In this document: piece after piece, positions 1-64,000 of the stretch
How positions within the stretch are numbered: the first letter of the stretch is position 1
Layout: each line of letters starts with the position of its first letter
Translations under genes and position numbers: made by a program
Notes under the pieces: model-generated
What the model saw: only the letters and a program-made list of their open reading frames with translations
What the model was told of the DNA's origin: nothing
Database searches by the model: none
Source of the DNA: Clostridiaceae bacterium
Lineage (GTDB): Bacteria > Bacillota > Clostridia > Peptostreptococcales > Tindalliaceae
Length of the DNA: 64,000 bases
Direction of reading: 5' to 3'
Assembly (NCBI GenBank): GCA_024635995.1
Contig: JAGXHW010000012.1
Location: forward strand, 52,452-116,451

Positions 1-263
1 GCAGCGGCCCGGCCAAAGGTATTGCCATCATTAAAGAGTAAAGCATGGGCATTTTCAGGCAAACCTTGTTTTTCAGCTTCAAAAACACGTATACCTGTCA
101 GTTCGATGGTTCCCGGACTCTGACGCGCCCTTTCATAAGCGTAAGCAACGGTTTTGACATTTTCAACGTTGTTTTGGTAAAACGCAGTTTGAATAGTTGT
201 GCGCATCTGGGATTTTATTATGTCAAAATCTTCCTGACATGTGAATCGATTTATTGTGCTCAT
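1..263 (-). CDS. Unknown protein, N-terminal part only
   Basis: The gene runs off the left edge of the window. The reading frame opens with ATG at 263 behind an AGGAGG ribosome binding site (about 268-273) and stays open to base 1, giving 87 residues that begin MSTINRFTCQEDFDIIKSQM and include a Gly/Asn-rich stretch, LLFNDGNTFGRAA, at the cut end. I do not recognise the family. It is divergent from the racemase gene at 461. A plus-strand open frame across the same bases has no ribosome binding site and looks like a shadow. Confidence 0.6.
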   Translation of the reverse strand, partial: MSTINRFTCQEDFDIIKSQMRTTIQTAFYQNNVENVKTVAYAYERARQSPGTIELTGIRVFEAEKQGLPENAHALLFNDGNTFGRAA

Positions 264-349
264 AACCATCCTCCTGAACTTATTTTTTTATATTATGAAG
301 CTACCATATTCTCAACACAAACTCAAGAAGAAACTAAATTCCATCTTAC

Positions 350-378
350 TTGTACAACTATTATTGTTTAGATATAAT
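350..378 (+). promoter_or_regulatory. Sigma-A type promoter of the racemase gene
   Basis: TTGTAC at 350-355 and TATAAT at 373-378 are separated by 17 bases, a near-consensus vegetative promoter. Transcription would start near 385 and leave a leader of about 75 bases before the TTG start at 461. Confidence 0.6.
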
Positions 379-460
379 CATTTTTGTAAGTTGCTTTTTT
401 GATAGATATTAAGATTTGCAGATCGTTTATTAACTTTTGCTGTAGGAAGAAGGTGAAACC

Positions 461-1171
461 TTGTCGGATAGAGTCATCGGCATTTTAGGTGGTATGGGCC
501 CAGAAGCCACTTGGGATTTATTTGGACGAATCCTAAAATTAACACCTGTGAAAAAGGATTCTGATCATCATCACATCATTATCGACAGCAACAGCAAGAT
601 TCCAGACCGTACTATGGCAATTCTGAAAAGCGGGATAAGTCCTGTGAATGAAATGATTGCAACAGGAAAGCGTCTAGAAAAGGCAGGCGCTTCATTCATT
701 CTTATGCCCTGCATGACAGCCCACTATTTCATAGAACCTGTCAGAGAGGCACTCTCCATTCCTGTTGTAAACGCCTTTTCATTATTACAATCATATATTT
801 ATTCGCTTGCTGTACAGCCGGGCACAATAGCAGTGTTAGCTACCAGTGGCAGTTTAAGTTCCGGTCTTTATGAAAATTATTTATCCGGCTATAATTTATA
901 TATACCTCCTGAAGACATCCAATCAACCCAGGTGATGGATGTTATTTTTGGAAGTGATGGTATCAAGGTAGCGGGGGTAACGACACATAATGTTAAAAGA
1001 CTAAGCAACATGATACTTCATTGTAAAGAGTCAGGTGCTGACATTGTTATTGCAGGTTGCACTGAAATCGGTCTTGCGTTAAAGAACCAAACTATGCCTT
1101 TGCCCGTCATCGATCCACTGGATCTGTTGGCAGCTGAAGCTCATCGCATTGCCTCAAATCCAAAAATCTAA
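461..1171 (+). CDS. Aspartate/glutamate racemase family protein
   Basis: This 236-residue protein belongs to the cofactor-independent Asp/Glu racemase family, which interconverts L- and D-amino acids using two cysteines. The N-terminal GGMGPEAT loop (residues 10-17), Cys84 in PCMTAH and Cys200 in AGCTEIGL mark the two half-sites. The first motif is normally PCNTAH; here Asn is replaced by Met next to the catalytic cysteine, which may alter specificity or activity. The start is TTG at 461 behind AGGAAGAAGGTG. The gene is monocistronic, with its own promoter and a strong hairpin at its end. Aspartate is the likeliest substrate by length and motif, but this is inferred from the family. Confidence 0.88.
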   Translation: MSDRVIGILGGMGPEATWDLFGRILKLTPVKKDSDHHHIIIDSNSKIPDRTMAILKSGISPVNEMIATGKRLEKAGASFILMPCMTAHYFIEPVREALSIPVVNAFSLLQSYIYSLAVQPGTIAVLATSGSLSSGLYENYLSGYNLYIPPEDIQSTQVMDVIFGSDGIKVAGVTTHNVKRLSNMILHCKESGADIVIAGCTEIGLALKNQTMPLPVIDPLDLLAAEAHRIASNPKI

Positions 1172-1219
1172 CGCAACCCCTTTCCTATTTAGACCACTTC
1201 GGAAGGGGGTTGCGTTTCA
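1170..1219. terminator. Terminator between convergent genes
   Basis: A 16-base stem with one mismatch (AACGCAACCCCTTTCC at 1170-1185 against 1201-1216) sits between the racemase and the convergent DJ-1/PfpI gene and can serve both strands. The T tail is short. Confidence 0.7.
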
Positions 1220-1243
1220 AACCAATTATCCTGTTTGCTTTGT

Positions 1244-1861
1244 TTATACTTTCCAGTCACCGTATTCCATGTAAGTTACCGTTTTCTTCTTTATATCCGC
1301 CCCGTATAGTTTTTCAACAACATGCAAGCTTAAATCAATGCCAGCAGAAATACCTGCAGAGGTCATGACCCGGTCGTTATCAATCCATCTCTTATCCCGG
1401 TTAATGCGCGTTCTTGGCGATGCTTTTTCAAGAAGATGAAACACTTCATGATGTGTTACTGCTTCCAGGTCTTCCAACAAGCCCGCCTTACCCAACAAAA
1501 TTGAACCGCTGCAAACCGACATTGTTATGTGCCCATTTTTGTGTACTTGCTTAATCCACTGAATCACCTTATCGTTGTTAACCTCTTTTCGTGTTCCAAC
1601 TCCTCCAGGAATCACCAGCAAATCAATTGGTGGATGATTATCGAAGCTATAATCCACCATAGCTTTCAATCCATTAATGGTCTGAATAGGCCGTCCGTCT
1701 TCACTCAGGGTAAACACCTGAAACATACGGTACTGGTTTAACTCCGCAGTGACAGAAAAAACTTCATATGGACCAGCAAAATCCAGGAGTTCCACTTTGT
1801 TGAATAAATAAATCCCAACTGTCAATAAACCTTGTTCATTGCTATTTTCTGACTTATCCAT
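1244..1861 (-). CDS. DJ-1/PfpI family protein
   Basis: The 205-residue protein has the class-I glutamine amidotransferase-like fold of the DJ-1/PfpI superfamily. The nucleophile-elbow cysteine is Cys117 in SVCSGS, an IPGG loop lies near residue 84, and the acidic residue of the site is probably in the DFAGPYEVF segment (27-35). The overall layout is that of the isonitrile hydratase/AraC-regulator N-domain branch, but no helix-turn-helix domain follows, so this is a stand-alone enzyme or sensor. The substrate cannot be told. It lies 15 bases downstream of the ABC transporter gene on the same strand and may be cotranscribed with it. Confidence 0.8.
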   Translation of the reverse strand: MDKSENSNEQGLLTVGIYLFNKVELLDFAGPYEVFSVTAELNQYRMFQVFTLSEDGRPIQTINGLKAMVDYSFDNHPPIDLLVIPGGVGTRKEVNNDKVIQWIKQVHKNGHITMSVCSGSILLGKAGLLEDLEAVTHHEVFHLLEKASPRTRINRDKRWIDNDRVMTSAGISAGIDLSLHVVEKLYGADIKKKTVTYMEYGDWKV

Positions 1862-1876
1862 ACAGTCACCCCCTCA

Positions 1877-3610
1877 CTATGCAACCACCACAGGTACTTT
1901 GCTGAACTGAGCCTTGTACAATCGTGTGTAATAACCGTTCTGTTTGAGTAGTGATTCATGACTTCCTTCTTCAACAATTCCCTCATCCGTTAGCACCATG
2001 ATTTTATCTGCGTTTTGAATGGTGGCTAACCTGTGAGCAATCACCAGCGTTGTTCTTTGTGATGACAATGCTTCCAGAGATTTTTGAATCAGTTTTTCCG
2101 TTTCGTTATCAAGGGCCGATGTTGCTTCATCCAGGATGAGAATGGGTGGGTTCTTCAGGAATATTCGGGCAATTGATAACCTTTGCTTTTGCCCTCCTGA
2201 TAACATGATGCCCCGTTCTCCAATATAAGTATCATACCCGTTTTCCAATTGAATAATAAACGTATGGGCGTTTGCTTTTTTTGCAGCTTCAATAATCTCG
2301 TCTTCTGAGGCATCCAGGTTGGCATATGCGATATTGTCCCTGACAGTCCCTGAAAATAGAAATACGTCCTGCTGCACAATACCTATGTGTTTTCTCAATG
2401 AACGTTGTGTGAAACTTTTAATATCTCTGTTATCAATGGTGATCAGACCTGTTTCGACTTCATAAAACCGGGGAATTAAATTGCACAAAGTTGTCTTACC
2501 CCCGCCTGATGGGCCAACCAGCGCCACTGTTTCTCCCGGCTTCGCCGTAAAACTGATGTTTTTAAGCACGTGTTCTCTGTTGTTATAACTAAATGTTACA
2601 TTATGAAATTCAATATCACCATTCACGTCACTAATGTCTTTGGCGCCAGGCTGGTCTTTAATATCAGGCTTAATTTCAAGGGTTTCCATAAACCGGTGAA
2701 ATCCAGCCATTCCTTTTTGATAGTTTTCAACCAAAATGGTCAGTTTTCTCATGGGCTGTAAAAACATTGACACATACAGCAAAAATCCTACCAACTGGCC
2801 AATAGACATAGATCCCTGGTATATAAAAATACCTCCAAAAGTGATCACAGACAGGTTAATAATATTCGTGAAAAAATTAATGCCCGCAAAAAATTCTGCC
2901 ATTACTTTCAAAGCATTTTCCTTTGAAGTTCTGAATTCCTCGTTTCCTTTTTTGAATTTTTTCTCTTCATAAGCTTCATTTGTAAAGGATTTAACCACTC
3001 TAACGCCAGAGATGCTGTCTTCCACCTGGGCGTTTATATCCGCCAGTTTTTGCCTCATATTTCGGAACGCTGCCTGCATGCGTTTATTTTTTCTCATGGT
3101 AAAGGTCATGACAATCGGAATCAGTATGAAGGTGATAAGTGTTAATGGTAAATGAATGGATGACATGATGACAAAGGAACCTGCCAATGTAACAAAAGCG
3201 ATAAACAAATCTTCAGGGCCGTGATGAGCAAGTTCAGATATTTCATTCAGGTCATTAACAAGCCTTGACATAACGTGCCCGGTTCTGGTGTTGTCAAAAT
3301 AATTAAATGAAAGGGTTTGTAAATGCTGAAACAAATCCTTTCGCATATGATATTCCATCCTGATTCCCAGTACATGCCCCCAGTAATCAACAACAAACTG
3401 TAAAATGCTCCTCAGTACAAAGAATAGTAACATGCCTCCTGAGATCATCAATAGCAGACGAATATTTCCACTTGGCAATACCTCGTCGATCATTTTTTGA
3501 ACAACAAAGGGAAATACAAGATCCATTAGAGCAGTTAGAAATGCACACCCAAAATCCAATGAGAACAAAGGTAAATGAGGGCGGTAGTAACTGATAAATT
3601 TTCGTATCAT
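1877..3610 (-). CDS. ABC exporter, fused permease and ATPase
   Basis: A 577-residue half-transporter of the MsbA/BmrA/LmrA type that should work as a homodimer in the cytoplasmic membrane. Residues 1-310 hold six predicted membrane helices with the exporter coupling region around 100-120. Residues 330-577 form the nucleotide-binding domain with Walker A GPSGGGKT (366-373), Q-loop QQD (413-415), signature LSGGQ (470-474) and Walker B with catalytic glutamate ILILDE (490-495). All ATPase residues are intact. The substrate (drug, lipid or peptide) cannot be inferred. It is followed directly by the DJ-1/PfpI gene. Confidence 0.93.
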   Translation of the reverse strand: MIRKFISYYRPHLPLFSLDFGCAFLTALMDLVFPFVVQKMIDEVLPSGNIRLLLMISGGMLLFFVLRSILQFVVDYWGHVLGIRMEYHMRKDLFQHLQTLSFNYFDNTRTGHVMSRLVNDLNEISELAHHGPEDLFIAFVTLAGSFVIMSSIHLPLTLITFILIPIVMTFTMRKNKRMQAAFRNMRQKLADINAQVEDSISGVRVVKSFTNEAYEEKKFKKGNEEFRTSKENALKVMAEFFAGINFFTNIINLSVITFGGIFIYQGSMSIGQLVGFLLYVSMFLQPMRKLTILVENYQKGMAGFHRFMETLEIKPDIKDQPGAKDISDVNGDIEFHNVTFSYNNREHVLKNISFTAKPGETVALVGPSGGGKTTLCNLIPRFYEVETGLITIDNRDIKSFTQRSLRKHIGIVQQDVFLFSGTVRDNIAYANLDASEDEIIEAAKKANAHTFIIQLENGYDTYIGERGIMLSGGQKQRLSIARIFLKNPPILILDEATSALDNETEKLIQKSLEALSSQRTTLVIAHRLATIQNADKIMVLTDEGIVEEGSHESLLKQNGYYTRLYKAQFSKVPVVVA

Positions 3611-3718
3611 TGCGAGTTCACCTTTCGGTTCATTAAACTATCTTCATATGACAATGTGTTATTTGCTCAAATGATTGTAACATAGATTCGAATTCCGGGC
3701 AATGAGTTAGCCGCATAG

Positions 3719-3755
3719 AAAAACACCTCCCGTTAAAGTACAGGAAGGTGTTTTG
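3719..3755 (-). terminator. Terminator after the unknown 420-residue gene
   Basis: On the minus strand an AAAACACCTTCC arm and its complement close a hairpin followed by TTTTTC. It ends the transcript of the gene at 3766-5028. Confidence 0.75.
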
Positions 3756-3765
3756 AATGATTGTG

Positions 3766-5028
3766 CTATCGACGATGTAGTTTTGGAGCACCAATGAAGG
3801 ATAATCCATTTTCTGTCAGTGCTCTGGCAGTGTTATTAACAGCTTGGTGTTTATCCATATAATTTTGCTGAAGATTTTCCATATCATCGTTTTCCATGAT
3901 TTCTTCCTTAAGACGGAAATAATCCAGTATACTGGAAGGGTGTTCTCTCGTAACCTCTACATCAGGGTCTCCACCTTCGTGCTTGGCCGCTATATTGGGA
4001 ACACTTTGTGCAAGTTCAATCAACTCATCCCTGCGGTTATAGGGCTGTTTCACAATGGACTGATATGTTTCAGTGATGTGATGTTCGATTCTCACATTAT
4101 TCTCCAAATCCAACTGGTTTCTAATAAAACTACTTAATTCGATGGTTTTATTGTCAACTGCATTACTCAGGTTAAAGCCCACTAATGGTGTTGTGCCATC
4201 GTCCCTGGAAAACAGTTTTGCCATTAACAATGTCCATAAAACGGAATAAGGGTTATCATTTCCCATGAATACTGAAATTTTAAATTCAATGTCAATACCC
4301 AGTTTGTGAATAATGTAGGCAATGAACACTGTACCAGGATTAATGTTTAATACTTGCTTAACACCATAATTTGTATAATAATACAAGTATTCATCAATCC
4401 ACTTCAAAGGATGATCATTGGGTTGACCAATACCTCCAAAGTATCCGGTGATTGTTTCAGGACCGTCTAGATGAACGTTTGACCCATCTGTTCCCTTGGT
4501 GTCCAGTGTTTCCACATAACTGGCCCCTACAATTTGCATTGCAGCAGCGATGGCCAATGTATCCCCCTGGTCATTCTCCTGCTCTTTCATATTTCTCACT
4601 CGAATGTACCTGCCAGGCATGATTTCATCATGCTCGATGGCCGACTTTGCTTCTTCGATTAACCAGGGGAAATATTGTAAAGCACTTATTTCCAGTGTGA
4701 CAGCATTTGCCTCGTTAAAATACTTTCTGGCAGCCTCATCACCGAACACTTTTTGGCGATAATCTGATACGGAGATAAACGCCTGTTGATCTCTTTTAGA
4801 TGTCAGCCATTCCAGGTCTTTGAGATAGGGTGAATTCATTTGATCCAGACGATTAACCAGATTTTCCAGTTTTCTTGCTTTCCTGGCTATTTCGTTAATT
4901 TCAGATGGCGTTCCATACTTACCTATGATCCTTTGGATGTCTCTCATCAAGGGGTTATTCCTATCCAACAAAAAAGTATTAATCTCATCAAGGCGGGCAG
5001 CATCAATACATAAATTTTTCATATCCAT
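3766..5028 (-). CDS. Uncharacterised 420-residue protein
   Basis: I do not recognise this protein. It starts at ATG 5028 behind AAGGAG with a six-base spacer and has no signal peptide or clear membrane segments, so it is probably cytoplasmic. Residues 1-110 look helical and charged. Residues about 150-330 alternate hydrophobic strands and helices, with conserved-looking Gly/Asp/Asn loops such as VETLDTKGTDGSNVH and YFGGIGQPNDHP, suggesting an alpha/beta (perhaps TIM-barrel) enzyme core. The C-terminal 80 residues are acidic and helical. It is monocistronic with its own terminator. Its upstream region carries a PerR/Fur-like box and a C9 tract, suggesting stress- or metal-responsive control. 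Base composition matches its neighbours. Confidence 0.85.
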   Translation of the reverse strand: MDMKNLCIDAARLDEINTFLLDRNNPLMRDIQRIIGKYGTPSEINEIARKARKLENLVNRLDQMNSPYLKDLEWLTSKRDQQAFISVSDYRQKVFGDEAARKYFNEANAVTLEISALQYFPWLIEEAKSAIEHDEIMPGRYIRVRNMKEQENDQGDTLAIAAAMQIVGASYVETLDTKGTDGSNVHLDGPETITGYFGGIGQPNDHPLKWIDEYLYYYTNYGVKQVLNINPGTVFIAYIIHKLGIDIEFKISVFMGNDNPYSVLWTLLMAKLFSRDDGTTPLVGFNLSNAVDNKTIELSSFIRNQLDLENNVRIEHHITETYQSIVKQPYNRRDELIELAQSVPNIAAKHEGGDPDVEVTREHPSSILDYFRLKEEIMENDDMENLQQNYMDKHQAVNNTARALTENGLSFIGAPKLHRR

Positions 5029-5083
5029 GAACCACTCCTTATAATAAATTTACATGAATAAAATTATCTGTAAAACCTATATA

Positions 5084-5092
5084 CCCCCCCCC
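5084..5092. repeat. C9 homopolymer tract in an intergenic region
   Basis: Nine consecutive C (G on the minus strand) lie 56 bases upstream of the ATG of the unknown gene. On the minus strand the tract is immediately followed by TATATA, a possible -10 element, and preceded 9 bases earlier by GTCGAA, so the G run may sit in the promoter spacer. Confidence 0.85.
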
Positions 5093-5115
5093 ACATCTTT
5101 TTTCGACACTTCTCA

Positions 5116-5130
5116 TTATAATGATCATAT
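5116..5130. promoter_or_regulatory. PerR/Fur-like operator
   Basis: TTATAATGATCATAT matches the 7-1-7 PerR box consensus (TTATAAT-N-ATTATAA) at all but two positions and also resembles a Fur box. It lies between the divergent unknown gene (start 5028) and the DUF4349 lipoprotein gene (start 5288). A PerR-type regulator is encoded at 18042-18488. Confidence 0.5.
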
Positions 5131-5287
5131 CGCAATTATCTGAATCATTCAAATATTTTTTTGATTGGTGTCCTTTTGATTGGTTACATATCTAATCTTC
5201 CTTGCATTTTCTTTGGAACCTTTGAGACATCTCGTCGTCTAAATGAATATAAACCGTGAGAAATGATTCTATGGAGGAGGGCTTCAT

Positions 5288-6259
5288 GTGAAAAATAAGT
5301 GGTATTCAGTTAAACTCATCCTTATCCAATTTTTGATTTTTTCTATGTTGTTCATGATCACCGGATGTGGAAGCAATGACAACTCGATGTATGAAAATGA
5401 TACTGCGGGGTCAGCGGAAGAACGCAGCATGGAAGGAGAAATGGCACCTGCGGAACCAGCTTCGCCTGCTCCTGATAGTGATGCTTCTTTGAGCGGCGAT
5501 GGATTCTCGCTGGGACAAACTGTCGAAATTGGCCACAAGATTATTTATTCTGGAGAAGTAATGATGGAAACACTCACCTTTGAAGAATCTGTTGAGCAGA
5601 TCCAGCACTACGTTAATGATATAGGTGGTTTTGCTGAATCTTCATTTGTTGAGGGGCGACGCATCATGGAGACGTCAAGACCACCAAGAAGAACCGCTGT
5701 TTTCACCTTTCGTATTCCTCAACAGCGGTTTCATACCTTTTCAGAGAATCTCAAGGAATTTGGAAATGTACTGTCTTCCAGTACACACGGAGAAAACATT
5801 ACTGAAAGGTACTTTGACACAGAGGCACGGTTGGAAAGTTTAGTCATTCAACAGGAAAGAATGCTGAGTTTGCTTGAAAGAGCAGAAAATATCGAAGATA
5901 TATTACGAATTGAATCTGAATTGACAAACTTGCGCTACCAAATAGAAAACCTCACCGGTACACTTCAGAAATGGGATAACCTGGTTCAGTTTTCAACGAT
6001 TCGTGTAGAGGTTCGAGAAGTTGACCAGGAAACACCGGATCCCGAGACAGCCACCTGGTTTGATGAAATTGGTGAAGCTTTTAAAGATTCCGTTTTGGCT
6101 GTTATCAAAACACTACAGAACATTGTCATATTTCTCATCATGGCGGTACCCTTTGCATTGATATTCATTCCTGTGTTTTTTATTCTGCAAAAACTCTATC
6201 ACTTATACCGAAACAGAAAGAACAAGAATAAAACATCCGATGATAACCAGCAACAATAG
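5288..6259 (+). CDS. DUF4349 domain lipoprotein
   Basis: The 323-residue protein begins with a lipoprotein signal peptide whose lipobox is ITGC (Cys27). A low-complexity Glu/Ala/Pro linker follows (about 30-75), then the DUF4349 domain (about 85-255) with its helical coiled segment around 190-225. One transmembrane helix (about 280-305) and a short Lys/Asn-rich cytoplasmic tail end the protein. DUF4349 proteins are envelope proteins of unknown biochemical role. The start is GTG at 5288 behind GGAGGAGG; the ATG two bases upstream is followed at once by TGA and cannot be used. A strong terminator follows. Confidence 0.88.
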   Translation: MKNKWYSVKLILIQFLIFSMLFMITGCGSNDNSMYENDTAGSAEERSMEGEMAPAEPASPAPDSDASLSGDGFSLGQTVEIGHKIIYSGEVMMETLTFEESVEQIQHYVNDIGGFAESSFVEGRRIMETSRPPRRTAVFTFRIPQQRFHTFSENLKEFGNVLSSSTHGENITERYFDTEARLESLVIQQERMLSLLERAENIEDILRIESELTNLRYQIENLTGTLQKWDNLVQFSTIRVEVREVDQETPDPETATWFDEIGEAFKDSVLAVIKTLQNIVIFLIMAVPFALIFIPVFFILQKLYHLYRNRKNKNKTSDDNQQQ

Positions 6260-6287
6260 TTCGTGTAAAACTATTCGCGGCAGAACA

Positions 6288-6336
6288 TAAAAGACACAGC
6301 GTTTCAATACGAATTGAAACGCTGTGTCTTTTTTTT
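6288..6336 (+). terminator. Strong Rho-independent terminator
   Basis: A nearly perfect 19-base stem (arms AAAGACACAGCGTTTCAAT and its complement) with a three-base loop is followed by eight T. It ends the DUF4349 gene and may also act on the opposite strand for the DegV transcript. Confidence 0.9.
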
Positions 6337-6418
6337 ACATGTACATCTAGGGACATAGCTCCGCCTATACACTTCATGCAGAAGAGAGAGTTTTATCGGT
6401 GGTAGTCCTCAGTTAAAT

Positions 6419-7243
6419 TTAGAAACAAACCAATAAACCACCTATACCAGCATGCGTGCCGATCACAGGCCCCATGGTTGTTAACATCACTTCTTTTGGA
6501 TTGAATTTGTTAATAATTTCATCTTTTAACGCAAGAGCTTCATCAAGGCAATCACAATGTGTTATTGCAACAATTTGATTTTGATAATCCTTCTGTTTCT
6601 TTTCCATTTCTTCAATAAGTAATCGAATTGCTTTTTTCTTTCCCCGGATGGTTTTAAGAATTTTTACATACCCATCTTCAACATGAACCACTGGTTTCAG
6701 GTTTAACAGATTAGCCACAAACTCTTTTGGCTTACTTACCCTTCCACCTTTCACTGCATTTTCAAGGGTTTCCAGATATACAACAACTCTCATATGATCC
6801 CGGTATTCCTTTAACTTTTCAACGATGGAAGATGTTTGCATACCTTCTTTCATCAATTCATAAGCTTTTAAGACCTGCAAGCCAACACCAATAGATCCTG
6901 AAAGTGTATCAAAGACCTCAATGTTATTACCAAGTTCTTCTCTCACCATTAAAGCACCTTCTATGGTACCGCTTAATTTAGATGAAAGGTGGATGCTAAG
7001 TACTTCTCCATGCTGACGGATTCCTTCGCGAAAAGCATCCATGTAACTCTGGGGTGACGGTTGTGATGTCTTGGGTAATGTTGGTGAAGCCGCCATTTTT
7101 TCAAAAAATTCATGATGTGTCAGGTTAACCCCATCAATGTATTGCTTACCGTCTATTTCAATTTGTAGTGGGACCACCAAAATACCCAACTTCTCGATCA
7201 ACTCCCGAGGCAAATCACAGGAACTGTCTGTTACAATTTGCAT
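6419..7243 (-). CDS. DegV family fatty-acid-binding protein
   Basis: The 274-residue protein is a stand-alone DegV (FakB-like) protein that binds a fatty acid and presents its carboxylate for phosphorylation by a FakA-type kinase. The N-terminal IVTDSSCDLP (3-12), the TSQPSP loop (59-64) and the C-terminal GTHAGIGGLLV segment are family hallmarks. A second DegV domain in this window is fused to a kinase-like DAK2 domain (21944-23743), a possible partner. It is the last gene of a minus-strand run that includes a thioredoxin-like protein and an HI0933-type flavoprotein. Confidence 0.92.
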   Translation of the reverse strand: MQIVTDSSCDLPRELIEKLGILVVPLQIEIDGKQYIDGVNLTHHEFFEKMAASPTLPKTSQPSPQSYMDAFREGIRQHGEVLSIHLSSKLSGTIEGALMVREELGNNIEVFDTLSGSIGVGLQVLKAYELMKEGMQTSSIVEKLKEYRDHMRVVVYLETLENAVKGGRVSKPKEFVANLLNLKPVVHVEDGYVKILKTIRGKKKAIRLLIEEMEKKQKDYQNQIVAITHCDCLDEALALKDEIINKFNPKEVMLTTMGPVIGTHAGIGGLLVCF

Positions 7244-7315
7244 GCTTAATCCTCCTCAAATATCATCTTCCACCTATTCTTTGCCACTTAATTATATCAT
7301 CTTTGGTCATGATTA

Positions 7316-7666
7316 TCATTGTTTTTTGCTTTTTTCAAATACATTCTCATTGTTTTCTGACATTTCTTTCAGTCTCTTTTCCACTTCAACCAGGTCGATA
7401 AACCTGGCACTTCTAAAGATCTCTCTTCCCATATGGAATATGATCACAGCAGGCACTGTAAATATCAAATATTGTCCCGAGAGCTCTGGTACGTGATCTG
7501 CAGGGCAGTAACATGTTAAAACATCAGGAAACTTTTTCATTAAAATATCAACTTTTGGTTTAGTGGCATGACAAACCGAACAACTGTCTGTCCCGAAATA
7601 AGCTAACAGGATCGATTCATTGGTAAGTAAATCACTAAATTCCTTTATTGAGCTTACGTTTTTCAT
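7316..7666 (-). CDS. Thioredoxin-like protein with CSVC motif
   Basis: A 116-residue thioredoxin-fold protein with the redox pair Cys29/Cys32 (CSVC) and the cis-proline motif TVPAV near residue 71. The motif is not the CGPC of true thioredoxin, so it probably serves a particular partner. It starts at ATG 7666 behind AAAGGAG, one base after the stop of the upstream flavoprotein gene, which argues for translational coupling and perhaps a functional link. Confidence 0.85.
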   Translation of the reverse strand: MKNVSSIKEFSDLLTNESILLAYFGTDSCSVCHATKPKVDILMKKFPDVLTCYCPADHVPELSGQYLIFTVPAVIIFHMGREIFRSARFIDLVEVEKRLKEMSENNENVFEKSKKQ

Positions 7667-7667
7667 G

Positions 7668-8921
7668 TTATACTCCTTTACCTTTCACTTTTTTGCAGAC
7701 ATCTGCAACTGCCGCAAATCCTGAAGAAAATGCAAATTGCAGATTATACCCTCCGGTCATACCGTCCACATTTAGTACTTCACCAGCAAAATACAATCCG
7801 TCAATAAGACAGGATGCCATGGAAGTTCCAGCCACTTCATCCGTCGCCACACCACCGGCTGTCGCCATCGCTGTTTCGTAGCCTTTAACCTGCTTAATCT
7901 CCAAAGGAAGCGCTGTCATGTATTTACTGATCTCTTTTCGCTGATCACGGGTTAGGTTTCCGCATGTAAGACTTGGTGTTATTCCCGACAGTTCCAGTAA
8001 CCGATCAATCAATCTTCGAGGCACATTTTCCAGTTTTATAATAGAGTGAACAGCCTTCTTCCCAGAAATTTCCACTAACTGTTTAAGATGTTTTTGATAC
8101 ATTTCCTGCTGGTCACATTTTGTCAAATTCATTGTTAAGAGATCATTCGCCTTAAAGTACCGTGCATTATTTAGTATTACCGGTCCGCTGATGCCATCAT
8201 GGGTGATGAGGACATCGCCTTTAAATTCTCCTGCTTTTTTTTCATTTCTCCAAAGTTTTATTGGAATGTTTTCCAAAGAAATTCCAGCCAATCCATCAAG
8301 TGAAAAATGTTTTATTTCAAGGGCTGCCAATGCAGGTCTCGCTTCAACAAGATGATGTCCCATCATTTCTGCTAACCGGTACCCATCCCCTGTGGTTCCC
8401 AGAGAAGGATATGACTTCCCACCCGTGGCGATCAACACGTTATGTGTGCACCACTTTTCATTCCCCGCCATCACTAAAAAATGATCGGTTTTTTTTGTGA
8501 TCGAGGTTACTGTAACGCCACACAAAAGATGTTCATCCTTACAATGGATTCTATTGAGTAACGCATTCAATATGTCTGAAGCTTTTCTGGAACTGGGAAA
8601 AACCTTACCCTGTCCAGTTACTTCCATTTGAATACCTTCACGTTGGAACCATTTCATTAATTCCTGAGGAGGAAATAATTTGATTGCCTTTCCTGCAAAC
8701 TTTGATTTTTCATGATAGTGGCTTAAAAGCACCTTCATTGGTTCGACATGTGTAAGGTTGCATTGTCCTCCGCCAGTGACCAACAGCTTTTTTCCAGGTT
8801 TGTCATTTTTTTCCAACAATAAAAACGATAATCCATGCTTTGATGCTTCTGCAGCGGCCATTAAACCTCCAGGTCCACCGCCAATAATCATTAAGTCATA
8901 CATCATTTTTGAAACCATCAT
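7668..8921 (-). CDS. HI0933/YhiN family FAD-dependent flavoprotein
   Basis: The 417-residue protein carries an N-terminal FAD dinucleotide-binding motif IGGGPGG (13-19), the family signature KPGKKLLVTGGGQCNLTH (41-58) and the C-terminal FAD contact around MTGGYNLQFAFSSG. This is the HI0933/YhiN (BaiN-like) oxidoreductase family, whose physiological substrate is mostly unknown; some gut clostridial members act on bile acids. The start at 8921 has an AGGAGAG site directly upstream. Its stop abuts the thioredoxin-like gene. Confidence 0.9.
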   Translation of the reverse strand: MMVSKMMYDLMIIGGGPGGLMAAAEASKHGLSFLLLEKNDKPGKKLLVTGGGQCNLTHVEPMKVLLSHYHEKSKFAGKAIKLFPPQELMKWFQREGIQMEVTGQGKVFPSSRKASDILNALLNRIHCKDEHLLCGVTVTSITKKTDHFLVMAGNEKWCTHNVLIATGGKSYPSLGTTGDGYRLAEMMGHHLVEARPALAALEIKHFSLDGLAGISLENIPIKLWRNEKKAGEFKGDVLITHDGISGPVILNNARYFKANDLLTMNLTKCDQQEMYQKHLKQLVEISGKKAVHSIIKLENVPRRLIDRLLELSGITPSLTCGNLTRDQRKEISKYMTALPLEIKQVKGYETAMATAGGVATDEVAGTSMASCLIDGLYFAGEVLNVDGMTGGYNLQFAFSSGFAAVADVCKKVKGKGV

Positions 8922-8928
8922 TTCTCTC

Positions 8929-9192
8929 CTAATCTAAATTACTCCGCCATTCTTTAAGCGTCAATTTTCTTGTACCCTGAAGCACTACAGGATCATTGGC
9001 TGCAAGTTCCATTGCATCATTGTATGAGTTTGCCTTATAAATTATTAAGCCTCCGCTATGGTCTGTAAAAGGTCCCTTTGCATAAATATTTCCATTATCA
9101 ATGTGCTTCTTAAGATACGCTTTATGTATTTCCAACACTTGTTCATCTTTTTCTTCGTCCACCATTTCAAGTAAAGCGGCATATAAAATCAT
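8929..9192 (-). CDS. YciI family protein
   Basis: An 87-residue ferredoxin-like-fold protein of the YciI family with the conserved His-Asp pair in the GPFTDHSGG segment. These small proteins are dimeric and of uncertain enzymatic role. I start it at the ATG at 9192, which has GGAGGG seven bases upstream; a longer frame from 9207 would place this ribosome binding site inside the coding sequence. It is 7 bases upstream of the flavoprotein gene, so cotranscription is likely. Confidence 0.85.
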   Translation of the reverse strand: MILYAALLEMVDEEKDEQVLEIHKAYLKKHIDNGNIYAKGPFTDHSGGLIIYKANSYNDAMELAANDPVVLQGTRKLTLKEWRSNLD

Positions 9193-9226
9193 ATAATCCC
9201 TCCACAATCAATTTGCTTCTATCTGT

Positions 9227-9306
9227 TTATCCGATGACTACGCCGCTAAGACCTCTTCTTCTGCAAGAGGGAGATAAGTGGCGTTAAACTCCACCACGAG
9301 CTAAGA
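9227..9306 (-). repeat. Possible dispersed intergenic element, copy A
   Basis: Read on the minus strand, this block runs from TCTTAGCTC through GGTGGAGTTTAA to TAGTCATCGGATAAA. The same two end motifs occur at 42117-42186 in the same order and orientation. The interior can fold (CCTCT/AGAGG hairpin; GTGGAGTTTAACGCCAC hairpin). It overlaps the stop codon of the LysE-type gene. Confidence 0.4.
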
Positions 9307-9936
9307 TTCCTGTTTATGTCTTAATAACTGTAAAAGTCTCACGCAGCCATATACTATTAGAATGATTCCTACACCCAGGTTTAACCATGGTGCAAAACCA
9401 AAAGAAATTGTATTGCGTAATAAAGAAAACACCACCACGGTACCTCCTAGAAACAGAGGTGTGGTGGAGCCGGCAGCGATTCCAAACAACCATAACTGCT
9501 TTCTGTTGAATCCTTTTTCGATGGACCTCGCTGTAAAAATACCTGTCCAGAAGATGATGGTCAGTGGGCTTGAAGCTGTTAAAACAAAGGCTTTGCTGAA
9601 ACTGTTCGCCAGACCTGCAGTACCCTGGTTTATCGCTGTTAAGGCGTAAAGACTTGCAATTGCATCCCGAAGCATCATGTATCCAAATATAATGAGAACG
9701 ACCGAGCTTGCCACTCCCATCATTTTTTTTATGCGTTCCCGTTCAAGCAATTTTCCAACGCCCATGATTGCCAACACAATAAACAAATAGTCCACAACGG
9801 ACACCGCTGCCACTGCAGCAAATCCATTGGCTGTTGAATGGTATGTGGTTAGTCCGGCAATATATAAAAATACCGGTCCAATTGCCAGCTGTAAAATCAT
9901 CCCCGTGGCTAGCCCGTTGATCAGTGCGCTCCACAT
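9301..9936 (-). CDS. LysE/RhtB family amino-acid exporter
   Basis: A 211-residue membrane protein with six predicted helices and the LysE N-terminal signature, in which a Gly-rich first helix is followed by QLAIGPVFLY (16-25). The family exports amino acids such as lysine, threonine or homoserine lactone; the substrate here is unknown. It begins 15 bases after the next upstream small gene (9952-10218) ends, so the two may share a transcript. Its stop codon lies inside a possible dispersed repeat. Confidence 0.88.
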   Translation of the reverse strand: MWSALINGLATGMILQLAIGPVFLYIAGLTTYHSTANGFAAVAAVSVVDYLFIVLAIMGVGKLLERERIKKMMGVASSVVLIIFGYMMLRDAIASLYALTAINQGTAGLANSFSKAFVLTASSPLTIIFWTGIFTARSIEKGFNRKQLWLFGIAAGSTTPLFLGGTVVVFSLLRNTISFGFAPWLNLGVGIILIVYGCVRLLQLLRHKQES

Positions 9937-9951
9937 TCTAACACCCCAATG

Positions 9952-10218
9952 CTATAATATGATTTTTTCGTCAATCATACGGTCCTGGTAATAGAAAAAC
10001 ACCTTATCTACCAACCATCCCAACTTCAATTCTGCACGAACGGGAACGCCTTTGTCCTTTTCACCGTCAATCTCAGCAGTAAAGGTCTGGTCAAATTTAT
10101 GATTGAAAAGTTTACCTCCAACCATCCCTTTCACTTCTCCATTAACAACAAAACTGATCCCCCCAAGCGAACGATGTAACTCAAGGGTGTGTCCATTGTA
10201 ATTTGTCTTTACTTTCAT
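9952..10218 (-). CDS. Small protein of unknown function
   Basis: An 88-residue protein starting at ATG 10218 behind GAGGTG. It is rich in predicted beta strands with alternating charged and hydrophobic residues and has no cysteines, signal peptide or membrane segment. I do not recognise the family. It is immediately upstream of the LysE-type exporter. Confidence 0.75.
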   Translation of the reverse strand: MKVKTNYNGHTLELHRSLGGISFVVNGEVKGMVGGKLFNHKFDQTFTAEIDGEKDKGVPVRAELKLGWLVDKVFFYYQDRMIDEKIIL

Positions 10219-10337
10219 TTAATTCACCTCTTTACCTGTCAAGTAATTGAATACGAACGACCACATCCATTATACGCTGATTTGATCTATCTGTCGACAG
10301 GGTACTAAAATTAATTTTTTTCGGTGACTATCACTGT

Positions 10338-10739
10338 TCAAGAATCCTGTTTATCTAACCACTGCTTAATTTCTTCAATTAGTGGTTCATCTGCAGGCGT
10401 AATGCCATACTCACTCATTTGGTCCATGGTTACCCACGCCATTTCATCATGGTCCAGCAGTTTAATCTTTCCACCAATAATATCTGTTTGTAGAGCAATT
10501 AGATGAACCTCACCCCAGTCATAGTGGTAGTCAATTTCAGCAATCGTTTCTCCCACACTAACATCAATATCCATTTCTTCCTTCAATTCACGCATGACAC
10601 TATGCTCAATAGTTTCCCCAGGTTCTGTTTTTCCACCTGGAAATTCCCAGCATCCACCCATCAATTTTCCCTGTTTTCTTTTTGCAATCAGTGTTTTACC
10701 TTCTGTGTTAACAATGATCGCCACTACCACATCCATCAT
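10338..10739 (-). CDS. Nudix (MutT-type) NTP pyrophosphohydrolase
   Basis: The protein hydrolyses a nucleoside diphosphate-X bond, probably cleaning oxidised or modified dNTPs. The Nudix box begins at GGKTEPGETIEHS and continues with RELKEE; the usual glycine after EE is replaced (EEMDI), a mild departure from consensus. The WEFPGGK segment and overall size of about 133 residues fit the MutT/CTP pyrophosphohydrolase branch. I place the start at ATG 10739, which has GAGGTG six bases upstream; the longer frame would contain this site. Confidence 0.88.
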   Translation of the reverse strand: MMDVVVAIIVNTEGKTLIAKRKQGKLMGGCWEFPGGKTEPGETIEHSVMRELKEEMDIDVSVGETIAEIDYHYDWGEVHLIALQTDIIGGKIKLLDHDEMAWVTMDQMSEYGITPADEPLIEEIKQWLDKQDS

Positions 10740-10765
10740 ACTCATCACCTCATATGCCTGCAATT

Positions 10766-10800
10766 ATAAAAAACTTGTGAACTTTTATCTTTCCACAAGT
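10766..10800 (-). terminator. Terminator after the histidine kinase gene
   Basis: On the minus strand ACTTGTG and CACAAGT form a stem followed directly by TTTTTTAT, 15 bases after the stop codon of the kinase gene. Confidence 0.65.
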
Positions 10801-10814
10801 AATTTAATCAAATA

Positions 10815-12407
10815 TTATTTTGTCCATTTACGGATCATTTCGTAGATTTGTTCCAAGTCAACGGGTTTCGTTAATATATCGTCCATGCCATAGTTTAAAC
10901 ACATGGCTTTGTCATGCTCATTGACATAGGCAGTGAGTGCCACCACTGGCGTTCTTGATTTTAAATCTTTTTCGTATTCTCTTATCATCTTCACAGTTTC
11001 AAATCCATCCATGATGGGCATTTGTATGTCCATGATCACCAGATCATATTTTCTGCTGGTATAACACTGTATTGCATCAAGTCCGTTGTCAACGATATCA
11101 GCTTCTATACCGAAGGTTTTTAGAATTTTTCTCATAAGCACCCTTGTTGCCTGGTCATCTTCTGCCATGAGAATTTTAATACCTTTTTGAAAAATTCCTC
11201 TTTCATTTGGTTTTGGTGAAGTTTGAAATTTTTCTGTCAACTCCTGATCAATCTCAATGATCTTCAAAGGCACTTCCAGGGTAAACGAACTACCAACGCC
11301 AACCTGGCTGGTTACCTGAACGTTACCACCCATCATTTCTACAAAACGTTTCACCAGTTGCAAACCTACCCCTGCACCTTCATACAATCGTGTGGTGCTG
11401 GAGTCTTTTTGATAGAATTGGTCAAACAGGTATGGTTGGTCCTTTTCCTCAATGCCTATGCCTGTGTCAGAAACAGTAAAAGAAAAAATTCCGATGTCCT
11501 CATAGATGCTCTTCAGTTCAGCTTTCAGACTAATTTCCCCAATCCCAGTAAACTTCAATGCGTTAGTAATCAAATGACAAGCTGTACGTACTAATTTTTC
11601 ACGATCACCTCTCACCTTTACTTTTCTGCCCAGTTCATTTTCAAATTGCCAGGATAACCCTTTTATTGAAGCCATTTTACCAAAAGACTCCATAGCGTTA
11701 AAGAGCTCTTCCCCATAATAAAACTGTTCTTCGTTTAATTGCTTAACTCCTTTATCCAACTTGTTCATATCCAACAAATCATTCACAAGATGAAGTAACT
11801 TTTCTGATGCTTCTTTCATGTATTGAAGGCATTCTTTTTGTTCTTCATCCAGTTCAGTTCTCTCTAGAAGAGATTGCATGCCTATCATACCATGAAGTGG
11901 TGTGCGCAATTCATGACTCATATTAGCAACAAATGAAGCCCTGGCATCACTGGCTTGTTCAGCTTCGTCCTTTGCAATTCTTAATGTTTCTTCTGCAGCT
12001 TTTCGCTCAGTGATATCCCTGACAATGCCCATTGAATGCCATTTATCTCCAATACGAAAGGCTGAGAGGGATAATTCAATGGGTATCAATCGTCCATGAT
12101 GATCTTTCGCCATCATTTCAATTATTTTCCCAATAGCAGGTCCTTTACCCGTTTTCAAAAATGCAGGAAAAGCCTCATCAAATTTATTTCTTTCATCCTT
12201 CTGGCACAACAACTCATGTAAATCGTAACCTATGGCTGCTTGCCTCGCATAACCAAATATTCTTTCGGCTGCAGGGTTCCACTCAATAATTTTTCCATGT
12301 TCATCCATCAACACAACAGCATCGTGTGCTGATTTCATGATATTTGTCAGCAAATGATCCCGATAACGTTGGATTTTTACTTGATCATTGAATTCATAAG
12401 ATCGCAT
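10815..12407 (-). CDS. Cytoplasmic PAS hybrid histidine kinase-response regulator
   Basis: The 530-residue protein has a PAS domain (about 20-135) with a following PAC segment, a HisKA dimerisation domain with phospho-acceptor His165 in MSHELRTP, a HATPase domain (N-box around 282, DTGIG at 314-318, GVGLQLVK near 347) and a C-terminal receiver domain with phosphorylatable Asp460 in VIMDIQMP and Lys near 513. There is no membrane segment, so it senses an internal signal. Because it ends in a receiver with no output domain, signal must pass to another protein through phosphorelay. In spore formers such orphan hybrid kinases can feed Spo0A, but nothing here proves that. Confidence 0.92.
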   Translation of the reverse strand: MRSYEFNDQVKIQRYRDHLLTNIMKSAHDAVVLMDEHGKIIEWNPAAERIFGYARQAAIGYDLHELLCQKDERNKFDEAFPAFLKTGKGPAIGKIIEMMAKDHHGRLIPIELSLSAFRIGDKWHSMGIVRDITERKAAEETLRIAKDEAEQASDARASFVANMSHELRTPLHGMIGMQSLLERTELDEEQKECLQYMKEASEKLLHLVNDLLDMNKLDKGVKQLNEEQFYYGEELFNAMESFGKMASIKGLSWQFENELGRKVKVRGDREKLVRTACHLITNALKFTGIGEISLKAELKSIYEDIGIFSFTVSDTGIGIEEKDQPYLFDQFYQKDSSTTRLYEGAGVGLQLVKRFVEMMGGNVQVTSQVGVGSSFTLEVPLKIIEIDQELTEKFQTSPKPNERGIFQKGIKILMAEDDQATRVLMRKILKTFGIEADIVDNGLDAIQCYTSRKYDLVIMDIQMPIMDGFETVKMIREYEKDLKSRTPVVALTAYVNEHDKAMCLNYGMDDILTKPVDLEQIYEMIRKWTK

Positions 12408-12499
12408 GGGAAAACATCTTCTCCTTACTCATTCTCTTTCATTAGTACAACACAAAAAACGATTAACACTCCAGCGTATTTTACCCTGTTTCTTTTATT

Positions 12500-13102
12500 T
12501 TAACCGTTCAACAGGAATTCTTTCCAATTGACATCCAGTTGAGCTAACAGATTAAGTGTTTCCTGAACCGGTAAACCAACGACATTGTAATAACATCCGT
12601 TTATGCTTGATATAAAGAGTGCTGCTTGTTCCTGTATTGCATACCCCCCAGCCTTATCCCTGTATTTGGCATGTTTTTCATACCAGTCTATTTCGTAGTC
12701 TTCCAAGCGACGAAATGATACCTCTGTCAACGCTACTGATGAAACACACCTGCTATTGGAGGCATCCGTTATAGTCACACCTGTAAGTACCTGGTGTGTT
12801 CTGTCGGAAAACGCCAACAACATCTCACGTAAAGATCTTGCATTGGCAGGTTTGCCATATATTTTTTGATCCAGCACCACCACAGTGTCTGCTCCAAGCA
12901 CAAATCCATCCTTCAGTTGAAATGCAACGGCCTGTGATTTTGCCCTGCTCAATGCACTGACCAATTCTGTCGGAGTACTTTCCAGCATTTTTGACTGAAT
13001 TTTTTCTTCATCTACACAACTGTTCACGACTTGAAAATTTATGTTTAACATCTCCAGTATCTCACGTCTTCTGGGTGATAATGAGGCCAAAATCAGTTTC
13101 AT
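12500..13102 (-). CDS. maf: Maf family nucleotide pyrophosphatase
   Basis: The 200-residue protein shows the Maf N-terminal motif ASLSPRRREIL (6-16), catalytic Asp in GADTVVVLD and the family GGYAIQEQAA segment. Maf proteins hydrolyse dTTP/UTP and modified nucleotides and act as house-cleaning enzymes linked to septum formation. It is monocistronic here and divergent from purL. Length is normal for the family. Confidence 0.93.
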   Translation of the reverse strand: MKLILASLSPRRREILEMLNINFQVVNSCVDEEKIQSKMLESTPTELVSALSRAKSQAVAFQLKDGFVLGADTVVVLDQKIYGKPANARSLREMLLAFSDRTHQVLTGVTITDASNSRCVSSVALTEVSFRRLEDYEIDWYEKHAKYRDKAGGYAIQEQAALFISSINGCYYNVVGLPVQETLNLLAQLDVNWKEFLLNG

Positions 13103-13175
13103 CGTAATACCCCTTTCACAAAAGATTCTGTTATTATCTTACCACATCATCGTTCTGCACAGCTGAATCTTATCT

Positions 13176-13183
13176 GCTATAAT
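13176..13183 (+). promoter_or_regulatory. Extended -10 promoter element of purL
   Basis: TGCTATAAT is an extended -10 (TGn plus TATAAT at 13178-13183) located 37 bases before the purL start. No clear -35 and no purine riboswitch fold was recognised in the 117-base gap. Confidence 0.5.
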
Positions 13184-13219
13184 TAGTAAAAAGATATCTA
13201 AAAAGGAGGATCAATCTGA

Positions 13220-16200
13220 ATGGGTGTAACCAGGATTTTTGTTGAAAAAAAAGAACCATTTCGATCTGAGGCCAGCCAGCTGAAACAAGACCTAAAAGTA
13301 AACCTTGAACTTTCTCAACTAGTTGATGTTCGAATTGTTAACCGATATGATATCGAAAACCTCAGTAAAGATGTGTTTTCAATGGCAAGAGACACTATTT
13401 TTGCTGAACCAATGGTTGACATAGTCTATGAAGAATACCTGCCGGCGAAACCAGACGATCATGTCATTGCCATCGAATTGCTTCCAGGACAATATGACCA
13501 ACGTGCAGATTCTGCTGCACAATGCATCCAGCTTCTCACACAGGAACAACGGCCGGAAGTGTCTTACGCACAGGTCATTGTCCTTGTAGGCACCTTAGAT
13601 TCCACAGATTTGGAACGCATTAAAAAACACTTGATTAATCCCATCGAATCAAGGGAAGCATCCCTTGAAAAACCATTGTCTTTAAAGCTGCATCTAACCC
13701 CACCAGACCCCATCAAACGACATACCTCATTCAGAGAAATGGATCAAACTGCTCTAATAGATTTTATCGATGATCATGGCCTGGCAATGACCCTGGATGA
13801 CTTACTGCTCTGCCAAAAATATTTTTATGAGACCGAAAAACGCGATCCCACAGTTACAGAAATAAGAATGATTGATACTTACTGGTCTGACCATTGCCGT
13901 CATACAACATTCCTGACAGAAATTACCGATGTTGATATTGAAAATACTCCTCTAAACCAACCTGTCATTGATGCGTGGCGCCTGTACCATGAAACAAGGG
14001 AAAAAGTGTACACCGATGGCCAAAAGGATAAACCCACATGTTTAATGGACCTAGCCGTCATCGCCATGAAAGAAATGCGACAAAATGGCATATTGGATGA
14101 TCTGGAAGTGTCTGAAGAAATAAACGCCTGTAGTATTATAGTGCCCGTTAACCATGACGGCTACCAGGAAGAATGGCTGGTTATGTTTAAAAATGAAACC
14201 CATAATCACCCAACTGAGATAGAACCCTTTGGGGGAGCGGCAACCTGCCTGGGTGGTGCTATTAGAGACCCCCTTTCAGGAAGATCCTATGTTTACCAAG
14301 CCATGCGCATCACTGGCAGCGGTAACCCTTTGGTCACCCTTTCAGATACTCTGCCCGGTAAACTGCCACAAAAACGTATTACACAAGAAGCGTCCAATGG
14401 TTACAGCTCGTATGGTAATCAAATCGGACTGGCCACCGGATATGTTCGGGAGTATTATCATGACCGTTTTGTAGCCAAACGAATGGAACTGGGTGCTGTT
14501 ATTGGTGCAGCTCCCCGAAACCAGGTAATGCGAAAAAGTGCTGACCCGGGTGATGTTATCATACTTGTTGGTGGACGAACCGGCAGAGACGGATGTGGAG
14601 GCGCCACCGGTTCTTCCAAAGAACATGATGAAACATCCCTTTTTACCTGTGGTTCAGAAGTTCAAAAAGGTAATGCACCTACCGAGCGCAAAATCCAGCG
14701 ATTGTTTCGCAACCCCAACGTGAGCCGTCTCATTAAAAAGTGTAATGATTTTGGAGCGGGCGGCGTATCTGTGGCAATCGGTGAACTGGCGGATGGATTA
14801 TCCATTAACCTTGATAAAATTCCAAAAAAATATGAAGGACTTGACGGCACTGAACTTGCTATTTCAGAATCTCAGGAACGAATGGCTGTCGTGCTGTCTC
14901 CAGAGAATGAAGAGGCCTTTATCCATGCAGCTGAAGAGGAAAACCTTGAAGCTGTTAAAGTGGCATACGTCACCCAAACGCCTCGCCTGGTTATGACATG
15001 GCAGGGCGACACAATCGTTGATATTAGTCGGTCTTTCCTGGATACCAACGGTGCCAAGCAGCAAACCACTATGTCCATTCCTTCCCCTAACACAGCCGGA
15101 TCTCCTTTTAAACAGAAGTACCTGGAGAACAACGACTCTCCTGAAACTCTTATTGAACAGTGGGCAACCAACCTTGAAGACTTGAATGTTTGCAGCCAAA
15201 AAGGACTCATTGAAAAATTTGACAGCACTGTGGGTACTGGGTCATCCATGATGCCCCTTGGTGGTAAACATCAGTTGACACCTATGGAAGGCATGGTTGC
15301 TCGCATACCAGTCCTTGATGGCGCAACAGACACTGTGACAGGCATGTCTGCCGGCTACGATCCAGACATGGCCTGCTGGAGCCCATATCATGGTGGTTAC
15401 TTTGCCGTGATCAATTCAATCAGCCGGTTAACTGCCATGGGTTTTGATGTGTCAGGCGCACGCCTTTCCCTGCAGGAATACTTTGAGAAACCGGGAAATG
15501 ATCCTGTACGTTGGGGCAAACCTCTTTCTGCCCTACTTGGTGCATTCACAGCTCAAAAAATTTTCCAAACCCCGGCCATCGGCGGTAAAGATAGTATGTC
15601 CGGCACCTTTAAAGACCTTGATGTGCCACCCACTTTGGTATCTTTCGCAGTATCAGTCGGTCAGGAAAGTAACCTTTGTTCTCCTGAGTTTAAGAAAACA
15701 GGAACCCCCGTTGTTTGGCTTAAGCCTCAGCAACGGGAAGATTTTACATTTCACCATGAAGAGTTGTTAACAGTCAACAGAATCATCCATCATGGTATTG
15801 CGTCCGGTAATATTTTAGCTGTAAAGACCGTGGGGATCGGTGGCTTAGCTTCTGCCCTGTCTGTCATGTGCTTCGGCAACGACATTGGTGTTCACCTGGA
15901 TGACTTAGCATTCGGTCTTAACGACCTCTTCATCCCTTATTATGGCAGTTTCGTTCTCGAAGTGAAGGATGAAGAAACAGCTGCTTCTTTATTGAACCAG
16001 GTGCCGGGTTTTGTTATTGGACAAACTATCATTTCACCATGTATAAAAATAGTGGGACAGTGCATTGAACTGAAAGAACTTAATGAAAAATGGCAGCATC
16101 CCCTGGAAAGAATCTTTCCCACGAAGACAGATGCTACGGGAAAAGTTGAAACGAATAAATATTATTCTTCTATCACACTTAAGTCACCTAAAACAATCAG

Positions 16201-16999
16201 CCAACCACGTGTCATCATACCCGTTTTTCCCGGCACTAACTGTGAGGTTGACTCTGAACGGGCATTTACCCGGGCAGGTGCATTGGCCAATCTGCTGGTG
16301 TTCAGAAATGTAACACCTTCGTCCATTGAAGAAAGTGTCAACGCACTGACTTCAGCCATTAAGCAATCACAAATACTTATGCTTCCAGGCGGATTCAGTG
16401 CCGGTGATGAACCTGATGGTTCAGGGAAATTCATCACGATTGTATTACGGAACCCTCGGGTTCAGGAAGCTGTCAATGAATTGCTCCACCACCGTGACGG
16501 GTTGATTTTAGGCGTATGCAACGGTTTTCAGGCTTTAATCAAGCTGGGTTTAGTGCCTTTTGGTGAGATTAGAGAACCACACCCTGAAGCTCCTACTCTA
16601 ACCTTTAACACCATCGGACGTCATGTGTCCGGTCTTGTAAAAACCAAGGTGGTCTCCAATCAGTCACCCTGGTTTTCTCAAATAAATCCGGGTGACATCC
16701 ACACGGTGGCCGTCTCCCACGGAGAAGGCAGGTTTGTTGCCAAACAAAGTGATTTGGACCATTGGATGAAAAACGGTCAAATTGCAGCACAGTATGTGGA
16801 TCTTGCTGGAAATCCGGTCATGGAGATGCCTTATAACCCCAATGGTTCCATGGGTGCTGTTGAAGCTCTTACAAGCCCTGACGGAAGAGTGCTAGGCAAA
16901 ATGACACATTCTGAACGATGGGTTCCTGGTCTGTTTGCCAATGTTGAGGGTAACAAAAATCAAAAAATATTTGAATCTGGTGTTTCATACTATCGTTAA
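13220..16999 (+). CDS. purL: Phosphoribosylformylglycinamidine synthase, fused single-chain form
   Basis: This 1259-residue enzyme makes FGAM from FGAR, ATP and glutamine in purine synthesis. The N-terminal and central parts are the two AIRS-like ATPase halves, with the signature WSDHCRHTTF near residue 228 and NETHNHPTEIEPFGGAATC near 331. The C-terminal 250 residues are the glutamine amidotransferase (PurQ-like) domain with Cys1100 in GVCNGFQ and His1167 in SHGEGRF. It is therefore the large single-chain type rather than the separate PurL/PurQ/PurS complex of Bacillus. It starts at ATG 13220 behind AAAGGAGG. No other pur gene is in the window, so it is not in the usual operon. Confidence 0.96.
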   Translation: MGVTRIFVEKKEPFRSEASQLKQDLKVNLELSQLVDVRIVNRYDIENLSKDVFSMARDTIFAEPMVDIVYEEYLPAKPDDHVIAIELLPGQYDQRADSAAQCIQLLTQEQRPEVSYAQVIVLVGTLDSTDLERIKKHLINPIESREASLEKPLSLKLHLTPPDPIKRHTSFREMDQTALIDFIDDHGLAMTLDDLLLCQKYFYETEKRDPTVTEIRMIDTYWSDHCRHTTFLTEITDVDIENTPLNQPVIDAWRLYHETREKVYTDGQKDKPTCLMDLAVIAMKEMRQNGILDDLEVSEEINACSIIVPVNHDGYQEEWLVMFKNETHNHPTEIEPFGGAATCLGGAIRDPLSGRSYVYQAMRITGSGNPLVTLSDTLPGKLPQKRITQEASNGYSSYGNQIGLATGYVREYYHDRFVAKRMELGAVIGAAPRNQVMRKSADPGDVIILVGGRTGRDGCGGATGSSKEHDETSLFTCGSEVQKGNAPTERKIQRLFRNPNVSRLIKKCNDFGAGGVSVAIGELADGLSINLDKIPKKYEGLDGTELAISESQERMAVVLSPENEEAFIHAAEEENLEAVKVAYVTQTPRLVMTWQGDTIVDISRSFLDTNGAKQQTTMSIPSPNTAGSPFKQKYLENNDSPETLIEQWATNLEDLNVCSQKGLIEKFDSTVGTGSSMMPLGGKHQLTPMEGMVARIPVLDGATDTVTGMSAGYDPDMACWSPYHGGYFAVINSISRLTAMGFDVSGARLSLQEYFEKPGNDPVRWGKPLSALLGAFTAQKIFQTPAIGGKDSMSGTFKDLDVPPTLVSFAVSVGQESNLCSPEFKKTGTPVVWLKPQQREDFTFHHEELLTVNRIIHHGIASGNILAVKTVGIGGLASALSVMCFGNDIGVHLDDLAFGLNDLFIPYYGSFVLEVKDEETAASLLNQVPGFVIGQTIISPCIKIVGQCIELKELNEKWQHPLERIFPTKTDATGKVETNKYYSSITLKSPKTISQPRVIIPVFPGTNCEVDSERAFTRAGALANLLVFRNVTPSSIEESVNALTSAIKQSQILMLPGGFSAGDEPDGSGKFITIVLRNPRVQEAVNELLHHRDGLILGVCNGFQALIKLGLVPFGEIREPHPEAPTLTFNTIGRHVSGLVKTKVVSNQSPWFSQINPGDIHTVAVSHGEGRFVAKQSDLDHWMKNGQIAAQYVDLAGNPVMEMPYNPNGSMGAVEALTSPDGRVLGKMTHSERWVPGLFANVEGNKNQKIFESGVSYYR

Positions 17000-17076
17000 A
17001 CGGTTAGGATTATGATATACTTTGGATTGAACTTTTTCAAAATGGTAGAAAACAAGAAAGTATGGAGGGTTGACAC

Positions 17077-17913
17077 TTGGAAAAAAAATGGTTTTACGAA
17101 AAAATGAGCCCAGAAACTGTCTATGGTTATCATGTAACTCCCGTTCATGAAGAGAAAACCGGGTTTCAGGAACTGCAAATTGTTGATCACGCACATTTTG
17201 GAAGAATGATGATTTTGGATAATGTTGTGCAAACAACTGAAAGAGATGAATTCATTTACCATGAAATGATGTCTCATGTTCCAATTCTAGCTATGTCAAG
17301 ACCAGTGAAAAGTGTCTTGATCATTGGTGGGGGCGATGGAGGTATTCTTCAGGAATGTTTGCGTCATGAGAGTGTTGAACGAATTACCATGGTTGACATC
17401 GATGGACGGGTCATTGAAGTTAGCAAGGAAATGCTCTTTTTTAAAGAAGGGTTTAATGACTCACGTTTGGAACTGATCGTAGGTGACGGAGCGGCTTATG
17501 TTGCCAGTGAAGAAGCACAAACCAAAAAGTTTGATGTTGTCATCGTTGACTCACCAGACCCTGTGGGTCCTGCCCGTGTTTTGTTTGAGGCACCTTTTTA
17601 CAAGAATATCAAAGATTGTCTGAATGATGACGGAATTATGGTTCGACAGGCAGGTGTCCCAATTTTTCAGGCACCAGAATTAACAGAGGCTGTTGAACAT
17701 ATTAAATTGTCATTTCCTTTGGTGCAAGTATATCGAGGCGTCGTACCCGTTTATGGAGGCGATATGGCCTTTGTCATTGCTTCTAAGGACGGCAGCACTG
17801 TCAGTGTGCCCCATGGCGAATTCACAGGAAAGTATTATCATCCCCGCTTTCATAGTGCCGCTTTTGTTCTACCTGCTTTTTGGTACGACCTCACCGGCCT
17901 TCCAATGGAATAA
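17077..17913 (+). CDS. speE: Spermidine synthase
   Basis: The 278-residue aminopropyltransferase transfers aminopropyl from decarboxylated SAM to putrescine. It has the nucleotide-binding loop GGGDGG (84-89), acidic residues in the MVDIDG strand (105-110) and the catalytic segment VDSPDP (157-162, Asp158). The start codon is TTG at 17077 behind TGGAGG. It follows purL by 77 bases with an AT-rich stretch that may hold its own promoter. A strong terminator follows. A related methylthio salvage gene, mtnA, lies at 48650; aminopropyl transfer releases the methylthioadenosine that this route recycles. Confidence 0.95.
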   Translation: MEKKWFYEKMSPETVYGYHVTPVHEEKTGFQELQIVDHAHFGRMMILDNVVQTTERDEFIYHEMMSHVPILAMSRPVKSVLIIGGGDGGILQECLRHESVERITMVDIDGRVIEVSKEMLFFKEGFNDSRLELIVGDGAAYVASEEAQTKKFDVVIVDSPDPVGPARVLFEAPFYKNIKDCLNDDGIMVRQAGVPIFQAPELTEAVEHIKLSFPLVQVYRGVVPVYGGDMAFVIASKDGSTVSVPHGEFTGKYYHPRFHSAAFVLPAFWYDLTGLPME

Positions 17914-17920
17914 CTCATTA

Positions 17921-17957
17921 ACCCCTCAGCTTTTGATACAGTTGAGGGGTGTTTTTT
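17921..17957 (+). terminator. Rho-independent terminator after speE
   Basis: ACCCCTCA and TGAGGGGT form an eight-base stem followed by GTTTTTT. Confidence 0.88.
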
Positions 17958-18005
17958 AAACACATCTTGACATATTTTCAATAATCAATTAAACTTATAT
18001 TCATA

Positions 18006-18020
18006 TTATAATGATTACAT
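18006..18020. promoter_or_regulatory. PerR box upstream of perR
   Basis: TTATAATGATTACAT matches the PerR consensus TTATAAT-N-ATTATAA at all but two positions and lies 22 bases before the start of the PerR-type gene, overlapping its likely promoter. This fits negative autoregulation, as in Bacillus. Confidence 0.6.
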
Positions 18021-18041
18021 GTTGAAAGCAGGTGGGATAAT

Positions 18042-18488
18042 ATGCGTGATCAAAACACTCAGGGAAACTCAATGGAAGAATTAAATCTCTATTTACAGGA
18101 ACATGGTGTAAAACCGTCATACCAGCGTACTCGAATCTATGAATACCTGCTGAACCACATGACACATCCAACCGTTGATGAAATTTACCAGTCACTGGCA
18201 GATCAAATTCCCACGCTTTCTAAAACGACAGTCTACAATACATTAAAAGCTTTTATGGATGCTCAACTGGTACGCTTGGTCAACATAGAAGAGCACGAAG
18301 CCAGATTTGATGTGGATTTAAGCACCCATGGACATTTTAAATGTGAAAAATGTGGACACATCTATGATTTTGAACTGGATATGAGCGAATTTAAAAGCGA
18401 TTTTTTAAAAACGTTCCTTATTAAAGAAAGAAACATTCATTTTCAAGGCATTTGCAGCAAATGTCATTCAGAATCTGATCAACATTAG
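18042..18488 (+). CDS. perR: PerR-type peroxide-responsive Fur family repressor
   Basis: A 148-residue Fur-family protein with an N-terminal winged helix (about 12-85) and a C-terminal dimerisation domain. The structural zinc site is Cys101/Cys104 and Cys138/Cys141. The regulatory metal site shows RFD with Asp90 in place of the glutamate typical of Fur, plus His96 and His98; Asp at this position is characteristic of PerR, which senses H2O2 through iron-catalysed histidine oxidation. The start at 18042 has AGGTGGG upstream. A matching operator lies at 18006-18020, and a second candidate site lies at 5116-5130. Confidence 0.85.
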   Translation: MRDQNTQGNSMEELNLYLQEHGVKPSYQRTRIYEYLLNHMTHPTVDEIYQSLADQIPTLSKTTVYNTLKAFMDAQLVRLVNIEEHEARFDVDLSTHGHFKCEKCGHIYDFELDMSEFKSDFLKTFLIKERNIHFQGICSKCHSESDQH

Positions 18489-18499
18489 TTTTAAGCAAT

Positions 18500-18546
18500 A
18501 ACCCCTGGTGTTAGGCAGTCTGCACTGCTGATCAGGGGTTGTTTTA
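18500..18546 (+). terminator. Terminator after perR
   Basis: AACCCCTG (18500-18507) pairs with CAGGGGTT (18533-18540), with an inner GCAGT/ACTGC stem, followed by GTTTTA. It argues against any downstream gene starting inside it. Confidence 0.75.
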
Positions 18547-18565
18547 TAGGAAGGAATGTGGTCAA

Positions 18566-19222
18566 TTGTATCAGGGATTAATACTTGAAGGCATATCAGG
18601 CACAGGGAAAACTTCAGTTTTTGAAGCGCTTGCCACACACACTAAAATGAAATTGATACCTGCAAAATCCAGGCTGGTGTTGTCCGAACACCACACGCAA
18701 CGGATATTGGAACTTGAAGAAAAAAAAGGGTTGCTTACACCCCAACACCATTTGGCATTAATGGACCACCTGGTTACTTTTGTGGAAATCTTAAACAATC
18801 GAACTTGCCACAGAGGATGGGACAGTGATCATGTTCAGGAACATGACCTGTTTTACCTTTTTGAGCGATTTCACTTAACCCATGTGTTCAGATTTGCACA
18901 TATGAGCTGGCCACAAGTTGCCAGCATCGATGATCGACTCAACGCACTGGGAGCAATGTTATGTCTGCTGACTGTCAACGCAGAGAATTTAGAAAAACGT
19001 CTCTTTTCCAGAAAAAATAAATGCTGGTTGAACTACCTTAAACAATACGGTAACACACCTGCTGAAGTCGTCGAAACATTAATGCTACGTCAAGAACTGG
19101 CATTAAAACTGACAGAAAGATCATCGCTGCCCGTTTTGATCGTTGACACTTCTGATAATTCAATTGAGCAGGTGACTGAACTGATTGCTGCCGAATGCTT
19201 GCCTTCTGTACAATTCAACTGA
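18566..19222 (+). CDS. P-loop nucleotide kinase-like protein
   Basis: The protein carries a Walker A loop EGISGTGKTS close to its N terminus and a layout reminiscent of thymidylate or deoxynucleoside kinases, but overall similarity to a named family is not obvious to me. A DRL motif lies near the middle and the C-terminal half is helical. I start it at TTG 18566 (218 residues), 11 bases after AGGAAGG, because the longer frame from TTG 18539 would begin inside the perR terminator stem. It lies between perR and the B12-binding regulator. Its substrate is unknown. Confidence 0.7.
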   Translation: MYQGLILEGISGTGKTSVFEALATHTKMKLIPAKSRLVLSEHHTQRILELEEKKGLLTPQHHLALMDHLVTFVEILNNRTCHRGWDSDHVQEHDLFYLFERFHLTHVFRFAHMSWPQVASIDDRLNALGAMLCLLTVNAENLEKRLFSRKNKCWLNYLKQYGNTPAEVVETLMLRQELALKLTERSSLPVLIVDTSDNSIEQVTELIAAECLPSVQFN

Positions 19223-19285
19223 CAACTATTCCATGGATTAATGTTTAAATTATTGTAGGATTGTGTTATGTCCTGAAAGGAAGTT

Positions 19286-20197
19286 ATGATGATGAACACT
19301 ACTTTTGGAGAGCGGATTAGAGGCCTGCGACGAGGAAAGAAAGAAAACCAGAAAGAGTTGGCATCTTACTTGGGATTATCCCAAACCACCATCGCTAACT
19401 ATGAAAATAATTCCCGTTTTCCCAACGATACTACACTTATCAAGTTGGCTGATTATTTTCAGGTCAGCCTGGATTACCTGCTGGGCCGAACTGATGACTC
19501 AACCCCCTTTATACCACTGAATCAACAGTCAACAAAGATAAATGAAGAACACCGCTTTGACCAAGGATGGAGCAGCCGATATCTTGAAGCCCTTATTCGA
19601 ACTGATATTAAAGAAGCCTGGCGTGTATTGGTGTTGGCCTCCCAGCTGGGCAACCCTCTTCAAACGGTGTATGACAAAATTCTAAAGCCAGCACTTTACA
19701 AAGCTGGTGAACTGTGGCAAATAGGAAAACTTGATGTGGCACAGGAACACTTCATTACTTCAGAAACTGAACGTTTTATTGCCCTTCTGCGCAAGAAACC
19801 CTCCACCATTACCACCGGTCCTCTTGTAGTGACCTTTGCCGCAGGTGATGACCGACATACGCTGGGTATACGAATGGTGAGTTCAGCCCTTGAGGAAGCT
19901 GGGTACAATGTGATGTTTCTGGGAAACCAGTTGCCTTTCAACAGTCTGCATTTTATCCTTAGCCAATATCCTGTTAAAGTGGTGGCTATGTCTGCATCAC
20001 ACCCTGTTTATATCAACAATATTTCTTTTATGGTCAATAACATGAGGAAAAATACTGCTTTTGATCATATCAATGTGATTGTCGGGGGGCAGGGTTTTCA
20101 TGAGTCGCCTGATCTGTGGAAAGAAATTGGCTCCGATGCCTACGGTGAAGACACCAACACTGCCGTCAAATTGGTGTCAGCTTTGCTTGGCCGTTAG
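19286..20197 (+). CDS. XRE-type regulator with CarH-like cobalamin-binding sensor
   Basis: The 303-residue protein joins two modules. Residues 8-68 are a Cro/C1-type (XRE) helix-turn-helix with the recognition segment LSQTTIANYENNSRFP. Residues about 95-170 form a four-helix B12 cap containing Trp144 followed after nine residues by Glu154-His155, the Wx9EH motif that defines the CarH/LitR light sensors. Residues 178-303 are a Rossmann-like B12-binding domain with DRHTLG (189-194), the DxHxxG motif whose His191 should ligate cobalt, and GGQG at 267-270. Known CarH proteins have a MerR-type head; here it is XRE. It should bind adenosylcobalamin and DNA, possibly in a light-dependent way. Target genes are unknown. 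Confidence 0.88.
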   Translation: MMMNTTFGERIRGLRRGKKENQKELASYLGLSQTTIANYENNSRFPNDTTLIKLADYFQVSLDYLLGRTDDSTPFIPLNQQSTKINEEHRFDQGWSSRYLEALIRTDIKEAWRVLVLASQLGNPLQTVYDKILKPALYKAGELWQIGKLDVAQEHFITSETERFIALLRKKPSTITTGPLVVTFAAGDDRHTLGIRMVSSALEEAGYNVMFLGNQLPFNSLHFILSQYPVKVVAMSASHPVYINNISFMVNNMRKNTAFDHINVIVGGQGFHESPDLWKEIGSDAYGEDTNTAVKLVSALLGR

Positions 20198-20215
20198 AAA
20201 TCCAAAATATTTAGC

Positions 20216-20240
20216 AGGAACTTCACCTTTTCTGTCGAAT
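20216..20240 (+). promoter_or_regulatory. Candidate sigma-H promoter with Spo0A-like box
   Basis: AGGAACT (20216-20222) and GAAT (20237-20240) are spaced as in sigma-H promoters (AGGAnnT ... GAAT), and TGTCGAA (20233-20239) matches the Spo0A box TGNCGAA. It lies 45 bases upstream of the NYN gene start, suggesting control at the entry to stationary phase or sporulation. Confidence 0.45.
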
Positions 20241-20284
20241 ACAGTGTATACAATCTAATAACCCTCAGGAAGGGGCTCTCAATT

Positions 20285-21031
20285 GTGAATAAAAAAGAAA
20301 ACGGTTCTAAAGAACATAAAATGGCCATATTAATTGATGGTGATAACGCGCAGCCATCCCTCATTACAAAGATGTTATCAGAAACCGGAAAATTTGGATC
20401 GGTTACGATTAAACGTATTTACGGTGACTGGACCACACCTAACATGAAAGGTTGGAAAGATGCGTTGAACAATTATGCCATTCAGCCGATCCAGCAATTC
20501 AGATACACGGTTGGTAAAAACGCTACTGACAGTGCCTTGATTATTGATGCAATGGACATCCTTCATGGTGAACTGGTTGATGGATTTAGCATTGTATCCA
20601 GCGACAGTGACTACACACGGCTGGCAACACGTATACGTGAAAATGGTACTTTTGTGATGGGAATAGGTGAGCAAAAAACATCAAAAGCCTTTGTGAATGC
20701 CTGTGACATATTCATTTACACAGAGAACATCGCACCGAAGGAGCAAAAGCCACAAGTAAAGGCTTTACCTGGCAAGAAGAAAGAAAAATCCAAAGAAACC
20801 ATACTCATCGCCTTGTTGAAAGAAGCCTTTGAAATGGTGGTGCAGGAAGATGGATGGACCCACCTTGGTTCCTTGGGGAAAGCCCTGCTACAGTTAGACC
20901 CTGGTTTTGATCCAAGAACCTATGGCTTCAGACAGCTTTCCCAATTGATTGAAGCGTTTCCTGACCAGTGTCAACTTAAACGTTTGGATGATGTAGGTCC
21001 CAGCAGCGTATATGTTAAACTTAAAGAATGA
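20285..21031 (+). CDS. NYN domain protein with C-terminal OST-HTH/LOTUS domain
   Basis: The 248-residue protein begins with a NYN (LabA/PIN-like) nuclease-type domain. Acidic residues are at LIDGDN (16-21), at TDSALIIDAMD near 82-92 and at SSDSDYTRLA near 105-114, enough for metal binding. After a Lys-rich linker (about 150-172) comes an 80-residue winged-helix OST-HTH/LOTUS-type domain that binds RNA in other proteins. Together these suggest an RNA-processing enzyme. It starts with GTG at 20285 behind AGGAAGGGG and is preceded by a candidate sigma-H promoter, so it may be transcribed apart from the B12 regulator 87 bases upstream. Confidence 0.85.
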   Translation: MNKKENGSKEHKMAILIDGDNAQPSLITKMLSETGKFGSVTIKRIYGDWTTPNMKGWKDALNNYAIQPIQQFRYTVGKNATDSALIIDAMDILHGELVDGFSIVSSDSDYTRLATRIRENGTFVMGIGEQKTSKAFVNACDIFIYTENIAPKEQKPQVKALPGKKKEKSKETILIALLKEAFEMVVQEDGWTHLGSLGKALLQLDPGFDPRTYGFRQLSQLIEAFPDQCQLKRLDDVGPSSVYVKLKE

Positions 21032-21050
21032 TGATTACCTTGCCAAAATT

Positions 21051-21095
21051 AAAAAGTACTGAACTGAGTTTTTACTCACGTTCAGTACTTTTGTT
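21051..21095. terminator. Bidirectional terminator
   Basis: AAAAGTACTGAAC and its complement enclose a 15-base loop with T runs on both sides, between the convergent NYN and DUF1295 genes. Confidence 0.8.
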
Positions 21096-21123
21096 ATTGA
21101 AGGAAAAAGGTTGCTAAATTTAT

Positions 21124-21909
21124 TCAATGATCTGCTGTTGGTTCTTTTGGAAACCAGGGGACAAATGCATTGGTTTTGGCCGCATAGCTTTTGAAATCTT
21201 CCCGATCTTTGTATTTTTTCTCCAACATGGGAACACCCGATACAAAACGAAGCAAATAGGTAATCACCAAGGGACTGATCACCCCTAACCACCCCATGGG
21301 AACTGATAATGCCATGACCCAAATGCCCCACCACATGAGGGCTTCTTCAAAATAATTTGGATGGCGTGTGTATTGCCATAACCCATTCGTGATGATTTTC
21401 CCATTGTTTTCAGGATTTATTTTAAACTGTTTTAACTGCCAATCGCCCACGGCCTCGAAATAAAAGCCGATTATCCAGAAAATCAACCCAGTGATCTCAA
21501 ACAATCCAAACCCTGGAAGATTTGATCGCTGGATTAACAATACGGGAAACACAACAATGTACATGAAAATACCTTGTAACACAAAAATTTGAAAAAAAGC
21601 ACGGGGCACAACCCATTTCCCCCACTCCTTACGCCAATTGGCATAGCGGAAATCTTCCGGTTTTCCAAGATTCCTTTGAAAAATATGCTTGGCCAGACGT
21701 AATCCCCAAATAGCTACTAAGGCCAGGGTCACTGTCCCCCTGATGGTAAAGTGCCCGGCATTAAAGTAGGTATAGATGGTGACCAGAACAAATCCAAGCC
21801 CCCAGCCCATGTCCACAATTGAGTTGTTCTTAATGACAGTCGCCACAATAAAAAATACAATAAAGTACATGAGAATAATAAGAAAGGGTTGTAATAAGTC
21901 TTTCTCCAT
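21124..21909 (-). CDS. DUF1295 family membrane protein
   Basis: The 261-residue protein has about six or seven predicted helices and the steroid-5-alpha-reductase/isoprenylcysteine methyltransferase-like C-terminal signature: GLWQYTRHPNYFEE near 180-193, then an FVSGVPMLEKKY segment. DUF1295 proteins are integral membrane proteins thought to be NAD(P)H-dependent reductases or methyltransferases acting on lipids; no substrate is known. It is a single gene ended by a bidirectional hairpin. Confidence 0.9.
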   Translation of the reverse strand: MEKDLLQPFLIILMYFIVFFIVATVIKNNSIVDMGWGLGFVLVTIYTYFNAGHFTIRGTVTLALVAIWGLRLAKHIFQRNLGKPEDFRYANWRKEWGKWVVPRAFFQIFVLQGIFMYIVVFPVLLIQRSNLPGFGLFEITGLIFWIIGFYFEAVGDWQLKQFKINPENNGKIITNGLWQYTRHPNYFEEALMWWGIWVMALSVPMGWLGVISPLVITYLLRFVSGVPMLEKKYKDREDFKSYAAKTNAFVPWFPKEPTADH

Positions 21910-21943
21910 GATCTTCCCTTCTTTCGAATCGGTCTGTTTAAAT

Positions 21944-23743
21944 CTATTTTGCTGGTGATGATTGAACCATTGCCACGGCTACTGCTCCCCGTCCAGCGTT
22001 CAATGCCACTATGGGTGATATTTCGGTAATGTATACCGGCGGTTTTCCAGTGATTTTTTCCAATTCTCTTGCATATTCTTTCGCTTTTTCGGCAGCATCA
22101 GCATGAACAACACAGTACCTCTCAACAGCCGCTTCCTGATGGTGTTTTTCGACTATTCCCATTATTTTGTGAGTGTTTGCCTTCTGACTAAAAGCACTTC
22201 CAAAAGCAATTCCCTTACCATTTTCATCCAGCGATACGATCGGTTTAAGGTTTAGCCATTTACCCAGCTTTCCTTTCATCGGACTCACCCTGCCACCTCT
22301 CACCATATATTCAAACGTGGCAACCGACACATAGATATGAGTCAGAGGTATCCACTTATTGACTAATTCAACTACTTCTTCCAAACTCTTTCCTTCTTCG
22401 ATCGCTTCTGCAGCCTTCATAACAAGAAGCCCTTCTGCTCCGGAGTTTTTTCTTGTATCGATCACTGCCACCCGTTCACCATCCTGATCAAGCTCTTTGG
22501 CAGCCTGGCGAAAAGTCTGCCACGTTCCGCTGTTTTGGCCTGAAACCGACAACATCAAAACCTTTTCATAGTGTTGCAGCAAGAATGATAATGTTTCAGT
22601 CACCCTTTTTATGGGAGGTTGTGATGATGTGGGGTATTCTTCCACCTGATTTAGCAGTTGGAATAAATAGGGTGTTGTTAGAGTAACCTGGTCTAAAAAG
22701 GGGGTACCTTCCACCATTACCTGTAATGGAATACGATAGACCTGCATTTCATCAATAAAATTGGCTGGCAGATCAGCAATGGAATCTGTAACAAGTGCAA
22801 TGTCTGATTTTCTTTTGAAAAGAGCGTCTTGCTGGCGAACCATGTCATCCACCTTTTGTTCAGTGATAAGTCCAAACCTGCGCATATCAAGAAATACCTG
22901 ATCAGGATCATTTGTGTGAAAATGAAAACGACAAAGGTTTTCATTGCCCGCTACAATGACAGAATCACCCAACTCCATCAACTTTTTTTTGATATCATTC
23001 AGTGAAACGCGAGATCCTTTGATCATTCCCTCCGTACAATACCGAAAGTTCACCTCTTCTGGAGTGATGGTTTCAGTAAGTTGATAATCGTCCTTTTGTA
23101 CAAATTGCTGTTGAAGGTACTGCCGTACATTTCCAGACTGTATCATGTTTGTAATACCTTCAAGAAAATGCACAAAACCCTGGGCCCCTGAATCTACTAC
23201 CTTGGATCTCTTTAAAATCTCCAGTTTTTCAGGCGTTTTCATCAGTGAATCCCGTGCCTGTTCCAGTGAATGGTTCAGAATCTCTACAAAATCATTGCTT
23301 TTTTTACCTGCATCATGAAACGCTTCAGCCCAGGTTTTTATGACTGTCAACATGGTTCCTTCCACTGGGTTAGCCATTGATTCATAAGCATAAGGCACAG
23401 ATTTTACCAATGTCTGGCCAAAAGATTGGGCTGTCATCACCTGATGCTGTTTAACCTCTGAAGCCACGCCATTGATGAACTGAGCAAATATAATACCTGA
23501 ATTGCCCCTGGCACCTGCCAGGGAGGCATCAGCAATAGACTGAAATGTTTCATTGATGGAAACAGTCGGTGTCACTGACTGAAGAATATGATTCAATGTA
23601 GACACCAGATTGCTGCCGGTATCACCATCTGCTACTGGAAAAACATTAATTTTATTAAGATGCACCCGCTGTTGCGTCACTTCCCTTGCACCAGCCATAA
23701 AAGCGTAATAGATGCGCTTTCCATTAACATATCGTATTTTCAC
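21944..23743 (-). CDS. DAK2-DegV fusion, probable fatty acid kinase system
   Basis: The 599-residue protein joins a DhaL/DAK2 ATP-binding domain to a DegV lipid-binding domain. The DAK2 part (about 10-200) has the Mg-ATP motif NVFPVADGDTGSN (33-45) and the LAGARGNSG loop. The DegV part (about 310-599) begins IALVTDSIADLP and has the YPTSSQPP loop, so kinase-like and fatty-acid carrier functions are on one chain. I start it at GTG 23743 behind GGGAGGG; the open frame extends 27 codons further but that start has no ribosome binding site. It probably phosphorylates exogenous fatty acids for lipid synthesis. The separate DegV protein at 6419 may be another carrier. Confidence 0.88.
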   Translation of the reverse strand: MKIRYVNGKRIYYAFMAGAREVTQQRVHLNKINVFPVADGDTGSNLVSTLNHILQSVTPTVSINETFQSIADASLAGARGNSGIIFAQFINGVASEVKQHQVMTAQSFGQTLVKSVPYAYESMANPVEGTMLTVIKTWAEAFHDAGKKSNDFVEILNHSLEQARDSLMKTPEKLEILKRSKVVDSGAQGFVHFLEGITNMIQSGNVRQYLQQQFVQKDDYQLTETITPEEVNFRYCTEGMIKGSRVSLNDIKKKLMELGDSVIVAGNENLCRFHFHTNDPDQVFLDMRRFGLITEQKVDDMVRQQDALFKRKSDIALVTDSIADLPANFIDEMQVYRIPLQVMVEGTPFLDQVTLTTPYLFQLLNQVEEYPTSSQPPIKRVTETLSFLLQHYEKVLMLSVSGQNSGTWQTFRQAAKELDQDGERVAVIDTRKNSGAEGLLVMKAAEAIEEGKSLEEVVELVNKWIPLTHIYVSVATFEYMVRGGRVSPMKGKLGKWLNLKPIVSLDENGKGIAFGSAFSQKANTHKIMGIVEKHHQEAAVERYCVVHADAAEKAKEYARELEKITGKPPVYITEISPIVALNAGRGAVAVAMVQSSPAK

Positions 23744-23882
23744 AGGACTCCCTCCCCAATGTGTCATATTGCTTTTTTTAAAAGTACCCATTATGAAATC
23801 TTTCAAGCACTGTAATAAATTCAAAAACCGGCGAATCAGTTTATCGCCGGCTTGGGTGCAAAAGGAAGGTATTATATGTTAT

Positions 23883-25118
23883 TTACCACTTAATGGCATA
23901 ATTCCCTCCAGTGAAAACCGGGACATGATTACCATTTTCTTTAATGCCTGTTATTATCAAATCACTGGTGCCAATCATAAAATCTTCATGGATCAACGAA
24001 TCATTTACACCAGCTTCTTCCAACTCTTTTTCTCCCATCAAGGTACCATTTTCAAGACACACAGGATAGGCTTTTCCCAGCGCCAGGTGGCAGGAGGCAT
24101 TCTCGTCAAACAGGGTATTATAAAAAAGAATCCCCGCATTTGAAATTGGCGAATCATGGGGCACCAAGGCTACTTCGCCCAGGTATGCGGAACCCTCATC
24201 CGTTTCAATTAAACCTTTCAACGACTCATACCCTTTTTCAGCCGTAAACGCAACAATTTTACCCTCTTTAAATGTCATGGAAAAGTTTTCTATCAGTTTT
24301 CCATTATACTGCAGCGGCTTGGAACTGACCACTTTACCTTCCACTCCCCGTTTATGTGGTAAGGTAAAGACTTCTTCTGTAGGCATATTGGCAATAAAAT
24401 CCACCCCCTGTTGAGAAACCTCAGCACCGCCCGTCCAAATGTGTCCTTTGGGTAGGGTGATGAACAGGTCAGTACCCAAGCTGTTTTTAAAATGCAGTTG
24501 TTGAAACTGTTCTTTGTTTAACCAGTAAATGGCAGTTTCTAGGTTATTCTTGTGGTTTTGCCACGCCTTAACCGGGTCAGCAGCATCCACTCTGACTGCA
24601 GTTAGAATGGCTTCCCACAGTGATTCCACTGCCTGGTCCGGAGCAAGATCTGGAAATACTTTTGTAGCCCAGCTAACAGTGGGAACAGAAACAACGTTCC
24701 AGGTATTTTCGTTACTCATCAGCCGATTACGAAATTTCTTATTTGCTTTGTTTGCAACTTTTTGGGCTCTCATTATCCGATCAGGGTCTACTTCCTTCAT
24801 TAATTCAGGGTCCTCCGCGGCAATACTGATATAAGCTGCCCCGCCCTCTGAGTAAAACTGATAAAACTGCTTTTTCCATTCTGGATACTCATCAAAAAGC
24901 TCCGAAGGAGCTTTCATGTATCTGATTTTTTTTGACAATTCATCGTTCCAGTCAATCACCACTTCCCTTGCACCCTTTTCATAAGCCGCTTCAGACAGCA
25001 TTCTGGCAAATTCTGCAGTTTCAATAGGTGAAGAAATGACTACTGTTTGGTTTTGTTGCAGGTTAATCCCCGCTTGAATGATTAAGTTCGCATATTTTTC
25101 CAGTCTTTTTTGGTCCAT
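23883..25118 (-). CDS. M29 family aminopeptidase
   Basis: A 411-residue metallo-aminopeptidase of the AmpS/PepS (M29) family, a cytoplasmic enzyme that frees N-terminal amino acids from peptides. The C-terminal half carries the metal-site segments, including CHLALGKAYP and LIHEDFMIGTSDLIITG with the paired His and Asp. The start is ATG 25118 behind AGAAGGAG. It lies 144 bases after hutI on the same strand and fits a peptide- and amino-acid-fermenting lifestyle. Confidence 0.92.
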   Translation of the reverse strand: MDQKRLEKYANLIIQAGINLQQNQTVVISSPIETAEFARMLSEAAYEKGAREVVIDWNDELSKKIRYMKAPSELFDEYPEWKKQFYQFYSEGGAAYISIAAEDPELMKEVDPDRIMRAQKVANKANKKFRNRLMSNENTWNVVSVPTVSWATKVFPDLAPDQAVESLWEAILTAVRVDAADPVKAWQNHKNNLETAIYWLNKEQFQQLHFKNSLGTDLFITLPKGHIWTGGAEVSQQGVDFIANMPTEEVFTLPHKRGVEGKVVSSKPLQYNGKLIENFSMTFKEGKIVAFTAEKGYESLKGLIETDEGSAYLGEVALVPHDSPISNAGILFYNTLFDENASCHLALGKAYPVCLENGTLMGEKELEEAGVNDSLIHEDFMIGTSDLIITGIKENGNHVPVFTGGNYAIKW

Positions 25119-25262
25119 CGTTTTCTCCTTCTCTATCAAAATTTGCTCAGTTCACATAGCACTGATCTATTATTGTTACCCCGTAGTTAGTCATTTAAAA
25201 TCCCGGATACATAAATTGCTTTCCATTCCAATATTTCATTGGGAGTTTATTCTTATAAGAGC

Positions 25263-26534
25263 CTATGAAACCAACTGGTGGCGGTTATCCATCACCAATC
25301 GACCGTTCTTAATAACCTGTTCAACTGTGTTCACCCCGATGTGATAAGACAAGAAATGGTAGGAAGGGTCTTTCAAAATGACCACATCTCCTTTTTTCCC
25401 CACATCCAGACTCCCTATCTCTTTTTCCCTGTTAATGGCTGCCGCCCCATTGAGTGTTAAGGCCGTGACCGTTTCTTCCGGGGTTAATCCCATGTAAAGT
25501 GTTGCCAATGCAATGATCAGAGGAATTGATTCTGTGTGGCAACTGCCAGGGTTAAAATCGGAAGCCAGGGCAACAGCACAACCAGCATTTATTAATTCCC
25601 TGGCCGGTGCATAAGATGCTTTTAGGCTAAAAGCAGTCCCCGGCAGCAAGGTGGCTACCACATTTTTATCTGCCAAAGCTTTCATGCCCTTTTCTGAAAC
25701 CTGTAGCAAATGGTCTGCCGAAACGGCACTCACCTCAGCTGCCAGTTCAGCGCCTCCCAAGGGAACAATTTCATCTGCATGCATTTTAAGTTTGAACCCC
25801 ATGACAGCGGCAGCCATTAGCAGTTTTCTGGATTGTTCAATGGAGAAAACATTTTTTTCCGTAAAAACATCGCAAAATTCCGCCAAACCTTCTTTTTTAA
25901 CCAGGGGAAGTACTTCCTTGATGATGTCCTCAATCATGCGGCCCTCCTGTCCTTTGTATTCCGGAGGAACAGCATGGGCCCCCATGTAAGTGGTGATCAC
26001 ATCCATGGGATGATGTTCGTTAATCTTTTTCATCACCCTCAGTTGTTTCAATTCAGTCTCTGTATCAAGCCCATAACCACTTTTTCCTTCCACGGTCGTG
26101 ACGCCAAAGGACAGCATGGAGGTTAAGCATTTAAACCCCTTTTCATAGAGAACTTTTTCTGTTTCGTTTCTGGTGGCTTTTACGGTAGACAGAATGCCTC
26201 CGCCCCTCTCCATGATTTCCATATAGTCCACACCCTTAAGTCGCCAGGAAAATTCTTCTGACCTGTCACCACCAAAGACAAAATGGGTGTGAGAATCAAC
26301 AAAACCAGGTAGTACGGCTTTTCCCAAAGCATCAATCACTTGAAACCCGTCTACATTAACCGTCTTAAGCACCTCATCTGTTTTTCCCACTTGGGTTATG
26401 ACACCGTCTTCAATCACAATGGCTCCATTTTCCACAATGCCCAAGTTACCCATTTGAAGGCCTTTTTTTGCTTCACTTCCACTGCATGTCACCAATTGTG
26501 CTGCGTTTTGTATGATGATATTTCCTTCAGCCAT
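25263..26534 (-). CDS. hutI: Imidazolonepropionase
   Basis: This 423-residue amidohydrolase opens imidazolonepropionate to formiminoglutamate, the third step of histidine breakdown. Metal-binding positions are visible in GFVDSHTHFVFGGDRSEE, KMHADE, SADHLLQ and the aspartate of ASDFNPGS. The start is ATG 26534 with AAAGGAG upstream; a longer frame to 26573 would contain this site. It follows ftcD by 43 bases and is the last hut gene of the cluster. Confidence 0.95.
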   Translation of the reverse strand: MAEGNIIIQNAAQLVTCSGSEAKKGLQMGNLGIVENGAIVIEDGVITQVGKTDEVLKTVNVDGFQVIDALGKAVLPGFVDSHTHFVFGGDRSEEFSWRLKGVDYMEIMERGGGILSTVKATRNETEKVLYEKGFKCLTSMLSFGVTTVEGKSGYGLDTETELKQLRVMKKINEHHPMDVITTYMGAHAVPPEYKGQEGRMIEDIIKEVLPLVKKEGLAEFCDVFTEKNVFSIEQSRKLLMAAAVMGFKLKMHADEIVPLGGAELAAEVSAVSADHLLQVSEKGMKALADKNVVATLLPGTAFSLKASYAPARELINAGCAVALASDFNPGSCHTESIPLIIALATLYMGLTPEETVTALTLNGAAAINREKEIGSLDVGKKGDVVILKDPSYHFLSYHIGVNTVEQVIKNGRLVMDNRHQLVS

Positions 26535-26577
26535 GGTACTCTCCTTTCCACTTCTTTCCCACAGAATGTTCAAAGGG

Positions 26578-27471
26578 TCATTCCATGATTCTTTTTTCTA
26601 GCACCTGGTCCATGGAAAAGTTTTCAACCCCTAAATAATACACTGCTGTATCAATCAGGGCTTCCATGGGAATCATTCCAATGATTTCACTGCCAATAAT
26701 GTTAACCCCGTAACGACGTGCTTCTATTCTTATCAATTCAAATACCCTGTATAAGGCTGTTTTATTGTAATCAGTCATGTTCATGGAAACCTGCACAATG
26801 CCCCTGTCTTTCAGTTCAATACCAATCCCTTTGCAATAGCGTAATCCGCCACTGATATGCCGAACCTTTTTGGCAATTTCATTGGCAAAGTCAATATCAT
26901 TGGTTCCCAGGTTTACATTGAAAGCCACCAGCGGCATACGTGCACCCACCGCTGTAATTCCTGCCGTAGGATGCACCTGCTGACCATAATCCGGAGCCCA
27001 CTCCGGATCTCTAATTTTTTCAAACATACCCTCAAACTGACCTTTTCGAAGTGCGGACAGGTTTTCACGGTGTAAAGCGACGGCGGCTTTCTCATACAGA
27101 AAAATGGGCAGTTGGAATGTTTCCCATAATCTCTCTCCAATTTCTTTGGCCACTTGTATCGCCTCATCCATGGTGACATTTTTAATGGGAACAAAAGGGA
27201 TCACATCCACGGCTCCCATGCGCGGGTGCTGACCCTGGTGTGTTGTCAGATCAATGAGGTCGATGGCCGTTTTAACCGAATCAATCACAGCTTCCTTTAG
27301 AGGGTTCACTTCGCCCACCACTGTGACCACCATTCTGTTATGGTCTTCATCACGGCTGTAATCCAATAATTTAACCCCTTCTTTTCCCCTGAATGACTGG
27401 ACGATTTTTTCAACCTTATCCAGGTCACGTCCTTCACTATAGTTAGGGATGCATTGAAGAATCTGCTTCAT
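26578..27471 (-). CDS. ftcD: Glutamate formimidoyltransferase
   Basis: The 297-residue protein transfers the formimino group of formiminoglutamate to tetrahydrofolate, yielding glutamate. It carries the N-terminal CIPNYSEGR motif and the catalytic HQGQHPRMGAVDVIPF segment with the folate-proximal histidine. It lacks the C-terminal cyclodeaminase domain of the animal enzyme, so the next step must be done by a separate FchA-type protein outside the window. Its ATG overlaps the stop of hutU (TAATG), which indicates translational coupling. Confidence 0.95.
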   Translation of the reverse strand: MKQILQCIPNYSEGRDLDKVEKIVQSFRGKEGVKLLDYSRDEDHNRMVVTVVGEVNPLKEAVIDSVKTAIDLIDLTTHQGQHPRMGAVDVIPFVPIKNVTMDEAIQVAKEIGERLWETFQLPIFLYEKAAVALHRENLSALRKGQFEGMFEKIRDPEWAPDYGQQVHPTAGITAVGARMPLVAFNVNLGTNDIDFANEIAKKVRHISGGLRYCKGIGIELKDRGIVQVSMNMTDYNKTALYRVFELIRIEARRYGVNIIGSEIIGMIPMEALIDTAVYYLGVENFSMDQVLEKRIME

Positions 27472-29516
27472 TAATCCAACCCGCCTTTCGTCTGAACCTG
27501 GTTCCATTTATTCTTCACAAATGACTTAATGTCATCTTCAGCGGCCATATAGGGAAGAGTAATGTGGTCTCTGCCTTCATTTAACAGATTGTACTCTTCG
27601 CTGGTACTGATGGCGTTTTCGTTTCGTGCCCAGGCCCGGCGGGCAACACCGCCCATGACATCCCACAGCATGGCAGATTCCAGTATGTCATCCACACGCT
27701 TGCTACCATCCAGCACCATGCCAAACCCGCCGTTAATGGATTTACCAATACCCACTCCTCCACCATTATGAAGAGCAACAAGGCTCATACCTCTTGATGC
27801 GTTACCTGCAAAACACTGAGTCGCCATGTCTGCCATGATATTGCTGCCATCTTTAATGTTTGAAGTCTCTCTGAAGGGAGAATCTGTTCCGCTTACATCA
27901 TGATGATCCCTACCCAACATGATGGGGCCCACTTCACTTCTGCGTACCATTTCATTAAACTTCAGGGCAATTTTCAACCGGCCGTAAGCATCCTGGTAAA
28001 GTATACGTGCCTGACTGCCCACCACCATCTTGTTTTTTTCAGCATCCCGAATCCACACATAGTTGTCCCTGTCCTGACCACGACGGTCCGGGTCAATGCA
28101 GTCCATGGCAGCCTGATCGGTTTTACGAAGATCTGCAGGATCACCACTAAGGCATACCCATCGGAAAGGGCCATAGCCATAGTCAAAGAGCTCTGGTCCC
28201 ATGATATCTTCCACATAGGAAGGAAAAATGAACCCATCTTTGTCGTCAATACCATTCTTGGAAACTTCAATAACACCTGCGTCATAAACAGATTTTAAGA
28301 AAGCATTACCATAATCAAAGAAATAGGTACCTTTCTCTGAAAGCTTTTTAATCATTTCAAAATGCGTTTTTAGGGTTTCATCCACTTTTCCGGCAAATTC
28401 TTTTCGGTCCTTCTTCAACATTTCTGTCCGCTCCTGAAAGGTTAATCCCTGAGGACAATAACCACCATCGTACACAGCATGGCAGGAAGTCTGGTCAGAC
28501 AGTAAATCAATCTTAATGTCCTTTTTCACCGCATATGCCAGTAAATCAACAATGTTGCCGTGATAGGCAATGGAAACTGAATTTTTTTCAGACTGGGCTG
28601 TTCTGGCAAGTTGGAACACTTTTTCAAGATCGTCAGTAACCTCATTAACCCACCCCTGGTCATGCCTTGTTTTTATGCGGGAAAGGTCTACTTCTGCAAT
28701 AATACCCACACCACCGGCAATTTCCACTGCTTTTGGCTGCGCACCACTCATGCCACCCAGTCCAGAGGATACGAATAGCACTCCTGCCAAATCCTGGTCA
28801 TGGGCTATTCCCATTTTTTGTCTGGCAGCGTTCAACAATGTGTTAAACGTACCGTGAACAATCCCCTGAGGCCCAATGTACATCCACCCACCAGCAGTCA
28901 TCTGTCCATAATTGGCAACACCCATCTGTTCGGCGATATCCTGGTCTTTAGGATTGTCATAAAGTCCCACCATAAGGGAGTTGGTGATGATCACACGGGG
29001 ACTGTCTGGCTTCGAGCGAAAGAGACCCACAGGATGACCGGAAGACACCACTAGCGTCTGGTCCTGGGTCAACTGACGCAGGTATTTTTGTATCAACAGG
29101 TATTGCATCCAGTTTTGACAAACTTTCCCTGTTTCTCCATAAGTTACCAGTTCATAAGGGTACAAAGCCACATCAAAATCCAGGTTATTGTCCATCATCA
29201 ATTGAAAAGCCTTTCCTTCAATGCACTTTCCATTATATTCATGAATGGGCCTGGCTTTAATGTTTCCTTCAGGTCTATATCGGTAACCGTAGATCCGTCC
29301 CATGGTCATCAACTCATCCAGAAATTCAGGTGCCATTTCTTCATGGCATTCTCCAGGTATATACCGCAACGCATTTTTTAAGGCTGTTTCTGTCTGAGTC
29401 TGTGTCAACTTAAAACCTCTGTCGGGGGCTCGCCGAATCCCTTCAATAAATTGTTTTTTCGCAGGTAGTGGTCCGGTTAACCTGATTTCTTTCATTGCAT
29501 CTTCCACTTTTATCAT
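27471..29516 (-). CDS. hutU: Urocanate hydratase
   Basis: The 681-residue enzyme converts urocanate to imidazolonepropionate with tightly bound NAD+ as an electrophile. The motifs YGQMTAGGWMYIGPQGIVHG and SGLGGMSGAQPKA (NAD site) are intact. At 681 residues it is the long variant seen in clostridia rather than the roughly 555-residue proteobacterial form. It starts at ATG 29516 behind AGGAGTG, 22 bases after hutH, and overlaps ftcD by one base. Confidence 0.96.
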   Translation of the reverse strand: MIKVEDAMKEIRLTGPLPAKKQFIEGIRRAPDRGFKLTQTQTETALKNALRYIPGECHEEMAPEFLDELMTMGRIYGYRYRPEGNIKARPIHEYNGKCIEGKAFQLMMDNNLDFDVALYPYELVTYGETGKVCQNWMQYLLIQKYLRQLTQDQTLVVSSGHPVGLFRSKPDSPRVIITNSLMVGLYDNPKDQDIAEQMGVANYGQMTAGGWMYIGPQGIVHGTFNTLLNAARQKMGIAHDQDLAGVLFVSSGLGGMSGAQPKAVEIAGGVGIIAEVDLSRIKTRHDQGWVNEVTDDLEKVFQLARTAQSEKNSVSIAYHGNIVDLLAYAVKKDIKIDLLSDQTSCHAVYDGGYCPQGLTFQERTEMLKKDRKEFAGKVDETLKTHFEMIKKLSEKGTYFFDYGNAFLKSVYDAGVIEVSKNGIDDKDGFIFPSYVEDIMGPELFDYGYGPFRWVCLSGDPADLRKTDQAAMDCIDPDRRGQDRDNYVWIRDAEKNKMVVGSQARILYQDAYGRLKIALKFNEMVRRSEVGPIMLGRDHHDVSGTDSPFRETSNIKDGSNIMADMATQCFAGNASRGMSLVALHNGGGVGIGKSINGGFGMVLDGSKRVDDILESAMLWDVMGGVARRAWARNENAISTSEEYNLLNEGRDHITLPYMAAEDDIKSFVKNKWNQVQTKGGLD

Positions 29517-29538
29517 TATGCATCACTCCTGTCTTTTC

Positions 29539-31065
29539 TTAAAGCTCACCCACTGCTTTTTCAACGGCCATCAAGATCTCCTTGTTTCGGATCATATGAG
29601 CACAGAGTTCCATGTCTTTGTGTAGAATTCTGTCTTCCTGCAACATTGCCAAATGCTGGCGCACTGTTCCATACGCTGCTGTTGTCCCCTTACCCAACTG
29701 ATTTTCTGAAGCAAGGTCAATTGCCTGGCAGGCTACCATCAGTTCGACCCCGACGACATGCTGTGCATTATCCAAAATACTGCGGGCTTTACGTGCCCCA
29801 ATGGTTCCCATGCTCACATGATCTTCCTGATTTGCTGATGAAGGAATGGAATCAACACTGGCAGGATGAGACAATACTTTGTTTTCTGATACCAACGCAG
29901 CCGCTGCATACTGGGCGATCATAAAGCCTGAATGCAGCCCTCCATTTTTCGTTAAAAATGCGGGTAAGCCGCTTAATTGAGGGTTCACCAGACGTTCAAT
30001 CCGACGTTCTGACACATTGGCAATTTCTGCAAGGGCAATACCCAACAAGTCAAATGCCAGTGCCACCGGCTGCCCATGGAAGTTCCCCCCTGATATGGCC
30101 ACGTTTTCTCCATTGGCGAATATCAATGGATTATCTGTCACAGCATTGATCTCAATGTCCAGCTTATCTTTTGCATACATGATGGCATCCCATGATGCGC
30201 CATGGATTTGTGGTATACAACGGAGGGTATAAGCATCCTGTACCCGAATTTCCCCCTGACGTGTGGTTCGATGGCTGCCTTCTAACAACCTGAGAATATT
30301 AGCAGCACTTCTTATCTGGCCCTGGTGAGGTCTAAGCTGATGTATCCTGGGGTCAAAAGCATCCGTAATTCCCTGCAATGCCTCAAGGGTTAATGCCCCT
30401 GCAATGTCTGCGGTTTTAACCAAAGCAATGGCGTCTGCCACACAAAGAGAACCAATGGCGGTCATCACCTGCGTACCGTTGATCAGCCCCAGTCCTTCCT
30501 TACTGGTTAGTTGGATGGGTTCAATTCCAGCTTTTTCCATAGCTGACTTCCCTGACAATCGTCGGCCTTCATAATAGGCTTCTCCTTCCCCCATCATGAC
30601 CAATACCATGTGAGCTAAGGGTGCTAAATCTCCACTGGCACCCAGGGAACCCTTTTCAGGAATAATTGGGTGCACGCCTTTGTTTAACATATGCAACAGA
30701 GTTTCTATGGTCTCCAAACGAACCCCCGAAAAACCCTTTGACAGGGCATTAGCCCTCAGCAGCATGATAGCTCGAGCCACTTCTTCCGGCAACGGTTCCC
30801 CTACTCCGCAAGCATGGCTCATGATCAGGTTTCTTTGCAATTCTTTGGCTTCTTCCTTTGAAATCAGCACATCACTGAATTTCCCAAACCCTGTGGTAAT
30901 CCCATAAACCACTTTTTCTTCATCAACAAAGGCTTCAACCACTTTTCGGGAGGCATTCACCTTTTGGGCAGCTTCTTCCGTTAGTTTAACCATGGCACCT
31001 TCCCTCGCTGTCTGTCGCACCTCTTCAATAGTCAAATGGCTACCGTCAATCAGTAGTGTTTTCAA
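29539..31065 (-). CDS. hutH: Histidine ammonia-lyase
   Basis: The 508-residue enzyme deaminates histidine to urocanate. The tripeptide Ala143-Ser144-Gly145 in GSLGASGDLAPL cyclises to the MIO electrophile, and the catalytic tyrosine is Tyr54 in VYGITTGFG. It is the first gene of the hutH-hutU-ftcD-hutI unit and has a good promoter upstream. No HutP-type leader was recognised. Instead a large BTAD-type regulator gene stands directly upstream. Confidence 0.96.
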   Translation of the reverse strand: MKTLLIDGSHLTIEEVRQTAREGAMVKLTEEAAQKVNASRKVVEAFVDEEKVVYGITTGFGKFSDVLISKEEAKELQRNLIMSHACGVGEPLPEEVARAIMLLRANALSKGFSGVRLETIETLLHMLNKGVHPIIPEKGSLGASGDLAPLAHMVLVMMGEGEAYYEGRRLSGKSAMEKAGIEPIQLTSKEGLGLINGTQVMTAIGSLCVADAIALVKTADIAGALTLEALQGITDAFDPRIHQLRPHQGQIRSAANILRLLEGSHRTTRQGEIRVQDAYTLRCIPQIHGASWDAIMYAKDKLDIEINAVTDNPLIFANGENVAISGGNFHGQPVALAFDLLGIALAEIANVSERRIERLVNPQLSGLPAFLTKNGGLHSGFMIAQYAAAALVSENKVLSHPASVDSIPSSANQEDHVSMGTIGARKARSILDNAQHVVGVELMVACQAIDLASENQLGKGTTAAYGTVRQHLAMLQEDRILHKDMELCAHMIRNKEILMAVEKAVGEL

Positions 31066-31139
31066 TTAAACACCTCCTATGATCCATTCTGATAATGGTG
31101 TATTGTCCATTAACGAAACAATATAGCTTTACATACAGT

Positions 31140-31168
31140 TTATCAGCAAAACGTCATTAAAACGTCAA
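31140..31168 (-). promoter_or_regulatory. Promoter of the hut operon
   Basis: On the minus strand TTGACG (31168-31163) and TGATAA (31145-31140) are 17 bases apart. A direct repeat of ACGTCA(A/T)TAAA overlaps the -35 region, and a CCATT-N6-AATGG-type repeat lies near 31084-31098; either could be an operator. Confidence 0.5.
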
Positions 31169-31213
31169 TAAAAAATGAACCATCAAAATATTTGTTGACG
31201 GTTCATTTTTTAC
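31168..31213 (-). terminator. Terminator overlapping the regulator stop codon
   Basis: A 17-base stem with one internal mismatch (AAAAAATGAACC...TCAA against TTG...GGTTCATTTTTT) contains the TGA stop of the BTAD regulator gene in its first arm and separates that gene from hutH. Confidence 0.75.
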
Positions 31214-34166
31214 TGTATGGTTGGTTCCCTATCTTTGATTTTATGTCACTACTGATCCGTTCAACCACACTCATTTCATAAGGATTTTTAATCAGGTTTG
31301 CGTAGGAAACTGCTTGCTTCATGTAATTCACTGCTTGACCACTCTCACCCCTGGTGGCACTGATCAGCCCTAAGTAAACGTTGGCAATGGATCGTCTCCA
31401 ATAGACATCATACTTTCGATAATACTCCATGGCACATTGTAAGCATCTTTCAGCTTCCTTAATATCTTTGAGTTCTATGTATGCCTGTCCCATACCTGTA
31501 TAAAAGACAGCTATGGCGTGGTGTTCCAAGTGATTATCCCTGAAGGTGTTGACAGCCTTTTTGTAATACGCCACTGCATCTTCATGCATTCCCTGGTTTC
31601 TTCTTATTTCACCCAGATAGTACTGACACGCCGCCATATGAACGCCATATTGACGATGAGGATCTTGTCGTACATTCACCACTTCAACTGCCCTCAGCAA
31701 TGTTTTTTCTGCCTCTTCAAAGTCATGGATCATCAACAGGTATAGTCCTTTTAACCGTAATAACACAGGAATCAATTCCTGTAGAAAATAAGTGACAGCG
31801 ATTTTCATCGCTTCGTTAATGTGCTCCTTCATGACTTCTGGCTGCTGTGTTTGGATGCCATAATTGGTCAACTGCTGATGTCCATACACTGCATAATCCC
31901 ATTTTTCATTGGCTTCAGCCAAAGCAACCATTTCTTTGATGCTTGGAATACCCAGCTTATAGTTACCTTCCCGAATCAACAATCTGCCCTTTAAATGAAG
32001 GTAGGATATCTTGTACATAATGACATCATTGTTATAAAACTCGTCCGGGGTCATCATCGACATAATCTTTTCCACTTGATCAAAATTCTGGGTTGTTTCT
32101 TTTCGGTCCATGTACAAAGATTGGCGTGCCAGGTGTTCAGGCTGTATGGTGCTGGGGAACAACTCATGGTAATAATCCAAATGCCCATTGAGGTACAACA
32201 TAGAATACCTTAAAGCCTGTACATAATTACCGCTTGCTCTAAAATGGTGAATCAAATCTGTATACCGGAGTAAGTCCTCATTCTTACCTGTTAGCCCTTT
32301 TTCCAGCTGAACACCCACCCGGTGGTGGAGATGACGTCTTTTACTTTCTGACTGGTTTTCATAAACAAATTCCCGAAACTTATGGTGCACGAACTGGATG
32401 CTTATTTTACCACCATCCCATGCTTCTTTCAAAATTCCCTGGTTAAAGAGCTGCTGTAACATCTCAATTACTTTATCTTCATCTGCACTGCTTACATTGG
32501 TGATCAATGACAGTGACACCCGGTGAAAGAAAAGGGATATGAGTTCAAGCAACTTTTGAACCTCTGTCGGCAACTCCATCAGGCGACTCTGCAATATGTC
32601 TTTGGTCTTCACCGATAGCTTACTGATGTCACCATGGGTTTTAAGCGCATTAATGTATTCTGACACGAAGAAGGGATTGCCCCCCGTTTCCTCAAAAATC
32701 AACGCTGACTCTTCATTAGTCAGGGTTATATTTCGTAAGGTGGAGTGAAGCCATTGCAAGGTTTCTTTCTGAGTAAATCTCTCAATTTCTAAATGTTTTA
32801 GACTACCTTTTCTACTTGCGATTGATTTCAAATCGACTGTTTTATTCTCATATCCATCCCTTACTGTTGCCATGATCAATACATTTACGGCAGGTTCCTG
32901 TAACACTCTCAATAGAAGCTGCTGGCTGGCCTGGTCCATCCAGTGAATGTCTTCAAAGGACAATACCATTTTATTGACGGATGCGATTCGTTTAATGATG
33001 CCCACTGCTGCTTCCACTAATGGTTGATGAAGCGAGGCCTCCCACGCTTTCTGGTCTTCCGCAAGATTACGTTTATGGTAGAGCAGTTCAAAAGACGGAA
33101 ACTGTTTCATCATTTGGCAAATCCACCCACTGGGCAGTGGAATACTGTGTTTTTCCACTATTTCAACCAATGAAGAAAACACCGGCTGCCAAGGTCTCAA
33201 CAAATATGACTCTTCCTGTTGATAACAATTAGCACTGATAAGCTGAATTTCTGAGATATTCTGCTTCGCAAGAAAAACCTGCAGTAGCAGGGTTTTACCA
33301 ACCCCTGCCTCCCCTGACAACAAAACCAGCTGAGGGCTCAAGTGTCTCATGCTTTGTGAATAGATCTCCTCCAGCCAGATCAGTTCTTTTTCCCTTCCGT
33401 AGAAGTCCTTCAACTCCCTGGTAGTACCATCACCAATTCTATTTGATGGAGTATTCTTATTTCGTTCTGTCATCATTTTTTTGAAAAGCTGCTGTGTTTC
33501 TATTTCCGGCTGTATTCCCAGCTCTTTTTTTAATATCTGGCAAAATGCTTCATAGACCTGAATGGACCGATGGTTTTCTCCCAGTGCTGAATAACTTCTC
33601 ATCATGGATCTGAACGACTTTTCATCATAGGGAGTTTGTTCAAGTAGCCGATCTGCCATTGCAATTATTTTCTGGTTATCATTTATTGCTTCAGCCTCGA
33701 GGATCTGCTGTCGTAAGTCCCTTGCATAACGTTCCTGTAAACGATGTCTGTACCCTTGCATCCAGTCTTCAAAATCGGAAGCATCTTTTACCATAAACCC
33801 CTCAAGAAACCCTTTTTTGTAGCGGACATAACCTTCTGCATCTGACAAAAACTGATCCAGGTCAGTGATCACCTTCACCTCCGGGTTGAGAAATACCTCT
33901 GTTTGTCCCGGGGCGAGAATGACATCAACGCCCAAAGCTTTTCTAAGTTGGTATAAGGCGTTACGCAGGTTTTTTCTGGCTATGTCCTCGGGAAAATCTG
34001 CCCACAAAAGTCTAATAAGTTCGTCTCTCGTGGTTCTTTTCATAACAAGTAAATAATAAAAAGCTGCCTCAGCTTTACGATAAGGCAGTTTTATGATGCG
34101 GTCATCCAACGTGACCCTGGGAGAATCCAGCAGAGCCCCTTTGATTAATGTCATACCCACACCCAC
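31203..34166 (-). CDS. Large SARP/BTAD-type regulator with AAA ATPase and TPR region
   Basis: The 987-residue protein has an N-terminal winged-helix DNA-binding domain (about 5-95), a bacterial transcriptional activation domain (BTAD, about 100-235), an AAA/STAND ATPase module with Walker A GEAGVGKT (285-292) and Walker B-like LSFEDIHWMD near 395-404, and a long C-terminal TPR array (about 640-970). This is the AfsR/MalT-like layout of ATP-dependent activators. Its place directly upstream of and codirectional with hutH suggests control of histidine use, but that is inference from position. The first codon could be GTG 34166 or ATG 34154; neither has a strong ribosome binding site. Confidence 0.88.
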   Translation of the reverse strand: MGVGMTLIKGALLDSPRVTLDDRIIKLPYRKAEAAFYYLLVMKRTTRDELIRLLWADFPEDIARKNLRNALYQLRKALGVDVILAPGQTEVFLNPEVKVITDLDQFLSDAEGYVRYKKGFLEGFMVKDASDFEDWMQGYRHRLQERYARDLRQQILEAEAINDNQKIIAMADRLLEQTPYDEKSFRSMMRSYSALGENHRSIQVYEAFCQILKKELGIQPEIETQQLFKKMMTERNKNTPSNRIGDGTTRELKDFYGREKELIWLEEIYSQSMRHLSPQLVLLSGEAGVGKTLLLQVFLAKQNISEIQLISANCYQQEESYLLRPWQPVFSSLVEIVEKHSIPLPSGWICQMMKQFPSFELLYHKRNLAEDQKAWEASLHQPLVEAAVGIIKRIASVNKMVLSFEDIHWMDQASQQLLLRVLQEPAVNVLIMATVRDGYENKTVDLKSIASRKGSLKHLEIERFTQKETLQWLHSTLRNITLTNEESALIFEETGGNPFFVSEYINALKTHGDISKLSVKTKDILQSRLMELPTEVQKLLELISLFFHRVSLSLITNVSSADEDKVIEMLQQLFNQGILKEAWDGGKISIQFVHHKFREFVYENQSESKRRHLHHRVGVQLEKGLTGKNEDLLRYTDLIHHFRASGNYVQALRYSMLYLNGHLDYYHELFPSTIQPEHLARQSLYMDRKETTQNFDQVEKIMSMMTPDEFYNNDVIMYKISYLHLKGRLLIREGNYKLGIPSIKEMVALAEANEKWDYAVYGHQQLTNYGIQTQQPEVMKEHINEAMKIAVTYFLQELIPVLLRLKGLYLLMIHDFEEAEKTLLRAVEVVNVRQDPHRQYGVHMAACQYYLGEIRRNQGMHEDAVAYYKKAVNTFRDNHLEHHAIAVFYTGMGQAYIELKDIKEAERCLQCAMEYYRKYDVYWRRSIANVYLGLISATRGESGQAVNYMKQAVSYANLIKNPYEMSVVERISSDIKSKIGNQPYSKK

Positions 34167-34181
34167 TTTTCACATCACATT

Positions 34182-34739
34182 TTACTCTTCGTAAATAGTG
34201 TAGTAATCGTCGCCCCAATATTTTTTTATGAATTCATCGCGCCCTGATTTTGTGCGGTCCAATTTATATTCATCCGGACTCTTTTTGTAGAAATCCTGGT
34301 GATATTCCTCTGCATCATAGTATTTTGTTGCAGGAATAATTGGCGTGATCACCTTATCTGGAAAACGATCTGATTCGTCAAGTTCTTGTTTTGATTGTTC
34401 AGCTTCTATTTTTTGCTCTTCTGTTGTGTAGAAGATGGCTGTTCGATAAGAAGGACCTCTGTCCTGGAACTGACCTTCATCATCAGTGGGGTCTACCTGG
34501 CGCCAGAAGGCCTGCAGCAGTTTTTCATAGGAAATCACACTGGGGTCATACATAATTCGAACGATCTCATAATGACCTGATTTTTGCGATTTCACATCTT
34601 CATACCTGGGATCGTCAAGATGTCCGCCCATGTACCCTGATCTTACTTCCTCTATACCTTCCAGCACATCAAAGGGTGATACCATGCACCAAAAACACCC
34701 TCCTGCAAAATAGGCAATTTCAGTTGTTTTCTCACTCAT
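34182..34739 (-). CDS. msrA: Peptide methionine-S-sulfoxide reductase A
   Basis: The 185-residue enzyme repairs methionine-S-sulfoxide. The catalytic cysteine is Cys15 in GGCFWC, and the family segment GHYEIVRIMYDP follows at mid-protein. No MsrB domain is fused. The start is ATG 34739, about ten bases after AAGGA; the earlier GTG lies too close to that site. Selenocysteine versions of MsrA exist in related clostridia, but here the catalytic codon is TGC-type cysteine. Confidence 0.93.
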   Translation of the reverse strand: MSEKTTEIAYFAGGCFWCMVSPFDVLEGIEEVRSGYMGGHLDDPRYEDVKSQKSGHYEIVRIMYDPSVISYEKLLQAFWRQVDPTDDEGQFQDRGPSYRTAIFYTTEEQKIEAEQSKQELDESDRFPDKVITPIIPATKYYDAEEYHQDFYKKSPDEYKLDRTKSGRDEFIKKYWGDDYYTIYEE

Positions 34740-34812
34740 ACCTGACACTTCCTTTCAATTGGTTATACTATTATCATAGCAATGATCATCAATAATATCA
34801 ATACGTAAAGAT

Positions 34813-35250
34813 TCATTCTGCTGATGTCAGTATCTGTTGTAATGTTCTCGTAAACTGCAGATCTTCTTCAGCGGTTCTTTTGGCAGGGCCTTTTGTCCGC
34901 CCTCCGCTTCGCCTCAATTTGGCTTTCATCTCCCTTTCTTCCAGCATAAAATCGATGGTATCATTCTGGTATTCTTTTCCTGAAGGGTGAATACAACGGC
35001 AACCCTTCCCCAGCACCAGTGCCGCCAGACCCCAGTCCTGTGTCACCACCAGGTCTCCCGGTTCAGCTGTGTTCATCACTTTAAGGTCCGCTTGTTGAGA
35101 AGCTCCGTCAACAACAATGTGATGGTCTGATTGAATGTTATGATGTACGTTGGCAACGGTTACTACACTTATATTATATAGTTTTCCTAACTGAAGACAG
35201 GCTTTCAGCACACCCTTTGGGCATCCATCTGCATCGACAATGATTTTCAC
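34813..35250 (-). CDS. UPF0178 (YaiI/YqxD) family protein
   Basis: The 145-residue protein belongs to the DUF188/UPF0178 family, with the N-terminal [11 protein letters not shown] motif, the [16 protein letters not shown] segment and C-terminal [11 protein letters not shown]. The aspartates suggest a PIN-like nuclease fold, but no activity has been established. It is a single gene divergent from the ilv leader. Confidence 0.92.
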
Positions 35251-35392
35251 AGGATCACTCCCACCAGGATCTTTCTATATTGTATAGTGTACCATATTGA
35301 CCATGTTCTCGTCCTGCCATCCTGTGACAAACATACTATATACAATAGTTGCACAAAATATGCGAATTTACATATTATTTGTAAAATAATTG

Positions 35393-35421
35393 TTGACAAA
35401 GGTAATTGATGATGGTATCGT
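35393..35421 (+). promoter_or_regulatory. Promoter of the ilvBN operon
   Basis: A perfect TTGACA (35393-35398) and TATCGT (35416-35421) are 17 bases apart, placing the transcription start just before the T-box leader. Confidence 0.55.
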
Positions 35422-35439
35422 AATCGATAACATTAATTA

Positions 35440-35730
35440 TGACATACCCGATGAAGGAGCTTACAAATGAAGCGCTTTCTTTCAGAGAGCCGATGGTTGG
35501 TGCAAATCGGCAGAAAGTCTCATTTCACTCTCTCCTGAGGGTCAGTACCCAACAAATTGTCAAACCTGACAATTTCAGTAGATTACTGCGATTGGTCTTC
35601 GTTAACAGACACCGCTTTTGAAGCAGCACTTCAGAGGTTAGAGTGTCCTGTGTTAATCACACAGGAAAATTTGGGTGGTACCGCGAACAGAACCTGTTTC
35701 GTCCCTTTGGGATGAGGCAGTTTTTTTATA
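35440..35730 (+). promoter_or_regulatory. T-box leader (tRNA-sensing riboswitch)
   Basis: The conserved T-box core TGGGTGGTACCGCG is at 35672-35685 and is followed by a terminator hairpin with a seven-T tail ending near 35727. Upstream, AGAGAG (35484-35489) pairs with CTCTCT (about 35528-35533) as the base of Stem I, with GAAGGAGC preceding it. The specifier codon is in 35515-35525: CTC (Leu, 35519-35521), GTC (Val, 35517-35519) and ATT (Ile, 35522-35524) all occur there and I cannot choose with certainty. Uncharged branched-chain tRNA would relieve termination ahead of ilvB. No gene is present in the 500 bases before ilvB. Confidence 0.92.
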
Positions 35731-35767
35731 CAAAGAATAAATTTATTAATGACGAGGAGTGAAGAAA

Positions 35768-37414
35768 ATGAAAATTAATGGCGCAGCTTGCATGGTAAAA
35801 TCCCTTCAGGCAGAAGGTGTCGAAGTACTATTTGGTTATCCTGGAGGCGCCAATTTATTTCTATACGATGCCCTCATTCAGTCAGGTATACGGCAGGTGC
35901 TGGTGCGCAATGAACAAGGTGCTGCTCACGCTGCCAGTGGATACAGCCGTGTAACTGGGAAAACAGGGGTCTGTATGGCTACTTCGGGACCAGGTGCCAC
36001 CAATCTAATCACCGGTATTGCCACTGCTTACATGGACTCTATTCCCATGGTTGCCATTACCGGACAGGTAGGGACTGATCTCATTGGTAAAGATGTATTC
36101 CAAGAAGTTGACATCACTGGTGCAACAGAACCTTTTACAAAGAATAATTATCTTGTGAAAGACATTAAAGACCTTCCACGAATTTTCAAGGAGGCTTTCC
36201 ACATTGCTTCCACAGGAAGACCTGGACCCGTTCTGATTGACATTCCCAAAGATATACAAAAAGCCACCCTGGATTTTCAATACCCTGAAACCATCGATTT
36301 GCGTGGCTATAAACCTACCACCAAGGGACATCCACGGCAGATTAAAAAGGCGGTTACCGCCATGATGGAAAGTCGAAAACCCATGATTATTGTGGGCGGC
36401 GGTGGAGTGATCGCCAATGCAACAGAAGAATTGATTGCCTTTGCCGAACGGATGCAGGCTCCTGTTGCCACCACTTTAATGGGAATTGGTGCTTTCCCTT
36501 CCAGTCACCCACTTTCTCTGGGTATGCTGGGCTGGGACCATGGTGTATACCCGGCAAAACAGGCAGTGGCAGAAGCTGATTTTCTCATCGTTATGGGTTC
36601 ACGTATGGCAGACAGATCAACAGGAAAGCGTGAGGAGTTTGCCCAGTCAGCCCACACTGTGGTGCATATTGACGTGGATCCGGCAGAAATCGGGAAAAAC
36701 ATTGACATTAATATCCCCATCGTCGGTGACATAAAGAAAACCCTGCAAGGTTTGCTTGCACAGGAATTTCATCGTGAAAACCCGGAATGGATACAACAGA
36801 TCAACAAATGGAAAGAGGTCACTAAAGGAACCGGAGCCGGTGACGGCGTTAATGGGTTGGATCCTATGCAAATCATCAAAACCTTGTCTCGAAAGACATC
36901 AAATGACACGATTGTTGCCACCGATGTGGGACAGCATCAAATTTGGACCGGCCGCTATTATGGATTCGAACAACCACGGACATTTTTAACATCCGGCGGT
37001 TTGGGAACCATGGGGTATGGTTTACCTGCAGCCATTGGTGCAAAAATAGGACAGCCGGATAAACAGGTGGCCCTCATCACCGGTGATGGAAGCTTTCAGA
37101 TGAATTTAACAGAATTGGCCACCGCTGCACAGGAAGGTCTGTCGATCAAGATTATTTTATTGAACAATAGTTGTCTTGGTATGGTTCGTGAGTTACAGGA
37201 GCACAATTGCGAAAAACGCTATACACAAACCACGTTGAAGGGCAACCCCGATTTTGTAAAGCTGGCTGAAGCCTATGGCTTCCCCGCCATTCGGGTAAGC
37301 CAGTCTGATGAAATTGATGATGCCATTGACAAGTTGCTGTCTCATGAAGGTACCATGGTGGCAGAGTTCATCATCGACCCAGTGTCCAACGTCATCCCCG
37401 CTGAGAAAAGGTAA
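35768..37414 (+). CDS. ilvB: Acetolactate synthase large subunit
   Basis: The 548-residue thiamine-diphosphate enzyme condenses pyruvate (or pyruvate and 2-ketobutyrate) in branched-chain amino acid synthesis. The catalytic glutamate is in VRNEQGAAHAASGY, and the ThDP-Mg motif GDGSFQMNLTELATAAQ continues to NN. I start it at ATG 35768 behind GAGGAG rather than GTG 35759, which overlaps that site. It is under T-box control and is followed after 12 bases by its regulatory subunit. Confidence 0.96.
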   Translation: MKINGAACMVKSLQAEGVEVLFGYPGGANLFLYDALIQSGIRQVLVRNEQGAAHAASGYSRVTGKTGVCMATSGPGATNLITGIATAYMDSIPMVAITGQVGTDLIGKDVFQEVDITGATEPFTKNNYLVKDIKDLPRIFKEAFHIASTGRPGPVLIDIPKDIQKATLDFQYPETIDLRGYKPTTKGHPRQIKKAVTAMMESRKPMIIVGGGGVIANATEELIAFAERMQAPVATTLMGIGAFPSSHPLSLGMLGWDHGVYPAKQAVAEADFLIVMGSRMADRSTGKREEFAQSAHTVVHIDVDPAEIGKNIDINIPIVGDIKKTLQGLLAQEFHRENPEWIQQINKWKEVTKGTGAGDGVNGLDPMQIIKTLSRKTSNDTIVATDVGQHQIWTGRYYGFEQPRTFLTSGGLGTMGYGLPAAIGAKIGQPDKQVALITGDGSFQMNLTELATAAQEGLSIKIILLNNSCLGMVRELQEHNCEKRYTQTTLKGNPDFVKLAEAYGFPAIRVSQSDEIDDAIDKLLSHEGTMVAEFIIDPVSNVIPAEKR

Positions 37415-37426
37415 AGGAGGGAAATC

Positions 37427-37939
37427 ATGAAAAAACACATTCTGTCCATTCTGGTGGAAAACAAACCCAGCGTCTTATCCAAAGTGGTAGGCCTTTTCAG
37501 CCGAAGAGGTTTCAACATTCACAGCCTTGCAGTCGGTGTCACGGAAGACCCTGAAGTCTCCCGTATTACCATCGTTGCTGACGGCGATGAGTATATACTG
37601 GAACAAATTTCCAAGCAACTGAATAAACTCATCGATGTCATCAAAGTTTCCAACATCAGTGATGATTCCATTGCCCGGGAGCTTGCTTTGATTAAGGTAC
37701 ATGCAACCCCCACGACCCGCAATGAAATCGTGGAAATTGTCAACATTTTCCGGGAGAAGGTGGTTGACATCACGAAAACCTCTGTCACCATCCAGGTGAC
37801 CGGGGATAGTAAAAAATTGGCTGCCCTGGAAGAAATGCTCAGAGATTTTGGTATTAAAGAACTGGTTCGCACTGGCATGATTGCCGTAGACAGGGGATCC
37901 GCCGCCATACAAGCAAGCAATGGTAAGAAAGAAGGGTGA
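37427..37939 (+). CDS. ilvN: Acetolactate synthase regulatory subunit
   Basis: The 170-residue protein has an N-terminal ACT domain (about 3-78, starting ILSILVENKPSVLSKVVGLF) that binds valine for feedback inhibition, and the C-terminal ALS_ss domain. ATG 37427 has AAAGGAGG upstream. The next gene, a selenocysteine-containing thioredoxin-like protein, begins four bases after its stop. Confidence 0.95.
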   Translation: MKKHILSILVENKPSVLSKVVGLFSRRGFNIHSLAVGVTEDPEVSRITIVADGDEYILEQISKQLNKLIDVIKVSNISDDSIARELALIKVHATPTTRNEIVEIVNIFREKVVDITKTSVTIQVTGDSKKLAALEEMLRDFGIKELVRTGMIAVDRGSAAIQASNGKKEG

Positions 37940-37943
37940 ACGA

Positions 37944-38213
37944 ATGACCACACCAGTGAAAATCGTCATTTATGAAGACATCGGTTGAGGTTTCAGCAAA
38001 ATGAAGCCCATCGTTGATGAGGCAGTGAAACGTCTTGGTTACAAGGCGCATGTACAATTGATCTGTAACCCAGTGGACATCGAAAAACAAAAATTCGACC
38101 AACTACCTGTATTAATGGTTAATGATCAGGTGATCGTCGAAGGCAAGGTGCCTTCCATCTTCACCATGCCTGCATTGATCCAGAAATCCGTTGATAAAAA
38201 CACTGAGAAATAA
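37944..38213 (+). CDS. Thioredoxin-like selenoprotein (MTH895-type fold), UGA read as Sec
   Basis: The frame opens at ATG 37944 behind AAGAAGGG and is interrupted only by TGA at 37986-37988 (codon 15) before TAA at 38213. Read through, it gives 89 residues in which the TGA falls exactly where the small MTH895-like thioredoxins have the first redox cysteine, with GU and GFSKM around it. The rest matches the fold: beta-alpha-beta, cis-Pro region QLPVLMVNDQV, then EGKVPS, as in MTH895 proteins. The second redox residue is Ser18 (UxxS); a lone Cys41 lies in LICNPVD. A SECIS-like hairpin follows the TGA at a proper distance. It is cotranscribed with ilvBN. Start-downstream annotation from 38001 would lose the active site. 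Confidence 0.82.
37986..38023 (+). promoter_or_regulatory. SECIS-like hairpin in the thioredoxin-like gene
   Basis: After the TGA, 17 bases are followed by GCCCATC (38006-38012), loop GTT, and GATG-A-GGC (38016-38023): a seven-pair stem with one bulged A and a loop starting with G, 25 bases from the TGA. This meets the bacterial SECIS pattern. A competing stem (GGTTTCA with TGAAGCC) lies immediately after the TGA. Confidence 0.6.
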
Positions 38214-38226
38214 TAATACTTCTTAA

Positions 38227-38275
38227 GATCAGTCTCTCAATTTCTAACTCATGGATTGAGAGACTGATCATTATA
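38227..38275 (+). terminator. Terminator-like hairpin after the ilv operon
   Basis: GATCAGTCTCTCAAT and its exact complement form a 15-pair stem ending at 38269, but only ATTATA follows, so termination may be partial and read into the nitrilase gene. Confidence 0.65.
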
Positions 38276-38413
38276 AATAGGATTATTATTCTATACCTTT
38301 TTGGACTAACTTCATTACTGCAAAAAAACAGGGTTCAAAGCTTGACACAGACTATTACCAAGCATACCATAGGATTAAAGACTTTGTGATTCAACAAATA
38401 TGGAGGGATGTAT

Positions 38414-39331
38414 ATGGATCGTCAGCCTCAATACGTAACAGTGGCAGTTGTTCAGGCAGCACCAGTGCTCATGAACAAGGACGCCACCATCAAGAAAACC
38501 GTTACACTTATCCAGGAAGCAGCCTCCCAGGGGGCAAAAATTATCGTCTTTCCCGAAGCTTTCATCCCTGCCTATCCCCGGGGGTTATCCTTCGGGTGTG
38601 TTGTGGGTAGCAGAACCATGGAAGGCCGCTATGACTGGCAGCGATTCTACGACAATTCGGTGTTGGTGCCTGGTGTTGATACTGACATCATCGGTGAAGC
38701 CGCCAGAGAAGCGCAGGCTTATGTGACTATCGGTGTCAATGAACGGGACTCTGGCAATACATCACTCTATTGTACCAACCTGTATTTTGGACCAGATGGA
38801 AAACTTCTGGGTAAACACCGTAAGCTGAAACCCACCGGTTCTGAGCGGCTGATTTGGGGTGAAGGTGATAGTAACACCCTGACGGTTGTAGACACTCCCT
38901 ATGGCACCCTGGGAGGTCTCATTTGCTGGGAAAACTACATGCCCCTTGCCCGAACCGCCATGTACCAAAAAGGCGTCAAAATCTATGTGGCTCCAACAGC
39001 TGATTCCCGGGAAGTCTGGCAATGTACCATGCGTCACGTGGCCCTTGAAGGCCGCTGTTACGTGCTTTCCTGCAACCAATATGTTGAAAAAAGCATGGTA
39101 CCCACCGACCTTAATGGTTACGAAGAGCTGAAAACCCAACCTGACATTATGTGTACTGGGGGAAGCGCCATCATTGATCCCTTCGGAAATTATGTGGCAG
39201 GTCCAATCTTCGGCGAAGAAAAAATTCTGTACGCCGACCTGGACCTTGGGGCCATCACTAGGAGTCGTTTGGACTTTGATGTCTGCGGTCATTATTCCCG
39301 ACCGGATGTTTTCGAGCTGTTGGTAAAATAA
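38414..39331 (+). CDS. Nitrilase family carbon-nitrogen hydrolase
   Basis: The 305-residue enzyme has the Glu-Lys-Cys triad at Glu48 (FPEAF), Lys137 (HRKLKPT) and Cys171 (LICWENYM). These flanking sequences are of true nitrilases/cyanide hydratases rather than amidases, so it should convert a nitrile to a carboxylic acid and ammonia. I start it at ATG 38414, six bases after GGAGGG; the ATG at 38408 touches that site. It stands between the ilv operon hairpin and its own strong terminator. The substrate is unknown. Confidence 0.9.
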   Translation: MDRQPQYVTVAVVQAAPVLMNKDATIKKTVTLIQEAASQGAKIIVFPEAFIPAYPRGLSFGCVVGSRTMEGRYDWQRFYDNSVLVPGVDTDIIGEAAREAQAYVTIGVNERDSGNTSLYCTNLYFGPDGKLLGKHRKLKPTGSERLIWGEGDSNTLTVVDTPYGTLGGLICWENYMPLARTAMYQKGVKIYVAPTADSREVWQCTMRHVALEGRCYVLSCNQYVEKSMVPTDLNGYEELKTQPDIMCTGGSAIIDPFGNYVAGPIFGEEKILYADLDLGAITRSRLDFDVCGHYSRPDVFELLVK

Positions 39332-39343
39332 TTACCTCATACG

Positions 39344-39389
39344 AAAACACCTTTCGATGGTTATAAACCATTGAAAGGTGTTTTTTGAA
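39344..39389 (+). terminator. Rho-independent terminator after the nitrilase gene
   Basis: AAAACACCTTTC and GAAAGGTGTTTT form a stem with an inner ATGGTT/AACCAT pairing, followed by six T. Confidence 0.88.
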
Positions 39390-39415
39390 TCTATTTCTCT
39401 ATCTTTAATATCAAT

Positions 39416-39489
39416 TGGAGCGGGTGAAGGGAATCGAACCCTCGTAACCAGCTTGGGAAGCTGGGGCTCTGCCATTGAGCTACACCCGC
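39416..39489 (-). tRNA. tRNA-Gly (anticodon CCC)
   Basis: A complete cloverleaf on the minus strand has acceptor stem GCGGGTG/CACCCGC, D arm GCTC...GAGC, anticodon stem CCAGC/GCTGG with loop TTCCCAA (anticodon CCC), T arm around GGGTTCGATTCCC and an encoded CCA end. It would read GGG glycine codons. Confidence 0.95.
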
Positions 39490-39546
39490 AATGAACCTAC
39501 ACCTATTTTACACTATTGGGATCAAAATGAAAAGTAATCTGCAGGG

Positions 39547-40824
39547 TCATCGGCATAAAACCATCATCAAATCATTGACATTGGTGCCCGTGGGACCTGT
39601 CATGACCAAGTCTCCACTACCTCTAAGGGCATGATAAGCATCATTGTCATGCAGACTTTTTTTCGGTAGAATTCCCTGCTCTCGCATCCGTTCAAGGCTC
39701 TGTCCATCCACCAGACCTCCTGCAGCATCTGTGGGGCCGTCAGTACCATCGGATCCAGCAGAGAGGATGACAACATTTTCTAACCCATCAATGCCAAAAG
39801 CGGCTGACAGGGCTAGTTCCTGATTACGTCCGCCTTTTCCTTTACCTGTAACATGTACAATGGTCTCCCCACCGAAAATGACAGCATAGGGAGGTGCCAT
39901 ACTGTATTCTTTACCTCTGGGGTTCTGCACATCCCTAGCCATGGCTGCCAGCATTTTCCCGGCTTCTCTGGCTTCGCAATCCAGGGTCGTCGTCAATATC
40001 AATGGTGTGTACCCTCTTTTAGATGCTTCTTCAGCAGCCCTGCAGCACAATAAACTTACATTGCCAGCAATAAGGATATCATGTTCCATCATGTTCTTAG
40101 TTGCTTCCAATTCCAACGCTTTTTCCGCCATCTCACTCAAGTCAAGTTCATAGGTTTTTGCTATTTCTCTGGCTTCAGCTGTTGTGGAGCGGTCAGGTAC
40201 ACCCGGTCCTGAGGCGATGACATCCAGCCGGTCACCCAGTACATCTGATAAGACGATAGAAAACATCTTAGCCGACTGGCACAGCTGGGCAAATTTACCA
40301 CCTTTCACAGCCGACAGTCGTTTGCGAATGGTGTTGATTTCATCGATGGAAGCACCTCTCTGTATGAGTTGCCTGGTGATGAGCATGATTTCGTCCAGGG
40401 TCACGCCCTCCATTGGTTTCTCAAAAAGTGCCGACCCACCGCCGGAGATGAGCATAATAACTTGATCCTTCTCTGTCAGGTTTTTCACCAGTTCCATAGC
40501 TCTCTCACCTGCGGCCACAGACCGCTGGTCAGGCACAGGATGACCTGCTTCCATGATTTCAAAAGAAGGAATTGGCCCTTGTGAATGGTTGTCTTTGGTT
40601 ACCACTAATCCGTCAGTGATGTATTGCCCAATTATTTCATGGGAGGCTGAAGCCATGCGCCAGGCGGCTTTTCCCAGGGCAATCACAACTAACTTTCCAT
40701 TTTTCAGTCCAGAATCATTACCTTCCAGCCATTTTCCCAAAGCGCTTCTTACAGCGGCTTCCGGCAAAACAGACTGAATTGCGGCATTAAATATGTCCAA
40801 CGCATCTTGACGTAATGACTTCAT
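39547..40824 (-). CDS. Glycerate 2-kinase, MOFRL family
   Basis: A 425-residue protein of the GckA/TtuD glycerate kinase family. It has the N-terminal domain segments VVIALGKAAWRMA, LISGGGSALFEKP and the C-terminal MOFRL domain with FGGETIVHVTGKGKGGRNQE and SAGSDGTDGPTDAAGG. It phosphorylates glycerate at C2 or a related hydroxypyruvate-pathway acid. The start is ATG 40824 behind AGAGGG. It is the second gene of a minus-strand pair with an aminotransferase 52 bases upstream, which suggests serine/glycerate-type or D-amino acid catabolism by inference. Confidence 0.92.
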   Translation of the reverse strand: MKSLRQDALDIFNAAIQSVLPEAAVRSALGKWLEGNDSGLKNGKLVVIALGKAAWRMASASHEIIGQYITDGLVVTKDNHSQGPIPSFEIMEAGHPVPDQRSVAAGERAMELVKNLTEKDQVIMLISGGGSALFEKPMEGVTLDEIMLITRQLIQRGASIDEINTIRKRLSAVKGGKFAQLCQSAKMFSIVLSDVLGDRLDVIASGPGVPDRSTTAEAREIAKTYELDLSEMAEKALELEATKNMMEHDILIAGNVSLLCCRAAEEASKRGYTPLILTTTLDCEAREAGKMLAAMARDVQNPRGKEYSMAPPYAVIFGGETIVHVTGKGKGGRNQELALSAAFGIDGLENVVILSAGSDGTDGPTDAAGGLVDGQSLERMREQGILPKKSLHDNDAYHALRGSGDLVMTGPTGTNVNDLMMVLCR

Positions 40825-40876
40825 GTAATCCCTCTTCCCCATCAAATCAACTAATCAATCCCGAAAAAGGGGCGGA

Positions 40877-42001
40877 TCATTTAGGATACTTTCGGAGGAT
40901 AGACGAAATTTCATTCAACCCCTTTTTCAGTGTCATCTCATCACACACATACCCCATGCGCACATAACCTTCACGTTCAAAACAGCTGCCAGGCACCAGC
41001 ATGGTGCCTGTTTCCTCCATCAATTTGATACAGAATTCATCCATGGGCATGTTGCTTTCAATTTTAAGAAAAGCCGTGGTCCCAGCTTTTGGTTTAACGT
41101 AAGACACTCTCGGCTCCTGATTGACCCATTTGTCGATGATCTCCAGGTTGGCATTCACCATCCCCAAGTTCCGCTCCCACACCTGCAGCCGGTTTCTCAC
41201 GGCTATCAATCCCAGTGCCTCATCCACCATGCTGCAGCTGATGGTGTTGTAATCCCGCTGGTGAAAACAATCCTGGATAAATTGTGCTGGACCAGCCACC
41301 CATCCCAACCGTAAGCCGGCCAGGGAAAAAATCTTGGAGAGACTACCTGTGGCCACCGCCTTTTCATACAGGTCCACCACCGAAGGCACCATTTTCGATT
41401 CTCTGGGATACATTCCCCGGTATACTTCATCACAAAAAAGCCAGGCGTCATTTTCTTTCGCTATCTGTACAATTTCCAACAGCAAATCTTCTGGAATCAA
41501 AGCACCTGTAGGGTTATTGGGGTTGTTCAGTATGATGAGTTTTGTTTCCGGTTTCACCAGGCCTTTTAATGTTTCCACATTTGGCAGGTATTTATCTTCC
41601 GGCATGAGTTCCAGCCGGTCCACCTTCGCACCAATAGCCTCTGGGATGGAGTATAGTTGCTGGTAAGTGGGCACAGCCACAATCACATGATCCCCAGGTT
41701 CAACCAGAGTGAACAATACCAGCTGATTAGCCCCGATGGCCCCATGTGTTGTGAGAATTTGATCTGGGTTAACATTGTTGTACAGCGCAGATAACTCCTC
41801 TTTTAATTCCGGGTTACCTGTAATATCACCATAAGTGAGACGCTGGTCCATAAGCTTCTCTAGTGCGTTGGGCTTTGACGTATCATAGCTCAATAGTTCC
41901 CGCAAAGTAAGTGAATGCACGCATGTTTCGGCCAGGTTGTGAACGGCCTTGGTTTCATAGCGGTTCATCCAGTCTTCTACTTTAAACAAATCAATTTTCA
42001 T
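40877..42001 (-). CDS. PLP-dependent class I/II aminotransferase
   Basis: The 374-residue fold-type I enzyme has Asn in NNPNNPTGA (159-167), Asp191 in FCDEVYRG and the PLP lysine Lys223 in GSLSKIFSLAGLRLGW, with a substrate-carboxylate arginine expected near the C terminus (EGYVRMGY). The amino donor is not evident. It pairs with the glycerate kinase gene downstream and is divergent from a LysR gene, its probable regulator by position. Confidence 0.9.
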   Translation of the reverse strand: MKIDLFKVEDWMNRYETKAVHNLAETCVHSLTLRELLSYDTSKPNALEKLMDQRLTYGDITGNPELKEELSALYNNVNPDQILTTHGAIGANQLVLFTLVEPGDHVIVAVPTYQQLYSIPEAIGAKVDRLELMPEDKYLPNVETLKGLVKPETKLIILNNPNNPTGALIPEDLLLEIVQIAKENDAWLFCDEVYRGMYPRESKMVPSVVDLYEKAVATGSLSKIFSLAGLRLGWVAGPAQFIQDCFHQRDYNTISCSMVDEALGLIAVRNRLQVWERNLGMVNANLEIIDKWVNQEPRVSYVKPKAGTTAFLKIESNMPMDEFCIKLMEETGTMLVPGSCFEREGYVRMGYVCDEMTLKKGLNEISSILRKYPK

Positions 42002-42116
42002 GGTTATCTTCCTTTCCCGATCTGAAGGTACAAAGGGTACTACGGTACAATGGTTCTGTTACCATTAAAACTATTCGCTAATCATACCCTTAACTCCTTT
42101 AAAATATTAAAATTTA

Positions 42117-42186
42117 ATCCGATGACTCCCACTGTCATGACTCAGATGGACGACTAAAGCTCCACCTGATCTAAGAAACTCTTTAT
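42117..42186 (-). repeat. Possible dispersed intergenic element, copy B
   Basis: On the minus strand it runs from TTCTTAGATC through GGTGGAGCTTTAG to GAGTCATCGGATTAAA, sharing both end motifs with copy A at 9227-9306. It lies in the 227-base gap between the divergent aminotransferase and LysR genes, which otherwise holds a -10-like TATAAT at 42192-42197. Confidence 0.4.
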
Positions 42187-42228
42187 GTGTTATAATAAGC
42201 TAAACTAACTCTTGCAGGAGGTAAACGG

Positions 42229-43128
42229 ATGGATTTCAAACAACTGGAAACCTTTGTGGCAATAGCCAAATACAAAAGTTATTCCAAGGCCGCAGATCAT
42301 TTATTTTTGACCCAGCCAACCCTGAGCAGCCACATCATCAATTTGGAGAAAGAATTGAAAACCACCTTGCTTAACCGCAGCAGTAAACAGATTTCCCTGA
42401 CTCCCGCCGGTGAACTTCTGTATTCCTATGCCGTTGATTTGCTTTCCTTGAAGGAAAATGCTCAATACAAACTGGATGAATACCGGGGCACTTTTGTGGG
42501 CCAGGTGGGAGTTGCTGCCAGCACCATTCCTGAACGTTATATTCTTCCTAATTTGCTGGTGGCCTTTCACCAGGAATACCCTGAAGTTGTCATTACAATG
42601 TCACATCTTCCTTCGGAAAAAATCATTGAGGGCATCTTAACAGAAGAATATAACATTGGCATCGTGGGCAGTCGCAGCTCCCACAATCACCTCTCATTTT
42701 TTCCACTAGTAAAGGATGAACTGGTGCTTATTACCCCTGCGACGAAAGCTTACCAGTACCTTCTGAAGCATACTGAATGGACCGATCTGGTGACCCTGCC
42801 CTACCTGTTCCGTGAACATGGATCGGGTACCCGGAAAGAATTTGAAGCCGCTCTTAAAAAAAGTAAACATCATCTCAAAGAACTGAACATTATAGGCTAC
42901 ATCGAAAACACTGAAGTCATTAAAACCTTTGTGGCAAAAGGAATGGGGGTTTCCATCCTGTCACGCAAGGCTGTGGAAAAGGAAATAAAGGATGGCCTTT
43001 TGTATGCAATACCGCTGCCCGATCTGGAAATGGAACGACATTTCTACCTGGTCCACCACAAATACCGCTCATTGTCACCCATGGAAATAAGGTTTAAAGA
43101 ATTCCTCCTGGAAAAGCTTTCTACATAA
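42229..43128 (+). CDS. LysR family regulator, selenium-metabolism-associated type
   Basis: The 299-residue protein has an N-terminal LysR winged helix (MDFKQLETFVAIAKYKSYSK at 1-20, recognition around LTQPTLSSHI) and a two-lobe effector domain. The YLFREHGSGTRKEFEAALKK segment and GMGVSILSRKAVEKE resemble the clostridial LysR subgroup named for its association with selenium metabolism genes. It is divergent from the aminotransferase gene. Two selenoprotein genes in this window make the subgroup assignment sensible, but the ligand and regulon are not shown. Confidence 0.85.
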   Translation: MDFKQLETFVAIAKYKSYSKAADHLFLTQPTLSSHIINLEKELKTTLLNRSSKQISLTPAGELLYSYAVDLLSLKENAQYKLDEYRGTFVGQVGVAASTIPERYILPNLLVAFHQEYPEVVITMSHLPSEKIIEGILTEEYNIGIVGSRSSHNHLSFFPLVKDELVLITPATKAYQYLLKHTEWTDLVTLPYLFREHGSGTRKEFEAALKKSKHHLKELNIIGYIENTEVIKTFVAKGMGVSILSRKAVEKEIKDGLLYAIPLPDLEMERHFYLVHHKYRSLSPMEIRFKEFLLEKLST

Positions 43129-43231
43129 TTATTGCCCGATGTCTCACAATGATGTGAACATCTGTGAGAACCGGGCAATATTAAATATCAGGCAACTTAG
43201 TGTTTGCGATTCGTGAAATTACTTCAGATGG

Positions 43232-43610
43232 TTATTGACCGCAACTGTCGTGATGGGCATGCTCATGGCACACTGAACCGGTGGATTTCAAACCGCCCAG
43301 TAAATAGCGTTCCACCACTTCTCTTGCATCGCCTGCCGCTCCGGTAACCACTTCAATATCGTTTTCGTTAAACAGGTCAACGGCACTTCCACCCATACCT
43401 TGGTGTCAGCACTGCCTGCACTTTCTGATCAACCAAAATCTGTGCAGCCTGAACCCCTGCACCGCCCTGACTTCTGACTACTTTATTTTCTATAAAAATC
43501 GGTTTGTTACCCTTACTATCATAAATCAGGTAGTAAGGAGATCGTCCAAAAGAAGGACAGACAATCGTATCCATGGACCGATTATCTGCCGGAATGGCAA
43601 TTTTCATCAT
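43232..43610 (-). pseudogene. NifX/NifB-family Fe-Mo cofactor-like protein, frameshifted
   Basis: The first frame (from ATG 43610) gives a typical dinitrogenase iron-molybdenum cofactor-binding domain up to VLTPR, then runs into a stop. The rest of the domain continues in another frame as MGGSAVDLFNENDIEV and ends at TAA 43232-43234 with a His/Cys-rich tail (CHEHAHHDSCGQ). A single extra base at about 43397 (AAGG-T-ATGGG on the minus strand) accounts for the break. It may be a real mutation, a sequencing error or a +1 frameshift site. The gene is in the usual company of DUF134 and DUF5320. Confidence 0.85.
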
Positions 43611-43636
43611 AATTCCTCCCGTATATTGGGAGTTGA

Positions 43637-44011
43637 TTACACCTTCGTACCTTCTTGATGTGCGCCCCTAAATCGGTTGCGTTTACATCCGTTACACCCA
43701 GTATGCTGACTTTCTCCTTCACAAATTTTATAGTCTCCACCTTCAATTTTCAAAAGATGCCCATCAACAAGTGATATAGCCAGTTTCTTACGCGCATCAG
43801 TATAGATCCGCTGTACCGTTGTCCGGGCAACGCCCATCTGCTCAGCGCATTCCTCCTGTGTCATTCCTTCCATGTCAATCAGACGTACAGCTTCGTATTC
43901 CTCCACGCTCATGAAAATGATCTGGCCTTCTCTCTTTGTGCCGTGCAACGGACCGTAAAGATTTGTATCGGGTACTTCACAGACTCTGCGCCACTTTCGG
44001 GGTCTTGGCAT
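43637..44011 (-). CDS. DUF134 family DNA-binding protein
   Basis: The 124-residue protein has the family N terminus [14 protein letters not shown], a sigma-70-region-4-like helix-turn-helix ([21 protein letters not shown]) and a Cys-rich C terminus with a GCNGCKR motif that may bind metal. DUF134 genes usually accompany NifX-like genes, as here, and are presumed regulators of them. I start it at ATG 44011 behind GAGGTG; it overlaps the end of the upstream DUF5320 frame. Confidence 0.9.
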
Positions 44012-44013
44012 AA

Positions 44014-44289
44014 TCAACTCACCTCGTATTCTTCTTTTGTTTCATTGTCTAACTGTGCGTTAATCATGTCAAGTCGTTTTTGGAGTATTTTCCGTTCTTC
44101 TTCCAAAGCCATCCCTTGCCCCATTCCGGCGCCTGGACCAAAATCCAAACCCCTGCCAATACCTCTTCCTAACCCTTTTCTAATGCCTCGCCCTAGACCC
44201 AATGGTCTTGTTGTCACACAATAACTTCTGCCCTATCCTATCATAGGTCCATTGCTAACAGGTCCTGTTCCATCTCTTCCTGGTATCAT
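44014..44289 (-). pseudogene. DUF5320-type Gly-rich protein with in-frame amber stop
   Basis: From ATG 44289, behind a perfect AGGAGG, the frame reads MIPGRDGTGPVSNGPMIG, then TAG at 44235-44233, then GRSYC and a Gly/Arg-rich repeat region, a helical segment and a stop at 44014. The start matches the DUF5320 pattern (M-P-x-x-D-x-T-G-P-x-x-x-G-P-M-T-G-x-G), with the TAG standing where a basic residue is usual. Starting at GTG 44217 after the stop leaves no ribosome binding site. It is either newly inactivated or read through. Confidence 0.75.
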
Positions 44290-44321
44290 TATAACCTCCT
44301 TTTAAAATTTTACTGCACTTT

Positions 44322-44375
44322 ATTGACATATGCCCTTTACAACTATATTATACATTTTTATAAACATATGTCAAT
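44322..44375 (-). promoter_or_regulatory. Promoter with paired inverted operators
   Basis: On the minus strand TTGACA (44374-44369) and TATAAT (44352-44347) are 16 bases apart and drive the DUF5320-DUF134-NifX cluster. An exact 11-base inverted repeat (ATTGACATATG at 44322-44332 and CATATGTCAAT at 44365-44375) brackets the -10 and start site, one copy overlapping the -35. The rest of the 350-base gap up to 44640 shows no gene. Confidence 0.7.
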
Positions 44376-44640
44376 AATAAGCCAAAAAATACACCCTATC
44401 CGTAAGGCAGGGTGATTAGCATATGAACAACAAACAGAATATTGAATCATGAATTCACATAACCGGTAGATATATTACAAACGAACACATATAATGGAGT
44501 ATAAGAGGATCCATTGAAACCTACATTTCGTTACAACGTCTTAATTGGTAACTGGCACTCTGACATCACAAACATTATTCACAGAAGATTCTTTTAAAAT
44601 TAAAATTTGTTCTGTCATTAAATTAAAAGGAGTGAGCATT

Positions 44641-45801
44641 TTGAAAAAAATATTATTGGTTTTTGTTATTATGTTACTCATGTCACCTGGTGTTTATGCT
44701 GACACAGATATAGGCATCGAAATCAACGGTATTCCCCTGGTCACAGACACATCCCCTACAGTGGAGAACGGACGCCTGCTGGTACCTGTCTCTCACCTGA
44801 TGCGTTCACTGGGTGCCGAGGTTACCTGGAATGACCAAAGCCGAACCGTTGACATTACTCACGAAGCAGGCACCATCACCCTGATTATCAACAACCGCAC
44901 CGCGCAGGTAAATGGACAGCCAGTCCAGATGGATGTACCGCCAAGAATTATCAATAACCGCACATTAGTGCCCTTACGTTTTCTGTCAGAAAACCTGGAT
45001 TCGCAGGTTGAATGGGATGGAGTGAACCGCATGGTCTACGTGGAAACCAAGGATTTTGAACCGGGCGGAACTGCCCTTTCATTTGAACAGGTAAATGAGG
45101 CAACTTTACCCCAAGCCATCAGAAACTGGAAAACTGCCAACCAGGAAACCAGGGGGTTCTATGTGATGGGGCATGAAGGTACCAGTTATGTGCTGGCTGT
45201 AGCAGGCCAACAACCTTCCGGCGGATACACCATGGAAATTACGCAAGTTAATCGAGTCAATGATAACCTGGCTTTTGTCAAAGCGGTTTTAACTACTCCC
45301 GGCCCCGATGAAATGGTGACCATGGCCTTGACCTACCCTTATGACATTGTTCGCCTGGCAGTTGATGATCTCACTTCCATTGATGGAGAAATAAGCCAAC
45401 GACAGCGGGATGTTCAACTCATTACACTGTATTTTCTTAGGGAGACTACGACGGACTTTTTAACTGAAGGTGAAGAAAGACCTTTTCGCACAGAAGATGT
45501 CACAGCTGAAAATGTGATGGCAGTGCTGCTGGCTGGTCCGCAATCTGCTTCCCTAAAACGGATTATTCCCAGTAATGTGAAATTGTTAAATGTTACCCAG
45601 GAAAATGATATTGTCTATGTTGATTTTTCCAATGAACTGACAGCGGCGAATGTGGGTGCACAGGGTGAAGGAGTGCTGGTGAACACCATTGTGCAAACCC
45701 TGGTTCAGCTTCCAGGAATCAACCAGGTTCAAATTTTAGTTGAGGGCAATATGATCGAGACTTTGGCCGGACATGTGGTCATTGACCAGCCCCTGCCTTA
45801 G
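44641..45801 (+). CDS. Secreted protein: copper amine oxidase-like N domain, PrcB-like and GerMN domains
   Basis: A 386-residue exported protein with a cleavable signal peptide (cleavage near GVYA-DT). Residues about 25-137 form two copper-amine-oxidase N-terminal-like/stalk repeats (LLVPVSHLMRSLGAEVTWN; TLVPLRFLSENLDSQVEWD), a domain linked to cell-wall attachment. The middle (about 150-250) resembles the PrcB C-terminal domain (VAGQQPSGGYTMEI), and about 260-386 is a GerMN (sporulation/spore-germination-associated) domain. The start is TTG 44641 with AAAGGAGTG upstream; the frame extends further but without a site. It is probably an envelope or spore-cortex protein. Confidence 0.85.
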   Translation: MKKILLVFVIMLLMSPGVYADTDIGIEINGIPLVTDTSPTVENGRLLVPVSHLMRSLGAEVTWNDQSRTVDITHEAGTITLIINNRTAQVNGQPVQMDVPPRIINNRTLVPLRFLSENLDSQVEWDGVNRMVYVETKDFEPGGTALSFEQVNEATLPQAIRNWKTANQETRGFYVMGHEGTSYVLAVAGQQPSGGYTMEITQVNRVNDNLAFVKAVLTTPGPDEMVTMALTYPYDIVRLAVDDLTSIDGEISQRQRDVQLITLYFLRETTTDFLTEGEERPFRTEDVTAENVMAVLLAGPQSASLKRIIPSNVKLLNVTQENDIVYVDFSNELTAANVGAQGEGVLVNTIVQTLVQLPGINQVQILVEGNMIETLAGHVVIDQPLP

Positions 45802-45838
45802 GCGATAAGTTATGCATGTAAATGTAATAATCTAATTG

Positions 45839-45880
45839 ACACTACCCTCACCATAAAAAATGAGGGTAGTGTTCTTTGTT
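45839..45880 (+). terminator. Terminator between convergent genes
   Basis: ACACTACCCTCA and TGAGGGTAGTGT form a 12-pair stem followed by TCTTTGTTT. It can serve the convergent cardiolipin synthase gene too. Confidence 0.85.
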
Positions 45881-47508
45881 TATAAAATGGGTGCAAATAT
45901 TCTCAAAACCGAGCTGATCAAGGCATTATACCATTGTATTCCTTTGATATTTTCCTCTGTCATCTGCTGACAAACCTCCAGGGTATCCATAAAATCCTGT
46001 TTTATCTCCAGCACACTTGGTGTGTAAAACATCCATACGCCGCATTCAAAATTCAAGTACAAGCTGCGGTAATCCATGTTAATGGTTCCCACCACCCCGA
46101 ATAAATCGTCCACCACAAAGCTTTTGGCATGCATAAACCCTGGTGTATATTCATATATTTTAACCCCACTTTCCACCAAGATTTTGTAGTAGGTCCGTGT
46201 CACAGCATGCACAATGCGTTTATCCCATTTATGGGGAGTAATAATGCGCACATCAACGCCGCCTTTAGCTGCCGAACAAAGTGCCGTGACCATCTCATTA
46301 GTAATGATCAGGTAAGGCGTTGTGATGTACACCGATTTTTTGGCTTTGTAAATCATGTTCAGGTAGACTGTTTCGCTGACAGGCTCGTTATCCAAAGGGC
46401 TGTCGGCAAAAGGTTGCACAAATCCTGTTGTCATACTGGGGCCATACGCCATTTCATCTTTGCTCAACCTATTTTCTTGTCCTTGGCTTTCCCTGACAAT
46501 GATTTTTTTAGCAGGTCTGAAATGCTGGAAGTCTTCTTCCAGATCCCTCAGGTATCCCCACATGGACAAAAACATCACTGTCAGGTTCCACACGGCTGCA
46601 CCTTTCAGAATAATAGCCGTGTCTTTCCAATGGCCAAATTTAACAATTTCGTTAATGTACTCATCTGCTAAGTTGATACCTCCCGTAAAACCAATGTATC
46701 CGTCAATGACCGTTATTTTACGATGATCCCGATTGTTTTGGCGAAAAGAAAAAATGGGTGTCAGGGGATTAAAAACACAACATTTAATGCCCATGGCTTC
46801 AAGGGTTCGATGATACCCCTGGGGCAGGGTAAACAAACACCCTGCATCGTCATAAATTAGCCGTACGTCAACGCCTTGGGCGACTTTATCTTTCAGTATT
46901 TCCAGGATGCGGTTCCACATAGCCCCTTCTTCAATAATATAGTATTCCATAAAAATAAAGTGTTCGGCTTTTCTTAATTCTTCCTGCAGCCTTTCAAACT
47001 TCTGTTCACCAATGGGTAAATATTCACTAAACTCGTCTGGGTACAATGGGTAACCGGCAAGGTCAGCTATGTATTTTGACTGGATAGCAGCTTCTCCATT
47101 GGTTTTTTGTAAAGCGGGCAGGTATTCTTCCATGCTGTATCGCCGTTCTTCCGCTATGGCGTGGTTGATTTTATTTTCATAACGTTTCATCTTCCTGGCG
47201 GATTTGCCTGTTACTTTGCTTCTACCTAAAAACAGATAGAATAAGCTTCCGAAGACTGGAAAAAGCATGATGGGGATGATCCAGGCTATTTTATAGGCAG
47301 GGTTAATCCGGCTGTTCATCACCCACAAGAAGGCTGCCAAGCTCAACAACAGACTGGCACCATAAAAAAAGGCAAAATAGTCATCGAACCTGAGAATAAC
47401 GCCCACAATGACGACAAGTTGGCCCAAAAAAGAAAGCAGCAGGATCAATGACCTTGGCATTAATATTTTATTATAGAAGCTCAGTGGCGCTTTTCTTATC
47501 CCACTCAT
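45880..47508 (-). CDS. cls: Cardiolipin synthase
   Basis: The 542-residue membrane enzyme makes cardiolipin from two phosphatidylglycerols. Residues about 15-95 are two or three membrane helices of the PLDc_N type. Two phospholipase D HKD motifs follow: HRKITVIDGYIGFTGG near residue 257 and HAKSFVVDDLFGVVGTINMD near 465. Both are complete. It is a single gene with a start ATG at 47508. Confidence 0.95.
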   Translation of the reverse strand: MSGIRKAPLSFYNKILMPRSLILLLSFLGQLVVIVGVILRFDDYFAFFYGASLLLSLAAFLWVMNSRINPAYKIAWIIPIMLFPVFGSLFYLFLGRSKVTGKSARKMKRYENKINHAIAEERRYSMEEYLPALQKTNGEAAIQSKYIADLAGYPLYPDEFSEYLPIGEQKFERLQEELRKAEHFIFMEYYIIEEGAMWNRILEILKDKVAQGVDVRLIYDDAGCLFTLPQGYHRTLEAMGIKCCVFNPLTPIFSFRQNNRDHRKITVIDGYIGFTGGINLADEYINEIVKFGHWKDTAIILKGAAVWNLTVMFLSMWGYLRDLEEDFQHFRPAKKIIVRESQGQENRLSKDEMAYGPSMTTGFVQPFADSPLDNEPVSETVYLNMIYKAKKSVYITTPYLIITNEMVTALCSAAKGGVDVRIITPHKWDKRIVHAVTRTYYKILVESGVKIYEYTPGFMHAKSFVVDDLFGVVGTINMDYRSLYLNFECGVWMFYTPSVLEIKQDFMDTLEVCQQMTEENIKGIQWYNALISSVLRIFAPIL

Positions 47509-47614
47509 GGTATGTCACCTCTTATCAGTCCCCTGCTTTCCCCACTACAGAGATCGCCAATCTCATTCTATTGACTTATACCCGACACATCCTGGCTTAA
47601 CTCAATGGGGATTC

Positions 47615-47646
47615 AAAACAAAACGATGACCCGAAAGTCATCGTTG
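47615..47646 (-). terminator. Terminator after the GrdX gene
   Basis: AACGATGAC and GTCATCGTT form a nine-pair stem with a six-base loop; on the minus strand a T-rich tail follows. Confidence 0.7.
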
Positions 47647-47715
47647 TTAAGGTTAGAACTCAAAGGCATCGTCAAACACCGTTTGCCCTCGATGGGAGTG
47701 CCAAGTGTGCGATTC

Positions 47716-48093
47716 CTATGCCCTCATAATACCATTGCTGATGAGGTCCTTGTCTATCAGACGAAAGTCTTTTAACAATTTTTCTGGATAAGCCGGTATG
47801 GGTCTGTTCTCCAGAGTTTTTTGTGCTGATGCAATACATTGTTCAATGGTAGCCACATGATCAACATGCAACTTCTCCACCTTTCCAGAAACCAGCACTG
47901 ACTTGTACGGGTTTTCGTTGGGTTTCAGGCTTCCAGTGAAGGGGTGTGTCAGGAGCCAGTGTCCTTTGTGAAGCAAGTCCCTTGTTCGATAAAGCACATC
48001 CAGCATGTTGGCCGATGTCAGTTGCATGATAACAATTTCCCTTCTGTTCTTCCATTGTTCCGCCACATCTTCATTGTTGGTTATGAGAATCAT
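47716..48093 (-). CDS. grdX: GrdX family protein
   Basis: A 125-residue protein resembling GrdX, a small protein of unknown function normally encoded at the head of glycine/sarcosine/betaine reductase operons. The central RDLLHKGHWLLTHPFTGSLK and NENPYKSVLVS segments are typical. Here it is alone, with no grd selenoprotein or thioredoxin reductase genes beside it. The start is ATG 48093, with AAAGG eight bases upstream. Confidence 0.78.
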   Translation of the reverse strand: MILITNNEDVAEQWKNRREIVIMQLTSANMLDVLYRTRDLLHKGHWLLTHPFTGSLKPNENPYKSVLVSGKVEKLHVDHVATIEQCIASAQKTLENRPIPAYPEKLLKDFRLIDKDLISNGIMRA

Positions 48094-48157
48094 CACATCA
48101 CCCTTTGATATTGTTCATCTATTGTTTATATAAGCAAAAGTTATGCCAAGCATTCCG

Positions 48158-48331
48158 TTATTCAAGTAATTTATGCTTTTTATTTGACCTGTTGCAATAA
48201 CCTGGTACTGTTCTGTTTTGTCCGATGACTACCACCAACAGTAAATTCACATGACTGCTGGCTGCTTTTTTTGCAATTTCCAGAGAGCGAGCATAGTCGT
48301 TGTTTTTCGTTGTCATTAACACAGACTCCAT
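48158..48331 (-). CDS. Small hypothetical protein, possibly a gene remnant
   Basis: A 57-residue frame starting at ATG 48331 with a strong GAGGAGG five bases upstream, 24 bases after the DUF3006 gene. It begins with a charged helical stretch and has one short hydrophobic run (VNLLLVVVIG). I do not recognise it. Its middle contains GTAGTCATCGGACAAA, resembling one end of the possible dispersed element, so the frame may be a gene truncated by such an element. Confidence 0.4.
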   Translation of the reverse strand: MESVLMTTKNNDYARSLEIAKKAASSHVNLLLVVVIGQNRTVPGYCNRSNKKHKLLE

Positions 48332-48355
48332 GACAGCCTCCTCACTGGTCACCTG

Positions 48356-48556
48356 CTATTCTCCCTCAAGGCCGTTCAATAATTCATTCAATCTGTTTTT
48401 CCTGCGTTCAGTCTCTTCTTCATCGATTTCGATGGTCAGTACATCCCCTTCCGCTGCCATGGCAGGCAAGAGTTTAGCTGACAAATGCTGCATTTCTCCA
48501 TTTTCCAACTCAACAATGGCCTTGTCTTCTTCAAACCGATCAATAATTACTTTCAT
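48356..48556 (-). CDS. DUF3006 family protein
   Basis: A 66-residue protein with the family start MKVIIDRFEEDKAIVELENG and a C-terminal charged helix. DUF3006 proteins are small, beta-rich and often encoded next to ComEC-like or metallo-hydrolase genes; none is adjacent here. It has a good ribosome binding site (GGAGGAAAGG). Confidence 0.88.
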   Translation of the reverse strand: MKVIIDRFEEDKAIVELENGEMQHLSAKLLPAMAAEGDVLTIEIDEEETERRKNRLNELLNGLEGE

Positions 48557-48649
48557 GGCCTTTCCTCCTCCAAGGCAGCAAATGTTTACCGCCTTATGTC
48601 AATTGTACCACAGACTCTCCGATAATTGTATTGGTCAGAGAGTAGGTTG

Positions 48650-49702
48650 CTACCTAAAGTCATTACACTTTAGCTTGATGATGTTCTCCTGATAAGGGGC
48701 CCTGATAATCCCTTTTTCTGTGACAATGCCAGTGATGTTTTCATGAGGAGTTACGTCAAAGGCTGGGTTATAGACTTTCATACCCTCAGGTGCAATATGT
48801 ACCCCTTCGATGTGAGTGACTTCTTCACTGTTACGTTCTTCAATGACGATGTCTGATCCATGATCAATTTCAAAATCTATGGTAGTGGTTGGCGCAACCA
48901 CATAGAAGGGTATTCCATACGTTTTTGCCACGACCGACAGCATAAAAGTGCCAATTTTATTAGCTGTATCCCCATTGGTGGCAATTCTGTCTGCCCCCAC
49001 AAGAATCACATTAATTTTACCGTCACGTATCAGGGTGGCGGCCACACTGTCGACAATCAGTGTTGAGGGAATACCTTCCTGCATCAATTCCCACGCTGTG
49101 AGACGACCTCCCTGAAGCCGGGGCCGCGTTTCATCAGCATAGACGAAAATGTCTTTACCAGATTGATGAGCAGTACGCACAACCCCTAATGCCGTGCCTA
49201 TTCCCACCGTGGCTAAAGCTCCAGTGTTACAGTGTGTCAGTATTGTCGCCCCATGGGGAATAACCGTGTTGCCATGATTGCCCATGACCAGGTTGATGGC
49301 TTGGTCTTCTCTGACAATGGTGTGGGCTTCTTCCAGTATCAGGTCTGCCAGATGCTTAACAGGCAGTTCCACCTTTATCTCAATGAGCTTTTTCATTCTT
49401 TTCACTGCCCACATTAAATTAACCGCTGTGGGACGGGATTTATTCAGCTTTTCCAGACTTTCCTCCATCTTTAACAAAAATACATTTTTTTCTTCATGTT
49501 GAAAGGTTTTAGCTGCCAAAGCCGCCCCATAACCGGCGGCGGCTCCGATGGCTGGAGCTCCCCTCACCACCATATCACGTATGGCAAAATCAACTTCGTT
49601 ACAGTTCTTTGCAATAAATATTTCATAGGTATGTGGCAGCTTTCGCTGGTCAATCATATGAAGGGCCTCTTCTTTGTATTCCATGGCCAAAATTGTCGTC
49701 AT
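48650..49702 (-). CDS. mtnA: S-methyl-5-thioribose-1-phosphate isomerase
   Basis: The 350-residue enzyme isomerises methylthioribose-1-phosphate to methylthioribulose-1-phosphate in methionine salvage. It has RGAPAIGAAAGYG near residue 50, the catalytic cysteine in THCNTGALATVG and the aspartate in GADRIATNGDTANKIGT. I start it at ATG 49702 with GGGAG eight bases upstream. No other mtn gene is adjacent; spermidine synthase at 17077 is a source of the upstream metabolite. Confidence 0.94.
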   Translation of the reverse strand: MTTILAMEYKEEALHMIDQRKLPHTYEIFIAKNCNEVDFAIRDMVVRGAPAIGAAAGYGAALAAKTFQHEEKNVFLLKMEESLEKLNKSRPTAVNLMWAVKRMKKLIEIKVELPVKHLADLILEEAHTIVREDQAINLVMGNHGNTVIPHGATILTHCNTGALATVGIGTALGVVRTAHQSGKDIFVYADETRPRLQGGRLTAWELMQEGIPSTLIVDSVAATLIRDGKINVILVGADRIATNGDTANKIGTFMLSVVAKTYGIPFYVVAPTTTIDFEIDHGSDIVIEERNSEEVTHIEGVHIAPEGMKVYNPAFDVTPHENITGIVTEKGIIRAPYQENIIKLKCNDFR

Positions 49703-49895
49703 AATTATTTCTCCCGTCTTACTAATTGCATCCATTTTTTTCGTATATGCTTAACGTGCAACTAGTGTTCATTCTCAACCCATCTATGATATTATCATAA
49801 TCAAAGAAATTTTACATGCCGTCTTTTTAAAAACTGTCGATTCGTGCCGTAGATAGAATTAATGCTGGAAAATTAAAGACCTATCGTCATAATCT

Positions 49896-49930
49896 GAAAA
49901 GCCTCGGTCAAACCACCGAGGCTTTTCGTA
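49896..49930 (-). terminator. Terminator after the formate dehydrogenase operon
   Basis: GAAAAGCCTCGGT and ACCGAGGCTTTTC make a 13-pair hairpin 17 bases after the stop of the Fe-S/flavin subunit gene. Confidence 0.85.
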
Positions 49931-49946
49931 TGGACATTGCATCGGT

Positions 49947-51884
49947 TTAGTATTCAGGCGGTAAGGACAACATCTCTTCATAAGTGAACACCGGTCCATC
50001 AACACACATGTAGTGACTGCCCACTTTACAGTGACCGCATTTTCCTGCACCGCAACGCATATGTGTCTCCAAGGTTACGAAAATATCAGATGGCTTCATG
50101 CCCAGGTTCATTAAATCCCTCGCAACTTTCTTAATCCTGGCAGGAGAAGCACACACCAGTGCAGTAGTGTTTTTCCAGTCCATGCTAAGCCCTGGCAGCA
50201 GGTCATTGACGAAGCCCAAATGAGCCTCTACCTGATCAGTGGGATCTTTCAGGGAATAATGCACTTCCACATCTTCCAGCTGGCTCCATTCCTTCATTTC
50301 TTCTTTATAGATAATTTTTTCATAAGTTAATGCACTGGCCATAATGGCCACACGTCCGAAATCATGCAGGTTTTCCAACACTGGTTCCAACACGGTGCGT
50401 AAAGGTGCCATGGCCACACCTGACCCGACAAAGATCAGGTTTCGTCCTTTCAGGGACTCATAAGGATAGGCCTTGCCATAAGGGCCACGAAGACCTACTT
50501 TATCTCCCTCTTTCATCTGGTAGAGCAATTCTGTCACTGATCCCACATTTTTGAAGTCAAGTACAATTTCATCTTTCTGGCTGGGCCCAAAAGGAATCGA
50601 AAGCGGCACCTCACCTTCACCAAATACCGTTACCTGGAAGAATTGACCTTTGTGCTGGTAATTGTCATGGAGGGTCTGGTCATCGTATTTCATAAACATT
50701 CGAATAATTTCCGGCGTTTCCTGTTTTATCTTGGTGATGGTGGCCACATCAGGTGCGTAAAGACCTCGCCGTGTGTTGATTTCCCGGTCAACAATCTCGT
50801 GGCGTATTTTAGCTACCTGGTGAAGGGCTGGTTCCGTTGGGTTTTCCTTAACGGTTTTCTGCATGGCATTCATGATGTCGATGATGCTGATGTAGGTGGG
50901 GCATACATCAGCGCAGCGGCCACAACCAGAGCACCCTTTGTACCCAAACCTCTCTTCGATGTACTTTAACTTGTCGTAGATACGATAACGGACACGGGAG
51001 AGGGCATCTCTGGGATTATGATGCTCTGCATTCCTTGTGAAATGGTCGCTTTGACAGGAATCCCAGTAACGGACGCGGGTACCGTGGTTTTCATCCTGGT
51101 TTTCTTCCACCACATTAAAACAGGTACAGGTGGGGCATACGTTAGTGCAACCGGTGCATCCAATGCAGGCGTTGGCTTCGTCAATCCAGAAGTCTGCATC
51201 GAAAGTACGGGCCATGTCATCCCACAAATTGCTCAGATCCATTTTCAATGGAAAGCTTTCTGCCACCTGTTGTCTAAGCTCCTCCTGTTTCTCCAGTAAG
51301 GCTTTATCTGCCGGTATAAAAAAGTCAATGGCTCCTTCTATTAAGCCGTGACCCTTGTCAGTGGCGGCTTCCACCAGGTAGAAATCATCCATGGGGGTCA
51401 GTGTCAAGTCATGTCCTTGTGTTGAAAAGACACCCGTCCCGATGGAGGTGCAGAAACAATGTTCACCTGCCCGAAGACAGTTCACTGCCACAATGGTTGA
51501 TTTGGCCCTTCGGGACTGGTAATTGGGGTCCATAAATTCTTTCAGGTAGAACCTGTCTGTATAGGCAATGCCATAGGTGTCACAAGCCCTCACACCATAA
51601 AATATCCGGTCACCGGCATGATGATGCGCCAGGGTTTCAACGGTAATATCACCTTCATTATTCCGTTCCCAGCTGAATAATTTTTCCTTTTGTTCAAAAA
51701 CCATTTCTTTCACCGGCAGGGTCAGGTTGATATAGTCCTCTGTTCGCTCGGCGTCTTCCAGGGGAATCAGGTTAATGTCTTTTCCCTTGCCATGAGGCAC
51801 ATACACCGGTACTTTCCGGTTCCATTGGGAAAGCACTTCATCTAAATGTCGCTTTTCCAAGGTATACAGTTTCACTTCACTCAT
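49947..51884 (-). CDS. Fused Fe-S/flavin electron-transfer subunit of formate dehydrogenase
   Basis: The 645-residue protein combines two subunits that are usually separate. Residues 1-345 resemble the sulfhydrogenase/anaerobic sulfite reductase beta subunit, with two [4Fe-4S] ferredoxin clusters at Cys240/243/246/250 and Cys318/321/324/328. Residues about 365-645 resemble the gamma subunit, a ferredoxin-NADP reductase-like FAD/NAD(P) domain (GPYGKAYP, FVGSGVAMAPLR) ending in a [2Fe-2S] site, MRCGAGKCGHCKVG. Its ATG overlaps the formate dehydrogenase stop (ATGA), so the two are translationally coupled. It should carry electrons between the molybdo/tungsto-enzyme and NAD(P)(H). Confidence 0.9.
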   Translation of the reverse strand: MSEVKLYTLEKRHLDEVLSQWNRKVPVYVPHGKGKDINLIPLEDAERTEDYINLTLPVKEMVFEQKEKLFSWERNNEGDITVETLAHHHAGDRIFYGVRACDTYGIAYTDRFYLKEFMDPNYQSRRAKSTIVAVNCLRAGEHCFCTSIGTGVFSTQGHDLTLTPMDDFYLVEAATDKGHGLIEGAIDFFIPADKALLEKQEELRQQVAESFPLKMDLSNLWDDMARTFDADFWIDEANACIGCTGCTNVCPTCTCFNVVEENQDENHGTRVRYWDSCQSDHFTRNAEHHNPRDALSRVRYRIYDKLKYIEERFGYKGCSGCGRCADVCPTYISIIDIMNAMQKTVKENPTEPALHQVAKIRHEIVDREINTRRGLYAPDVATITKIKQETPEIIRMFMKYDDQTLHDNYQHKGQFFQVTVFGEGEVPLSIPFGPSQKDEIVLDFKNVGSVTELLYQMKEGDKVGLRGPYGKAYPYESLKGRNLIFVGSGVAMAPLRTVLEPVLENLHDFGRVAIMASALTYEKIIYKEEMKEWSQLEDVEVHYSLKDPTDQVEAHLGFVNDLLPGLSMDWKNTTALVCASPARIKKVARDLMNLGMKPSDIFVTLETHMRCGAGKCGHCKVGSHYMCVDGPVFTYEEMLSLPPEY

Positions 51885-53917
51885 TGTGCCACCTCAATTC
51901 TAACCGCCGACACTTTCAGTGCGGGGATTTTAATAATGGGGTCCAAGTTCTGGCCTGTCAAACGATTGGCTGGCGACTCGGCAAAATGGAAAGGCACAAA
52001 CACTGTTTTTTCTTTAATTCGGTCTGTGACCATTGCCGGTGCTGTGATGCTTCCCCTGGCCGAAGTGATGCGAACCTCCTGGTGCATCTTAATACCCAAG
52101 TCTTCGGCATCCTTTGTGTTAATCTCCACAAATCCATGGGGATATTCCCGATCCAGTGTCCACACCTTCCGTGTCATGGTGCCGGTATGGTACTGGTGGG
52201 TCACCCGACCCGTTGTCAGAAAGAAAGGAAATTCTTCGCTGCGTTGGTCGCCAATTCGCTCAAAATCATTTACGGTGAAAAGACCTTTGCCCCTTATAAA
52301 CTCACCCACATGTAAGATGGGAGTGCCGGGATGGTCTTTGGTGGGACAAGGCCACTGGAGTCCCACTTCCTGTATACGTTCATGAGTGATACCTCCGTAA
52401 ATATTAGTGGTCTCGTTGATTTCATCCATGATTTCACTTGGCGATTTGTAGTCAACATCCATTCCGATACGCTTCATGAGTTCATTAATAATCCACCAAT
52501 CCGGACGGCAGTTGCCCACTGGTTCAATGACTTTTCGAATCAGTTGTACACGCCGATCAGTGTTGGTGTACGTGCCGTCCCGCTCCAGAAAACTGGCGGC
52601 TGGTAATATGACATCAGCATATTGTGATGTTTCAGTCATAAAGATATCCTGCACCACAAGAAAAGGTATTTTTTCCAGGCAATGCATGGTATGAAGCTGG
52701 TCCGGATCGGAAAGTACCGGGTTCTCACCCACTATAATAGCGGCCTTCATTTTACCTTCTTCCATCAGGTTAAACATGTCAATAATGGTGTTGCCCCGCA
52801 GGCAGGAAATATCTCCCCATGCTTTGGTAAACCGATCTTTTGTTTCCGGCCATTCAGGTCGCTGGTAACCAGGAAGGTAATCCGGAAGGGTTGCCATGTC
52901 GCCTGCTCCCTGTACATTGTTCTGACCTCGCAGTGGGTTGATACCCGTAGATGGCCGGCCAACATGTCCGGTGAGCATGGCCAGGTTCCCCAGTGCACGT
53001 ATGCTTTTAACACCTGTGGTTTGTTGTGTCACACCCATGGTGAAGAGGATCATGGCCTTATCTGTGGTGGCGTATTTCCGGGCAAATAACCGGATGGTAT
53101 CCGCCGGTACATGTGTGATAGCTTCAGCCCACTCAGGTGTGCAGTCAACCACTGAAGCCTTCATTTCTTCAAAGTTTTCAGTACGGTTCCTGATAAATTC
53201 TTCGTCCATCAGGTTTTCTTCAATGATGACATGAATCATGGCGTTGATCATGGGCAGATTGGTGCCCGGTTCAATGATGGCGTGACCATGGGAAAAATCA
53301 GTGAGTCGAATCATTCGCGGGTCAATGACATACAGCTCCGCACCCTTTTCCAGGGCTTCAAAGATCCTGGTGCTTGCCAGGGGGTGCTGTTCTGTGGTGT
53401 TGGATCCAATCACCATGATCAATTCTGCATCGCTGATATCGTTCATCGTGTTGGTGGCGCCACCGGCGCCAAAGGAGGTAGAAAGACCTTCTACCGTTGG
53501 GCTGTGTCAGAGACGTGCGCAGTGGTCAACACTGCTGGTCTTCAGTCCGGCCCTGGCCAGTTTCGCCATGAGAAAATTTTCCTCATTTGTACAGCGGGCA
53601 GAGGAAACCACGCCAATGACATCGGTGTTGTCCCCGTCGGTCATGGCTGATTTTAATCCGTTAGCTGCAAATTCAAGGGCTTCATCCCAGGATGTTTCCC
53701 GAAAAGTGCCATCTTTCTGCTTTATGAGGGGGTTTGACAAGCGCCTAGAATCTCTCACGAAGGCAAAGCCGTGCCACCCCTTGGAACATAGTTTTCCTTT
53801 GCTGACCACATGGTTATAACTGGGTGTTATACCCAACATGGTACCGTCGTCTGCCATGTTGACGTAGATGCCACACCCACAACCACAATAACCACAGGTG
53901 GTTTCCATACGTTTCAC
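51881..53917 (-). CDS. fdhF: Formate dehydrogenase catalytic subunit, selenocysteine-containing
   Basis: Read through the TGA at 53509-53507 as selenocysteine, the frame gives a 678-residue molybdopterin oxidoreductase. The N-terminal [4Fe-4S] site is Cys8, Cys11, Cys15 and the Cys of KLCSKG. Sec137 sits in VDHCARL-U-HSPTVEG, matching the active-site selenocysteine of E. coli FdhF. The downstream molybdopterin guanine dinucleotide-binding regions and C-terminal beta-barrel domain are intact. Without readthrough the gene appears as two fragments. The start is GTG 53917 behind GGGGG. It is followed by an overlapping Fe-S/flavin subunit gene. It oxidises formate to CO2 or works in reverse. Confidence 0.95.
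53477..53509 (-). promoter_or_regulatory. SECIS element of formate dehydrogenase
   Basis: Eleven bases after the TGA, GGTAGAA (53495-53489) and TTCTACC (53483-53477) form a perfect seven-pair stem around the loop GGTCT, the same loop sequence as in E. coli fdhF. The distance from TGA to loop is 18 bases, within the bacterial SECIS range. Confidence 0.9.
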
Positions 53918-53993
53918 ATAATTTCCCCCTTTGCGTAATTTTTTTTGTCAAAATGACATAATGACTTTTTGAAATCGCTCACTACAATGAAAA

Positions 53994-54032
53994 TACCCCT
54001 AAGGAACGTAAAAAAACATCCTTAGGGGATAA
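53994..54032 (-). terminator. Terminator after thrC
   Basis: ATCCCCTAAGGA and its complement form a stem around a T-rich loop (minus strand), 55 bases after the thrC stop, with a TATTTT tail. Confidence 0.75.
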
Positions 54033-54085
54033 TATTGATGGCTGTTTATACATCTGGTTCAGAAGGTTGTCCACACAACAGATGA

Positions 54086-55576
54086 TTATAACAAAGAGTG
54101 TTTCACAGCTTCTGCGATCTGGGTCTTTTCTAATACATGCTTATGAAGAACAGGCTTTTCATTCAACCCCTGCAAACCTTTTGGAACGCTTACCCCAGTC
54201 GCCTGGTGCAATTGAGTGATGGCCTTAAATCCGTCAATCTGAGAGGGCAAGCCCAGGGCTTTCACCACAGTTTCAGAGAATTTATAAGCACTTGCAGTGG
54301 CGGCAATCACCGTAGGCGTCTTGTCACCAGTTTTTTTCACATAATCAGCATAAACTTTATAACCCACTGCAGTATGCGGATCCATTAAATAATGGTCTCG
54401 TTGGTAGAGTTCATCAATGGCCTCGTTGGTTTCTTCCTCTGTAGCAAAACCACCATAGAATTCTGTTAAACCCACACGAATATTATCGCTTGCCTCAAAT
54501 TTTCTCGTCTCATCCAGGTCTTTCATCAACGAGGCCACCAACTGTCCGTTGTTCCCTGAAAGATGAAAAAGCAATCGTTCCAAATTGCTGGATACCAATA
54601 TGTCCATGGATGGTGAACTGGTGATATAAAACTTACGCTTCGCATCATACACGCCCGTGTTAATAAAATCCGTCAGCACGTTGTTTTGGTTGGAGGCACA
54701 AATAAATTTTCTCACAGGGACACCAAGTTCCCGGGCATAAAAAGAGGCCAGTATATTACCAAAATTACCAGTGGGCACCACCACGTTTATCTTTTCTCCC
54801 GGCTGTATGGCTCCTTTCTCAAGTAATTTAACATAAGCCCACACATAGTACACCACCTGGGGGACAAGTCTTCCGATGTTGATGGAGTTGGCAGATGAAA
54901 ACTGCCACCCTTCCTGTTCCAGTTCAGCGGCCAAAGAGGGGTCATTAAAGATTGCTTTAACGGCTGCCTGGGCATCATCAAAATTTCCTTTAATACCAAA
55001 AACATGAACATTGTTCCCTGTTTGCACTGTCATTTGCCGTTCCTGCACCTGACTGACACCCACATGAGGATAAAAAACAATGATTTCAGTACCTTCCACA
55101 TCTGCAAAACCTTCCAGTGCTGCTTTTCCTGTGTCGCCGGAAGTGGCTGTTAATATGGCAATTTTGTTATTAATCTTTTCTTTTTTTAATGCTTTTGTCA
55201 GCAGGTGGGGCAGGATTGACAAGGCCATATCCTTGAAAGCAGCCGTCGGTCCGTGAAAGAGTTCCAAAAAATAGGCATCGCCGCCCCTGACAAGGGGCGC
55301 AATTTCATCTGATTCAAATTTTTCGTCATAGGCACAATCAATGCATTCCTGTAAGTCTTCTTCTGTGTAATCCTCAAAAAATCTGGAAAGCACCAGATAG
55401 GCAATTTCCTTATATTTTTTTCCTGTTAGTGTGCTTATATCACTCAATGGCTGAGGCATTTTTTCCGGAACAAAAAGTCCCTTGTCCTCAGCGATTCCTT
55501 TTATAATGGCTTGGGCTGCATTTTTACCCTCCATGCTGTTTTTCTGTTTGCTTCTGGTGCTGATATACTTCATCAT
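54086..55576 (-). CDS. thrC: Threonine synthase
   Basis: The 496-residue PLP enzyme converts O-phosphohomoserine to threonine. It is the long type found in E. coli, yeast and clostridia. The PLP lysine is Lys115 in FHGPTAAFKDMALS, and the phosphate-binding glycine loop is in TATSGDTGKAALEGF. I start it at ATG 55576, five bases after GAGGA; the frame is open further upstream into the aminotransferase gene. Start and stop of the two genes nearly touch (55576/55578), so they are coupled. Confidence 0.95.
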   Translation of the reverse strand: MMKYISTRSKQKNSMEGKNAAQAIIKGIAEDKGLFVPEKMPQPLSDISTLTGKKYKEIAYLVLSRFFEDYTEEDLQECIDCAYDEKFESDEIAPLVRGGDAYFLELFHGPTAAFKDMALSILPHLLTKALKKEKINNKIAILTATSGDTGKAALEGFADVEGTEIIVFYPHVGVSQVQERQMTVQTGNNVHVFGIKGNFDDAQAAVKAIFNDPSLAAELEQEGWQFSSANSINIGRLVPQVVYYVWAYVKLLEKGAIQPGEKINVVVPTGNFGNILASFYARELGVPVRKFICASNQNNVLTDFINTGVYDAKRKFYITSSPSMDILVSSNLERLLFHLSGNNGQLVASLMKDLDETRKFEASDNIRVGLTEFYGGFATEEETNEAIDELYQRDHYLMDPHTAVGYKVYADYVKKTGDKTPTVIAATASAYKFSETVVKALGLPSQIDGFKAITQLHQATGVSVPKGLQGLNEKPVLHKHVLEKTQIAEAVKHSLL

Positions 55577-55577
55577 G

Positions 55578-56774
55578 TCATTCCTCATTTCCTTCACCTT
55601 CACTTTTCAGTTTGCAACATGACCAATCAATCTTCATTATCCTGTCAAAGGCCTCTGCCAAAACACTGGTATCCACTGTGCAGGCAATGCGTAAGTACCC
55701 TTCGCCACAGTGTCCAAAGGCATTTCCGGGAATTGTGAGCACTTGTGCCTGGTCTAAAATCATTTCACTGGCCTTTTGGGATGAACAACCTGTTTTCTTT
55801 ATGTTTATAAAGAGATAAAAAGTCCCCTGTGGCGCCAGTACACTCATCCATGGTATTTCATTGATACGGCGGGCGGCGTACAACACTCGTTCCTTGTATA
55901 ACCTCACAGCAGGCGGTTGAATGGACTTTCGGTTTCGTATGGCATAAATGGCGGCTCTCTGGGATATGGAGGGAGCAGTGAAAACAACATTTTCGTTCAC
56001 CTGTTGACAAATTTTGATGATTTCGGGAGACGCAATAATGTTGCCCACCCGCCAGCCTGTCATGGTATAATCTTTTGAAAAACTATTAATGACCACCAGG
56101 CGTTCTCTAATTTGGTTCATTTTGATCATTGATCGAAATGTCCCGTTGAAAACATAGGCTCCATAAATCTCATCTGCTATGATCAACAAGTTGTGTTTTT
56201 CTGCAATTTTACCAATTGCTGCCAGTGTTGTGTCACTGTACACCGCCCCTGTGGGATTGCTGGGAGAATTAACAATAATTGCCTTGGTTCGGAGGGTGAT
56301 GGCTTGTTCCAACTGTTCCACATTCATCTGAAAATGATCTTCCTCAAAGGTATCCAGTTCAACCGGCACACCGCCTGCCAGCTTAACCTGCTGATAGTAG
56401 GGGGTGAAATAAGGGGCTGGCAAAATGACCTCTTCCCCTTTGTCTAGCACTGATTCCAAGACCAGGTACATTGCCAGACAAGCGCTTGCGGTCACCATGA
56501 TCTCCTGGTCAGTCACAACTGCATTGTATTCTTCCAGGTAAAACGTGCCTATTTCAGTCCTCAATTCAGGATCACCACGAAAATCCGTATAATGGGTATG
56601 GCCTTCCAGGGCTTCCTGGAAAGCAAAGCGAATAATTCCCTCATCTGTTGTCTGGTCAGGATCACCCAGGCTTAAGTTAATCACACCTTCATATTTTTTA
56701 GCCAGTTGATCCACAGCACCCATGGGTGTGGATTGATCTTCCCAATATTTTTTTGCAATAAACCGACGCACCAT
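55578..56774 (-). CDS. PLP-dependent class I/II aminotransferase
   Basis: The 398-residue enzyme has NSPSNPTGA (169-177), Asp201 in IADEIYGAYVF and PLP-lysine Lys234 in NSFSKDYTMTGWRVG, the pattern of aspartate/PatA-like aminotransferases. It sits between ridA and thrC, so it may supply aspartate or act on a threonine-pathway intermediate; that is inferred. The C-terminal region holds an unusual Cys pair (WSCCKLK). Confidence 0.9.
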   Translation of the reverse strand: MVRRFIAKKYWEDQSTPMGAVDQLAKKYEGVINLSLGDPDQTTDEGIIRFAFQEALEGHTHYTDFRGDPELRTEIGTFYLEEYNAVVTDQEIMVTASACLAMYLVLESVLDKGEEVILPAPYFTPYYQQVKLAGGVPVELDTFEEDHFQMNVEQLEQAITLRTKAIIVNSPSNPTGAVYSDTTLAAIGKIAEKHNLLIIADEIYGAYVFNGTFRSMIKMNQIRERLVVINSFSKDYTMTGWRVGNIIASPEIIKICQQVNENVVFTAPSISQRAAIYAIRNRKSIQPPAVRLYKERVLYAARRINEIPWMSVLAPQGTFYLFINIKKTGCSSQKASEMILDQAQVLTIPGNAFGHCGEGYLRIACTVDTSVLAEAFDRIMKIDWSCCKLKSEGEGNEE

Positions 56775-56849
56775 TTGCCTCCACTCCCAAAATTATTCTT
56801 GCTATCATCCTCACTTATATCTGCTGGCTGCCACCCATAAACCTACTCA

Positions 56850-57227
56850 CTATCTTTTGGCAATGAGCTCGATCTCAACCTGAGCCCCCAAAGGAAGAGC
56901 CGCCACCCCAATGGTGGTGCGTGCAGGATAGGGTTGAGAAAATTGCTGAGCATATACTTCGTTCATCTGTGGAAAAGTGCTCATGTCGGTTAAATAGACA
57001 TTCACTTTCTGAACATCATCAGGCATTAATCCGCAGGCTTCCAGTACATTGAAAAGATTAACAAAACATTGTTTCGTCTGTTCCTGGATACCACCTTCCA
57101 CCAGTAAGCCGGTTGAAGGGTCAAGAGGTGTCTGACCTGACAGAAAAATAAATCCATCAGCATCAATTGCATGAGAATACGGACCGACAGCAACAGCCCC
57201 AGTGGCAGCAAATGAGTTTCTTTTCAA
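56850..57227 (-). CDS. ridA: RidA family enamine/imine deaminase
   Basis: The 125-residue trimeric protein hydrolyses reactive 2-aminoacrylate and related enamines released by PLP enzymes. The motif GPYSHAI, the FLSGQTPLDP segment, and the catalytic arginine in PARTTIGV are present. It starts with TTG 57227 behind AGGAGG. It heads a likely ridA-aminotransferase-thrC unit, in which it would protect PLP enzymes from enamine damage. Confidence 0.94.
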   Translation of the reverse strand: MKRNSFAATGAVAVGPYSHAIDADGFIFLSGQTPLDPSTGLLVEGGIQEQTKQCFVNLFNVLEACGLMPDDVQKVNVYLTDMSTFPQMNEVYAQQFSQPYPARTTIGVAALPLGAQVEIELIAKR

Positions 57228-57309
57228 AATGATCTCCTCCTAGCATAGTAGATATGCTTATTATAATACACTATTATGAAAAAAAAAACATTTGTTGATC
57301 AATCCAAAT

Positions 57310-57620
57310 CCCAGATCAGTCGTGAACAAGTTTATAGCGCCAACATCTCCATCCAATACAAAGAAGAATAATAAATCCTGCAACTGTAACCACCGCAACC
57401 CAGCATCTACTGCCAATCAATGTTTAATCCATTTTTTTGTAATAAGCTTATCCCTCTCCTTAAGACCACGAAATAAGCGTTCAATCATACCGCTGGCCTT
57501 GGCAAAGATCGTGGAACAAGCAATGGGTTTATCCGAATAAAAGAAACTTGCCCAGATTAATACGCCTATGCCTGCCCCCACCAAATAGGGAGACTAACTT
57601 ACGGCAGTCAGAAAAAACAT
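57310..57620 (-). pseudogene. YeeE/YedE family transporter remnant
   Basis: Behind an intact AAGGAGG, ATG 57620 opens a frame that reads MFFLTAVS, then TAG at 57596-57594, then SPYLVGAGIGVLIWASFFYS and DKPIACSTIFAKASGMIERL, which is clearly the N terminus of a YeeE/YedE (sulfur/selenium compound) transporter. A frameshift near 57425 moves the match to IDWQ-TAG-ML, and a further shift gives a hydrophobic helix ending in YKLVHD. After about 57310 similarity stops, so most of the gene (normally about 180-400 residues) is gone. The 567 bases between ridA and the GHL10 gene hold nothing else that I recognise. Confidence 0.82.
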
Positions 57621-57794
57621 GGTTTTATCCTCCTTATCTAATTTCTTATTTTAGTGGATTTTTTCGGTACCCTGTAAAAAAGCGTGATCCATGAGGAGTT
57701 GAACAATTGTGAATTGCCAGGAATTACTTGAATGTTTATATTACTTATACAGATTTATCTTATCCTATGGTATGATAAGCAAGGAGGTGTTTCG

Positions 57795-59081
57795 ATGATG
57801 CGTGGAATCGTGCTGCAACTAACTACGGGACTATTGATTGTATTGCTATTCCTTGGTGCTGTGTTTTCTGGTTCATTTGCTGAAACCCATGATTTGTCTG
57901 ATCCAGAAATGATGCAGCCACCCGAACCAATGAAAGGCATCTGGGTGGCCACCGTTTTAAATATCGATTATCCTAAAGAAAGTACCATTGATCCGGATCT
58001 ACTGAAAGCTGAAGCCATTGCTATTTTGGATACAGCAAAAAACGCCGGACTTAATGCTGTGTTTTTGCAGGTGCGACCCACATCAGATGCTTTTTATCCT
58101 TCTGTCTATTTTCCATGGTCAAAATACCTTACCGGAACCCAGGGCACTCCACCGGCAAATGCTTTTGATCCGTTGGATTTTTGGGTTGAAGAAGCCCACT
58201 TGAGGGGCATGGAACTTCATGCTTGGTTGAACCCCTATCGCATCACCAAAAAAAAGATAAATGAACCCCCTCACGACTTTGCTTCACTTACAACCACTCA
58301 TCCTGCCAGATTGAATCCAGAGTGGGTCGTGGCACACACAGATGGCAATTTGTATTTTGATCCAGGTATTCCCCAGGTAAGACAACTGTTGATTGATAGT
58401 GCCATGGAACTTGTCGAAAATTACGCCATTGACGGCATTCATTTTGATGACTATTTTTACCCTGGTAAGGATTTTGATGACGCTGTCACTTTTGCCGTTT
58501 ATGGTCAGGGGTTTCATTCCATCGAAGACTGGCGAAGAGAAAATGTTAATACATTGATACGGGATTTGTATAGAACTATACAGGAAGGCCCCCGACAGGT
58601 CAGATTTGGCATTAGTCCTTTTGGCATCTGGGCCAATGACACATCACATTTCCTTGGCAGTGCCACACGTGGAAATCAAACTTATTTTTCACATTACGCC
58701 GACCCTCTGACCTGGATCAGGGAGGGGTCCATTGACTACATCGCACCACAACTTTACTGGCATATTGGTTTTGATATTGCCGACTATCATGTTTTACTGG
58801 ACTGGTGGCATCGTGCTACATTGTTTTCTTCTGTTGACCTCTACATTGGTCACGCAGCCTACCGAACAGGAAGTGCCGATCTGAACCACCCTTGGTATGG
58901 TGTGAATGAAATAAACCGTCAGCTAACCCTTAACAAAGGGTATTCAGGGGTTGCCGGGAGTATATTCTATAATTATAGTGCCCTGGAGGACAGCCTAGCC
59001 TTGCAGGGACTTTTAGCTGATTTTTATGGTTATCCGAAGCCGTTATATGGTAAGGCAGTACAAACACTTCATACTTATTAA
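57795..59081 (+). CDS. GHL10 (glycosyl hydrolase-like 10) family secreted protein
   Basis: The 428-residue protein has an N-terminal signal peptide (hydrophobic residues about 6-25, cleavage near SFA-ET) and a TIM-barrel of the GHL10/DUF187 family, beginning MKGIWVATVLNIDYP and including AVFLQVRPTSDAFYPS, GMELHAWLNPYRI and DGIHFDDYFYP, with acidic residues at strand ends. The family acts on cell-wall peptidoglycan-like or polysaccharide material outside the cell. The start ATG 57795 is placed by AAGGAGG. Confidence 0.9.
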   Translation: MMRGIVLQLTTGLLIVLLFLGAVFSGSFAETHDLSDPEMMQPPEPMKGIWVATVLNIDYPKESTIDPDLLKAEAIAILDTAKNAGLNAVFLQVRPTSDAFYPSVYFPWSKYLTGTQGTPPANAFDPLDFWVEEAHLRGMELHAWLNPYRITKKKINEPPHDFASLTTTHPARLNPEWVVAHTDGNLYFDPGIPQVRQLLIDSAMELVENYAIDGIHFDDYFYPGKDFDDAVTFAVYGQGFHSIEDWRRENVNTLIRDLYRTIQEGPRQVRFGISPFGIWANDTSHFLGSATRGNQTYFSHYADPLTWIREGSIDYIAPQLYWHIGFDIADYHVLLDWWHRATLFSSVDLYIGHAAYRTGSADLNHPWYGVNEINRQLTLNKGYSGVAGSIFYNYSALEDSLALQGLLADFYGYPKPLYGKAVQTLHTY

Positions 59082-59133
59082 CATTAAGAATATTTTTAGG
59101 TCTGATGAGTTATCGTTTTGGGAGGTGGTCACC

Positions 59134-60273
59134 ATACTTCAGGAATTCATCAAATCGTTTCTTCTCATTTTCCTAGCTGAAATGGGTGACAAAACGCAAA
59201 TTCTTGCCATGGCGTTTGCAATACAATACCCTGTCAAAAAGGTGCTGTTGGGCATCTTTTTTGGCGTTTTACTAAATCACGGTTTAGCAGTTGCCATGGG
59301 CAGTTTTCTGTCAACCATGATACCTCTTGACATCATTCAAATTACAGCAGGGTTTGCTTTTATCGGCTTTGCCCTGTGGACACTGAAACCAGAAGGTGAA
59401 GATGATAAAGAAAGTGAAAATGACAAGGCCTATGGTCCGGTTATTACTGTTGCCACTGCTTTTTTTATTGGTGAATTAGGTGACAAAACCCAATTAACCG
59501 CCATTACCCTGTCAGTGGACGCTTTATATCCCATTCTGATTCTTGCAGGCACTCTCTCGGGTATGATCGTTACAAGTGGTATGGGCATTTTTGTAGGCAA
59601 AAAACTGGGAGACCGCATACCCGAATTAACCATCAAACTGATGGCAGCGGGCGTTTTTCTAATTTTTGGTTTTTCTAAACTGTGGCAAACACTCCCCCCA
59701 ACCTGGTTGACGCCAATTCATTTACTCACTTATTCAATCCTGGTGCTGTTACCCGTGAGCTGGTTTGTTTATCGGTTACTGCAGCAGCGCAAACTGGGCA
59801 GAGAAAGTACCTTTGTCAGGGGAGCCCGTGAACTTCATGACTATTACCTGCAGATCAATGAAGCCGTCAACCAAATGTGCCTGGACAACGATACTTGCCA
59901 GAGTTGTGTTGGCAACGAATGTATGATCGGTTACACCAAGTACCTGATTGCCCAAGGCATGGCAGAGGACCCGGGCATAAAGACAGAAAAACCTCCCCAT
60001 CCTGATAACTTATACAGGATTTTTGATCCAGAAAAAACTTTTGAATCCCTGGCCCTGACAGTGTCCATGATGCGCCGTAACCAGGAAAACTTTAACAACC
60101 CTCACCTCCACCGCATCAGACGGAATTTGGAAACCATCCTATTTTACCGTTACCTGCAGGATCTACCTGACTGGACAGCGTATGAAAACTGGCTTAAGTC
60201 CCTGAAACAGTCAGAGGCTGATCAACTGGCAGAAACACTTCGCAATCAGTCACCACTGCCACCAACTTCCTGA
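59134..60273 (+). CDS. UPF0016/GDT1 family cation transporter with Cys-rich C-terminal extension
   Basis: The N-terminal ~200 residues are a six-helix UPF0016 (GDT1/TMEM165/MneA) transporter with the two signature repeats AEMGDKTQ and GELGDKTQ, a family that exports Mn2+ or Ca2+. About 180 further residues follow, soluble and helical, with a CLDNDTCQSCVGNEC cluster that could bind metal or an Fe-S centre; this part is not usual for the family. The start is uncertain: the only site with a good ribosome binding site (GGAGGTG, six bases upstream) is ATA 59134, while in-frame ATGs further up lie inside the preceding gene. Confidence 0.82.
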   Translation: MLQEFIKSFLLIFLAEMGDKTQILAMAFAIQYPVKKVLLGIFFGVLLNHGLAVAMGSFLSTMIPLDIIQITAGFAFIGFALWTLKPEGEDDKESENDKAYGPVITVATAFFIGELGDKTQLTAITLSVDALYPILILAGTLSGMIVTSGMGIFVGKKLGDRIPELTIKLMAAGVFLIFGFSKLWQTLPPTWLTPIHLLTYSILVLLPVSWFVYRLLQQRKLGRESTFVRGARELHDYYLQINEAVNQMCLDNDTCQSCVGNECMIGYTKYLIAQGMAEDPGIKTEKPPHPDNLYRIFDPEKTFESLALTVSMMRRNQENFNNPHLHRIRRNLETILFYRYLQDLPDWTAYENWLKSLKQSEADQLAETLRNQSPLPPTS

Positions 60274-60289
60274 CTATACACCAGGGTAT

Positions 60290-60327
60290 AAAAAAAGGCT
60301 GATCAAATTGACCAAGCCTTTTTTTAT
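60290..60327. terminator. Bidirectional terminator
   Basis: AAAAAAAGGCT and AGCCTTTTTTT close a hairpin between the convergent UPF0016 and ADP-ribosylglycohydrolase genes. The latter's stop codon lies in its right-hand T run. Confidence 0.85.
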
Positions 60328-61403
60328 GCTAATTTTCTAAAACCCTGCGCCAGCCTGGAACCCATGGTCAATATCACCTCAGATAACTCGATTGTTGATT
60401 TCCATTCATCAGGAACCACTTTCATGCCACCATAAGCACCCAAAAGAGTACCTGTAATGGCGCCTGTTGAGTCGCTGTCACCACTGTGGTTAACTGCCAT
60501 GATCAGTGCCGCCTTAAATTCTTTCCGTTTCATTGCACAATAGATTCCAATGGCCAGTGCTTCTTCAGCCACCCAGCCCTCGCCCAGTTCAATAATAGCA
60601 TTTTCAGGTCTTTCTGAGTTTTTGGCAAAATTTACGGCTCTTTCAATGGCTTTGCTGGTTTCCTCATGATATCGATAATGCTTTAACAGCCCCAAGGCTG
60701 TCTCAACGCCTTCGCTGATTTCTTTTTCATTTATCAGTTCAGCTACTATGGTAGCAAATGCGCCTGCTGCCAAATAACCACTGGCGTGCCCATGCGTAAT
60801 AGCAGCGGCTTCAGCTGCCACCTGAAAGGCGTAGCCCGGGTTGTTATGAAGCAACAATCCAATGGGTGCCACCCTCATCACTCCACCGCAACCCTTACTT
60901 TCGTTCAACGGTTTTTCCATGGAACCCACCACACCGCTGGCCAGGGCGGAAATGCACGTGTTACCCGGGGCTCGTCGTGCAAACAAGCCGGGTTGATCAA
61001 GAAGACTAAACCCCTGTTCATGAGGTTGTTTTTTCATGAGTTCCTGATCTCGTTCTGTTGGCATAATGCCCTGCTGTGTGTTGTACCATCTTAGATATGA
61101 AGGGTACAAGCCATCAGAGGTAAAAGGAACGTCTTTCATATTTACCGGTTCCTCAACCTTTGATAAAGCCCACAGAAGTCCATCTGCTGTGAAAAGAGTC
61201 ATTTGTGTGTCATCAGAGATCAATGCCATACCCGTTCTGCGATCGGGCTGTAAATCTTTGATACCACTTGCGCCAAATTTGGCGTATATTTCTGTAATTG
61301 CCATAAATTCAACAGTATAGCCAAGTGCATCACCAATTGCACCACCTATTAGGGAAGCTTGAATCCTGTTCTCCAATGAATTTTGATCTCCCATGTTTTT
61401 CAA
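60324..61403 (-). CDS. ADP-ribosylglycohydrolase (DraG-like) family protein
   Basis: The 359-residue protein removes ADP-ribose from proteins or small molecules using a two-metal site. The metal ligands are in GDALGYTVEF, ISDDTQMTLFTADGL and near the C terminus NHSGDSDSTGAITG. It is a single gene, not beside a nitrogenase or ADP-ribosyltransferase gene, so its substrate is open. The start is TTG 61403, eight bases after GGAGG. Confidence 0.92.
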   Translation of the reverse strand: MKNMGDQNSLENRIQASLIGGAIGDALGYTVEFMAITEIYAKFGASGIKDLQPDRRTGMALISDDTQMTLFTADGLLWALSKVEEPVNMKDVPFTSDGLYPSYLRWYNTQQGIMPTERDQELMKKQPHEQGFSLLDQPGLFARRAPGNTCISALASGVVGSMEKPLNESKGCGGVMRVAPIGLLLHNNPGYAFQVAAEAAAITHGHASGYLAAGAFATIVAELINEKEISEGVETALGLLKHYRYHEETSKAIERAVNFAKNSERPENAIIELGEGWVAEEALAIGIYCAMKRKEFKAALIMAVNHSGDSDSTGAITGTLLGAYGGMKVVPDEWKSTIELSEVILTMGSRLAQGFRKLA

Positions 61404-61548
61404 TCAATTTTCCTCCATTTCAGCGTTCAACAGTAGGATTTACCGTTATTTACTCCCTTGGTATGAAACAAAGCATGAAACAAAAAGCTGGCTTATCCGT
61501 CCTTAAGCATATATAATAGTCACATATTCTTTCTAAGGAAGTGGTTCA

Positions 61549-62049
61549 ATGCGCGGCGATATTATTTATGTTAACAGAATACCCCTTGGATTAGGTTCCA
61601 TTGAATGTCGCAAAACATCAAAAACCAGCTGGGTGGATACCCTGCTCATTCGATGCTTATCTTATAAACATTATGGCATTGACATCGGTGATGGGTTGGT
61701 TATCCATTTTCGCTGTGAAAGCATTCTTGCCATGAATGAAGCAAAGGTGATTGTAACAAGCTTTGAAGACTTTAAAAGAGATGGAATCGTACAAACTGAT
61801 CAACGCCTGGAACCCGTTTTTAATCCTGATGAGATTGTAGAGCGTGCATTTTCCCGTATGGAACCTGGTTTCGATGTTTATCATCCAAAATACAATAATT
61901 GCGAGCATTTTTCCACCTGGTGTACCACAGGTGATAAGTCTTCACAACAGGACTTAATTCGAGATGCCTGGAAAAACATCACCATGTTGCCGATGCGTAC
62001 AAAGGAGAAAGCGGTTGCTGCACTGGCGTTTATAAGTTTTTTAAGCTGA
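61549..62049 (+). CDS. LRAT/NC domain (NlpC/P60-like) protein
   Basis: The 166-residue protein belongs to the lecithin:retinol acyltransferase-like group. It has the histidine motif HYGIDIGDGLVIHF (His41, His53) and the catalytic cysteine in NNCEHFSTW (Cys118). This permuted papain-like fold acts as a thiol acyltransferase or hydrolase. A short hydrophobic C terminus may associate with the membrane. No obvious partner lies nearby. Confidence 0.88.
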   Translation: MRGDIIYVNRIPLGLGSIECRKTSKTSWVDTLLIRCLSYKHYGIDIGDGLVIHFRCESILAMNEAKVIVTSFEDFKRDGIVQTDQRLEPVFNPDEIVERAFSRMEPGFDVYHPKYNNCEHFSTWCTTGDKSSQQDLIRDAWKNITMLPMRTKEKAVAALAFISFLS

Positions 62050-62121
62050 CTACAACATCAGTCTAACACAACTGATAATCAAAATAGATTAAATCTTATT
62101 AACAATTGTACAGTTTTCATG

Positions 62122-62157
62122 AAAAATCCTGACCTCAAAGAGATCAGGATTTCTTTA
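62122..62157. terminator. Terminator between convergent genes
   Basis: AAATCCTGA and TCAGGATTT form a nine-pair stem followed by CTTTAAT, between the LRAT-domain gene and the P-type ATPase gene. Confidence 0.7.
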
Positions 62158-62176
62158 ATCAATCAACCAGTCTGCA

Positions 62177-63981
62177 TTATTGATCACGCCGAAATAATTT
62201 AAATAACTCACTGAAAAACAGTGGAATCACTGATAAACCAATGACCAGAAGCCAGTCAGACAATGTCAGCATCTGCACCTTGAAAGCCCGTGACAGAAAC
62301 GGTATTGAAATAACCATCAACTGTAACGCAAATCCTGCCACCATGGCACCAATTAAATAAGGATTACTAAAGAGGCCGATGGTAAAAATGGATCTGTTAG
62401 CGCTACGCATTGCCAGGGAATAGAACAGCTGTGTACCAGCCAGCACAACAAAGGCCATCGTTCTGGCATAAGTCATGATATTTTCCGGTACATTTCTGGC
62501 GTCCATGTGATAGCCATGTTCGTACAAGCCATAATAAAAAGCAGCCAGGGTCAAAGCACCAATCAGTAAACCGCCAAGAACAACTCGTTGGATGGCACCA
62601 TGAGCAAAGATGCTTTCCTCTGGTGGTCTGGGCTTCTTCTTCATCAGTCCAGGCTCTTCCGGATCTATTCCAAGGGCAATGGCAGGCAGTGTGTCTGTGA
62701 TCAGGTTGATCCACAATATTTGTGTGGGCAACAACGGCACTGGCCAGGCCAATAAAATAGCAGCAAAGATAGCCACCACTTCTCCCAGGTTACAGGACAA
62801 CAAGAACAGCACCGATTTTCTAATGTTATTATAAATGATTCGACCTTCTCGTACTGCACGAATGATGGTTGAAAAATTATCGTCTATCAGTATCATTTCA
62901 CTGGCACCTTTCGAGACGTCAGTTCCGGTGATACCCATGGCAACTCCAATGTCGGCCATCTTCAAGGAAGGCGCATCATTCACGCCATCCCCTGTCATTG
63001 ACACCACATACCCCTGGGATTGAAACGCCTGAACAATCTTTACCTTATGTGCTGGTGAAACCCTTGCAAAAACACGGTACTGATTGATGTTATTCTGAAG
63101 CTCTTCCTGGTTCATGGCATCGATTTCTGCACCGGTAATACTCTGTTCTATGGACGTGTTTATTCCCAGTTCTTTACCAATGGCAACAGCCGTCTGCTGA
63201 TGGTCCCCTGTGATCATAACCGGCGTAATGCCTGCGGCTTTTGCTTCATCAATGGCGTCTCTCACCTCAGGTCGGGGAGGGTCGATCATTCCAACCAATC
63301 CCAGTAACACCAATTCTTTTTCCATCTCATCGGTTTCAATTTTCTCTTTAGTTTTTTTATAAGCTGTTCCCAACACCCTTAATGCATCAGCTGAAAGTTG
63401 CTCCACCATCTGGTTATAATTATCTTTCAATTCAGGTGTCAGGGGAATCACTTCGTTGCCCATGAATACGTGGGTGGTACTATTTAACAAGTTATCAACG
63501 GCCCCTTTTGTGTGAACCATATAACCATTTTGGTCCTTATTCAGCGTGGACATTAGTTTTCGTTCAGAATCAAAGGGTTTTTCTCCCACTCTCTCATGTA
63601 GGCTGACCAATTCCTTCCAGTGAACACCATATCGTTTTGCCCAAGCCAAGCCTGCAATTTCTGTGGGATCACCCGTTTCCTTTCCATCTTCCAGGGTAGC
63701 GTCCGCACAAAGTACCAGGGTTTTCATCATCATTATTTCTGCCTCAGATGATTGTAATGTTTTATCTTCCGACTCATCACCATCAGAGTCATCAGCATGC
63801 GGCATTTTCTTCAATTGTCCATCAATGTAAGAATGAGTGATGGTCATGCGGTTTTGTGTCAGCGTGCCGGTTTTGTCAGTACACACAATACTAACTGACC
63901 CCAAAGTTTCAACCGCCGCCAGTTTTCTCACAATGGCATTGAGTTTTGACATTCTGGTAACACCTAAGGCCAGTACAATGG
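62177..63981 (-). CDS. Cation-transporting P-type ATPase, Ca2+ type, N terminus missing
   Basis: This is the C-terminal two thirds of a P2A-type (SERCA/PMR1-like) calcium pump. The phosphorylated Asp is in CTDKTGTLT, the hinge motif is GDGVNDAPSLK, and after it come several membrane helices, with the long MKKKPRPPEESIF loop typical of bacterial Ca2+-ATPases. The frame continues upstream of the first ATG (63952) as AIVLALGVTR, which is coding sequence of the membrane helix before the P-domain, so the gene is cut by the contig end and not really started there. About 300 N-terminal residues are missing. Confidence 0.93.
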
Positions 63982-64000
63982 CTGTCTCTTATACACATCT
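63982..64000. other. Sequencing adaptor (Nextera mosaic end) at the contig end
   Basis: CTGTCTCTTATACACATCT is identical to the 19-base Tn5 mosaic end used in Nextera libraries. It occurs exactly at the end of the sequence and breaks the P-type ATPase reading frame. It is an assembly artefact, not genomic DNA. Confidence 0.95.

Follow-up and report, generated by a model that had tools for sequence, protein, structure and literature searches.

The gene that lies directly behind ilvBN in the window, the whole 64,000-nucleotide stretch of Clostridiaceae DNA that was analysed, is very probably a selenoprotein gene, judging from its sequence and that of its homologues. It is named trxU here and is predicted to encode a thioredoxin-like protein of 89 residues with selenocysteine (Sec) at residue 15. 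trxU is taken as a Sec gene on the basis of a conserved UGA, a covarying hairpin, the presence of the Sec machinery in the genome, and a Cys version of the gene carried by a genome where selA was unmatched. The features referred to below are as follows.

35442..35709, + strand: T-box leader (RF00230, Rfam match), in front of ilvB
35768..37414, + strand: ilvB, acetolactate synthase large subunit (TPP enzyme)
37427..37939, + strand: ilvN, acetolactate synthase small subunit
37944..38213, + strand: trxU, gene predicted to encode a thioredoxin-like selenoprotein of 89 residues (read-through frame up to and including the TAA stop)
37986..37988, + strand: in-frame TGA at codon 15, Sec by prediction (TGA in this column in 22 of 22 homologues; Cys in G019)
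37995..37997, + strand: Ser18 codon AGC, third residue past Sec (Ser in 22 of 22)
38006..38023, + strand: 7-pair hairpin predicted to be a bacterial SECIS, with its GUU loop at 38013-38015, 24 nt past the TGA (comparative alignment and folding)
38064..38066, + strand: Cys41 codon TGT, the only Cys of trxU, candidate partner thiol (sequence and alignment)
38227..38269, + strand: strong inverted repeat 3' of trxU, possible transcript end (−24.9 kcal/mol; no U run after it)
51881..53947, − strand: second selenoprotein gene, formate-dehydrogenase-type molybdopterin oxidoreductase (in-frame TGA, CARLUHSPTV; stop-to-stop frame)

The stop codon of ilvN is a TGA (37937-37939), the ATG of trxU follows four bases later at 37944, and a GAAGGGTG stretch resembling a ribosome site overlaps the ilvN 3' end, upstream of trxU. 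The frame of 89 residues contains a single TGA, at codon 15, and closes with TAA at 38211-38213. The position of the ATG, the single TGA and the closing TAA, together with the T-box ahead of ilvB and a second selenoprotein gene within the window, had been put forward in an earlier note made from the letters alone, and all of it is confirmed by the sequence and the Rfam match. The same note expected standard gene calling to give a 70-residue piece from 38001, and the database call P0002 matches that piece. A terminator scan found no U-tailed terminator 3' of trxU. Further downstream, a carbon-nitrogen hydrolase (nitrilase-type) gene occupies window positions 38408-39331 (+); G002 has a copy with 95% identity, whereas none was found at the locus in G001, these being the two other genomes of the genus.

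An order-wide search revealed 22 homologous places with an in-frame TGA in 20 of 393 genomes. In all 22 homologues the TGA occupies a single alignment column and the third residue after it is Ser, while the residues before it are conserved as protein with variable third codon positions, as evident from VKIVIYEDIG and LKIIILEDIG. A profile built from the 22 UGA genes finds its own members at E <= 4.7e-29, the Cys form of G019 at 2.4e-22 and CxxC MTH895-like proteins from 4.1e-18, with a clear gap in score between the UGA genes and the remaining matches. G019 carries the one non-UGA orthologue found in the 393 genomes of the order (..EVVCCKGGK..), with Cys at the Sec position and Gly replacing Ser, and no selA match was obtained in this genome, which is 99% complete. 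A selA match is present in 18 of the 20 UGA genomes as against 245 of 393 overall (Fisher p 0.008, uncorrected for kinship), the two UGA genomes lacking it being 79 and 63% complete. The window's own genome (G000, 75% complete) contains selA, selB, selD and tRNA-Sec, each above its cut-off; its selD (G000:C10:72600-73520, −) has an in-frame TGA of its own. The earlier note had looked to orthologues with Cys or TGA at residue 15, to protein-level conservation ahead of the UGA, to Ser at the second redox position and to Sec genes in the genome, and each of these was found.

Sampling of 391 genomes from the class and 398 from the phylum turned up no UGA form beyond the order. A pattern scan of the genome contigs, with patterns fit only to the group with Gly before Sec, returned one locus. 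In G001 the trxU frame has no ATG ahead of the UGA, and its start would have to be ATC. Two further sequences flagged as having one TGA, in G454 and G045, were not counted, as they are CxxC proteins with the TGA at or after the domain end.

The 60 bases from the TGA onward align without gaps in the 22 genes, and their predicted consensus fold comprises 7 pairs, three of which show changes on both sides. Columns 24 and 34 of the hairpin hold C-G in 17 genes, U-A in 4 and U-G in 1, and columns 25 and 33 hold A-U in 19 and G-C in 3. Column 24 falls on the third position of a Pro codon and column 34 on the first position four codons further on, so that a silent choice at the former tracks an amino acid change at the latter. 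All seven pairs form in 17 of the UGA genes, six in 3 and five in 2; of the same pairs none forms in the Cys form of G019 and 0-3 form in seven CxxC paralogues. A 6-pair version beats all 500 shuffles for cells paired and for covariation score (kinship uncorrected), and its number of pair types is not above all 500. Folded alone, the window's hairpin has a free energy of −7.9 kcal/mol and a 3-nt loop with G first, and it falls within the bacterial SECIS limits given in section 5 of PMC13188914. Within a longer stretch it meets a competing fold, and that stretch as a whole is no stabler than shuffles (z −1.03). When the published bSECIS rule was applied strictly, a model hairpin came out in 8 of the 22 genes vs 24 of 240 random codons, and the scan missed the window's hairpin because another fold wins in longer stretches. 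The earlier note had the hairpin with a G-first loop begin 25 bases past the TGA; that distance suits the loop, at 24 nt, but the stem already starts at 17 nt.

Public annotation gives a different picture of the gene. A protein search returned 71 matches at E <= 1e-8, of which 20 sequences were inspected; the public records of the gene that were seen are pieces of 50-74 residues, or have the UGA read as Trp. Records of named species start past the UGA and are labelled 'thioredoxin family' or 'thioredoxin domain-containing', with lengths of 60-62 residues; the named cultured carriers are Anaeromicrobium sediminis, Alkaliphilus hydrothermalis and Acidaminobacter hydrogenoformans. Calls that start past the TGA (P0002-P0007, P0018-P0023) would agree with the TGA being a plain stop, the 14 upstream codons then being unjoined to the 70-residue frame, which would start at 38001 or be a decayed gene. 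Such a reading is highly improbable, as the codon is TGA, never TAA or TAG, in one column at 22 places, the residues upstream are conserved, the hairpin covaries, and Cys occupies the position in G019, where selA is unmatched. Nine metagenome records (P0010-P0017, P0020) carry W at the UGA, P0010 being the G010 gene with W for TGA; this Trp is probably a product of gene callers using code 4. Genuine decoding as tryptophan is scarcely credible, considering that the adjoining ilvN stops at TGA, that the genome has the Sec machinery, and that Sec, but not Trp, agrees with the hairpin and with the Cys form. Both readings were therefore rejected, on the conserved TGA column, the hairpin, the Cys form, the Sec machinery and the TGA stop of ilvN.

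The predicted model of the protein has a thioredoxin fold (pLDDT 91.3, pTM 0.81) with strand 5-10, helix 20-31, strand 35-40 and helix 43-48, and MTH895 is among its top matches. The PF13192 (Thioredoxin_3) score is 33.5 bits vs a gathering cut-off of 24.8, and 1ilo is the best PDB sequence match. The proposal of a selenoprotein of the MTH895-like thioredoxin kind is supported. The active site of MTH895/ArsE is CxxC, and 1ilo carries such a site; the second Cys of the motif is absent in all 22 UGA proteins. In the ungapped alignment to MTH895 (1ilo), residue 14 corresponds to the first Cys, Sec15 to the next residue and residue 17 to the second Cys, whereas in the alignment to 1nho the two Cys fall opposite Sec15 and Ser18, and a one-residue gap is needed further on. 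The TGA had been thought to sit at the first active-site Cys of MTH895-like thioredoxins, which is so against 1nho and not so against 1ilo, where it comes one residue later. Structural superposition of the model on 1ilo places residues 4-80 on 1-77 with 75 aligned, and these ranges are consistent with the ungapped register (residue 14 on the first Cys), without proving it.

The 22 proteins differ in the residue before Sec. In 14 of them Cys directly precedes Sec (CU) and position 41 is not Cys, while the other eight, the window's trxU included, have Gly before Sec (GU) and Cys at position 41. Exceptions to Cys41 are the fragment P0003 (77% identical), with Ser at 41, and the metagenome member P0020, which has neither Cys14 nor Cys41. 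The Gly-Sec group forms one clade in the tree (99/95), placed inside the Cys-Sec forms, its exact placement being made unsure by the long-branched neighbour L052. A single clade indicates one Cys14/Cys41 exchange, not a repeated pattern. Our guess, from this exchange of Cys sites and from the modelled fold, where each of the two sites lies at the end of a strand and the strands are neighbours, is that Cys41 may resolve Sec15. The claim that the protein has no resolving partner Cys consequently holds inside the UxxS motif but not beyond it, given Cys14 in 14 of the 22 and Cys41 in the other eight.

Comparison with known systems suggests that trxU is a new variant, a UGA-containing subfamily of PF13192-type thioredoxin-like proteins. 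It resembles MTH895/ArsE (TIGR00412, PF13192, 1ilo) in length, fold and PF13192 membership, and MTH895-like genes adjoin several CU loci. It differs in having no CxxC, in the Sec lying one past the first-Cys position in the ungapped register, and in scoring below the TIGR00412 cut-off of 62 bits, the window protein reaching 29.9 and five other UGA members 30.4-55.5. None of the NCBIfam release 20 models was passed by the six of the 22 proteins that were scanned.

The 2026 catalogue of PMC13188914 describes 119 families, and trxU matches none of them; PF13192 occurs there in two entries, both of them Brachyspira proteins from PMC5330540. These Brachyspira proteins, Sec.1 and Sec.2, are similar to trxU in PF13192 membership, in Sec, in a UGA missed or truncated in annotation and in clustering with a Cys homologue. 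However, their Sec is described as being outside the CxxC site, on an N-terminal extension (PMC5330540), while that of trxU lies in the active-site loop, and the catalogue lists their motifs as CxU and UxC (PMC13188914). The organometallic SAO selenoproteins, e.g. SaoB with CUxxT in Table 1 of PMC13188914, share with trxU the adjacent Cys-Sec, a hydroxyl residue three on and an implied metal(loid) chemistry, but the same table lists SaoB as an ABC transporter substrate-binding protein. Permeases neighbouring trxU match the SaoE and SO_0444 models with scores below cut-off; SaoT and the other SAO models were matched by none of the six of 22 TrxU proteins scanned (E <= 1), and SaoE by the neighbour permease only. 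The Sec-containing SO_0444-type (COG0701, ArsP-like) permeases, represented by neighbours with SPFUSCS at L058, L059 and L062, are membrane proteins and neighbours of trxU rather than trxU itself; in Table 1 of PMC13188914 this type is catalogued only as GenBank-annotated. Sec thioredoxins (UxxC) differ from trxU, which has UxxS and no second Cys, and SelW-like proteins have CxxU. A 'redox-active disulfide protein 2' is named as a predicted selenoprotein, with no detail, in PMC7435645, and no trxU-like gene was seen in passages of PMC12013277 and PMC3091704. Literature on selenoproteins with ilvB contained, judged by title, nothing related, and that on acetolactate synthase with selenocysteine and thioredoxin consisted of a review on noncanonical amino acids.

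The order ilvB-ilvN-trxU is found in all three genomes of the genus (G000, G001, G002), with trxU 4 nt past ilvN in G000 and G002 and the same gene order in G001, and the T-box is above the Rfam cut-off at two of these three loci. The TrxU proteins of the three genomes are only 54-74% identical. ilvN was not found at the other 19 of the 22 loci, some of which lie on short contigs (L047 at a contig end, L048 of 6.6 kb), and no ars gene stands beside trxU in the three ilvBN-linked genomes. The expected conservation of the ilvBN linkage is therefore true of the genus but not of the wider family, which leads to ars-type modules: ArsR, ArsP or a CxxC MTH895-like paralogue is near 14 of the 19 loci outside the genus. 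Among the Cys-Sec loci, 9 of 14 have one of these genes close by, seven of the nine having ArsR or ArsP, and the ars-type genes tested were absent from five (L054, L055, L057, L060, L061). In family f6, whose five loci belong to the same GU clade as the window's trxU, the gene is divergent from a half-ArsP gene pair at all five, the second half of each pair scoring below the Pfam cut-off. The half-length ArsP-like pairs lie at L048:2471-3558 (−) and at matching places in L047, L049, L050 and L051, and similar pairs occur elsewhere in these genomes. PF03773 permeases are present in 14 of 14 genomes checked, and genome presence alone is thus uninformative.

Some of these neighbourhoods have features of their own. 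The ArsP/COG0701-type permease genes L058:5664-6608, L059:5601-6545 and L062:7413-8357 (−), all beside trxU genes of the Cys-Sec form, each have one in-frame TGA within SPFUSCS, and two other neighbour ArsP-type permeases have Cys at the U position. From their sequences, trxU and the permease at these three loci both look like selenoprotein genes in one cluster. At L063, an arsA gene and a gene with a methyltransferase domain lie close to trxU. A family of 102-residue proteins without a confident Pfam match is divergent from trxU at L055:6350-6655 (−) and L057:6414-6719 (−).

The explanation that we favour, and hold to be reasonably likely from the sequence comparisons, is that TrxU is a thioredoxin-like Sec protein whose selenol probably makes it a carrier or reductase under metal(loid) or thiol stress, and whose gene in this genus lies behind ilvBN. 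The metal or thiol-stress role is drawn from the gene neighbours, from the fold and from the Cys-Sec motif common to metal-linked selenoproteins (SaoB CUxxT in Table 1 of PMC13188914); its metal part comes from the neighbours only. Ribosomes translationally coupled to ilvN would start trxU at 37944, and SelB with the hairpin 38006-38023 would bring Sec to codon 15. The selenolate would occupy the loop of the active site in a thioredoxin fold, possibly steadied by the invariant Ser18, and may attack a disulfide or ligate a soft metal(loid). A thiol would then free the Se intermediate; in the Cys-Sec form, the older one, this would be Cys14, and in the window's trxU Cys41. The cell's thioredoxins, with CxxC paralogues adjoining several CU loci, might act next. 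In the ancestral setting trxU would serve an ArsR/ArsP efflux module and would later have moved behind ilvBN, where it would be made during branched-chain amino acid shortage. Metal damage to the Fe-S enzymes of the branched-chain pathway could itself cause such a shortage. A fuller scenario is offered tentatively: Sec was set in the middle of a former CxxC (C-Sec-x-x-S), the partner thiol later passed from Cys14 to Cys41, and the gene was captured by the T-box ilvBN operon, so that a selenol metal-stress protein would be induced by branched-chain shortage, itself perhaps the result of metal damage to the pathway's Fe-S enzymes. A literature search pairing metals with branched-chain amino acids gave no match.

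Two other functions deserve consideration. TrxU might work together with acetolactate synthase or the pathway to which it belongs, reducing or protecting thiols of IlvB/IlvN or of downstream enzymes with no metal role. The maintenance of the ilvB-ilvN-trxU order in three genomes despite the low TrxU identity, and the T-box at two of the three loci, speak for such a partnership; it is nevertheless unlikely, for ilvN is at none of the other 19 loci (the contigs of L047 and L048 being short) and the five f6 loci of the same GU clade adjoin half-ArsP genes. Alternatively, TrxU might use its selenol as a general reductase of disulfides or peroxides that has nothing to do with metals or with ilvBN, its operon positions being accidental; the predicted thioredoxin fold and the UxxS/UxxT motifs of other Trx-fold selenoprotein families in Table 1 of PMC13188914 speak for this. 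The missing second Cys and the ArsR, ArsP or CxxC paralogue near 14 of the 19 loci outside the genus argue against it and make it a rather remote choice.

trxU adds a well-supported UGA subfamily to the bacterial selenoproteome, one that the public calls seen miss or misread, and its presence in cultured species makes it directly testable. The natural series CxxC, CC, Cys-Sec and Gly-Sec plus Cys41 raises the question of what role Sec plays without a second Cys in the motif. It is also rare for a selenoprotein gene to be attached to an operon for amino acid synthesis, as trxU is behind ilvBN.
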